31,717 nt of DNA from a virus. The position numbers and the translations under genes were made by a program. Of this stretch, positions 1-31,717 are shown piece after piece (position 1 is the stretch's first letter; each line of letters opens with the position of its first letter). The notes beneath the pieces were generated by a model. The model saw only the letters and a list, made by a program, of their open reading frames with translations. It did not search any database and had not been told where the DNA came from. Location: IMG/VR virus record IMGVR_UViG_3300030103_002268, positions 1-31,717 of that record; one strand, given 5' to 3'.

Positions 1-36
1 TTTAGGCCTTGCTAATATGCTAAAAATATATTTCAT
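1..36 (-). CDS. Small basic protein, N-terminal fragment at window edge
   Basis: Only the first 12 codons are present (residues MKYIFSILARPK) before the window ends. The DNA is identical to the start of the complete 39-aa gene at 29629-29748, so this is the same gene cut by the left edge. Its ATG overlaps the stop of the 81-aa gene by 4 bases, as in the full copy. Function unknown. Confidence 0.75.
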   Translation of the reverse strand, partial: MKYIFSILARPK

Positions 37-73
37 TCAATAGGTTCACTCCATTGATCTGTTGACATTAGTT
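1..73. repeat. Terminal overlap anchor, left copy (73 bp)
   Basis: These 73 bases are identical to 29713-29785. Beyond them the two copies continue to align but with scattered substitutions. With the matching 59-bp anchor at the other end, this indicates that the window is a circular or terminally redundant genome opened at an allelic locus. A true tandem duplication is the alternative. Confidence 0.85.
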
Positions 74-278
74 GCAAAACTTCGGTATAACTTAAAACCT
101 CAACAGGTGTTACAGTTCCATCACTAATGAATGTTGGTGTTGTATTGTATTTTATTACAAATTGCGTTTCATCTAATGACTTCCTAATTGTGTTTTGACT
201 TGTTTCGCCAACTTGTGAGAAATCAACGTTTGCTAAATCTGAAATATTTAAAATTGTATATGTTCTATTGTTTTCCAT
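33..278 (-). CDS. Conserved 81-aa phage protein of unknown function (copy A)
   Basis: An 81-residue acidic, soluble-looking protein with no signal peptide or membrane segment. I do not recognise a domain with a known role; similar short proteins sit after tail appendage genes in flavobacterial phages, which suggests a virion or tail accessory role (inference). It begins 10 bases after the LamG gene ends and overlaps the start of the small basic protein by 4 bases, so translation is probably coupled. Copy B at 29745-29990 differs at only three residues (T/I in the NTTPTF segment, V/F in TPVEV, Q/E in VLQLM), as expected for strain alleles of one gene. Confidence 0.8.
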   Translation of the reverse strand: MENNRTYTILNISDLANVDFSQVGETSQNTIRKSLDETQFVIKYNTTPTFISDGTVTPVEVLSYTEVLQLMSTDQWSEPIE

Positions 279-288
279 TTTTTATATT

Positions 289-1311
289 TTAAGGTGTATC
301 AGCTTTCCTGTCTGCCTCTTCCATGTTGTTACTTGTTGCATTGTTTCCACCGCTACCTTGATCAGTTAATGTCCAGTTTCCACCGCTAAATGTTGCTTCT
401 TCGCCCATTCTTAACCACAATGCTGGAGATAATGAATTTAAATCTCCAGGTTTTCCTGAATTATATAAATCACTAATATTAACAATACTTTCAAAAACTG
501 CAAACTCATCAATTAAACCATTGTAAGCTGACGCACCCGAGTTATTTTGAGCTCCTATATTTTTAATTATCGCCGTGGTCATGGCACTACCAAAAGTGTA
601 TGTATTTGAGCTTTGCACTCCATCTTTATAGTACTTTACATCACCATTTGAATAGTTTATAGTTTGTGCTATGTGATGCCAATTATTATCTCCTAAACCA
701 GTTACACCAGTATATACTGGACTACCGTTAATAAGATTAAACCAACTATTTCCGCTAAATCTTGTAGTGATTATATTGCCTGTACCACCCAACGCTCCAT
801 TAGTAATCCAATATGCAAGAGAATTGTTACTTGCATCATACTTAATCCAACAAGAGAGAGTAAGCCCTCCAGTTACGTTAAAAGTAGCGTCTAGCCCTAA
901 ATTTTCATCTACTCCGTCAAATTCAAAACTAAATTGATTTGCAAACGGTGCAGCGGTAACAGATAAACTAAAATCTGAACTAACACCGTCAACAGTATAA
1001 GTCACAACGTGAGCTGCAATAGTAGAAGCACTTAAATTAATTTCACCTGTTGAAGTACTAACAAACACTAAACCACTTGTGCCGCTAAACGTACCGCCTG
1101 TTGTTCCTGTTATAGTTGGAGTAGGATTTGAATCAGCTTGTGTAAATGATGATGCTGAATAACTAAAAGCAGCACTTACTCCAATCAAAGCAGTATCACC
1201 TGCGTAACTATCTTCATAAATAGAACCTGCGCCAATGTTATTTGTGGCTAGTTTTCCATAACCATTTGTGTTGTTCTTTGCTGCTTGCCCCCATCCGTTT
1301 GTAACTGCCAT
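289..1311 (-). CDS. LamG-domain tail appendage / receptor-binding protein, short allele
   Basis: A 340-residue protein. Residues 1-45 form a glycine/asparagine-rich N-terminal segment (NGWG, NGYG, YEDSYAGDT motifs) of the type that begins structural proteins of flavobacterial phages. About residues 46-120 look like an Ig/cadherin-like beta module rich in Thr and Ser. About 125-290 are one concanavalin-like LamG domain, opening with FSFEFDGVDE and containing DNNWHHIAQT. The C-terminus carries the linker LRMGEEATFSGG...DQGSGGNNATSNN...EADRK. LamG domains bind carbohydrates or proteins, so a role in host recognition is likely but inferred. It is the last gene of the late operon. The long allele at 30002-31717 has a second LamG domain and a different first one. 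Confidence 0.8.
   Translation of the reverse strand: MAVTNGWGQAAKNNTNGYGKLATNNIGAGSIYEDSYAGDTALIGVSAAFSYSASSFTQADSNPTPTITGTTGGTFSGTSGLVFVSTSTGEINLSASTIAAHVVTYTVDGVSSDFSLSVTAAPFANQFSFEFDGVDENLGLDATFNVTGGLTLSCWIKYDASNNSLAYWITNGALGGTGNIITTRFSGNSWFNLINGSPVYTGVTGLGDNNWHHIAQTINYSNGDVKYYKDGVQSSNTYTFGSAMTTAIIKNIGAQNNSGASAYNGLIDEFAVFESIVNISDLYNSGKPGDLNSLSPALWLRMGEEATFSGGNWTLTDQGSGGNNATSNNMEEADRKADTP
905..936 (-). repeat. LamG-flanking linker repeat, copy 1
   Basis: A 32-bp segment encoding the FEFDGVDE linker that opens the LamG domain. It recurs with at most one substitution at 30630-30661 and 31353-31384, always at a LamG boundary, and is a natural site for homologous recombination between domains. 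Confidence 0.8.
1205..1263. repeat. Terminal overlap anchor, partner of the right end (59 bp)
   Basis: These 59 bases are identical to 31659-31717, the last bases of the window. Together with the 73-bp anchor at 1-73 they bracket two alleles of the same locus. Confidence 0.85.
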
Positions 1312-1322
1312 AATCTATTTTT

Positions 1323-1823
1323 TTAAAGTACCAAACCGCCAAAATCCGCTTTGTAGTCTGGTGAAATATCTTCATTACTATTACTGTTATATTCTGGAAA
1401 TAATTCGTTATTAAAACTCATATAATCTATAAATCTGTTTGTATAAAATTGCGCCGTTGTTCTGCTTTTTTCTATTAAGCTGTCAACATGTTCTTTTGTT
1501 AGTGCTGTGCTGTTTTCTGGGTTCTTTGTATATATACCACCATTAGCAATATTGACACCTGCATAAGGCAAATATTCGACCATTGACCAATGTAAAAGCA
1601 TGTCTTTAATATAGTCATTAACTAAATTTAAATAGTTCCCTATTAAAGTGCCTGCAACAATATCAGCTTGGATTTTATTGTATAAGTCAGTTCCTAGATA
1701 ATTTTGTAGATGTATGTCTTGCGCCTGGTTAATAAATGGTAACAACTTATCATTGTCAATATTACCATTTGCAGCTGTAAAAACTGATATATCATGTCTT
1801 GTAATAAATAGTGCTTTGCTCAT
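1323..1823 (-). CDS. Probable head-tail connector (adaptor) protein
   Basis: A 166-residue mainly helical protein. Its position directly after the portal, its size, and a pattern like INQAQDIHLQNYLGTDLYNKI followed by a helical core and EHVDSLIEKSR fit the small adaptor proteins that dock under the portal in Bacteroidetes phages. No catalytic motif is visible. The ATG overlaps the portal stop by 4 bases, indicating translational coupling and a need for matched amounts. The assignment rests on context and general resemblance, not a diagnostic motif; another head-completion role is possible. Confidence 0.6.
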   Translation of the reverse strand: MSKALFITRHDISVFTAANGNIDNDKLLPFINQAQDIHLQNYLGTDLYNKIQADIVAGTLIGNYLNLVNDYIKDMLLHWSMVEYLPYAGVNIANGGIYTKNPENSTALTKEHVDSLIEKSRTTAQFYTNRFIDYMSFNNELFPEYNSNSNEDISPDYKADFGGLVL

Positions 1824-3592
1824 TTTTTATAGTTTGGGTGGTGACCATTATTAGGCATGTTAACAGGTGCTTTAACCGCCTTTTTAGTTCCTGCAGGGCT
1901 TCTTTTGTACGTTTTAGGAATAGATTTAACTTTTTTATAATCTTCTAAATCTTTACTTCCTTTTTCATCTAAATTCTTCACCTTATACAAAACCTGTTGC
2001 CATTTATGTCTGCAATAAACACCGCCCTTGAATTTAAACAAATCATAATTTTTATCATTGTGCATTGGTAATTTAGCAGCCTTAAAATTCATTTGCCTGC
2101 TTGCTTTGTCAATGTCTTCTAATCTATAAACTATGCCACGTTTTGTTCGCGCCATCATTTCTTCACAAAATGATCTTGAGGGGTGTTTTTGCTTTTTTCT
2201 ACTTCCTTTTACATATTTGTATCTAATCTTGTAAAATGACTTATCTAATATTGAAAAGCCATCTTCTTTGTTTTCAATACTTAATTTAAGCATGTCATTT
2301 GCCCAATCTTCTACACTTTCATTTTCATCGTCAACATCTCTAATGTCAATCATTTCAAATTCATCTGAATCCATAATTTCGCCTTTAAGAGTGTTTAAGG
2401 CTTCTGCAAGTAGTTTATCACTTTCATTGTCTTTGAGTTGTTTAGAAGCCATGATTTCAAGTTCTTGCTCTTCTTTGACTCCTGTTTCTTCCTCTCTTTG
2501 TTCTTCACTAACTACATCGTCAAGTTCCATAAACTCTAATGGTTCAAGTGTTTTAAAATATAAGTTTAATGAAATATCATTGTAAGCTAATATTTCATCA
2601 AGTGAATCAACAATTAAATTTTGATAAGGCTTAATAACTATATTGTCAAATAATAGTGTTGCATTTTTAATCTCATCTGCATTACTTGAAAAGCCATTTG
2701 CAGAACCTAAACCAATTAACAATGGCGACGTAACTCTGTGAGTTACTAATATTTTTCTTTGACATTCTTCAGACAAAAACTGATAATGGCTAGGCGCATC
2801 ATTCAAAGGGATGTCATCAATAGTAGTTTTACTTTCTGCATTATTATTAAATGCAATAAGCACCTTTTCACCATGACTGCCCGTTAATTTATTTAATACA
2901 TCATGTTTAATTTGTAGTTGTTTTTCACGATCCGGCACCCCATTATTGAAATTGACTACTTTAGTGCCGCTAAAACCGTTGCAAGTGTCATTTATCAAGT
3001 AGTCTGCAATTTCTTTCTCTAGTATTGCATAACTTGTCTGATAGTCCGCAGGTGAATAGTAATAAAAACCTGTTAAACTTCTTTTTACAATATATATTTC
3101 ATTTTGTGCACCACTACCAAAAACAGGAAATTTTGTGAGCTTTGTGTTTCTATTTACTTTTGACCAATCTGGTGCATAAAAATAATTTTTAATAATTCCG
3201 TTTTCATTCATTTTTTCAGCTCTTAAAGTTTCACGTGGAAAATGTGTAATTGCTGAAATTTTATTGTTATTATAAGTAATTTGGAAACATGCTTCCCCTA
3301 ATATTTTTAAATCTTGACAAACCGATCTTAAATCTTTTGGCTTTAACAAGCTTTTCATTTGTGCGTATTGCTCGGGCTTTTTATTTGAATCTGTCGCATC
3401 AATGCCTTTTCCATAAATAAGGTTAACCACACCATTAATAACAGCGTTATTTGTAGTGCTATCCATATAAGCATCAATTAAACTTTGATAATAATCGTTG
3501 TTGTCTCCAATGCCTACCCAATCCCTGTTTCTTTCCTCCGTTATTGTTGGCCTTTCGTATTCGTTTAATTGTATTAAATGTAAATTATCCAT
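1820..3592 (-). CDS. Portal protein with a C-terminal basic extension
   Basis: A 590-residue protein. The first ~370 residues look like a phage portal: GDNNDYYQSLIDAYMDSTTN near the N-terminus, then NAVINGVVNLIYGKG, a clip/stem region with ILGEACFQITYNN, and a crown-side helix region with ECQRKILVTHRVTSPLLIGL. The portal forms the dodecameric DNA channel at one capsid vertex and binds terminase. Residues ~370-430 are a very acidic linker. Residues ~450-590 form a separate module with a GGVYCRHKW motif and a Lys-rich tail. The usual neighbour of the portal, terminase, lies about 12 kb away here. The start overlaps the upstream 118-aa gene by 8 bases. The role of the extension is unknown; packaging or scaffold contact is a guess. 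Confidence 0.85.
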   Translation of the reverse strand: MDNLHLIQLNEYERPTITEERNRDWVGIGDNNDYYQSLIDAYMDSTTNNAVINGVVNLIYGKGIDATDSNKKPEQYAQMKSLLKPKDLRSVCQDLKILGEACFQITYNNNKISAITHFPRETLRAEKMNENGIIKNYFYAPDWSKVNRNTKLTKFPVFGSGAQNEIYIVKRSLTGFYYYSPADYQTSYAILEKEIADYLINDTCNGFSGTKVVNFNNGVPDREKQLQIKHDVLNKLTGSHGEKVLIAFNNNAESKTTIDDIPLNDAPSHYQFLSEECQRKILVTHRVTSPLLIGLGSANGFSSNADEIKNATLLFDNIVIKPYQNLIVDSLDEILAYNDISLNLYFKTLEPLEFMELDDVVSEEQREEETGVKEEQELEIMASKQLKDNESDKLLAEALNTLKGEIMDSDEFEMIDIRDVDDENESVEDWANDMLKLSIENKEDGFSILDKSFYKIRYKYVKGSRKKQKHPSRSFCEEMMARTKRGIVYRLEDIDKASRQMNFKAAKLPMHNDKNYDLFKFKGGVYCRHKWQQVLYKVKNLDEKGSKDLEDYKKVKSIPKTYKRSPAGTKKAVKAPVNMPNNGHHPNYKK

Positions 3593-3941
3593 TATAATAA
3601 ATAAATTGATTATCTCCTGTGCTCTGCTCTATATAAACACCGTTGCTAATTTCGTAATCACTTAACGTTTGATTGCTGCAATACATTTTATCTTTGAAAA
3701 TTATTATATTATCTGTAGTGTTTGTAATTGTAATAGTATAGTAATTATTTTCAATCAAAACTTGTGATGTTGAATATGTATAAAAATAAGCTAATTCAAT
3801 AAAACTAGCGTCATTATCTGTGAAAAGTTCCCTGTTTCTTGCTTCATCCTTTACTGTAATACTGTAAGTTTTAGTTGCTAGTATTGTTTGTCTAGGTATA
3901 AAATTAATAACTCTTGTGCCGCTTTTCTTTAATATTTGCAT
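3585..3941 (-). CDS. Small late structural protein, unknown role
   Basis: A 118-residue protein counted from the ATG at 3941. The frame extends to a TTG at 3989, but that would put a transcription terminator hairpin (3953-3983) inside the gene, so I reject the longer start. It is rich in Thr, Ile and Tyr with alternating beta-type segments (TYSITVKDEARN, YYTITITNTTDNI), suggesting a small beta-sandwich virion protein. It lies between the tail tube gene and the portal and overlaps the portal start by 8 bases. Possible roles are head-tail joining or capsid decoration; neither can be decided from sequence. Confidence 0.7.
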   Translation of the reverse strand: MQILKKSGTRVINFIPRQTILATKTYSITVKDEARNRELFTDNDASFIELAYFYTYSTSQVLIENNYYTITITNTTDNIIIFKDKMYCSNQTLSDYEISNGVYIEQSTGDNQFIYYNG

Positions 3942-3952
3942 TATTTTAAAAT

Positions 3953-3983
3953 AAAAAAGGGAGGTTTTTTTAAATTCCCTCCC
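3953..3983 (-). terminator. Rho-independent terminator after the tail tube gene
   Basis: On the minus strand GGGAGG (3983-3978) pairs with CCTCCC (3964-3959) across a 13-base loop, followed directly by six Ts (3958-3953) and more T-rich sequence. This is a textbook intrinsic terminator. It lies between the capsid/tail tube genes and the portal-connector-appendage genes, so it probably reduces downstream transcription relative to the abundant capsid and tube proteins. Confidence 0.75.
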
Positions 3984-4034
3984 CTTCAATCAACTAAACT
4001 ATGAAAAAAACAATCCTAGAATTGAATATTTTTA

Positions 4035-4583
4035 TTAACTGTTTGTTCCTACTACAACTGTTGGAGTAGCAGAAGAACATCCAGCAAATGGGTTTCCAGA
4101 GTTACCACCATTAATAAAGTTAGCAGGCTTTGTTTCTGTAGCCGCTAAAGTTAAAGAATATCCCGATAAGTCTCCAAATGCTGTTCCTGTTGCAATACTA
4201 CCGCCAGTCACTTCACAGCCATGTTCCAAGCCGCAAAGCATAAAATTTCCGTTCCTGTCTTCAAGACAAACATGTGGCCTTCCAAATGCCATTAATTTTA
4301 GTTCTTTGTTGTCTTCTTTTGTTAATTTTGGTAAAGTTAAAGTAATAGTTTGCTCAAAAAATGTAGTTCCGTTTTCTCTTGATGAGGTAATTGCTTGTTC
4401 TAAACTGTTTGTTCCTTTCAAGTCATATTGATAAGCGTTAAATGTGCCAGAGACGTCTGTAATTTCATCGTCAGTTTGTGTAACTGTTCCTAAATCGCCA
4501 AAGTCAATAAGCCACGCACGTACCACACCGCCAACAACGTCTTTACAGTTTAAAGCCCTTCCTTTTGTTAAATCGCATGCCAT
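4035..4583 (-). CDS. Probable major tail tube protein
   Basis: A 182-residue protein opening MACDLTKGRALNCKD. It has a beta-rich body with the pattern SLEQAITSSRENGTTFFEQT, KELKLMAFGRPHVCLEDRNG and TGTAFGDLSGYSLTL, which I associate with tail tube subunits of Bacteroidetes siphoviruses. Tube subunits stack in hexameric rings around the tape measure. It follows the major capsid gene, separated by a 7-bp-stem hairpin, and precedes a strong terminator, which fits a highly expressed structural protein. The C-terminal ~30 residues are Gly/Ser/Thr rich. A capsid decoration protein is the main alternative. Confidence 0.65.
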   Translation of the reverse strand: MACDLTKGRALNCKDVVGGVVRAWLIDFGDLGTVTQTDDEITDVSGTFNAYQYDLKGTNSLEQAITSSRENGTTFFEQTITLTLPKLTKEDNKELKLMAFGRPHVCLEDRNGNFMLCGLEHGCEVTGGSIATGTAFGDLSGYSLTLAATETKPANFINGGNSGNPFAGCSSATPTVVVGTNS

Positions 4584-4600
4584 GTTATTATGTTTAAATA

Positions 4601-4620
4601 GAGGGCTATTTCAAGCCCTC
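4601..4620 (-). terminator. Intergenic hairpin after the major capsid gene
   Basis: A perfect inverted repeat, GAGGGCT and AGCCCTC, with a 6-base loop, fills the gap between the major capsid stop and the tail tube start. It is followed by UAUUUAAAC rather than a clean U-tract, so it is more likely a weak terminator, RNase barrier or mRNA-stabilising stem than a full terminator. Confidence 0.6.
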
Positions 4621-4636
4621 GTTATTAATTAATTTG

Positions 4637-5569
4637 TTAAGCGTAGATAACTACGTCAGAAGTGATTCCAATCTGAACACCAGCAGTAAATCTCATTACT
4701 AATCTTACGTTTTGTGAACCGTCAAGATCTCCCATATCAATTAGTTTAACTTCATTGTGGTCGCTTAATAAACCAGTACCAAAGAATAAGTTAGATTTTT
4801 GAGCAGCCATCATTGAATCATCTGGTAAACCAGCACCAATAACAACTTTAACACCATCATAAGAAAGTGCTCCGTTATTCCACCATTGTGTACCCTGTGC
4901 ATTAACACCAGCAGCTCCTAAACCGTTAGCACCAAATCCACCTAAAGCTCTAACATATAATTTAGCAGCTTTTCTTGATACATAAATATGTAAATCTTCT
5001 TTTCCGTAAACTCCGCTTGGTATAGCGTCTACCACTTTTCCAATTTCGTCAATGATATTGCCAGCAGTTAAAGGCGAACCAGATACAGAGACACACCCAG
5101 AACCTCCAGCAGTTGCTAAATAATAGAAACCGTCGAACTCGCCAGCGTTTCCTGTCTGTCCACTCCATATGTTGTTTTCAGTCTTTTCTGCTACCAATCC
5201 AGCAGCGTGCCCGATTATAAAATCAGAAAATTTAGGAGGCATATTATCAAAAGCAGATATTCCCATTTGTGCTGCTTCCCAATCATCTCTAAAATCTTTT
5301 TTACAAAATTCTAAATTTACTTGAAATTCTTCTGGTTGCAATATTCTTTCAGTTAAAGTAACTGCACCCGTTGCTGAAAAATCACAGTTTGCATCCTTAA
5401 TAATATTTGCATCAGTTGCCACTTTCTTTAAAACCTCTTTATACTTTACATTAGGTTTTACGGTGATCAAACCGTTTTCTATTGTTGAACCACTTAAAAG
5501 TGCTGCAGAAATATATTTTCCTGCAAATTCACCTGCATAGCTAGTCCCTACACTTGTTGTTGTTGCCAT
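4637..5569 (-). CDS. Major capsid protein (HK97-like fold)
   Basis: A 310-residue protein of the size and composition of HK97-fold major capsid proteins. Features include an alanine/glycine-rich N-terminus, a LQPEEFQVNLEFCKKDFRDDW segment resembling the spine helix/E-loop region, a long central stretch with NNIWSGQTGN, and a C-terminal beta region ending in FTAGVQIGITSDVVIYA. It lies 10 bases downstream of an acidic coiled-coil scaffold-like gene and close to an XkdF-type prohead protease, the normal maturation partners. No separate delta domain is visible at its own N-terminus, consistent with a separate scaffold. The assignment uses context and fold-like pattern; a profile search should confirm it readily. 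Confidence 0.85.
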   Translation of the reverse strand: MATTTSVGTSYAGEFAGKYISAALLSGSTIENGLITVKPNVKYKEVLKKVATDANIIKDANCDFSATGAVTLTERILQPEEFQVNLEFCKKDFRDDWEAAQMGISAFDNMPPKFSDFIIGHAAGLVAEKTENNIWSGQTGNAGEFDGFYYLATAGGSGCVSVSGSPLTAGNIIDEIGKVVDAIPSGVYGKEDLHIYVSRKAAKLYVRALGGFGANGLGAAGVNAQGTQWWNNGALSYDGVKVVIGAGLPDDSMMAAQKSNLFFGTGLLSDHNEVKLIDMGDLDGSQNVRLVMRFTAGVQIGITSDVVIYA

Positions 5570-5579
5570 TTTTTTTTAT

Positions 5580-6167
5580 TTAATTATTGTTAAAAATTTT
5601 ACTATAAACTGTATCCATTGTAGTGTTAGTTCTACTTCCACCAATTTTGAAATTAACTTTTTGTTTCTTTTCTTCTGGATTGTGTTTAATAGGTTCAGCA
5701 GACATTTCAATTTGTTCTGCTTCTTTTGATAAATCTTCTTTTTCTTTAACTTCTTTCATTTCTTCAATCATTTTCTTAAGCTCATTCATAGCCACTGAAA
5801 ATTCTTCTTTTGTCACATACATTTCCTCTTTTTCTTCTTCCATTTCCGTTTCAACTTCTTCTGTGATGTTTTCTTCTGAAAGTTCTTTTTCTTCTTCTTC
5901 TTCCTCTGTGACTGCTTCTTTTATACTATCGATCAAACCCTCTTCTGTAACTACAAGAATTTTGCCATCTTCCATTTTATATTCACCAACAGGAAGTGCA
6001 ATTTGCTCCTCCTCTGTTTTAATAAAAATAGACTCACCCTTTTCAAATGCTTCTGCAACAAGTACAGTTCCATTTTCTAGTGTCATTTCTGCTAATTCTG
6101 TTTTTTCTTCTGAAAGTTCCACACCGACAATATTTTTTATCTTGTTTAATATATCGTTTGCCTTCAT
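5580..6167 (-). CDS. Probable capsid scaffolding protein
   Basis: A 195-residue, extremely acidic protein. Residues ~80-150 are almost continuous Glu/Lys heptads (EEEEEKELSEEN, NELKKMIEEMKEVKEKE) predicted to form a coiled coil. The C-terminal ~45 residues are more basic and polar, ending MDTVYSKIFNNN. An elongated acidic helix with a basic C-terminal capsid-binding region, directly upstream of the major capsid gene, is the standard layout of scaffolds. It would guide procapsid assembly and then be degraded by the protease encoded two genes upstream. A 36-bp repeated motif lies 14 bases before its ATG (6182-6217). The long open frame on the opposite strand is a composition artefact. Confidence 0.7.
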   Translation of the reverse strand: MKANDILNKIKNIVGVELSEEKTELAEMTLENGTVLVAEAFEKGESIFIKTEEEQIALPVGEYKMEDGKILVVTEEGLIDSIKEAVTEEEEEEKELSEENITEEVETEMEEEKEEMYVTKEEFSVAMNELKKMIEEMKEVKEKEDLSKEAEQIEMSAEPIKHNPEEKKQKVNFKIGGSRTNTTMDTVYSKIFNNN

Positions 6168-6181
6168 AACTTTTTTTATTA

Positions 6182-6217
6182 TATATATATAATGTAAAAA
6201 AATACTTTAAGTGTTAT
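6182..6217 (-). promoter_or_regulatory. 36-bp repeated upstream motif, copy A
   Basis: On the minus strand it reads ATAACACT, seven variable bases, seven Ts, then ACATTATATATATA. It matches copy B (15801-15836) at 31 of 36 positions without gaps, and both copies sit just upstream of a late gene start (14 bases here). It does not match the Bacteroidetes TAnnTTTG consensus. It may be a phage late promoter, perhaps read by the phage sigma-like factor, or a translation-enhancing leader. Confidence 0.55.
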
Positions 6218-6236
6218 TAATTTTTAAATATTTTTT

Positions 6237-6377
6237 TTATATAGGCCCAATTCCCTGTGCTTGGTGTGAACCGTCACAACATTTAGTGCTGTATGTATTA
6301 TCCTCACATAAACAAGCCCTTTTGTCATTTGTTGGAGACGTTCTGCTAACTGTTTTGTTTTTTCTTCTTCTTTTCAT
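6237..6377 (-). CDS. Cys-rich 46-aa protein with CCDGS-type motif
   Basis: A 46-residue gene: a basic N-terminus (MKRRRKNK), a Ser/Thr linker, then ACLCEDNTYSTKCCDGSHQA and QGIGPI before TAA. The four cysteines (CxC and CC) followed by the CCDGSxQAQGIG signature recur in small proteins of flavobacterial phages as I remember them, and the layout suggests metal binding or disulfides. The ATG overlaps the end of the HEXXH gene by 4 bases, strong support that it is translated. It lies in the capsid assembly block. Function unknown; a minor virion component is one guess. Confidence 0.7.
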   Translation of the reverse strand: MKRRRKNKTVSRTSPTNDKRACLCEDNTYSTKCCDGSHQAQGIGPI

Positions 6378-6745
6378 TTTATTATATTTTCTATTGTTTT
6401 AATCGTTTCTAATTCTGCCCATGTAATAATTTGTTCTTCTTTATTTATATCATAATCATGTTTTCTAAATGACAAGTGCAAAAATTCATGATTTATAAGT
6501 AAATAATCTTTATACGTTTTATTTAATCTCTTTGCATTAATAAAAACAAAAGGCTTATTATTTATTTTATCGTTTGGGCTTTCGTTACTTAAGCCAGCTA
6601 TATATGCATTTAAATTAGTTTCATTATAACATTTACAGTCTTCTTTATTTAAACCATGTATAAAATCTTTTTTGTAATAATTAAATAAATCTAAACATGA
6701 ATCGCCAATCAATAAAATATATGAAGCCTTTTCAATTACTTTCAT
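6374..6745 (-). CDS. Small zincin-like protein with HEXXH motif
   Basis: A 123-residue protein with HEFLH at residues 86-90, preceded by a hydrophobic strand/helix (YKDYLLIN) and followed by EEQIITWAE, which could supply the third zinc ligand. HEXXH within a helix is the signature of zinc metallopeptidases; the length is close to a minimal zincin core. No signal peptide or membrane segment is clear. It lies one base after the prohead protease gene and upstream of scaffold and capsid genes, so a role in head maturation or processing of a virion protein is plausible. The motif is short, so a non-enzymatic protein cannot be excluded. Confidence 0.55.
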   Translation of the reverse strand: MKVIEKASYILLIGDSCLDLFNYYKKDFIHGLNKEDCKCYNETNLNAYIAGLSNESPNDKINNKPFVFINAKRLNKTYKDYLLINHEFLHLSFRKHDYDINKEEQIITWAELETIKTIENIIK

Positions 6746-8359
6746 TTATTTGTTTTTTGGTGACTTTGGGTGTTTTGCAGGCAATAGATCAAAATCACCT
6801 GTATATTTCGCGTTTTGCGGCCTTCCGTTTCTTACTAAATATAAATAAGCGTTTACTCTAGCTAAAGCCCATTGTTTTGCGCTTGTCACTCTTGGGCTGT
6901 GTGAAACGTTAAAAGCACCTAAACCCCTTTGGAATACAGTTTTTAATTGGCCTATTGTAACACCATAACCTAATTTTTTCTTATACCTTTCATTAAATTC
7001 ATCACTTTTTTTCTGAAGTGTTGCTTCATCTTGTTTGCTTACCTTTGCACCTCTACTTGTAGAAGCATCACCTTTTGCAGTTCCTTTTCCTTTTGGGTTT
7101 TTGTTAGGTGTTCCACTTGCTGGTGCTTTTGGGCTTTTTTTAATACCTCCTCTTGGGCCTACTTCTGCATAACTACTTTTTTTTTTAACGCATTTACCAT
7201 CCTTTTTTTTAAAACCTTTTGGACATTTAGTCTTATACATTTTATCACTAATATGCTTTTCACAAGGCATGTACCAATCTTTGCCCTCAAATTCATGAAC
7301 GTGAAAACCTTTACACCCTATATTAACAGCCATTTCCTCTGCTTTTTCTTGTGTGCTATATGCTAGTCTATCATCAATAATAGCAAAGTCATCATTTATA
7401 AGCATTGAGGTTAAATTAATTTCGCCTAATTCCTTAAGCTTACTTGCTGACCACCTTAACCCCGCTTTGCCTCCCCATAATAAATAGGAAATAGTTCCAC
7501 ACGCTTCATTATCGTTTTCATCATAATATTCCTCTGCTCTACTTAAAAAGCTATACATTCTTTTAATAGTTTCAACACTAATATTTTTTTTGTCTCTTAA
7601 TTGTGTAGCTCTTATTTTGCCTACTTGCGTTGCACATTTATTGTTAACCTTTTCATTTAATTCAATACCTTTTTTTGCATTATTGCTAACACCACTTGGA
7701 TAATCATTGTAAGTTTCTAAAGTTATTTTTTTTCCATTTCTTGTTCTTCTATCATTTGTTATTAAACCTCTAATAGTGTTTAACATGTAAATGGCTTCAT
7801 TTTCTAAAATAGCTTGCATTTCTTGTTTTGAATTATCTCTTTTAATTTTAGCACGATTTGCGAAATAACCTTCTATACTAAAACCTTTTACTTTTCCGCT
7901 TTTTATATAGTCATTCCAAACCTCATCATTTTCAACTTTCATGCTGATCATCCATGTTCCTTCTGGTACGTCTAAACCATATTTTGCCGATTTATCCATT
8001 TTAGTATCTTCTACAATCCAACTTTCAAAAACCGTTAAATCTTCAATTCCCATGCTATGCTCTAAAGTAGCATTGTTTTGATTTCCATTTTTAAAAAACA
8101 ATTCTGCCGCCCTTCTCACAGTTTCTTTTGAAAAGTAAACATAAAACATTTCATCATTTTGCTTTCTAAAAATAGGTTTGTTCGGTATTAAGGCTGCACC
8201 CATTAAAATACGTTTGTCCTCATCTACCTTTGCAAGTTTTATTTCTTGTTCTGCTAGTGCTATGAAATCACTTTCTATTGCTGGATTTTCAACGATGGAA
8301 ACTGCTTCAATGCCTGTAACCTCGTTTTCTTCATCTAATAATAATTCTACTATATTCAT
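6746..8359 (-). CDS. XkdF-type prohead serine protease with C-terminal extension modules
   Basis: A 537-residue protein. Residues 1-170 match the XkdF-like prohead protease family (Peptidase S78 type): IVENPAIES, a LIPNKPIFR core, the candidate catalytic His in TLEHSM (H101) and Ser in KGFSIEGYF (S161). Residues ~205-320 form a helical module (NNAKKGIELNEKVNNKCATQ, AEEYYDENDNEACGTISYLL, WGGKAG). Residues ~335-375 have KGFHVHEFEGKDWYMPCEKH. Residues ~385-450 are a Lys/Gly/Pro linker. Residues ~455-537 contain QWALARVNAYLYLVRNGRPQ and the DLLPAKHP end. Known XkdF proteases trim scaffold and capsid proteins; the extensions are probably capsid-targeted or cleaved parts (inference). It follows the tape measure gene by 12 bases. 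Confidence 0.8.
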   Translation of the reverse strand: MNIVELLLDEENEVTGIEAVSIVENPAIESDFIALAEQEIKLAKVDEDKRILMGAALIPNKPIFRKQNDEMFYVYFSKETVRRAAELFFKNGNQNNATLEHSMGIEDLTVFESWIVEDTKMDKSAKYGLDVPEGTWMISMKVENDEVWNDYIKSGKVKGFSIEGYFANRAKIKRDNSKQEMQAILENEAIYMLNTIRGLITNDRRTRNGKKITLETYNDYPSGVSNNAKKGIELNEKVNNKCATQVGKIRATQLRDKKNISVETIKRMYSFLSRAEEYYDENDNEACGTISYLLWGGKAGLRWSASKLKELGEINLTSMLINDDFAIIDDRLAYSTQEKAEEMAVNIGCKGFHVHEFEGKDWYMPCEKHISDKMYKTKCPKGFKKKDGKCVKKKSSYAEVGPRGGIKKSPKAPASGTPNKNPKGKGTAKGDASTSRGAKVSKQDEATLQKKSDEFNERYKKKLGYGVTIGQLKTVFQRGLGAFNVSHSPRVTSAKQWALARVNAYLYLVRNGRPQNAKYTGDFDLLPAKHPKSPKNK

Positions 8360-8371
8360 TTTATTTGTTTT

Positions 8372-10303
8372 TTAATTTCCTAATGTTGCTGTACTTACAA
8401 TCGCATTGTCTAGTTGTTGTTGTGTTGTTACTTCGCTAGCCACAACAAAAGCTTGTACAGGTTGCTGCTGTCCTAATGCATCCGCAATTTGATTAAAACC
8501 ACTTTGACCAACTACGTTAAAATTTGGTGCACTAGTTTCAGCAGTTGCTGTTGCACTAGATAAACTAGAAGTGCTTTGCGTTGGTGAAGTAGTTGCGCCA
8601 CCACCTTGAGCTTGAAATTTTTGTTTTCTAATTTGATTTACATTTGCTAAACCAGCAGACACAGCAGCAGCCGCAGCAGCAAAACCCAAACCTGGGCCAA
8701 CAACTGGAATGCCTGCAAGTGATTTGTAAGATTGTACAGCACTTTCAAAAGTACTTATTAACCCTTGACTTATGCTAACTGCTTTTTGTATGTTAAATGC
8801 TCTCTTTTGTTCTTTTTCGCTTTCCCCTGCAAAAATTTCGCTTAAATTTGAAATTGTTGTTAAAGTATTTGAAAGACTTTGTATTTTAGCTTTTTGCAAT
8901 CTTTCATCGCTTGCCCTTTGTTTTTCATTTGCTAGGTCATTTTCTTGAACTTCTTTTTCTTTAATTAATTTTTTGGCTTCTGCAATTTCTGTTTCTCTTG
9001 TTATTTCTTGTTGACCCGCCTGCTGTAAAAATTCATTAAGTGCAATTTCTGCATCTATTTTTGCTTGAGTTCCAGCATTAGCATTATCAATAACAGTTTG
9101 AAGTCTTGCTGTTTGCAGTTCTCTTTCTTCTTCATCAATTTCTTTTTGTCTTTCTAACCTTTGTAAATTATCTTCTATTTGTTCAGCGTTAAATCTTTTT
9201 TGTTCTATTGATAAATTTGCTTGTGATTCTAACTTGGAATTTATTAGTTCTTTTTCTTCTTTTTCTAATGCTGCTTGATTGACTAACTGTTCTGATCTAA
9301 AACCTTCGACCTGTGCACGAACTGCTGCCAATTCGTTTTCTGCTTCCATCACAGCCTTTATTGATTCAACGTTGTTTTTATCTTTGTCAAGTGTTGCTTG
9401 CGCTGCTCTCAATGTGGTTTGAGCATTTTGCAACATTGTTTTTTCTTGTTTTTCAAGAATTAAGCCTAGTTCATCATTTGCCTTTTTTCTTTCTTCAATA
9501 CTTTTTCGCTCATCATCTCTTATTTGTCGCTGCTGTTCTGCTTGCCTGTCAAACTTTTCAATTAAACCTTGATTTGCTACAGCTGCTAATTCAGCTTGTT
9601 TTTTTAGTTCAACGTTTGCAGTTGCTGCCTCAACAGTTGATTTAGTATACTCTGTGATCGCTTCCACTCCCTCACTAACGACATTTGTAACTTTTTCAAC
9701 GCTGTTATCAACTCCCGTGAGTACGTCTGCAAATTCAACTCCAGCGTTTTTTACTTCATTAATTGCGCCTTTAAAATCACCAGCAAAAAGTTTTTGCATA
9801 GCTTTTCCCAAAAAGCCAAATACATCAAGAGCAGATTTAACCCTTTCAATAATATTGTTTTTTATTGCTTCCCCTAGTGCCTTTACACTTTCAAGAGGAT
9901 TTTCAAAAATTGATTTAAAAAACTTTGTTACTGTTCCAATATTCTTGCTAATAAAATTAAAAAAGTCACTAAAAGCTAAAGACAAACTTTCAAAAGCTAT
10001 ATTAAAAACATCAACTACTTTTTGATTTTCTTGTAATAATTCTTTTAAAGTTACAAATACTCCAATAATTAAACCAATACCCGCTGCTTTTAAAGCTGTT
10101 CCCATAGCTTTGAAACCGCCCGCAACACCTTTTGCACCTTTTTTTAACGTGTCAAATGATTTCCCGCTTTTATTAAGTTCTTTAACATCTTTATTAGTTT
10201 GATTCAAATTTTCGTTAACTCCCTCAATGCTTTTTGAAAAGTCTTTAACGTCCTTTTCCGCTTTATCCGTTTTCGCTACAAATTCAAATATTTTTGTAAT
10301 CAT
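8372..10303 (-). CDS. Tail tape measure protein
   Basis: A 643-residue protein. The N-terminus has polar helical repeats (AEKDVKDFSKSIEGVNENLN), followed by a Gly/Ala hydrophobic stretch (about 62-90: KAAGIGLIIGVFVTLKELL) and a second amphipathic region. A long coiled coil rich in Glu, Gln and Lys spans about 230-470. A second hydrophobic Ala/Gly segment lies near 525-560 (GIPVVGPGLGFAAAAAA), with a Gln/Ser/Thr tail. Such proteins set tail length and enter the host envelope during DNA delivery; as a rough rule the length predicts a tail of about 100 nm. The start overlaps a 45-aa gene by 4 bases. Confidence 0.85.
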   Translation of the reverse strand: MITKIFEFVAKTDKAEKDVKDFSKSIEGVNENLNQTNKDVKELNKSGKSFDTLKKGAKGVAGGFKAMGTALKAAGIGLIIGVFVTLKELLQENQKVVDVFNIAFESLSLAFSDFFNFISKNIGTVTKFFKSIFENPLESVKALGEAIKNNIIERVKSALDVFGFLGKAMQKLFAGDFKGAINEVKNAGVEFADVLTGVDNSVEKVTNVVSEGVEAITEYTKSTVEAATANVELKKQAELAAVANQGLIEKFDRQAEQQRQIRDDERKSIEERKKANDELGLILEKQEKTMLQNAQTTLRAAQATLDKDKNNVESIKAVMEAENELAAVRAQVEGFRSEQLVNQAALEKEEKELINSKLESQANLSIEQKRFNAEQIEDNLQRLERQKEIDEEERELQTARLQTVIDNANAGTQAKIDAEIALNEFLQQAGQQEITRETEIAEAKKLIKEKEVQENDLANEKQRASDERLQKAKIQSLSNTLTTISNLSEIFAGESEKEQKRAFNIQKAVSISQGLISTFESAVQSYKSLAGIPVVGPGLGFAAAAAAVSAGLANVNQIRKQKFQAQGGGATTSPTQSTSSLSSATATAETSAPNFNVVGQSGFNQIADALGQQQPVQAFVVASEVTTQQQLDNAIVSTATLGN

Positions 10304-10437
10304 TTTTTATATTTTAATTGTTGTAAACCTTCTTTAATTGTAAGTGGTACTTTGTTTTTCCCCAATGCAATATTGATATTTTTATCATATAATTTGTGCT
10401 CTTTACAAAATGCTAATGCCTCTAATATTATTTTCAT
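10300..10437 (-). CDS. 45-aa protein directly upstream of tape measure
   Basis: A 45-residue gene beginning MKIILEALAFCKEHKLYDKN and ending LQQLKYKK. It overlaps the preceding 765-aa tail gene by 4 bases and the tape measure start by 4 bases (ATGA), so it fills the gap exactly and is very likely translated. It has no membrane segment or signal peptide. Position suggests a tail assembly role, but the recognised chaperone pair is elsewhere (15057-15799). Function unknown. Confidence 0.65.
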   Translation of the reverse strand: MKIILEALAFCKEHKLYDKNINIALGKNKVPLTIKEGLQQLKYKK

Positions 10438-12731
10438 GGTGCTTCACTTAATAGTTCAAATTGTGTTTCTCCGCTTTGTAATTTAGTAGTCATTTTATTA
10501 ATTGTAAATTCTCTTGTGCCTACTATTATTTTATCGTCTAATGATATTTTTAAAAGTTCTTTCAATGGTAGTATTGCCTTTAATTTATATAGTCTAGTTT
10601 TTTTATTAAATATTCTAGTTATATAATTTGTATAATACTTTTCAAACAAGCTATTGTTAACACCTCCATAATCAGTTAAATTATATTCGTTTATTTCACT
10701 GCCGAAATTTAAATTAAATGCAGGAGGAGTTGAACTTGCGCCTAGTTCATTGTAGTTGCTCGGCATCCAATAGTCGTTAATAGATCGTTGCGTGCCTGTT
10801 GAAGGTGTTCCGCTTTCGGGCCTTGTCGTTTCAACGTAATTAATTTGTTTACTGATATTTTCTTGGTAAACACCATAAAACAAAAGAGGTGCGCCAATAC
10901 TTGGGTTTAAATCGTCATCTATAAAAGCCCCATATTGAATATCTGTTTGACTTCCATCGCTTTGATCGTTTAACCTTTCAAACATCATATGTTCGAATGG
11001 TGCTTCAACTAAATAAATCTTTTCATCGCTTGCAGTTGTTTTGAATTCAAGCTCGCCAAACCTTTTATTGTTTGTTTGTAAAAATTGTTGTGCTAAAATT
11101 GTTTTTGGTTCTTTATATTGGAAGTCAACTTCTGTGAATGGCAAATTTGCTTCCACCGTATGCTGATCAGTAACAACAAACTTACTTATGTCTATTGTAT
11201 CACCACTATAAAAGTCATCTAAAGTCTTAACAACTATTTCATTGTCTGTATTAACAAAAGCAGTTAAGTTGTGCATTTTAAATAACCCTTTTAAAAAGTT
11301 TAAAACGCTTATTTTTGGTGTGTTATTTCTTATTGATATGTTTTCATTTGCTGTTGTTAAAGAACCGCTCTGAAAATTTGAAACTATTAAAAGGTTTTTA
11401 TTAATTGGATTTCCACCTATTGAAGATGAATCATAATCGCCCAACTTAACTTCACCGTCATAATTAGATGGTAAAGTATAAAAATTCGTAATAGATAAAT
11501 CATTTGGTATAGGCTTCACTTCAACTACTAATATTGCAAATTGACTTGTAAATGTTAATTGATTGTTTGAACTTATTTTTGTTATTAAGTTTTTTTTATC
11601 TCCTATTTGCATTTTATCGTCAACCGTATCAAGTGTGATTGTTAGCGATTGAGCTCCTGTTCCATTTCTTACAGCTAATGTTTCACCTGTTAAATCATCA
11701 ATGACCTCAATAGTGTATTCTTGTGTAGAAACAGTTGGGGTTATTTCTACTAAATAAGAGTAATAAAAGAAATCCTCTGTTTTTTGTATTTCAAATTTAC
11801 CGTTATTAAATTTTGATTCTGTTGTGTTTGCAAAAAAAGTACATTTATCAATTGGATTTGTCAAATCTTGGCCGAGTACAGTTGGGTTTGTACATGTGAA
11901 ACTTGTATTAATTATTAATTCTGATTTTATAGTCTGATCTATTTTACCCTTTTCACGATGCAGCCATAAATACATGTTTGTAAAAACAGAACTATCAAAA
12001 AATTCACTTGTTTTAAAAGTTAAACCATATTGTTGTTCAATAGCCTTTAATACCAAACTTACTTTTATAGCAGGTTTTAAATCTTCGGGAAATACTCCTC
12101 GCCTATCATCATTTACATCAGTTCCAAAAGCTATATTTGTAAAATTATCAAATTGTCCACCACTATCATAAATATATGATTGTGTGTGAGTTAATAATGG
12201 GTAGATTATTGCATCTGTGTAATTAACAGAATCCACTGTAACGTCTAAACCATTTTTAAAACCATCTAATATGTTTGGAAACGTATTTAAAAAATCAAAA
12301 TTACTTAACCAGTTTAAGTCCTCCAATTTATCTTCTCCAATTAAATTATTTAATGAAACAGTATTGCCGAAAAAAGTTACTTTGTATAAACTTGGCCTGT
12401 TGTTTTTCATAACAACTGATTCAAGTTTGATTTGACCAATTTTGAAAGGTAAATGATTTAATTCAATAATAGCATCACTCATTATATGATTGTCAAATCC
12501 AATTACATCGTCATTATACCAATGTTGAAATATTTTGTTATTAACCTTTGAAGCAGGCAAATTAAACGTTCTTGAAAAGTCAGTAAATATTTTATCAATC
12601 TCCTTAACATCTTGAATAACCTGTGTTAATGTAATTAGTTCCGCTTCTATTAAATCAACTCTTTCAAACTTTTGCGCTGTTTGATTTGCTGGTATTACTT
12701 TTGGCTTTATATATAAAATTAGCTCTTGCAT
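10434..12731 (-). CDS. Large tail structural protein (probable distal tail/tip)
   Basis: A 765-residue beta-rich protein. The N-terminal ~100 residues contain QDVKEIDKIFTDFSRTFNLP and NNKIFQHWYNDD, a signature I associate with tail proteins of Bacteroidetes siphoviruses. The middle is a series of beta modules rich in Thr, Asn and Ser, and the C-terminus (LKAILPLKELLKISLDDKII, FTINKMTTKLQSGETQFELL) resembles the end of baseplate hub-like proteins. It lies between another large tail protein and the tape measure, with a 1-base overlap upstream. No enzymatic motif is seen. A role in the distal tail, tail hub or host contact is inferred from size, order and composition. Confidence 0.65.
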   Translation of the reverse strand: MQELILYIKPKVIPANQTAQKFERVDLIEAELITLTQVIQDVKEIDKIFTDFSRTFNLPASKVNNKIFQHWYNDDVIGFDNHIMSDAIIELNHLPFKIGQIKLESVVMKNNRPSLYKVTFFGNTVSLNNLIGEDKLEDLNWLSNFDFLNTFPNILDGFKNGLDVTVDSVNYTDAIIYPLLTHTQSYIYDSGGQFDNFTNIAFGTDVNDDRRGVFPEDLKPAIKVSLVLKAIEQQYGLTFKTSEFFDSSVFTNMYLWLHREKGKIDQTIKSELIINTSFTCTNPTVLGQDLTNPIDKCTFFANTTESKFNNGKFEIQKTEDFFYYSYLVEITPTVSTQEYTIEVIDDLTGETLAVRNGTGAQSLTITLDTVDDKMQIGDKKNLITKISSNNQLTFTSQFAILVVEVKPIPNDLSITNFYTLPSNYDGEVKLGDYDSSSIGGNPINKNLLIVSNFQSGSLTTANENISIRNNTPKISVLNFLKGLFKMHNLTAFVNTDNEIVVKTLDDFYSGDTIDISKFVVTDQHTVEANLPFTEVDFQYKEPKTILAQQFLQTNNKRFGELEFKTTASDEKIYLVEAPFEHMMFERLNDQSDGSQTDIQYGAFIDDDLNPSIGAPLLFYGVYQENISKQINYVETTRPESGTPSTGTQRSINDYWMPSNYNELGASSTPPAFNLNFGSEINEYNLTDYGGVNNSLFEKYYTNYITRIFNKKTRLYKLKAILPLKELLKISLDDKIIVGTREFTINKMTTKLQSGETQFELLSEAP

Positions 12732-13882
12732 TATCTAATATTATTAATATAGGTAAATGACTTTTCAAAGCTCATTGTATAATTTATTAGTTTATCATTT
12801 AAACTTGTTTTGTAAGTCAATGAACTATCTTTTAAATTAACAGGATATCTACTTCCAGCACTATCAGTCAAATAAACGTATTCACTAACTAAAAGTTCCT
12901 TGAATGTTTCATTCATTAGCTCACTAACAAAACCTGTGTTTAATTCTAAAGTTTCTTGTCCGTTTGTATTATAAACTTTGTTGCTATGTTCATTTAAAGA
13001 GTATGTATTGAATTTGCTTTTAATTTCACAGGTTAACCCAACAGTTTCTTTGTAAATATAGTTAGCATGAAAAACACTTCTATTGTAATTTTCTTTTTTA
13101 GTTTCTAGACTTTCAACCGATTTTTTGAAAAAATATACGTCTTGATAAGCTCCAAACTTATTTAAAAAAGTACATTTAAAAACTGAATACTTACATTCTT
13201 CTATAGGTTCAACTTTTATTGTTCTTGTAGTTGAAGTATCATAAGTTATAACAATACTTAAAATGTCTCTAGGTAGTGATGAGGTGTCCGCACTTGAATA
13301 ATTAATAATGTCTGGCGCATTATCTGTAAATGAAATATTGTTTGTTTGCGCAACACCGCCATTGACGTTTATAAATTCAACTTTGTTTACTATTTCAGCA
13401 TTAACAGGAATTGTAATAATATCACCTTTTTTATATTGAATATAATTTGCTGTAATCATAGCATTTGGGTTTGTTGTAAAGTTTACACCGTCTGTAAAAT
13501 CGTTATAACCTTCCTGTGCTAAATATGTATTTGTTGTTGCTGTTGTTATTGCTGTTCCATCTGCTTTATATGGCCTTGTGCTAACGTCAACCCACATTGA
13601 CTGGTATTTTCTGTATGGGTCTTTAATATCTGCAGGGTTAATATTCTGACTTAAATAATTATTTACAATTTCGTTTATTTCAACACTAACTGAATTTTCA
13701 CTATTTATTGGTTTTTTAATTAATGTCACACTATCTGAAAAATCTTCGCATAATGGTGTTGTCTTATCAGAGAGATCACCTGAAAACAAAGAAATAACAA
13801 TTTCAAAATAATCTAAATCTGAACTTGTTTCTTCTGGTGTTCTTATAAAAAATGGGCTTCTTGTTCTTATTATTGTACTCAT
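12731..13882 (-). CDS. Tail structural protein, probably distal
   Basis: A 383-residue protein with an N-terminal MSTIIRTRSPFFIRT segment followed by alternating beta strands, and the pattern VSVEINEIVNNYLSQN, KYQSMWVDVSTRPY, then AYQDVYFFKKSVESLETKKE. It overlaps the HK97 gp10-like gene by 4 bases upstream and the 765-aa tail protein by 1 base downstream, so the three are translationally coupled. Virion proteins of this size before the large tip protein commonly form the distal tail ring or its adaptor. I do not recognise a specific family motif; the assignment is contextual. Confidence 0.55.
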   Translation of the reverse strand: MSTIIRTRSPFFIRTPEETSSDLDYFEIVISLFSGDLSDKTTPLCEDFSDSVTLIKKPINSENSVSVEINEIVNNYLSQNINPADIKDPYRKYQSMWVDVSTRPYKADGTAITTATTNTYLAQEGYNDFTDGVNFTTNPNAMITANYIQYKKGDIITIPVNAEIVNKVEFINVNGGVAQTNNISFTDNAPDIINYSSADTSSLPRDILSIVITYDTSTTRTIKVEPIEECKYSVFKCTFLNKFGAYQDVYFFKKSVESLETKKENYNRSVFHANYIYKETVGLTCEIKSKFNTYSLNEHSNKVYNTNGQETLELNTGFVSELMNETFKELLVSEYVYLTDSAGSRYPVNLKDSSLTYKTSLNDKLINYTMSFEKSFTYINNIR

Positions 13883-14358
13883 ACTTCAATATCGTTTAAA
13901 ATTCCTTGAATCATTTCGTCGCTAAATTTGTCAACCCCCTTTTCAAATGGCTTTGTAAAAAACATTGTTGCTCTAATACCTTTGTTTTTTATACTTCTTG
14001 CAATTAAAAAAGTTAATGATTTTCTATTAATAAATTTTCCTTGTTTATCTCTAGGCGCAATACCTTTACGAATTGTCCATTTATCAAGAACACTTGAAGG
14101 TGGTTGTTTATTAGTGTATTTAAATGGGCTGTTATTACTTTCGGGATATGTTGATTTAGCCCCCTTGACTCCTTGATCAATAAATTCTCCATATTTTTCA
14201 CTCTCAAAAATTACTCTGTTTTTTTCTATTTTAAAACTTAAACTATTGGATAATTTTTTAGATGCATTTATTTTGCCTTTAGTCAAATTACTTCTTGACT
14301 GTTGTATTACATACTTTGCGTATTTTTCTAATATTTTTTTAAACTCACTCATTAGCAA
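13879..14358 (-). CDS. HK97 gp10-like tail completion protein
   Basis: A 159-residue basic protein. An N-terminal helical half (EKYAKYVIQQSRSNLTKGKI, KLSNSLSFKIEK) is followed by a compact region with KYGEFIDQGVKGAKS, and a C-terminal stretch with LIARSIKNKGIRATMFF and FEKGVDKF. The Y(G/A)xFxxxGv pattern and the xxKGIxxxxFF(t/x)KPF ending are typical of the gp10-like head-tail joining family. These proteins act at the neck or tail terminus. It overlaps both neighbours by 4-7 bases. A minus-strand open frame inside it (14013-14207) is out of frame and not a gene. Confidence 0.7.
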   Translation of the reverse strand: MLMSEFKKILEKYAKYVIQQSRSNLTKGKINASKKLSNSLSFKIEKNRVIFESEKYGEFIDQGVKGAKSTYPESNNSPFKYTNKQPPSSVLDKWTIRKGIAPRDKQGKFINRKSLTFLIARSIKNKGIRATMFFTKPFEKGVDKFSDEMIQGILNDIEV

Positions 14359-14807
14359 TATGACATTTCAGTTTTAGCTCCTATATCAAAAGTGACTTCC
14401 CATCCAGCTAGTAAATTATCAAATCTTTCTGTAAACGGTGTGCAAGTTGCATCTGTATTCAACTCAAAATCATCTCTATATAAATCCGCTTTTTGTAATA
14501 CTCTTTTGACTCTAGTAGCTAGTGCAAATTGTGTATTTAAAATGTCGTGTAAATTATTGTTGCCATTAAATTCATCATTAGTTTGCTGATTGCTAATATC
14601 TACAATATCCATGAAGAAAATACTAACATTAAAAATTGTATAGTTGTTTAATATTGTTGCGTTATTTACCAATACATGAGCCAAAGGGAATAAACTTTGT
14701 TTTTTTAAATCAATTTTAGATATATCGCCAAATGTTACTTCATTGTTAAAAGGTTCTGCACTTATAACTTCTTTTATTTTGTCTATTATATTATAATAAG
14801 TATTCAT
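14352..14807 (-). CDS. Probable tail terminator protein
   Basis: A 151-residue protein: an N-terminal helix (YYNIIDKIKEVISAEP), VTFGDISKIDLKKQSLFPLA, a central strand pair (VNNATILNNYTIFNVSIFFM) with DIVDISNQQ, and a C-terminal WEVTFDIGAKTEMSYC. The compact alpha/beta layout, with an Ile/Phe-rich central sheet, resembles tail terminators, which cap the tube and join it to the head. It lies between the chaperone region and the gp10-like gene and overlaps both by 4-7 bases. Similar proteins occur at the same place in other Bacteroidetes phages as far as I remember. Confidence 0.55.
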   Translation of the reverse strand: MNTYYNIIDKIKEVISAEPFNNEVTFGDISKIDLKKQSLFPLAHVLVNNATILNNYTIFNVSIFFMDIVDISNQQTNDEFNGNNNLHDILNTQFALATRVKRVLQKADLYRDDFELNTDATCTPFTERFDNLLAGWEVTFDIGAKTEMSYC

Positions 14808-15070
14808 ATTAATTTTATATATATTGGAGTGTGAACTCCTAAATCTTCATTTGTAAATTCATCAAGCCAGTCAATAGATTCGTCAAAGTCTGTACCGTCT
14901 TGTTGCATTATAATATCTAAACATTTCCAATAGCTGTAAACTGCTTTGCTAGGTTTAATGGCTGTGACTCCTAAAAATGCATCTTCAAAACCATCTGGTA
15001 GAATTAAATATTCGTCTTTACTAAATAGCTCTCGCTCCATTAATTGTTTTAGTATTTCATCTCTTTGCAT
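14804..15070 (-). CDS. Conserved 88-aa tail-region protein
   Basis: An 88-residue acidic protein: MQRDEILKQLMERELFSKDE, DAFLGVTAIKPSKAVYSYWK, LDIIMQQDGTDFDESIDWLD and DEFTNEDLGVHTPIYIKLI. It is predicted to be helical, and its coupled position after the frameshifted chaperone (14-base overlap) suggests a tail assembly factor. The composition resembles a conserved small protein found in the same place in related phages. Function unknown; the name reflects context. Confidence 0.65.
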   Translation of the reverse strand: MQRDEILKQLMERELFSKDEYLILPDGFEDAFLGVTAIKPSKAVYSYWKCLDIIMQQDGTDFDESIDWLDEFTNEDLGVHTPIYIKLI

Positions 15071-15317
15071 TTCTATTCAATATGTGTTTTTCAAGTTCTG
15101 CTTTTTCCTTTTCAAAAGTTAAATGTGTCAAACAAGTGTGTAAATTCATTTTTGTAACCTCATCTATTTTTAATATGTCTCCTTTACATAGCCCGTAAAT
15201 TGATTGATACCATCCCCATTTTTGAGAAAATCCAGCAAATTTTGTGGTATCTCCACTTCCGTTTGTGTTTGTAAATAGTTCAGAATATTGGTCAATAATT
15301 CTTTTTTTAAATTCCAA
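15057..15317 (-). CDS. Tail assembly chaperone C-terminal part (reached by -1 frameshift)
   Basis: This frame encodes 86 residues but its only candidate start is a TTG at 15317, inside a T9 run; there is no ATG or GTG between an in-frame stop upstream and that run. The content (FSQKWGWYQSIYGLCKGDIL, NLHTCLTHLTFEKEKAELEK) resembles a lambda GT-type chaperone tail. I read it as the extension of the 15170-15799 gene, made by a -1 shift at 15315-15325 to give a 247-residue protein. Chaperones of this kind bind the tape measure and tube subunits. It overlaps the next gene by 14 bases. Confidence 0.7.
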   Translation of the reverse strand: MEFKKRIIDQYSELFTNTNGSGDTTKFAGFSQKWGWYQSIYGLCKGDILKIDEVTKMNLHTCLTHLTFEKEKAELEKHILNRNAKR

Positions 15318-15799
15318 AAAAAAACACTTGCACCTAGTGCAATATCTAAACTAATATTTTCTAAATTATATTTATTAGAACCTTCGTAATCTTCAATTAA
15401 ATATTGATCTTTATTTTTATATGTTATAGGCCTATATAAAACACTCATGGCTTTATGCATGTATTCAAAGTCATTTAAATAAGTTTCTAAATCTATGTGC
15501 TCACCTAGTGTGATGTCATCTAATTTAGGAATAAAACCAAATTCAATTTCATTAAATACAAACTTGTTTTTAAACACAGGCTTTTTTTCAAATACTTCAT
15601 TGATCGTTTGACAAATAATATCTACGTCAGAAAGTTTAATTTGTAATACTTGTTTTAAAGGTATATTGCAAAATATTTCAATCATTTTTTGCTTAATAAA
15701 GTTTTCGTCTTCTTTACCTTCTGCAATCTTTAACCATTTTTGGTATTGCTTTAAAGTAATTTCTTCAAGTTTATTAGGTATGTTAATTTTAACTTTCAT
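15170..15799 (-). CDS. Tail assembly chaperone, frame-0 product
   Basis: A 209-residue protein, N-terminus MKVKINIPNKLEEITLKQYQ followed by helical sequence. It matches the general layout of phage tail assembly chaperones (lambda G-like). At residue 159 it runs through GTT TTT TTT TGG; frame 0 adds 48 residues (WNLKKELLTNIL...) whereas a -1 slip enters the 86-codon frame at 15057-15317. Both products are needed in the lambda system, in a ratio set by slippage. The gene starts one base below a 36-bp repeated motif (15801-15836), after TerL. The family assignment is from context and the frameshift pair rather than a diagnostic motif. Confidence 0.65.
   Translation of the reverse strand: MKVKINIPNKLEEITLKQYQKWLKIAEGKEDENFIKQKMIEIFCNIPLKQVLQIKLSDVDIICQTINEVFEKKPVFKNKFVFNEIEFGFIPKLDDITLGEHIDLETYLNDFEYMHKAMSVLYRPITYKNKDQYLIEDYEGSNKYNLENISLDIALGASVFFWNLKKELLTNILNYLQTQTEVEIPQNLLDFLKNGDGINQFTGYVKETY
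15315..15325 (-). other. Candidate programmed -1 ribosomal frameshift site
   Basis: On the minus strand a G followed by nine Ts (15324-15316) and GG: frame 0 reads GTT TTT TTT TGG, frame -1 reads GTT TTT TTT TTG. This is a strong slippery site, and it joins two overlapping frames in the tail chaperone position. A homopolymer sequencing or assembly error is the main alternative. Confidence 0.65.
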
Positions 15800-15933
15800 T
15801 TATATATATAATGTAAAAAAAATTGTTTAGTGTTATGTACGAAATTAAAAAAAATTTCACTTATATATCTTATCTTATCTTTTCTTATCTTAATGCTTAA
15901 GGGGGCCTTAAGGGGGGCTATAACAATCTTCAT
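15796..15933 (-). CDS. Doubtful 45-aa ORF filling the gap after TerL
   Basis: A 45-codon frame (MKIVIAPLKAPLSIKIRKDK...) starts 5 bases after the TerL stop and its TGA overlaps the chaperone ATG by 4 bases, which is how real small genes are packed here. Against it, the stretch contains the CTTAAG palindromes, a GATAAG-type repeat, and the 36-bp repeated motif, all of which look like non-coding regulatory DNA. I cannot decide between a small gene and a regulatory gap. Confidence 0.3.
   Translation of the reverse strand: MKIVIAPLKAPLSIKIRKDKIRYISEIFFNFVHNTKQFFLHYIYK
15801..15836 (-). promoter_or_regulatory. 36-bp repeated upstream motif, copy B
   Basis: Minus-strand ATAACACT, seven variable bases, seven Ts, then ACATTATATATATA; 31 of 36 positions match copy A at 6182-6217. 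It ends one base before the ATG of the chaperone gene. If it is a promoter the transcript would be leaderless or start further downstream, so a translational element is also possible. Confidence 0.55.
15864..15898 (-). repeat. Purine-rich repeat, copy in the TerL-chaperone gap
   Basis: The minus strand begins AAGCATTAAGATAAGAAAAG and continues with GATAAG units. It matches the DUF1376 gene segment 21430-21464 at 31 of 35 positions. Tandem GATAAG-like units and adjacent CTTAAG palindromes suggest a protein-binding site, for example an origin or packaging element, or a decayed duplicate of the replication gene segment. Confidence 0.5.
15895..15918. repeat. CTTAAG palindromes within G/C tracts
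   Basis: The plus strand carries CTTAAG followed by five Gs and then CCTTAAGG with six more Gs. The two CTTAAG copies can pair around a 5-base spacer. This is the most GC-rich spot in an AT-rich gap, and no coding need for it is obvious. Confidence 0.45.
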
Positions 15934-15938
15934 TTTAT

Positions 15939-17147
15939 TTAATATAAATAATACTCGCCTAAACTTGGGTTTTGTAATTGATAGCTAACTGCATACCTCA
16001 ATGCATCAATAGCATGGTTAAAATTGTCAACTGGTGTTTGTGATTTCTTTTCTAGCCAACAATAATTGTTAAGCTCTTTAATTAAATCTGTGCTATCTTC
16101 TGTAATTATTAAATCATAATCTTGCAGTAAACTTATTCCAAATGTAATTGAACCTTGTCCTTTTATTGCAGGCACAATATTACAATCTTTGCTTAATTCG
16201 TTTATTAGTCTTGGTTCAGCACTATCACCCACTATTAAATGATCAGCAGCAAACTTTTTATTTAATACTGATATTTCGCTTGTAGTTAGTTTAGGCTGGT
16301 AAAAACATAATTGAACATAAATAACTTTATTTTGTTTATCTATACTTGTTTTAACTAAACTACTTGGATCATTCGAAAATCCGAAGTCTTGTCCAAATAC
16401 AATTTTATTAACTTGTTTAAATTCACCTATTGACCAATTAGTAAATATAACACCTTCTGCTTTATCTAGCCATGCACCCTCAATAGTATGTTTATAACGT
16501 TCGGGCCTTCTTTCTTTCATTGTTTGTATTTGCTTTAAATAGCTAGGTGATAGGTTTTCAATATTATCTAAATACGTTGTATGAATGTATGTTGTGTCAT
16601 CTTTAGTTATGTTTGAACCTGCTTCGACTCCCCTGCTTTCAAACCAACGTTGATAAATAAAATGTTCTTTTGTACTTGGGTTTAATATTAATATAACTCT
16701 ATTATCTTGAGCTATATTTCTAACAGACAAATCAATCTTATCAAAAATGTTTTCATTGTTTAACTCCTCTGCTTCATCCATAACCCAGGTAGTGATGCCT
16801 TGTAATGATTTAAGATTTGCAGTTTGATCTCCTGATGAGGTTTTTATCCCTCTGAATATTATTTTACTACCATTAGATTTATTAATTATTTCATCTTTTG
16901 TTATTGTAAAATTATTAATAACATTTAGCAATTCTAACTTTTCAATAAATTCTGGAATAATTGAAATGCTAGCAGCTCGCAAAGTATATCTAGTAAATAA
17001 AATTGTGTGATTAGATTGGTACGTTAAGTATAGTAATATTATATTTATTGCAAATGATTTGCCCGAACCACGTCCACCTGTAACAATAAAATAACGTGCA
17101 TCAGATGTTGCAAACACATTATATTTACTGCTTAAACTTAATGCCAC
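15939..17147 (-). CDS. terL: Terminase large subunit
   Basis: A 402-residue packaging motor and nuclease. The ATPase half has Walker A GGRGSGKS (residues 24-31), a Walker B region ending with D124 E125 in TWVMDEAEE, and a coupling region (ILNPSTKEHFIYQRWF). The RNase H-like nuclease half has FGQDFGF (D254), VGDSAEPRL (D308) and NHAIDALRYAV (D381). Layout and length fit PBSX-type/Terminase_3 family enzymes. It pumps DNA into the capsid and cuts it. It overlaps the small subunit gene by 23 bases. The usual partner, the portal, lies far downstream, after the tail genes. Confidence 0.9.
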   Translation of the reverse strand: MALSLSSKYNVFATSDARYFIVTGGRGSGKSFAINIILLYLTYQSNHTILFTRYTLRAASISIIPEFIEKLELLNVINNFTITKDEIINKSNGSKIIFRGIKTSSGDQTANLKSLQGITTWVMDEAEELNNENIFDKIDLSVRNIAQDNRVILILNPSTKEHFIYQRWFESRGVEAGSNITKDDTTYIHTTYLDNIENLSPSYLKQIQTMKERRPERYKHTIEGAWLDKAEGVIFTNWSIGEFKQVNKIVFGQDFGFSNDPSSLVKTSIDKQNKVIYVQLCFYQPKLTTSEISVLNKKFAADHLIVGDSAEPRLINELSKDCNIVPAIKGQGSITFGISLLQDYDLIITEDSTDLIKELNNYCWLEKKSQTPVDNFNHAIDALRYAVSYQLQNPSLGEYYLY

Positions 17148-17466
17148 TAATTAACTTTTTAAAGTCATGGTTAACAGTTTCAGTTGTGTTCATATCAACG
17201 GTATCTTTAAGCCTACCGTATAAATTATCATACAAAGTGTTAAATGCCTGCACATCTCCTTTTTTAATTGCTTTTTCTACCATGGCTTGCACCATTAAAT
17301 ATTCGTTTGTTTGCCATTCACTCTCGCCTGTTTGTGGGTTATCTGTTTTAACTAATAATGATAATATTTCTTTTATTATTGTGCTTCTATTTTTGCTGCC
17401 TTTTGGCCTGCCAGCAGGATTTCCGCTCTCACCTTTTTTATATGGTATTAAATCTTCTTTACTCAT
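17125..17466 (-). CDS. terS: Probable terminase small subunit (GNPAGRPKG type)
   Basis: A 113-residue protein beginning MSKEDLIPYKKGESGNPAGR and continuing PKGSKNRSTI, the basic GNPAGRPKG signature (DUF5681-like) seen in many small terminase-like proteins. A helical core follows with VQAMVEKAIKKGDVQAFNTL and YDNLYGRLKDTVDM, typical of small subunits. It would recognise phage DNA and recruit TerL. It overlaps TerL by 23 bases and a 37-aa upstream gene by 8 bases. The family can include non-terminase proteins, but position makes TerS most likely. Confidence 0.75.
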   Translation of the reverse strand: MSKEDLIPYKKGESGNPAGRPKGSKNRSTIIKEILSLLVKTDNPQTGESEWQTNEYLMVQAMVEKAIKKGDVQAFNTLYDNLYGRLKDTVDMNTTETVNHDFKKLISGIKFKQ

Positions 17467-17572
17467 TTTTTTTGTTCTGTTGTTGTTCTGTATTTGTATA
17501 CATTTGTATGTTTTTTTTTAAGTATTCTTTTAATTTATTTTCTGCTTCTTTTTTCCATTTACTTTTTTTCAT
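17459..17572 (-). CDS. 37-aa lysine-rich protein upstream of TerS
   Basis: A 37-residue gene beginning MKKSKWKKEAENKLKEYLKK and ending NKKNE. It overlaps the preceding 120-aa gene by 14 bases and the TerS start by 8 bases. Gene packing supports translation; the sequence is highly charged and helical, with no known motif. A DNA-binding accessory of packaging is a guess. Confidence 0.5.
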   Translation of the reverse strand: MKKSKWKKEAENKLKEYLKKNIQMYTNTEQQQNKKNE

Positions 17573-17921
17573 ACTCGTTATATAATTTTTTCATTGTGTT
17601 ATATAATTCTTTTACGCAGCTGCCACAAGTTGAAGGTTTTTTGTTATCGTTAAAAACTCTGTTGTGTATTTCTAATAACGCAGTTTGTTCGCTTGCTGAT
17701 AATATTAATCTATTTATTTTAAAAAAGCTTTTCAAAAACATATATTCTCCCTCGTTTAAACATTCTATTTGTTTATAGGGAAATAATTTATTTAATTTTT
17801 CTTTTCTTTTGTCGCATCCGCAATCCTTTCCTAACTTGTCAAATATCCATTTTGTGGCTGCTTTAATTCCTGTCGCTTTTGTAACCTTTTCTATACTATC
17901 ACCTAATCCTTTACTTTTCAT
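17559..17921 (-). CDS. Conserved 120-aa Cys-containing protein
   Basis: A 120-residue protein: KGLGDSIEKVTKATGIKAAT near the N-terminus, then DCGCDKRKEKLNKLFPYKQ and a helical region ending with TCGSCVKELYNTMKKLYNEY. The CGC and CGSC pairs could form a zinc site. I recall similar proteins in Bacteroidetes phages just before the terminase genes, but know no function. It overlaps the sigma-like gene by 11 bases and the 37-aa gene by 14 bases. A packaging or late regulatory role is possible from position. Confidence 0.65.
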   Translation of the reverse strand: MKSKGLGDSIEKVTKATGIKAATKWIFDKLGKDCGCDKRKEKLNKLFPYKQIECLNEGEYMFLKSFFKINRLILSASEQTALLEIHNRVFNDNKKPSTCGSCVKELYNTMKKLYNEYEKK

Positions 17922-18417
17922 ATAAACGTTTTTTTATTTTTTTTTTACATTTATTAATTACTTCAAATACTGTAACATGACCTAGCTTTGTTTCTTTTGC
18001 TAAACTTCTAACACTATTAAATTTTTTAGTATATAGTTTTAACAGCTTTTTATCAAACCAATAAAAATTGTTTATTAGATTATTAATGTCTTCTTCTAGG
18101 TATTTTGAATTTTCGTTGCTAGCTACATTTAAAATTTCTAAATTTTCATTTTTATTATATTTGTTTTTACGTTTTGCTTCTATTTGTATTATTTGTAAAA
18201 TAGTTTTTTTTATTATACCAAAATGCGGTTTATTATTAATAATTACCTCATCAGCTTTCAATTTTTTATTATGTAATTGTTCTGCTATACTTAAATACAT
18301 TTCTTGTATTATATCTTTAATTAATTGATCATCCTCTTTATATAATAAATTTTTTGCAATTTGCAACCATTTTTCTTGATGTTTATGTAATATGTTTAAA
18401 ACATCATTTGTTTCCAC
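17911..18417 (-). CDS. Sigma-70/ECF-like transcription factor
   Basis: A 168-residue protein. The N-terminal half (KNLLYKEDDQLIKDIIQEMY, LSIAEQL) resembles sigma region 2. The C-terminal residues ~120-168 (YWFDKKLLKLYTKKFNSVRS, LAKETKLGHVTVFEVINKCK) look like a region-4 helix-turn-helix followed by basic residues. Length fits minimal ECF-type sigma factors. It sits directly before the terminase genes, a common place for late gene activators. It could direct host RNA polymerase to the phage's repeated 36-bp motif, but no binding evidence exists. A HTH terminase-like protein is the main alternative. Confidence 0.6.
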   Translation of the reverse strand: METNDVLNILHKHQEKWLQIAKNLLYKEDDQLIKDIIQEMYLSIAEQLHNKKLKADEVIINNKPHFGIIKKTILQIIQIEAKRKNKYNKNENLEILNVASNENSKYLEEDINNLINNFYWFDKKLLKLYTKKFNSVRSLAKETKLGHVTVFEVINKCKKKIKKRLYEK

Positions 18418-19036
18418 TTGCTAAAAGTATTTCTTTACATAACTGATTTGGTATTTTACTTCTTTCGTAATTATCTTTCAATCCTTGTGTTCCTGTTTTT
18501 GAACCTCTTGGAGCTTCTTCGTGATGACAATGTTTATTACCAGCATAACAAATAGGTCTTGGCTTCCAACCATTAATATTAAATATATCATAAATATTGT
18601 TGCTCCATATATCTGTTGGCTTCATTCTTTTGTCTCCATAACTACAATAGGTTATAGTAGTTCTATCTATTCCTTTTACTTTTCTTCTCATTTTTCCAAC
18701 TGGATTTTCCATATAAAATTTTGCTTTAGGAAACCATTTAAAAATAGATAATGTTTTGTTTAATATTTTTATTCCTAATTCAGCTTCTTTAGTTTTTGGT
18801 GTGTGGTCTTCATTCCAATGATGTCCTATAGATGCTACACTAAAATAGGTGCAAGGAGGAGAAGCCCATATAATATCTGGCTTAAATGGAATCATTTTTT
18901 TTTCTAAATCAAGAATATCAATAACTAAATTAATGTTTTTAAAATTATTTATATCAACGCTAAAAACATCAAAACCTTGTTTTTCTGCTTCTTTTCCTAT
19001 GCTTCGAGATCCTGCAAAAAGTTCAAGCACTTTCAT
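18404..19036 (-). CDS. DNA cytosine-C5 methyltransferase-like protein (1)
   Basis: A 210-residue protein with motif I LELFAGSRSIG at residues 4-14, the catalytic PPC at residues 60-62 in WASPPCTYFS, and an ENP (motif VI-like) at 110-112. Then comes CSYGDKRMKPTDIWSN. Standard C5 methyltransferases are 300 residues or longer with a target recognition domain; this is much shorter, so target choice is unclear. It may protect phage DNA from host restriction. It overlaps the sigma-like gene by 14 bases. An ENP instead of ENV leaves some doubt about strict C5 chemistry. Confidence 0.7.
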   Translation of the reverse strand: MKVLELFAGSRSIGKEAEKQGFDVFSVDINNFKNINLVIDILDLEKKMIPFKPDIIWASPPCTYFSVASIGHHWNEDHTPKTKEAELGIKILNKTLSIFKWFPKAKFYMENPVGKMRRKVKGIDRTTITYCSYGDKRMKPTDIWSNNIYDIFNINGWKPRPICYAGNKHCHHEEAPRGSKTGTQGLKDNYERSKIPNQLCKEILLASGNK

Positions 19037-19373
19037 TCCTTAATTCGTTAAGTTCTAATAGTATATTAACAAAATCTTCATACCTTAAAGCTGCATAATC
19101 ATTTTCAAAATTCTTTGTAAATACTACAACTGGTGTTTTTCTCGTACCTGCTGCATCACCTTCGCTTTGATGTAATGCTTTCCAGATGTTAAGCTTTTCT
19201 TGGTTCTTACACTCCCAACTATATTCACTTAAAATTCCTGATGTTGTTAGTATATCACCTTTTATAGAAAGTCCTCCACTGTTTGGTGTTCTTCTAATAT
19301 TAGTATCAAACTTCTTTGCTAAATCTTTTGCAATTTTTAATTCAAATCTTTTCCCTTTTTTATTAGCATTCAT
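19023..19373 (-). CDS. PD-(D/E)XK endonuclease, resolvase-like
   Basis: A 116-residue protein counted from the ATG at 19373; an ATG at 19397 is also possible but gives a 35-base overlap. It carries E11 in GKRFELKIA, D40 in IKGDIL and the E54-x-K56 in WECKNQ, i.e. E...D...ExK, the metal-binding core of PD-(D/E)XK nucleases. A basic RRTPNSGG segment precedes the core. Size and arrangement fit small resolvase or repair-type nucleases of phages that cut branched DNA. It lies between two methyltransferase genes, overlapping the next by 14 bases. A restriction role is an alternative. Confidence 0.65.
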   Translation of the reverse strand: MNANKKGKRFELKIAKDLAKKFDTNIRRTPNSGGLSIKGDILTTSGILSEYSWECKNQEKLNIWKALHQSEGDAAGTRKTPVVVFTKNFENDYAALRYEDFVNILLELNELRNESA

Positions 19374-20016
19374 CAAATATAGTTTGTTGTTTGACATTTT
19401 CTTTTCTAGTTATTCCTAATACAGTTTCAAGTATTGTTTTACCCGCTTCATAGTCAACTAGGTTTCTTGCAATTTTATTAGTTGGTTGACTTCCTTTGTA
19501 CTTAAAAAAATCGTAATCGTGGAATGCACATAGGTTTTTTACTTCATTTTTACCTCCGCTAATTTTTACTTTTCTTTTACTTAAAATATTTGGTAAATTG
19601 AAGTTTGTCCAATACAAGTGCCGACCTCTTTTCTTTGCAGGAATTAATGGTTCGTAATATGGTATTACATTTTCAACTACATACTTGCCTTTAAAATGAT
19701 GTTGTAAAAATAAAATTTCTTGATACAAACTCATATTTGGATATATTGGTTTTTTCCCATTAGCACCTATCCCCCAATACCTAGCTCTACTATGTGTCGG
19801 GCAAGGCGGCGAACTCCATATAAAGTCAAACTCTTTATAGTGGCCTAACAAATATTGATGCGCATCAGTTACAATGACAGTATCATTTAGAAAACGATCT
19901 TGATATAATCTTGCAGCTTCAGGGTCTAACTCAACCGCAGTAACTTGTATGTCTGTAACCTCATCCCATTTGTAACGATTACCACCCAAACAAGCATATA
20001 AATTAAGTATCTTCAT
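19363..20016 (-). CDS. DNA cytosine-C5 methyltransferase-like protein (2)
   Basis: A 217-residue protein with a motif-I-like LNLYACLGGNRYKW at residues 4-17, acidic VELDPEAA, PPC at residues 70-72 in WSSPPCPTHSRAR, ENV at 115-117 in VVENVIPYY, and a GRHLYWTN segment. It is Dcm-like but short, with a reduced target recognition region. It differs clearly from the neighbouring methyltransferase (1), so this is not a recent duplication. It overlaps the resolvase-like gene by 11 bases. A role in DNA protection, or in marking phage DNA, is likely; the modified sequence is unknown. Confidence 0.7.
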   Translation of the reverse strand: MKILNLYACLGGNRYKWDEVTDIQVTAVELDPEAARLYQDRFLNDTVIVTDAHQYLLGHYKEFDFIWSSPPCPTHSRARYWGIGANGKKPIYPNMSLYQEILFLQHHFKGKYVVENVIPYYEPLIPAKKRGRHLYWTNFNLPNILSKRKVKISGGKNEVKNLCAFHDYDFFKYKGSQPTNKIARNLVDYEAGKTILETVLGITRKENVKQQTIFDEC

Positions 20017-20168
20017 TTTTGGAAATGTTTTCTTATTGCTGCTCCTAGTTCTGCATTATTTGGATATATTGCGCACAAATAAGTTATACTATTACTGATA
20101 ATATTTTCATTTTTATAGTAACTGTCTTTAACTTGTCTATGTTTATTTAAATTAATTTTGTTTTTCAT
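20013..20168 (-). CDS. 51-aa hypothetical protein
   Basis: Counted from ATG at 20168 (MKNKINLNKHRQVKDSYYKN and onward to AAIRKHFQK), which overlaps the preceding 36-aa gene by 17 bases. An upstream start at 20213 lies inside that gene in another frame and is unlikely. The stop overlaps the methyltransferase start by 4 bases. Basic N-terminus, no known domain; function unknown. Confidence 0.55.
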   Translation of the reverse strand: MKNKINLNKHRQVKDSYYKNENIISNSITYLCAIYPNNAELGAAIRKHFQK

Positions 20169-20262
20169 CTTCCATAAATGTTTTGAATAATAAAACAAAG
20201 CAGCATCCAGCAATAAAACAAAGTATGTGCGATAATAACATTAAGTAAAATATCTTGTTCAT
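20152..20262 (-). CDS. 36-aa single-span membrane protein
   Basis: A 36-residue gene: MNKIFYLMLLSHILCFIAGC then CFVLLFKTFMEDEKQN. Residues ~5-26 form one hydrophobic membrane span with two cysteines and a short charged tail. Its start overlaps the 90-aa gene by 4 bases (ATGA) and it overlaps the next gene by 17 bases, so translation is plausible. It could be a small inhibitor, a membrane anchor or a superinfection factor; nothing in the sequence decides. Confidence 0.55.
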   Translation of the reverse strand: MNKIFYLMLLSHILCFIAGCCFVLLFKTFMEDEKQN

Positions 20263-20531
20263 TTTTTAAAATTAGTTAATTTATTTTTAAGTTGTGCAGT
20301 TTCTTTATAAGCTTTAACGTTTTGCAACGTAATTAAAGTATTTTTTTTATTAAGTTCATCAATTATATTTCTTAACTCTAATATTAATTTTAAACTGCTT
20401 TGCAACGTTTCTACAGCATCTAATTTGCTTTGTGTTACCTTGCCAACTTTTAAACTTGCTTGTGATTTTAAAAGTAATATTTCTAAATTGTTTTTTGTAA
20501 TTGTAAAGTCTAGATCATTCATTGTTTTCAT
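20259..20531 (-). CDS. 90-aa coiled-coil hypothetical protein
   Basis: A 90-residue helical protein with heptad-like Leu spacing (LEILLLKSQASLKVGKVTQS, LKLILELRNIIDELNKKN). No catalytic or binding motif. It is coupled to the RecA-fold ATPase by a 4-base overlap and might be an accessory subunit or helicase partner. An ATG four codons in is a possible alternative start. Confidence 0.6.
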   Translation of the reverse strand: MKTMNDLDFTITKNNLEILLLKSQASLKVGKVTQSKLDAVETLQSSLKLILELRNIIDELNKKNTLITLQNVKAYKETAQLKNKLTNFKK

Positions 20532-21373
20532 TTTAATACGTTTACACCTCCTATTGTAAAGCCTAAACCATTATTATAGTCAAACCTTAAAGGTTCATTT
20601 AACATTGTTGGCTTTCCTCCAGTTTCCTTATCTTTAATTTTATAAATGTGTACCTCTGTCATCATCCAAAGTTTATCATGCGAGATCAATCTATGTAAAC
20701 AAATAAAGTTGTCAACTCTATTTGGAAATACCTGCCCACCCTCGCAGTCTGCTTTTCTTGGTGGTTGTATATGTCCGTTCAAATCGTGATCTGGCGGGAA
20801 AACTCTCCTTGCTGCCTCTGTTTGTGGATGCATTGCAATAAACATTGTTTTTCCTGTTTTATTACAAAACTCCCTTACATCATTACATATTTGATAATTC
20901 CTTTCAAACTGCGAGATTCTTCTATCGTGATTAATTCCTGTGTATGGATCAATTAAACATCCGTCACAATCTTCTTCTTCAAATATCTTTAATAGTTCTT
21001 TATGATTGTAAAGCTTTTTATTATCTACAAATTTAAAATACTTACTTATTTCATCATGATAAAATAAATATTCGTTCAAGTCTTTTATCTTTTCACCAGT
21101 CCACATTTGAATAATATCTCTTTTTAATTGTCCTGGGTTGTTTTCACCTGACCAAATACACCACTTTTTTTTATGCAGTTTACTTAATGCTGTTAAATAC
21201 CATAATATAAAATTTGTTTTGCCAACATTGTCTAGACCTAAAAACATGTTAAAGTTTCCTTTTTTATATAAGAAATAATCATCTAAAACACAATTTATAC
21301 CAATACCTTTTTTTATTTTACCTTCTTTAAATGCTTTTAAATACGGTATTGTAGAACTATCCTTTAATATCAT
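20528..21373 (-). CDS. RecA-fold replicative ATPase / DnaB-like helicase
   Basis: A 281-residue protein with Walker A GLDNVGKT (residues 46-53), a Walker B ending with D142 in CDGCLIDPY, and an N-terminal cap with GINCVLDDYF. It looks like the single-domain RecA/DnaB-like helicases (RepA type) used by many small phages. The MFIAMHPQTEAAR segment (sensor-like) and the FICLHRL segment fit this fold. It would unwind DNA at the origin after loading by the DUF1376-like partner encoded just upstream (4-base overlap). A recombination ATPase of the Sak4 type is an alternative; the neighbouring initiator favours replication. Confidence 0.75.
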   Translation of the reverse strand: MILKDSSTIPYLKAFKEGKIKKGIGINCVLDDYFLYKKGNFNMFLGLDNVGKTNFILWYLTALSKLHKKKWCIWSGENNPGQLKRDIIQMWTGEKIKDLNEYLFYHDEISKYFKFVDNKKLYNHKELLKIFEEEDCDGCLIDPYTGINHDRRISQFERNYQICNDVREFCNKTGKTMFIAMHPQTEAARRVFPPDHDLNGHIQPPRKADCEGGQVFPNRVDNFICLHRLISHDKLWMMTEVHIYKIKDKETGGKPTMLNEPLRFDYNNGLGFTIGGVNVLK

Positions 21374-21777
21374 TTATTAAGTAATTTTCGTAGTTCAGGT
21401 GTTATTTTTAATAAATTGTCGTTTGCGTATTTATCTTTTCTTTTCTTTTCTTTTCTTAATGCTTTAGCGGTGCTTAAGCCCCCCTTACGACCATTGACAA
21501 CATTTCTTTCATGTTCTTTTAATCTTTCTTCGTATTGCTCATCTAACCATTTTATTTTAATACTATCATTTTCAATCTTAAATAAATTAGCATCAATAAG
21601 TGCTTGCCATTGTTTTGGTATTAACGTTTTAATTTGTTCTAAAGTAATATTACATTCTTTAGACCAATAGTATAAACAAACTTTTAAAAAAGCTCCCTGC
21701 TCATCTAATTCCATAAAAGAGATCGTGCCTGTTAGCCATTGGTTAGGAAAAAATTTAAACCATGGTAATTTTTTCAT
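21370..21777 (-). CDS. DUF1376-like replication initiator
   Basis: A 135-residue protein with PWFKFFPNQWLTGTISFMEL near the N-terminus, then LDEQGAFLKVCLYYWSKEC, typical of the DUF1376/YdaU-like family found with phage helicase loaders. The C-terminal part is basic (RKEKKRKDKY). The family is thought to bind DNA in replication initiation. It overlaps the helicase gene by 4 bases. Its own DNA contains a purine-rich repeat (21430-21464) that recurs in the TerL-chaperone gap; lambda-type phages hold their origin within the initiator gene, so this may mark an origin (inference). Confidence 0.65.
   Translation of the reverse strand: MKKLPWFKFFPNQWLTGTISFMELDEQGAFLKVCLYYWSKECNITLEQIKTLIPKQWQALIDANLFKIENDSIKIKWLDEQYEERLKEHERNVVNGRKGGLSTAKALRKEKKRKDKYANDNLLKITPELRKLLNK
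21430..21464 (-). repeat. Purine-rich repeat inside the DUF1376 gene
   Basis: The minus strand reads AAGCATTAAGAAAAGAAAAG followed by further GAAAAG units and GATAAA. It matches 15864-15898 at 31 of 35 positions. Tandem A/G units within an initiator gene are consistent with an origin, but the Lys/Arg codons could produce the pattern by chance. Confidence 0.45.
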
Positions 21778-21796
21778 ATTTAGTTTTTTATAGTTT

Positions 21797-22297
21797 TTAA
21801 AATTTATATAAATCTACATTTTTAATTTCATACATATTTTCTTCACAAATAAATTTAGTTTTATCATCTCTTGTTCTTATATCTCCTTTCTTATATAAAA
21901 TACCTTTTTCTGATATTTCTTTTTTTGGTATATAACCACATATTTGAAAAGTATTTTTTTTCATATTGATAGATAAGAAAACAATAATATCACAATTATA
22001 TTTTAATTGACATTCAAGAAAATTGTTTACATAGTGATCTTGACAATTAACATTCCTAGACATTGTTTTCACATCAATAGATTTATTATTATACAATATA
22101 TCAACTCCTTTGTCAAATGTATTTTTAAATGGAGGATAAGAACCAAATAAAATATAATAAAATTCAAACTCGCCAATTAGTCCAATAAGTTGTTTTTCTT
22201 TGCTTCCATCAAATTTTCCTCTTTGAGCTATATTATTTGATTTTAACCAATTCCAAATTTTATTTTTATTTTCTAAATTGATGTTATATATTTTCAT
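21797..22297 (-). CDS. PD-(D/E)XK restriction-like nuclease in the IbrAB cassette
   Basis: A 166-residue protein with E43 in GLIGEFEFYY, D66 in KGVDILYNN and DVK at residues 75-77 in SIDVKTM, i.e. the E...D...DxK layout of PD-(D/E)XK nucleases. A hydrophobic sheet (CDIIVFLSIN) follows and the end has ICGYIPKKEISEKGILYKKG. It resembles phage-encoded type II restriction-like and repair nucleases. Its ATG overlaps the IbrA-like gene by 4 bases, so it is translated with it, and it forms the last part of a four-gene cassette. Substrate unknown; a modification-dependent or -sensitive role is an inference from the neighbours. Confidence 0.6.
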   Translation of the reverse strand: MKIYNINLENKNKIWNWLKSNNIAQRGKFDGSKEKQLIGLIGEFEFYYILFGSYPPFKNTFDKGVDILYNNKSIDVKTMSRNVNCQDHYVNNFLECQLKYNCDIIVFLSINMKKNTFQICGYIPKKEISEKGILYKKGDIRTRDDKTKFICEENMYEIKNVDLYKF

Positions 22298-23502
22298 AAT
22301 TCAGATTCTAATTTTCTTTTATATTTTATTGATTTATATTTTTCATAAGCTTCTGATTTTGGCTGTGTTTGACCTAATCCTTTGCAGTAATAATCATTTC
22401 TTAAAATACATCTAACCATTCTTTTCCAAGATGGAGCCCAACATTTCACTTCTAAATCGTGCGGAGCTTCGTCTGGTATTTTTGCATAGCCTCTTTTTTT
22501 CCATCCAACTATAAACTTTTTAAATTTTTGTTTATAATGTATTTGCATCTTATATGGTAATGATTTAAGTAAATAATTACAATAACTTTCCCAAGTATGA
22601 TTATCTGGTTTTGTAACATTATTGTAACCATTAATATTACCCTTTTCATTAATATATAATGAACCACTATTAACTCCACTCACTCTATTTAATAATTTAT
22701 ACCAAGTATTGCTTTCTAAAATATGATACAACCATAATCCTTTTTTTTGGTCATCTCCATAAGGTTGACACAACCTTTGATTACTTAATTTAACACCTGC
22801 CATTGTCATTAAATCATAAATTTTATTATGACATAAATTTTTATATTTTGAGTGAAAAATCCATATATCTTCAGTTCTCCAATCATAAATTGGATAAACA
22901 TTAAATAAATTATTATTAAGTTTTGTAGTCCATTTATAATTATTATAAGTTAAATTTTTCTTATTAGATGTAATAGCTCGATATCTATGTAAACTTTCAT
23001 CGGATCTTATACCTATAAATCCAGCAGTTAATTTGTCTTGAGCATACCATTTACCAAATAAAACCATAAACTCTTCAAATTCCATTTTAGGAACATAAAA
23101 ATCATATTGTGATAAATCACTTGCTTTATTTGGTTTTTCTCTAACCCATATATTTTCATTATTATTATCCCAACAAGTCCATTTTGGTTGAAAATCACTT
23201 ACTGCGTTTCTTAATAATAATTCACCACAAAACCAATGTAAATCTATATTGTCTTTATACTTTTCAATAATTTCTTCTATATGTTGAATTGTATTTTCAT
23301 ATTGAGCTTCCAAATCTATTATCAAAAGCCCAACTTTTTTATTTCTTTTTATAGCTTCATCTAAAACTAAATGAGTCATAACAGTTGAATCTTTACCTCC
23401 AGAAAAACTTATATAATATTTTTCAAAAGAATCAAAAACTTTAAATATCCTTTCTCTAGATGCTTGTAGCACGTTTTTATTTAAATAGTATTTTGTTGCC
23501 AT
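22294..23502 (-). CDS. IbrA-like PAPS reductase-family (PP-loop) protein
   Basis: A 402-residue protein with the PP-loop SGGKDS at residues 34-39 (ISFSGGKDSTVM), typical of PAPS reductases, DndC and related nucleotide-activating enzymes. The rest fits IbrA/DUF3440-type proteins: LIIDLEAQYENTIQHIEEII, GFIGIRSDESLHRY, YPIYDWRTEDIW and the C-terminal CWAPSWKRMVRCILRNDYYC. The Cys pattern could bind a metal or Fe-S cluster. It starts 2 bases after the IbrB-like gene, the known pairing of this family in prophages. IbrA/IbrB activate surface protein genes in an E. coli prophage; the enzymatic activity is unknown. Sulfur-based DNA or RNA modification is a reasonable hypothesis, not shown. Confidence 0.8.
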   Translation of the reverse strand: MATKYYLNKNVLQASRERIFKVFDSFEKYYISFSGGKDSTVMTHLVLDEAIKRNKKVGLLIIDLEAQYENTIQHIEEIIEKYKDNIDLHWFCGELLLRNAVSDFQPKWTCWDNNNENIWVREKPNKASDLSQYDFYVPKMEFEEFMVLFGKWYAQDKLTAGFIGIRSDESLHRYRAITSNKKNLTYNNYKWTTKLNNNLFNVYPIYDWRTEDIWIFHSKYKNLCHNKIYDLMTMAGVKLSNQRLCQPYGDDQKKGLWLYHILESNTWYKLLNRVSGVNSGSLYINEKGNINGYNNVTKPDNHTWESYCNYLLKSLPYKMQIHYKQKFKKFIVGWKKRGYAKIPDEAPHDLEVKCWAPSWKRMVRCILRNDYYCKGLGQTQPKSEAYEKYKSIKYKRKLESEL

Positions 23503-23504
23503 AA

Positions 23505-24635
23505 TTAATATAATTCAATTTGTCTGTTAATATTTAATGCATCTTCTAAATCTAATTTTTGCATTTTATTTTTTTCTAACCAAATGTTTAAATATTTGTT
23601 AGCTATTAAGTTTGCTTTATTTTGTTGTTCTTTATTTAACTTACTCCAAGCAGTAGAATATTTTGAAGGAACACCAGATAATATACAAACTGCAGCTTGA
23701 CCTAACCAAGCAATTCTATTCATTGCTTTATTTGTAAGATAATGTTCACAACTATATTTCCATTCATTTATAACTCTATTTAGTGATTCATCAAATAATT
23801 TTTCATTAGTCATTATTTCTATAAATTTATTTTCACATTCTTCGTGTGATAAATCATTTAATTTGCTTTTATAAAAGCCTGCTTTGTGACATTCCCATTT
23901 ATCGTAAGTGTGAAAAATTCTTTCTTTATCATCTTCTAATGGTATTTTATATAAGTCGATAACATCACTAACATCATCAGTTAATATTTCATAATTATTT
24001 TCTACATAATCAGATGATTCCCAAGCTTTTGAAAAATCTTTATCATTGAATAAATGCTCTAATCCACTAACTTGACATAACCTTAAAACTTCTTCTTCAT
24101 CCATACCTAACTGTTTTGATATTCTTTTATTTGTCCAGTTTCTATTTTTTAATTCAATAACAATTTCACTCATTGCATTAACTTGGTGTTTTCCTCTTGC
24201 TCTATTGTGCCTAATAGTAGATGCTATTCTATCGTTTTTTGAAGATTGTTCATTTCTTATATTTACAACAGGTAAGTAACCATTTATTCTTTTATTTATA
24301 ATTTTAGATTCTTTACCAACTCTATTTCTATGAAAACCATCAATAACTTCTATTTTATTTTTTTCGTAGTTATCCCAAGTAACAATTGGTTGAGTATAAC
24401 CATCATTTATTATTGAGACTTCTAAAAGTTCCATTTCTGGAGGAGCTACCTTATTTGGATTGTAATCATTAGAAACTACATCTTCACATTTAACCCACCT
24501 AACAAAATCAACAGGTTCGTTTTTAAAAGGGCTGTTTTGATGCAAAAACAATCTTAAATCATTGATCAAATTTATTTTTTCGTCAAAATCTAAATTATTT
24601 AAATTTTTTTTTATTAGTTGTTTGATTTTATTCAT
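23505..24635 (-). CDS. IbrB-like ParB-domain protein with long C-terminal domain
   Basis: A 376-residue protein. The N-terminal ~190 residues match the IbrB/ParB-like domain: DFVRWVKCEDVVSNDYNPN, VAPPEMELL, DGYTQPIVT, the DGFHRNR motif at 99-105 and STIRHNRARGKH at 139-150, then a HTH (WTNKRISKQLGMDEEEVLRL). The last ~150 residues form an extra domain (FHTYDKWECHKAGFY, SCEHYLTNKAMNRIAWLGQA, LEDALNINRQIELY). ParB/Srx-fold proteins bind DNA and some hydrolyse CTP or ATP. It overlaps the 96-aa gene by 8 bases and precedes the IbrA-like gene by 2, as expected for a fixed pair. Target site unknown. Confidence 0.8.
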   Translation of the reverse strand: MNKIKQLIKKNLNNLDFDEKINLINDLRLFLHQNSPFKNEPVDFVRWVKCEDVVSNDYNPNKVAPPEMELLEVSIINDGYTQPIVTWDNYEKNKIEVIDGFHRNRVGKESKIINKRINGYLPVVNIRNEQSSKNDRIASTIRHNRARGKHQVNAMSEIVIELKNRNWTNKRISKQLGMDEEEVLRLCQVSGLEHLFNDKDFSKAWESSDYVENNYEILTDDVSDVIDLYKIPLEDDKERIFHTYDKWECHKAGFYKSKLNDLSHEECENKFIEIMTNEKLFDESLNRVINEWKYSCEHYLTNKAMNRIAWLGQAAVCILSGVPSKYSTAWSKLNKEQQNKANLIANKYLNIWLEKNKMQKLDLEDALNINRQIELY

Positions 24636-24918
24636 AATTATTATAAGCTTGTATTTTATTGTTATTTAATTCACTAAAACTATAATTAAGTTCTAATTTA
24701 CCGTAGTCCATTTCATTTTCGTAATAAGATTCTTGTTTGCTTCCAAAATAAACAATTTTTACTTTTTGAATTTTAGGCCATAAAACATTTCTTGTAAATT
24801 TTAATGAAAGGCCGAATGTATCTCTAATATAATATTCATCATAACCTTTTTTTAATAAATTGGTGATGCGAAATTTTACCACATCACCAAAATTATTATA
24901 TTTTTCTTGTGAACTCAT
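24628..24918 (-). CDS. 96-aa protein, first gene of the IbrAB cassette
   Basis: A 96-residue protein: MSSQEKYNNFGDVVKFRITN, LLKKGYDEYYIRDTFGLSLK, then VYFGSKQESYYENEMDYGKL. The YIRDTFGLSLKFTRNVLW segment looks like a helix-turn-helix. It overlaps the IbrB-like gene by 8 bases, so it is co-translated with it. A possible regulator or specificity subunit; not recognised by family. Confidence 0.55.
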   Translation of the reverse strand: MSSQEKYNNFGDVVKFRITNLLKKGYDEYYIRDTFGLSLKFTRNVLWPKIQKVKIVYFGSKQESYYENEMDYGKLELNYSFSELNNNKIQAYNNYE

Positions 24919-24968
24919 ATTTTAACGTTAAGCCATTTTTTTGAAATCTATTTAATATTATATCAACT

Positions 24969-25217
24969 TTAAAAGGGTAAGTCATCTTCTTCAACTTTAG
25001 TTTGTTTTTTTTCTGGTTTCCACGTATCTACACTAATACTAACATTTTTTCCGTACTGATCCGCTTCTTGCTTTATATTGATATTTAACTTTACAAATTT
25101 ATTTCCGTTATATTCTTCAATATATTTAGCAATTTTTGCAGGGTTAATTGTTACTTTTAACCAATTTTCATTCATTACTTTACCACTACCGCAGTAGATT
25201 ATTTCTTCTTTATTCAT
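24969..25217 (-). CDS. Small protein with SSB-type acidic tail
   Basis: An 82-residue protein of mixed beta strands (GSGKVMNENWLKVTINPAKI, FVKLNINIKQEADQYGKNVS) with a polar linker and the end VEEDDLPF. The final DDLPF is a close relative of the DDDIPF tip by which bacterial SSB recruits repair and replication proteins. The small size is short of a full OB fold, but a compact or dimeric ssDNA-binding protein fits. It lies between the exonuclease/48-aa genes and the IbrAB cassette, in the recombination region. It could also be a non-binding decoy that draws SSB partners. Confidence 0.6.
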   Translation of the reverse strand: MNKEEIIYCGSGKVMNENWLKVTINPAKIAKYIEEYNGNKFVKLNINIKQEADQYGKNVSISVDTWKPEKKQTKVEEDDLPF

Positions 25218-25356
25218 CTGTTATTGTTTTAATTAATTCGTTAAACTTATCTTTTTTTATTACAACATAATTATTTTCTTTTAAAAAACTTATGCTTTCT
25301 TTTATTTTTGACTCCTCAATCCTATAAGTGTCAAATATTTCGTTATTAATTACCAT
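25210..25356 (-). CDS. 48-aa hypothetical protein
   Basis: A 48-residue gene (MVINNEIFDTYRIEESKIKE ... KFNELIKTITDE). It begins 3 bases after the exonuclease stop and overlaps the SSB-tail gene by 8 bases, matching the packing of neighbours, so it is probably real. Helical and charged; no domain recognised. Confidence 0.6.
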   Translation of the reverse strand: MVINNEIFDTYRIEESKIKESISFLKENNYVVIKKDKFNELIKTITDE

Positions 25357-25359
25357 TTT

Positions 25360-26082
25360 TTAAATTATTTCTTCTATTTCTGTTTTAACTTCTATTATTG
25401 AACTATTATAATGTTTTCCGTCCCATTCTTTAAACTTTTCAGTTAAATAGTCATAGTCCATCCACCCTTTAAATAATAAACTATCATCTAATTTATAAAC
25501 TTGTACATTAAATGGAGTTGTTGTTTCTATAGCTATTATATAAGCTTCACAATCTTTTCCAAACTGATCTTGATACATTGCTAACTGCATTTTGTAATCA
25601 TTATAATATAAATCACGTTCAAAACGTTTTCCAGCATCTGTGGTTGTTTTAATGTCAACAACGCATTGTTTACCTTCATAAGTTGTTAAAATGTCTGCAA
25701 AGCCTTTAAAATTAACTTCTTTATGTTGCCAATTAAGTTCTAATTCTTTAGCTGTTGCATTTTGTAACATTGTTTTAACTATATCGTGCTGCATAGCATT
25801 ATTTAAAATATTATTTGCTGCATCAAGTTCAGATTGTTTAATAATTGTTTTATCTTGGTTGGTTTGGCTAAATTCTTGCCATGCTTTTCCAGCACGTCTT
25901 GCACCTTCAAAAACTGCAAAGTCATCGCCAAATGTATCGGGCTGTAAAATTAATTTATGTACTAATGAACCAAACTGCATTGCATCAGTTGTTTTAAATT
26001 CTTTATTCCAATAAGCCAATAAATGATTTGGGGATTTTTTAAATTGCGAAAGTGCGCTATAACTTAAATTATTTTTTTTCAT
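25360..26082 (-). CDS. PD-(D/E)XK exonuclease (RecE/exonuclease VIII-like)
   Basis: A 240-residue protein. GSLVHKLIL at 38-46 supplies the family's early histidine, FADIL has D130, VVDIKTT supplies D143-x-K145, and YKMQLAMY gives the conserved Gln (Q166). This is the classic single-domain PD-(D/E)XK exonuclease layout of phage recombination systems. It would resect double-stranded ends for annealing, with SSB-tail and annealing-type proteins as partners encoded near it. The start MKKNNLSYSALSQFKKSPNH fits the family's usual N-terminus. Confident assignment at fold level; the exact substrate is unproven. Confidence 0.8.
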   Translation of the reverse strand: MKKNNLSYSALSQFKKSPNHLLAYWNKEFKTTDAMQFGSLVHKLILQPDTFGDDFAVFEGARRAGKAWQEFSQTNQDKTIIKQSELDAANNILNNAMQHDIVKTMLQNATAKELELNWQHKEVNFKGFADILTTYEGKQCVVDIKTTTDAGKRFERDLYYNDYKMQLAMYQDQFGKDCEAYIIAIETTTPFNVQVYKLDDSLLFKGWMDYDYLTEKFKEWDGKHYNSSIIEVKTEIEEII

Positions 26083-26088
26083 AGTTTT

Positions 26089-26313
26089 TTATTTTATTGT
26101 TAATGCATTTAAATTATTAAGATCGTCATTCATGTTTTCAGCAAACCAATTCTTTTGAGGTTTTAAATAACTTGGAAGCTCTAATCCTAAATGATCAGCC
26201 ATCATTATTTTAAAGTCTGTTATATCGTCATTGCTTAATTTAGGATAAACTTTCTCTCTTAACGTTTTAATTAATTTTTCTGCTTGTTTGTTTCCTTTAC
26301 TTTCTTTTTTCAT
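26089..26313 (-). CDS. 74-aa hypothetical protein, promoter-proximal
   Basis: A 74-residue helical protein (NKQAEKLIKTLREKVYPKLS, DDITDFKIMMADHLGLELPS). First gene downstream of the TTTG-N20-TATATTTG promoter, and 6 bases before the exonuclease gene, so probably co-transcribed with it. No recognised domain; recombination accessory is a guess. Confidence 0.6.
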   Translation of the reverse strand: MKKESKGNKQAEKLIKTLREKVYPKLSNDDITDFKIMMADHLGLELPSYLKPQKNWFAENMNDDLNNLNALTIK

Positions 26314-26333
26314 AGTTTTAAGTTTTATTTATT

Positions 26334-26365
26334 CAAATATATATAATTATATTTATAAACGCAAA
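26334..26365 (-). promoter_or_regulatory. Bacteroidetes-type housekeeping promoter
   Basis: On the minus strand TTTG (26365-26362), 20 bases, then TATATTTG (26341-26334), matching the Bacteroidetes -33 TTTG/-7 TAnnTTTG consensus fully. It lies 20 bases upstream of the 74-aa ATG at 26313, giving a short leader. It should start an early transcript of the exonuclease and downstream genes, using the host sigma factor. Confidence 0.7.
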
Positions 26366-26371
26366 TTATTT

Positions 26372-26746
26372 TTATTGTTTTTTAAAATTGTCTGCTTCTA
26401 CATCTGAATAAATACCGTATTCATAGGCATTAATTAATTTGAGCGTTAAACGATCTTTTAGCCTTTTCTCGGCCATTGCATAAGGGTAAGGAGCTTTGCA
26501 GTTTTCTGGTGATGCTTCGCCTGTGCTCCAAATAATTTTATTCCCACGTTTTGCATCTCCAACAATCGCAACATCTTTGTTGCTGTCTCTATATATTGTA
26601 GGCGCACCAAATTGAATATTCTCTTTTGCTGCTATCTTTTCGCATGCGTCGTGAGTAATTATCCACATTGATCGCGAACCCCTTTTTAATTCCCAAAAGT
26701 CTTCTTTTGTTAAATTGTATTTTTGTGCTATTTCTTTAATTTTCAT
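26372..26746 (-). CDS. 124-aa conserved protein, function uncertain
   Basis: A 124-residue protein: KYNLTKEDFWELKRGSRSMW, IITHDACEKIAAKENIQFG, IIWSTGEASPENCKAPYPYA and MAEKRLKDRLTLKLI. The GEASPxN...YPxAMAEKRxKDR pattern is conserved in similar small phage proteins as I remember them, and the K/R-rich helix suggests a nucleic-acid-linked role, possibly a recombination accessory. I cannot name its family. It is followed by a promoter in the gap before the 74-aa gene, and overlaps the 104-aa gene by 11 bases. Confidence 0.6.
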   Translation of the reverse strand: MKIKEIAQKYNLTKEDFWELKRGSRSMWIITHDACEKIAAKENIQFGAPTIYRDSNKDVAIVGDAKRGNKIIWSTGEASPENCKAPYPYAMAEKRLKDRLTLKLINAYEYGIYSDVEADNFKKQ

Positions 26747-27050
26747 AGTTTCTAATTTTAGTTAATATTCTTTTTATTTTATTTATTCTCTTTTTATTAT
26801 AGTTGATATTTAATAGTTTCATTTCTTTACTAATTATATTTATTAAATCAATATAACGATCAAACCTATTTTTATGAGTTTTTAAATCATTATTTGAAAG
26901 TATAAAGTTTGGGCTGTTTATTATTCTCTTATTCCAATTAGCTTGAAATATAATAGTAATTAACCTTTGTTGTAAAATATTATGTCTTTCGTAACGTTCC
27001 CAATGTTCCATGTAGTCATTATGACTATTATAAAAAGCATATGACTCCAT
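26736..27050 (-). CDS. 104-aa basic hypothetical protein
   Basis: A 104-residue, Lys/Arg/Asn-rich helical protein (MESYAFYNSHNDYMEHWERY start, INKIKRILTKIRNYEN end). No catalytic motif or membrane segment. It begins 2 bases after the RHH-like gene, so both are likely co-transcribed. Unknown function. Confidence 0.5.
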   Translation of the reverse strand: MESYAFYNSHNDYMEHWERYERHNILQQRLITIIFQANWNKRIINSPNFILSNNDLKTHKNRFDRYIDLINIISKEMKLLNINYNKKRINKIKRILTKIRNYEN

Positions 27051-27052
27051 AA

Positions 27053-27211
27053 TTAATTATTTTTATTATAGTTTTCCATTAATTCAACTAATACCTCACT
27101 ATAAGAACGTCTGCCATTGTTCCTGCATTTTTCTTGAAATTCTACAAGTGTATCTATTTTATCTGCCTTTACATAAAAGGTTCTTGTTGTATATTTTATT
27201 TCCCTGTTCAT
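27053..27211 (-). CDS. Ribbon-helix-helix (CopG-like) regulator
   Basis: Counted from ATG at 27211, giving 52 residues: MNREIKYTTRTFYVKADKID, then TLVEFQEKCRNNGRRSYSEV and LVELMENYNKNN. A basic N-terminal strand with alternating residues followed by two helices is the ribbon-helix-helix layout of small dimeric DNA-binding proteins. An upstream start (27265) would add a hydrophobic segment from the AT-rich promoter gap and is unlikely. It is preceded by a promoter-like sequence. It may regulate early genes; the target is unknown. Confidence 0.55.
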   Translation of the reverse strand: MNREIKYTTRTFYVKADKIDTLVEFQEKCRNNGRRSYSEVLVELMENYNKNN

Positions 27212-27225
27212 AATTGTTTTTTTTG

Positions 27226-27260
27226 TAAATATATATATAAATACAATACGAATTACAAAA
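27226..27260 (-). promoter_or_regulatory. Weak Bacteroidetes-like promoter before the RHH gene
   Basis: Minus-strand TTTTG (27260-27256), 22 bases, then TATATTTA (27233-27226), one base off the TAnnTTTG consensus. It sits 14 bases upstream of the RHH ATG, in a 74-base gap. Plausible but weaker than the promoter at 26334-26365. Confidence 0.35.
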
Positions 27261-27285
27261 CACACAAAAAAAATATAATTATAAC

Positions 27286-28365
27286 TTAAAATAAATGTGT
27301 TATTCTCGCAACTTGTCCAAATTGCTTATGGAATATAAAGCTTTCTATTGCCTTGTTATTGCTTGATTGGTAGCCGCTTTTGTGATGCCAAGCATCCGCC
27401 TCTGATGGGCTTCTTAAACTTTCTATTGTGCAACCTATCATATCCTTATTGCTTACTTTATGATGAACGTGTTGCGTAAACATATACCTATATTTAGTGC
27501 TGCTCCATTCTTTACATTCATCTGCCATTAACATTGGTAGTAAGTCCCATTTTATTTTATCACCGTGACAAGAACCAATTAAGTTTTTATGATATTTATG
27601 GTATTTACGCATTGTTAAATCAATATCAAAAGAAACATTTTTACTTAATCTAAAATGTGCTTGTAATACTTGTGCCATTAAAAAACCTGTAACGTGGTCG
27701 TGATTTCCAGCAGTAAAAAGAATTTTAACATTAGCTAACTGCATTAACATTTCAATGATTTCTACCATTAAACGCTTTGCAATCATAAAGTTATCACTAA
27801 ATAAACCATCTGTGTCTTGTGGAGTTCCTGCTGTTGTAGTATTTTTTAAACTATCAACGTGTAATAAATCACCAGATAATAAGAAAACAACCTCATCAAT
27901 ACAAAAACCTTTAGCTTTATCAATGCATCCTCTAACCCCCTGCAAAGCCCTAATAACTGCAATTTGATTATTGTATTCTTGACCACTTACAAAAGTTCTG
28001 CACAATTTACCTATATGTAAATCACTAGGACAACAAAAGAACAAGTGTCCATCATTAATTTTTTTTCTCTTTATTTTTTTGTAACTAGGTGAATGGTTTT
28101 TTAAATCTTTAACTAATTCTTTAAATAACTTTTTATAATCTTGTTCTTCTTTTTTAGGTTGCTTAAAATATAAACTTGCATTTTTATTTTTTATCCAACC
28201 ACTGTGCAATGTGCTAGGGTCTAAACCTTCCTTCTCGCATTCATGTTTAGCCCTTCTATATTCGTGTATGATTTCAGCTTCATCAGGTTTCAACCTATAC
28301 CTAGGGTTGTTCTGCTTCTGTTCTTTGTATCTTTTAGAATGTAACTTATTTCGATCTAAACCCAA
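27286..28365 (-). CDS. Calcineurin-like metallophosphoesterase
   Basis: A 359-residue protein. The catalytic core starts near residue 110 with SDLHIG (D115, H117), then SGDLLH (D166), GNHDH (N221, H222), SCHGDK (H267) and a TQHVHH (H299-H302) cluster, i.e. the full set of dimetal phosphoesterase motifs. Residues 1-100 are a basic helical extension of unknown role. Many phages encode such enzymes for DNA end processing (SbcD-like) or nucleotide hydrolysis, but no SbcC partner is visible. It begins 11 bases after the holin-like gene and precedes the RHH gene. Confidence 0.8.
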   Translation of the reverse strand: MGLDRNKLHSKRYKEQKQNNPRYRLKPDEAEIIHEYRRAKHECEKEGLDPSTLHSGWIKNKNASLYFKQPKKEEQDYKKLFKELVKDLKNHSPSYKKIKRKKINDGHLFFCCPSDLHIGKLCRTFVSGQEYNNQIAVIRALQGVRGCIDKAKGFCIDEVVFLLSGDLLHVDSLKNTTTAGTPQDTDGLFSDNFMIAKRLMVEIIEMLMQLANVKILFTAGNHDHVTGFLMAQVLQAHFRLSKNVSFDIDLTMRKYHKYHKNLIGSCHGDKIKWDLLPMLMADECKEWSSTKYRYMFTQHVHHKVSNKDMIGCTIESLRSPSEADAWHHKSGYQSSNNKAIESFIFHKQFGQVARITHLF

Positions 28366-28376
28366 AAATAAATATT

Positions 28377-28820
28377 TTAATTTTTTCGCATTGAACTACC
28401 AAAGTAAAAGCCAAAAATACTTAATACAATTCCTTCACATAAACCAATTAAAGTATAAAACGTTTTTTCATTGTGCTCTGGTATAGTAATATAAACAATT
28501 GCATAAACTAAAAAAACAAACGTTCCTAAACCAACTAACCCAGTTAAATTGAACATAAAGTCGAACTTTTTAACCTTTGCAATTTCTACTTCTCTTTTTC
28601 TTGCACTGTCTCTGTCTTCAACTTCAAGTTTATACGATTCAATAATTTGTTTATGTAATTCTTGTTTTTCTTCTTTTGATAAACTAGGTTCAGTATCAAT
28701 AAGATTTTTGACTATACCCAAAACACCTTTTTCGGGTAGTAAATCTTTTGCAATCTCAAAAACTTTTGGCGCTTTATTTTTTAATAATTTACCAATTTTA
28801 GTTTCTTTAATTTTTTTCAT
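28377..28820 (-). CDS. Holin-like membrane protein
   Basis: A 147-residue protein. The first ~90 residues are charged and helical (LSKEEKQELHKQIIESYKLE, DSARKREVEIAKVKK). Two hydrophobic segments follow, about residues 92-116 (FNLTGLVGLGTFVFLVYAIV) and 122-142 (YTLIGLCEGIVLSIFGFYFG), with a short basic C-terminus (MRKN). This layout matches phage holins of the long N-terminal, multi-span type. It overlaps the amidase gene by 4 bases, and the pairing is typical of lysis modules. It would open the inner membrane for the amidase. Confidence 0.7.
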   Translation of the reverse strand: MKKIKETKIGKLLKNKAPKVFEIAKDLLPEKGVLGIVKNLIDTEPSLSKEEKQELHKQIIESYKLEVEDRDSARKREVEIAKVKKFDFMFNLTGLVGLGTFVFLVYAIVYITIPEHNEKTFYTLIGLCEGIVLSIFGFYFGSSMRKN

Positions 28821-29332
28821 TCTTTGCTTTCTTTCTTCTTTTTAGCTTTTTGACCTGCTGCGCTTTTTGGTTTAAATCCTTGTGGCTGAAATCTTAAATA
28901 CTCTACTTCCGCATCGAAACAAGGGCACTGCTTTAAAAATTCAAACTCGTCAATTTTACCATCGTTATTTTTATCTGGTGATAAATCTCTGTGGCCATGA
29001 ATTTTAGCATCTGGATAAATATGTTTTAGCTGTTTAATCATTTTAATTAATAGCTCTTTTTGTCTTTCAGTTCTTGTATCTTTTGCTTTTCCGTTACTAT
29101 CTAATCCACCGATATAACATATTGAAGCAGCATATTTGTTGTGCCCTCTAACACTAGCAGGCATTTTACTTAATGGTCTACCAAATTCTATTTGTTGGTG
29201 TCCAATAATATAATGATAACCAATGTCAGACCAGCCCCTGTTTAAATGCCATCTTCTAATTGTGTCAGCTGTTATTGCTTGACCTTCTTTTGTTGCACTA
29301 CAGTGGATATGTATTTCTTTAATTACTCTCAT
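28817..29332 (-). CDS. N-acetylmuramoyl-L-alanine amidase (endolysin) with EF-hand-like loop
   Basis: Counted from ATG at 29332 (171 residues); an upstream start would add 11 Lys-rich residues. It fits the T7 lysozyme/PGRP-type zinc amidases: IHIHCSA (H10), the GYHY strand (Y39, H40), HGHRD (H114) and CPCFD (C138) supply zinc and catalytic residues. Between the last two is DKNNDGKIDEFE (120-131), an excellent EF-hand calcium loop pattern. The C-terminus is Lys-rich, perhaps binding the cell wall or membrane. It cuts the peptide link in peptidoglycan for lysis. No signal peptide is seen, so it depends on the holin. Confidence 0.85.
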   Translation of the reverse strand: MRVIKEIHIHCSATKEGQAITADTIRRWHLNRGWSDIGYHYIIGHQQIEFGRPLSKMPASVRGHNKYAASICYIGGLDSNGKAKDTRTERQKELLIKMIKQLKHIYPDAKIHGHRDLSPDKNNDGKIDEFEFLKQCPCFDAEVEYLRFQPQGFKPKSAAGQKAKKKKESKE

Positions 29333-29621
29333 TTTTGTTTCTTTTTTGGACTCTTTTTTTTGCATTAGTAACTAACCTTTCACTCATTTTAGCAACCTTA
29401 ATACGAAGCTGAATATTTTCCTCAATCAATAATTCAATTTTATTTTCTAACTGTTGTATTTTATTTGTTAGTATTTCGATCTGTTGCGCATACACGTTTT
29501 CTTCTCGTTCTTCTTTCTTTGCCCCAATATCAATTTTATGTTTTATGATTGTCCAAACTTCTTTAAGTCCTAAAGCTGAAATGACACCAGCCAAAGCAAT
29601 CCATATATTATTCTCATCCAT
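29319..29621 (-). CDS. Membrane-anchored coiled-coil protein in lysis block
   Basis: Counted from ATG at 29621 (100 residues), 7 bases after the 39-aa gene; a longer frame to 29684 runs inside that gene and is unlikely. Residues ~5-27 (IWIALAGVISALGLKEVWTI) form a membrane segment, followed by a long coiled coil (EILTNKIQQLENKIELLIEE) and a basic C-terminus. This layout fits an antiholin-, holin- or spanin-type lysis protein. It overlaps the amidase gene by 14 bases. Exact role undecided. Confidence 0.6.
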   Translation of the reverse strand: MDENNIWIALAGVISALGLKEVWTIIKHKIDIGAKKEEREENVYAQQIEILTNKIQQLENKIELLIEENIQLRIKVAKMSERLVTNAKKRVQKRNKNESN

Positions 29622-29628
29622 TACTATT

Positions 29629-29748
29629 TTATTTACCTTGTCCACGATATTTTTTCTTATATCCCTTTTTTCCTTTACTAGCATTTTTGCTATGTATACC
29701 CTTTCTGCTTTTTTTAGGCCTTGCTAATATGCTAAAAATATATTTCAT
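29629..29748 (-). CDS. Small basic 39-aa protein
   Basis: A 39-residue gene: MKYIFSILARPKKSRKGIHS, then KNASKGKKGYKKKYRGQGK. It is packed with Lys and Arg and ends with YRGQGK, a pattern I recall from small proteins in related phages. It overlaps the 81-aa gene by 4 bases. A truncated duplicate begins at the left edge of the window (1-36). Unknown function; nucleic acid or capsid binding would suit the charge. Confidence 0.7.
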   Translation of the reverse strand: MKYIFSILARPKKSRKGIHSKNASKGKKGYKKKYRGQGK

Positions 29749-29785
29749 TCAATAGGTTCACTCCATTGATCTGTTGACATTAGTT
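29713..29785. repeat. Terminal overlap anchor, right copy (73 bp)
   Basis: Identical to 1-73. It marks the start of the second allele of the 39-aa, 81-aa and LamG genes; see the left anchor for interpretation. Confidence 0.85.
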
Positions 29786-29990
29786 CTAAAACTTCGGTAT
29801 AACTTAAAACCTCAAAAGGTGTTACAGTTCCATCACTAATGAATGTTGGTATTGTATTATATTTAATTACAAATTGTGTTTCATCTAATGACTTTCTAAT
29901 TGTGTTTTGACTTGTTTCGCCAACTTGTGAAAAATCAACGTTTGCTAAATCTGAAATATTTAAAATTGTATATGTTCTATTATTTTCCAT
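29745..29990 (-). CDS. Conserved 81-aa phage protein of unknown function (copy B)
   Basis: Same protein as 33-278, differing at three residues. It lies 11 bases after the long LamG allele and overlaps the small basic protein by 4 bases. The two copies are better explained as alleles of one gene than as paralogues, because every neighbouring gene is repeated in the same order. Confidence 0.8.
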   Translation of the reverse strand: MENNRTYTILNISDLANVDFSQVGETSQNTIRKSLDETQFVIKYNTIPTFISDGTVTPFEVLSYTEVLELMSTDQWSEPIE

Positions 29991-30001
29991 TTTTTTATAT
30001 T

Positions 30002-31717
30002 TTAAGGAGTATCTGCTTTTCGATCTGCTTCTTCCATGTTGTTACTAGTTGCATTATTTCCTCCACTACCCTGGTCAGTTAGTGTCCAACTTCCACCGCT
30101 AAATGTAGCTTTCTCGCCCATACGATACCAAGCCACAGGATTTAATGTTGATAAACTTGAGGGTTGCCCTGTTCCATAAATAGTGTCAATATTATCACCA
30201 GATAAATCATAATCAAAAATTGCTAATTCATCTAAATTGCCATTAAATCTGAAACTATTTACAGCAGTTTCTGCTATCATTACAGTGCCATTTGAATTGC
30301 CTAAACTACCAGAAGCAACGGTTCCAGTAACAGGAGATAAATTATCTATATATAACTTTAAAGTTGTTCCCTCTCTAACACCTGCAAAAAAATGCCAGTT
30401 ACCATCATTTAAAGTGCTTGCTGATTGAACTTGTACAGGAACAGAAGTACCATCTTTTGAAACCCAAAAATATATTTTACCGCTTTGCATATATACAGCC
30501 CAATTATTAATACCCGATGCTCTTTTAGTAAAAAGATTCATTACAGATGTGGAGCTTGTTTTAAACCATCCAGAGATTGAAATATTATTTGTTAACTGTA
30601 ATTCAGTAGGATTTCCAATTGTAAAACCCTCATCTACTCCGTCAAATTCAAAACTAAATTGGTTAAAAGATGCAGGTGTGTTTGTTTTTCGATCTGCTTC
30701 TTCCATGTTATTACTCGTTGCATTATTTCCCCCGCTTCCTTGATCGACCATAGTCCAAACTCCTGTACCACTGTTAAATGTTGCTTCTTCGCCCATTCTC
30801 CACCAACCAATAGGATTTAATGTTGATAAATCACTTGGTGAACCAGTTCCATAAATTGTGTTAATATCTGTTTGAGATAGTACCGAATTAAAAACTGACA
30901 CTTCATCAATTAAGCCAGGAAAATAATTTGCTGCATTTATAAATGAACCAATGAAAACATCTCCAAAAGTAAAGTTTTGAACTGTAAAAAAATCTGTTGT
31001 GCCACTGCCAAATTGTTTAGTAAAAGTTTGAGCTTGTCCATCTATATAACAATAAGCGTGTCTTGTACTGTTGTTAAAAGTCCATAAAATATGTTTCCAG
31101 CCAGCCCCCTCTAAATTTACATTTGTAGCAGTATATGTGCCATAATTGCCTCCTGATGAGTCAAGACCTTGATGAACTGCGTGTAAATTTGGCCTTTTAT
31201 ATAACGCTCCTAAAGTTTGGCCCACTGTTTGGCTGCCTGGCTGTACTGACATAGGAGCTACGTATTTATTACCTGTGTAACTTCCGTTAGCGTTTAACCA
31301 GTAACTAATTGTAAAATCTGTATTTGCTAAATTTAAACCTGTCAAAAAATCTTCATCTACTCCGTCAAACTCAAAACTAAATTGATTTGCAAACGGTGCA
31401 GCGGTAACAGATAAACTAAAATCTGCACTAACACCGTCAACAGTATAAGTCACAACGTGTGCCGCAATAGTAGAAGCACTTAAATTAATTTCACCTGTTG
31501 AAGTACTTACAAATACTAAACCACTTGTCCCGCTAAACGTACCGCCTGTTGTTCCTGTTATTGTAGGTGTTGGATTTGTATCAGCTTGTGTAAATGTACT
31601 TGCAGAATAACTAAAGGCAGCACTAACAGTAACACCAATCAAAGCTGTATCACCTGCATAACTATCTTCATAAATAGAACCTGCGCCAATGTTATTTGTG
31701 GCTAGTTTTCCATAACC
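30002..31717 (-). CDS. LamG tail appendage protein, long allele, N-terminus off the window
   Basis: The frame is open to the right edge (571 codons seen). By comparison with the short allele, 16 N-terminal residues are missing. The part after a TTG at 31642 is not the true start: the preceding 25 codons (GYGKLATNNIGAGSIYEDSY...) match the short allele. After the N-terminal and Ig-like parts come two LamG domains, each opened by FSFEFDGVDE and closed by the RMGEEATF/RMGEKATF...GSGGNNATSNNMEEADRK linker. The first contains YCYIDGQAQTF; the second DGNWHFFAGVREGTTLKLYI. Likely host-recognition protein; the second domain may extend reach or widen binding. Confidence 0.8.
   Translation of the reverse strand, partial: GYGKLATNNIGAGSIYEDSYAGDTALIGVTVSAAFSYSASTFTQADTNPTPTITGTTGGTFSGTSGLVFVSTSTGEINLSASTIAAHVVTYTVDGVSADFSLSVTAAPFANQFSFEFDGVDEDFLTGLNLANTDFTISYWLNANGSYTGNKYVAPMSVQPGSQTVGQTLGALYKRPNLHAVHQGLDSSGGNYGTYTATNVNLEGAGWKHILWTFNNSTRHAYCYIDGQAQTFTKQFGSGTTDFFTVQNFTFGDVFIGSFINAANYFPGLIDEVSVFNSVLSQTDINTIYGTGSPSDLSTLNPIGWWRMGEEATFNSGTGVWTMVDQGSGGNNATSNNMEEADRKTNTPASFNQFSFEFDGVDEGFTIGNPTELQLTNNISISGWFKTSSTSVMNLFTKRASGINNWAVYMQSGKIYFWVSKDGTSVPVQVQSASTLNDGNWHFFAGVREGTTLKLYIDNLSPVTGTVASGSLGNSNGTVMIAETAVNSFRFNGNLDELAIFDYDLSGDNIDTIYGTGQPSSLSTLNPVAWYRMGEKATFSGGSWTLTDQGSGGNNATSNNMEEADRKADTP
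30021..30064 (-). repeat. Post-LamG linker repeat, copy 1 of the long allele
   Basis: Encodes the NNATSNNMEEADR linker after LamG 2. It is nearly repeated at 30690-30733, 669 bases (223 codons) away, and again in the short allele near 310-350. Linkers like this allow one LamG unit to be gained or lost without a frameshift. Confidence 0.75.
30630..30661 (-). repeat. LamG-flanking linker repeat, copy 2
   Basis: 32 bp identical to 905-936; opens LamG 2 of the long allele. Confidence 0.8.
30690..30733 (-). repeat. Post-LamG linker repeat, copy 2 of the long allele
   Basis: Encodes the linker after LamG 1. Most positions match 30021-30064; the differences are mainly third-codon changes. Confidence 0.75.
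31353..31384 (-). repeat. LamG-flanking linker repeat, copy 3
   Basis: 32 bp, one substitution from 905-936; opens LamG 1 of the long allele. Confidence 0.8.
31659..31717. repeat. Terminal overlap anchor at the right edge (59 bp)
   Basis: Identical to 1205-1263. The right edge of the window falls inside the appendage gene exactly where the short allele continues, supporting circular closure. Confidence 0.85.

Follow-up and report, generated by a model that had tools for sequence, protein, structure and literature searches.

The LamG gene found at both ends of the window (the whole stretch of DNA analysed here, which is the complete IMG/VR record IMGVR_UViG_3300030103_002268, a virus contig of 31,717 bases and 30% GC assembled from a metagenome) is very probably a strain-variable tip gene, represented by two alleles at the circular wrap-around of the contig, in which the LamG block has been swapped by recombination with relatives. 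The short allele, a probable LamG tail-adhesin gene of 340 aa, occupies positions 289–1311 on the minus strand, to which the main open reading frames (ORFs) of the window belong throughout; it is defined by its ORF, by a match to Pfam Laminin_G_3, and by a gene order the same as in relatives. The long allele (30002–31717, minus strand), an ORF with two PF13385 stretches, is seen over 571 aa and is 5′-open at the contig end, with about 16 codons missing. An earlier note on this DNA gave 289–1311 as the site of the difference between the alleles; that interval does hold the short allele, and the long one lies outside it.

Domain architecture and breakpoints of the two alleles

In the short allele, a conserved N-terminal part and an Ig-like all-beta domain, extending to an FEFDGVDE motif (904–1311, minus strand), are followed by the sole LamG domain, which is the exchanged block (412–903, minus strand; a single PF13385 domain at residues 142–275, E 3e-12 in Pfam), and by a C-terminal linker, RMGEEATF...DRKADTP (289–411, minus strand). 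The long allele, also on the minus strand, comprises an N-terminal part with the Ig-like domain (31352–31717), LamG domain 1 (L1, 30800–31351), an internal linker (30629–30799), LamG domain 2 (L2, 30125–30628), and a terminal linker (30002–30124), the first, second and last of these having been delimited by domain-wise alignment. The internal linker reads ...DRKTNTP and then ASFNQFSFEFDGVDE, that is, a repeat of the gene-end linker followed by a repeat of the pre-LamG motif; it is 80–83% identical to the terminal linkers at the amino acid level, the pre-LamG motif being repeated at 100% aa and 92% nt identity. A junction of the same kind (TP-ASFNQ) is present in the relative L090. With the two PF13385 stretches of the long allele detected at E 1.8e-31 (Pfam), the count of one LamG domain in the short allele against two in the long one, as originally proposed, is borne out.

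Comparison of the alleles, codon by codon where noted, revealed a sharply partitioned divergence. The N-terminal and Ig-like part is 97.5% identical in aa and 93.9% in nt, with 17 synonymous and 3 nonsynonymous codon changes (codon-by-codon), and the C-terminal linker of the short allele is 95% identical in aa and 83.7% in nt to the terminal linker of the long one. Downstream of each allele lies a gene for an 81-aa protein, present as copy a (33–278, minus strand) and, by alignment to it, copy b (29745–29990, minus strand), which are 96.3% identical in aa and 95.9% in nt (codon-by-codon). By contrast, the LamG domains show 29.7–30.8% aa and 45–47% nt identity in all three pairings (short with L1, short with L2, and L1 with L2). 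Thus, the short LamG is indeed distant from both long ones (~30% aa), as the earlier note had it, within N-terminal, Ig-like and linker parts that are 95–97.5% identical in aa. A maximum-chi-square scan, blind to the domain positions, identified one divergent segment, from 898 to 411, with 48% mismatches inside and 6.7% outside; its chi-square value was 287 vs a maximum of 23 among 200 shuffles. The LamG block set independently by motifs spans 903–412, so that the breakpoints match the LamG borders and uniform divergence along the gene is excluded. On the 3′ side, the linker is more diverged at the DNA level than the adjoining 81-aa gene (Fisher p 1.5e-4), and therefore the exchanged tract may reach the gene end, past the LamG border. 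Judging from these sequences, the linker, conserved as protein, probably travels with LamG, and the crossover on this side may have occurred close to the stop codon.

Could the alleles differ by the stepwise gain or loss of LamG units within one lineage, through unequal crossing-over? In favour of this scenario, the long allele contains internal repeats of the linker and the pre-LamG motif, and relatives carry both one- and two-LamG genes. However, the three LamG domains are mutually ~30% identical in aa within surroundings that are 94–96% identical as DNA, and adding or removing a unit cannot interconvert such alleles: deleting either L1 or L2 from the long allele would not yield the LamG of the short one, and a duplication cannot account for the long allele, since L1 and L2 match each other no better. 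We therefore consider this scenario highly improbable, and the description of the difference as domain gain or loss is not supported, given that the short LamG is equally remote from either long one and the whole LamG block has been replaced.

The contig ends and the two versions of the locus

By ORFs and profiles, the gene set of the window includes a terminase, a tape measure protein, a protease, a portal, the DUF6712 gene (1323–1823), the LamG gene and the 81-aa gene, and the opposite contig end encodes a 121-aa coiled-coil protein (29319–29684), an amidase and a metallophosphatase. The order around the short allele, namely, portal, DUF6712 gene, LamG gene, 81-aa gene and lysis genes, is identical in relatives, in which the contiguous order is portal, DUF6712 gene, LamG gene(s), 81-aa gene, 121-aa gene and amidase; therefore, the two ends of the window are neighbours in a circle. 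Indeed, the contig ends overlap: an end-to-end repeat comparison identified 1–1263 and 29713–31717 as two versions of one locus, with DNA repeats between 1–283 and 29713–29995 (96%) and between 899–1179 and 31347–31627 (93%). The first 73 nt are identical to 29713–29785, and 1205–1263 are identical to 31659–31717 (59 nt). A single assembler k-mer was considered as the source of the ends; because the identical runs differ in length (73 vs 59 nt), the ends lack a simple one-k-mer assembler signature, and this test is uninformative.

The relatives bear directly on whether the two versions are alleles or separate genes. Among 25 relative records searched whole, the 81-aa gene is present in single copy in all 24 that have it, and a second full N-terminal region was found in none; thus, two alleles at the circular wrap-around fit better than two genes. 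Furthermore, a related strain, represented by IMG/VR 3300029309_000707 and _000754, is mostly 92–95% identical to the window; its two contigs can be joined at their inner ends, and on the outer side each stops at or beside the LamG/81-aa locus. Identity over the 81-aa stretch is 96.5% between the two window copies and 95.1% and 95.8% between each of them and this strain, so that the three 81-aa alleles stand at about equal distance. Most simply, then, this one contig would represent one turn round the genome of a strain mixture, with the locus re-entered via another strain. The co-existence of strains, put forward in the earlier note, is something that we, too, infer from the assembly, and it is well supported by the single-copy 81-aa gene and the equidistant third strain.

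The alternative is that the two versions are tandem paralogues in one genome, the short gene with copy a and the long gene with copy b, with a small joint missing. Both copies are, after all, on one contig, no more than about 16 codons and a spacer would be missing, and many relatives carry two adjacent LamG genes. However, the second LamG gene of those relatives has a different N-terminus and is still accompanied by one 81-aa gene, neither the full N-terminal region nor the 81-aa gene is duplicated in any relative, and the distance between copies a and b is of the strain-level order seen to the third strain. Mainly on the single-copy 81-aa gene, the single N-terminal region and the third-strain distances, we reject tandem paralogy as decidedly unlikely and retain the reading of two strain alleles. 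Contig ends are also denser in the tip region (3.4 per 10 kb) than down- and upstream (0.9–1.7), a weak pointer that is biased by the sampling of the locus. An exact 29-nt search found the same strain nowhere else in IMG/VR.

Several observations can be added on the contigs and genes involved. A third, more distant contig of 30.2 kb from the same sample as _000707 and _000754 (L145/L146; 3300029309_000228) has both of its ends in the region that separates its LamG gene from its 81-aa gene. In larger contigs, too (L110, L113 and L131; 37, 53 and 77 kb), the 81-aa gene is found directly behind LamG genes, and the two apparently travel together among other phages. The model of the 81-aa protein has a pLDDT of 87 and matches no solved structure in the PDB with E below 0.9; because the model comes without a structure match, a chaperone role for this protein is a guess.

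Exchange among relatives and a possible mechanism

Exchange of the LamG block can be traced among the relatives of the window phage, of which 145 were found through the portal. In the pair L011/L092, the LamG domains are 99.8% identical over 558 nt and the portals 68%; a tract of 100% identity spans from the Ig-like part to the LamG end, and identity drops on both sides. The LamG domains of L127/L128 are 95.4% identical in nt (portal 70%), and those of L052/L074 are 98.7% identical (portal 73%). Conversely, 12 of 12 non-duplicate pairs with a DUF6712 gene at least 85% identical have LamG less than 65% identical, a level near that of unrelated AT-rich DNA in such alignments. The portal and DUF6712 gene of L123 and L127 are 99.7% identical, with longer flanks at 90–95%, whereas their LamG genes are of 499 vs 277 aa, with two vs one LamG, and L090/L103 is another one- vs two-LamG pair on close backgrounds. 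Across 27 loci with a single LamG gene, some of them near-duplicates, the number of LamG domains is one in 21 and two in 6. The best match of L2 (69% aa, 82% nt) is a LamG that stands alone in its gene, in L007, so that LamG units also change position. A search for donors of the window's own three LamG domains yielded none above 82% nt. Thus, LamG cassette exchange is supported, and the proposal of cassettes moving within conserved surroundings is upheld both by the breakpoint scan in the window and by independent transfers among relatives.

In-place targeted diversification, by a diversity-generating retroelement or an invertible segment, might be envisaged instead, since the variation is confined to the ligand-binding domain, as in retroelement targets. 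Yet neither a reverse transcriptase nor an invertase was detected among the ORFs scanned, including all those of at least 280 aa; the alleles differ by whole domains, with changes in length, rather than by adenine point changes; and identical LamG tracts occur in distant phages. The probability of this explanation is close to negligible.

We propose, accordingly with caution, the following course of events under the preferred reading of recombination with relatives. The genome would assemble as a circle owing to circularly permuted or terminally redundant DNA. The LamG block would be replaced via homologous recombination with co-infecting relatives, for which the tracts are seen in the relatives and the enzymes are presumed; an exonuclease VIII-like nuclease and a RusA-like resolvase are encoded in the window. 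Homology arms would be provided by the conserved Ig/DGVDE sequence and, across the LamG block, by the linker together with the 81-aa gene. Every LamG unit has the same end linker and the same short motif at its start, so that two units could be joined by linker recombination, presumably giving rise to the two-LamG alleles. Selection would presumably be for altered binding to the host surface. A bolder version of this proposal, which we regard as unlikely, is that the borders of the LamG units (the DGVDE motif before, and the RMGEEATF...DQGSGGNNATSNNMEEADRK linker after, repeated in two-LamG alleles) are kept as DNA recombination arms, constituting an evolved plug-in system for swapping and stacking lectin units across many phages, rather than being a by-product of protein conservation. 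As a separate observation, the RusA-like resolvase gene (19023–19397) is flanked by genes for two different short cytosine-methylase-like proteins (18404–19036 and 19363–20016, minus strand), each with a partial PF00145 match.

Protein fold, likely role and related systems

The PF13385 profile scores of 47.4 and 109.7 bits exceed the gathering cut-off of 27.6. An AF2 model of fair confidence (mean pLDDT 62; 76–95 over residues 41–120, the Ig-like region of the short allele) matches pentraxins and LamG domains in the PDB at E about 1e-6, showing a jelly-roll beta-sandwich, and LamG-like viral proteins are among its best fold matches. The long allele matches phrog_24534, ‘tail fiber protein’, at E 4e-7 and, better, phrog_347, ‘tail terminator’, at E 4e-16, both probably through LamG alone; the short allele has no PHROG match. 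The LamG/pentraxin-like fold, the tail-fibre match of the long allele and the position between structural and lysis genes suggest that the product is most likely a tail adhesin, in which the conserved N-terminal part and the Ig-like domain would serve for attachment and one or two lectin-like LamG domains, followed by the conserved C-terminal linker, would bind glycan. A role of the gene in host recognition is plausible on the same grounds of fold, family match and gene position.

The closest isolates are the Nonlabens phages P12024S and P12024L (portal 33% aa, terminase 50% aa), which makes a marine flavobacterial host likely for this siphovirus-like phage. No phage isolate carrying the LamG gene of the window was found by DNA or protein comparison. 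In these two phages (NC_018271, NC_018272), the tail-fibre gene gp10 occupies the same place as the LamG gene, after the portal and a DUF6712-like gene and before the lysis genes and, much as in the window alleles, an N-terminal part, identical in gp10, precedes a diverged tip in which the number of repeat units differs by one; however, gp10 is without a LamG domain and has no detectable similarity to the window gene. Within gp10 (6549–8216 of L147, P12024S; 6549–8147 of L148, P12024L), the first ~650 bases are identical before the tip diverges, in phages of the same host; P12024S has one 23-aa repeat unit more than P12024L, and the stretch to the endolysin/holin differs as well.

Domain swapping of this kind, affecting lectins and tail fibres, is already known from marine phages, and the LamG locus is a well-resolved new example. 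Under the name of metaviromic islands, such domains have been described as being replaced between strains of marine phages (Mizuno et al. 2014, PMC3909814). As in the window, strain variation there affects lectin-like, carbohydrate-binding and tail-fibre genes, with a conserved N-terminus and a variable distal part, and the LamG locus likewise shows sharp replacement on a conserved strain background; however, those islands are known from read recruitment and involve tail-fibre and C1q-domain genes, whereas here LamG cassettes are exchanged, with breakpoints and tracts at the nucleotide level, in another phage group. Tail-fibre modules common to distant phages have also been described in the Alteromonas phages A5 and V22 (PMC10579305), where, similarly, a tail-fibre module and an adjacent small gene are found in distant phages and an extra domain is inserted in some fibres. 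In that case, however, whole modules move and the chaperone is proven, whereas here the LamG block alone moves and the role of the 81-aa protein is conjectural. A literature search with a limited set of terms found no papers on LamG in flavobacterial phage tails or on the LamG family of the window.

At this locus, the swapping of lectin domains can thus be followed at nucleotide resolution in marine phages of a widespread group that is mostly uncultured, including a recent LamG transfer between backbones with portals only 68% identical. It also explains why assemblies break or double back at the LamG gene, since what looks like an additional gene at a contig end can be the allele of another strain, and the LamG type is a possible host-range marker in phage populations.

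Two further features of the window are worth recording. An XkdF-like head protease (PF14550) of 537 aa is fused to extra domains, DUF3721 and DUF5824 (6746–8359, minus strand). At 22294–24635 (minus strand), a PAPS-reductase-like/DUF3440 protein of 402 aa adjoins a 376-aa protein with a weak ParB-domain match, an arrangement that we take to resemble the IbrA/IbrB pair.
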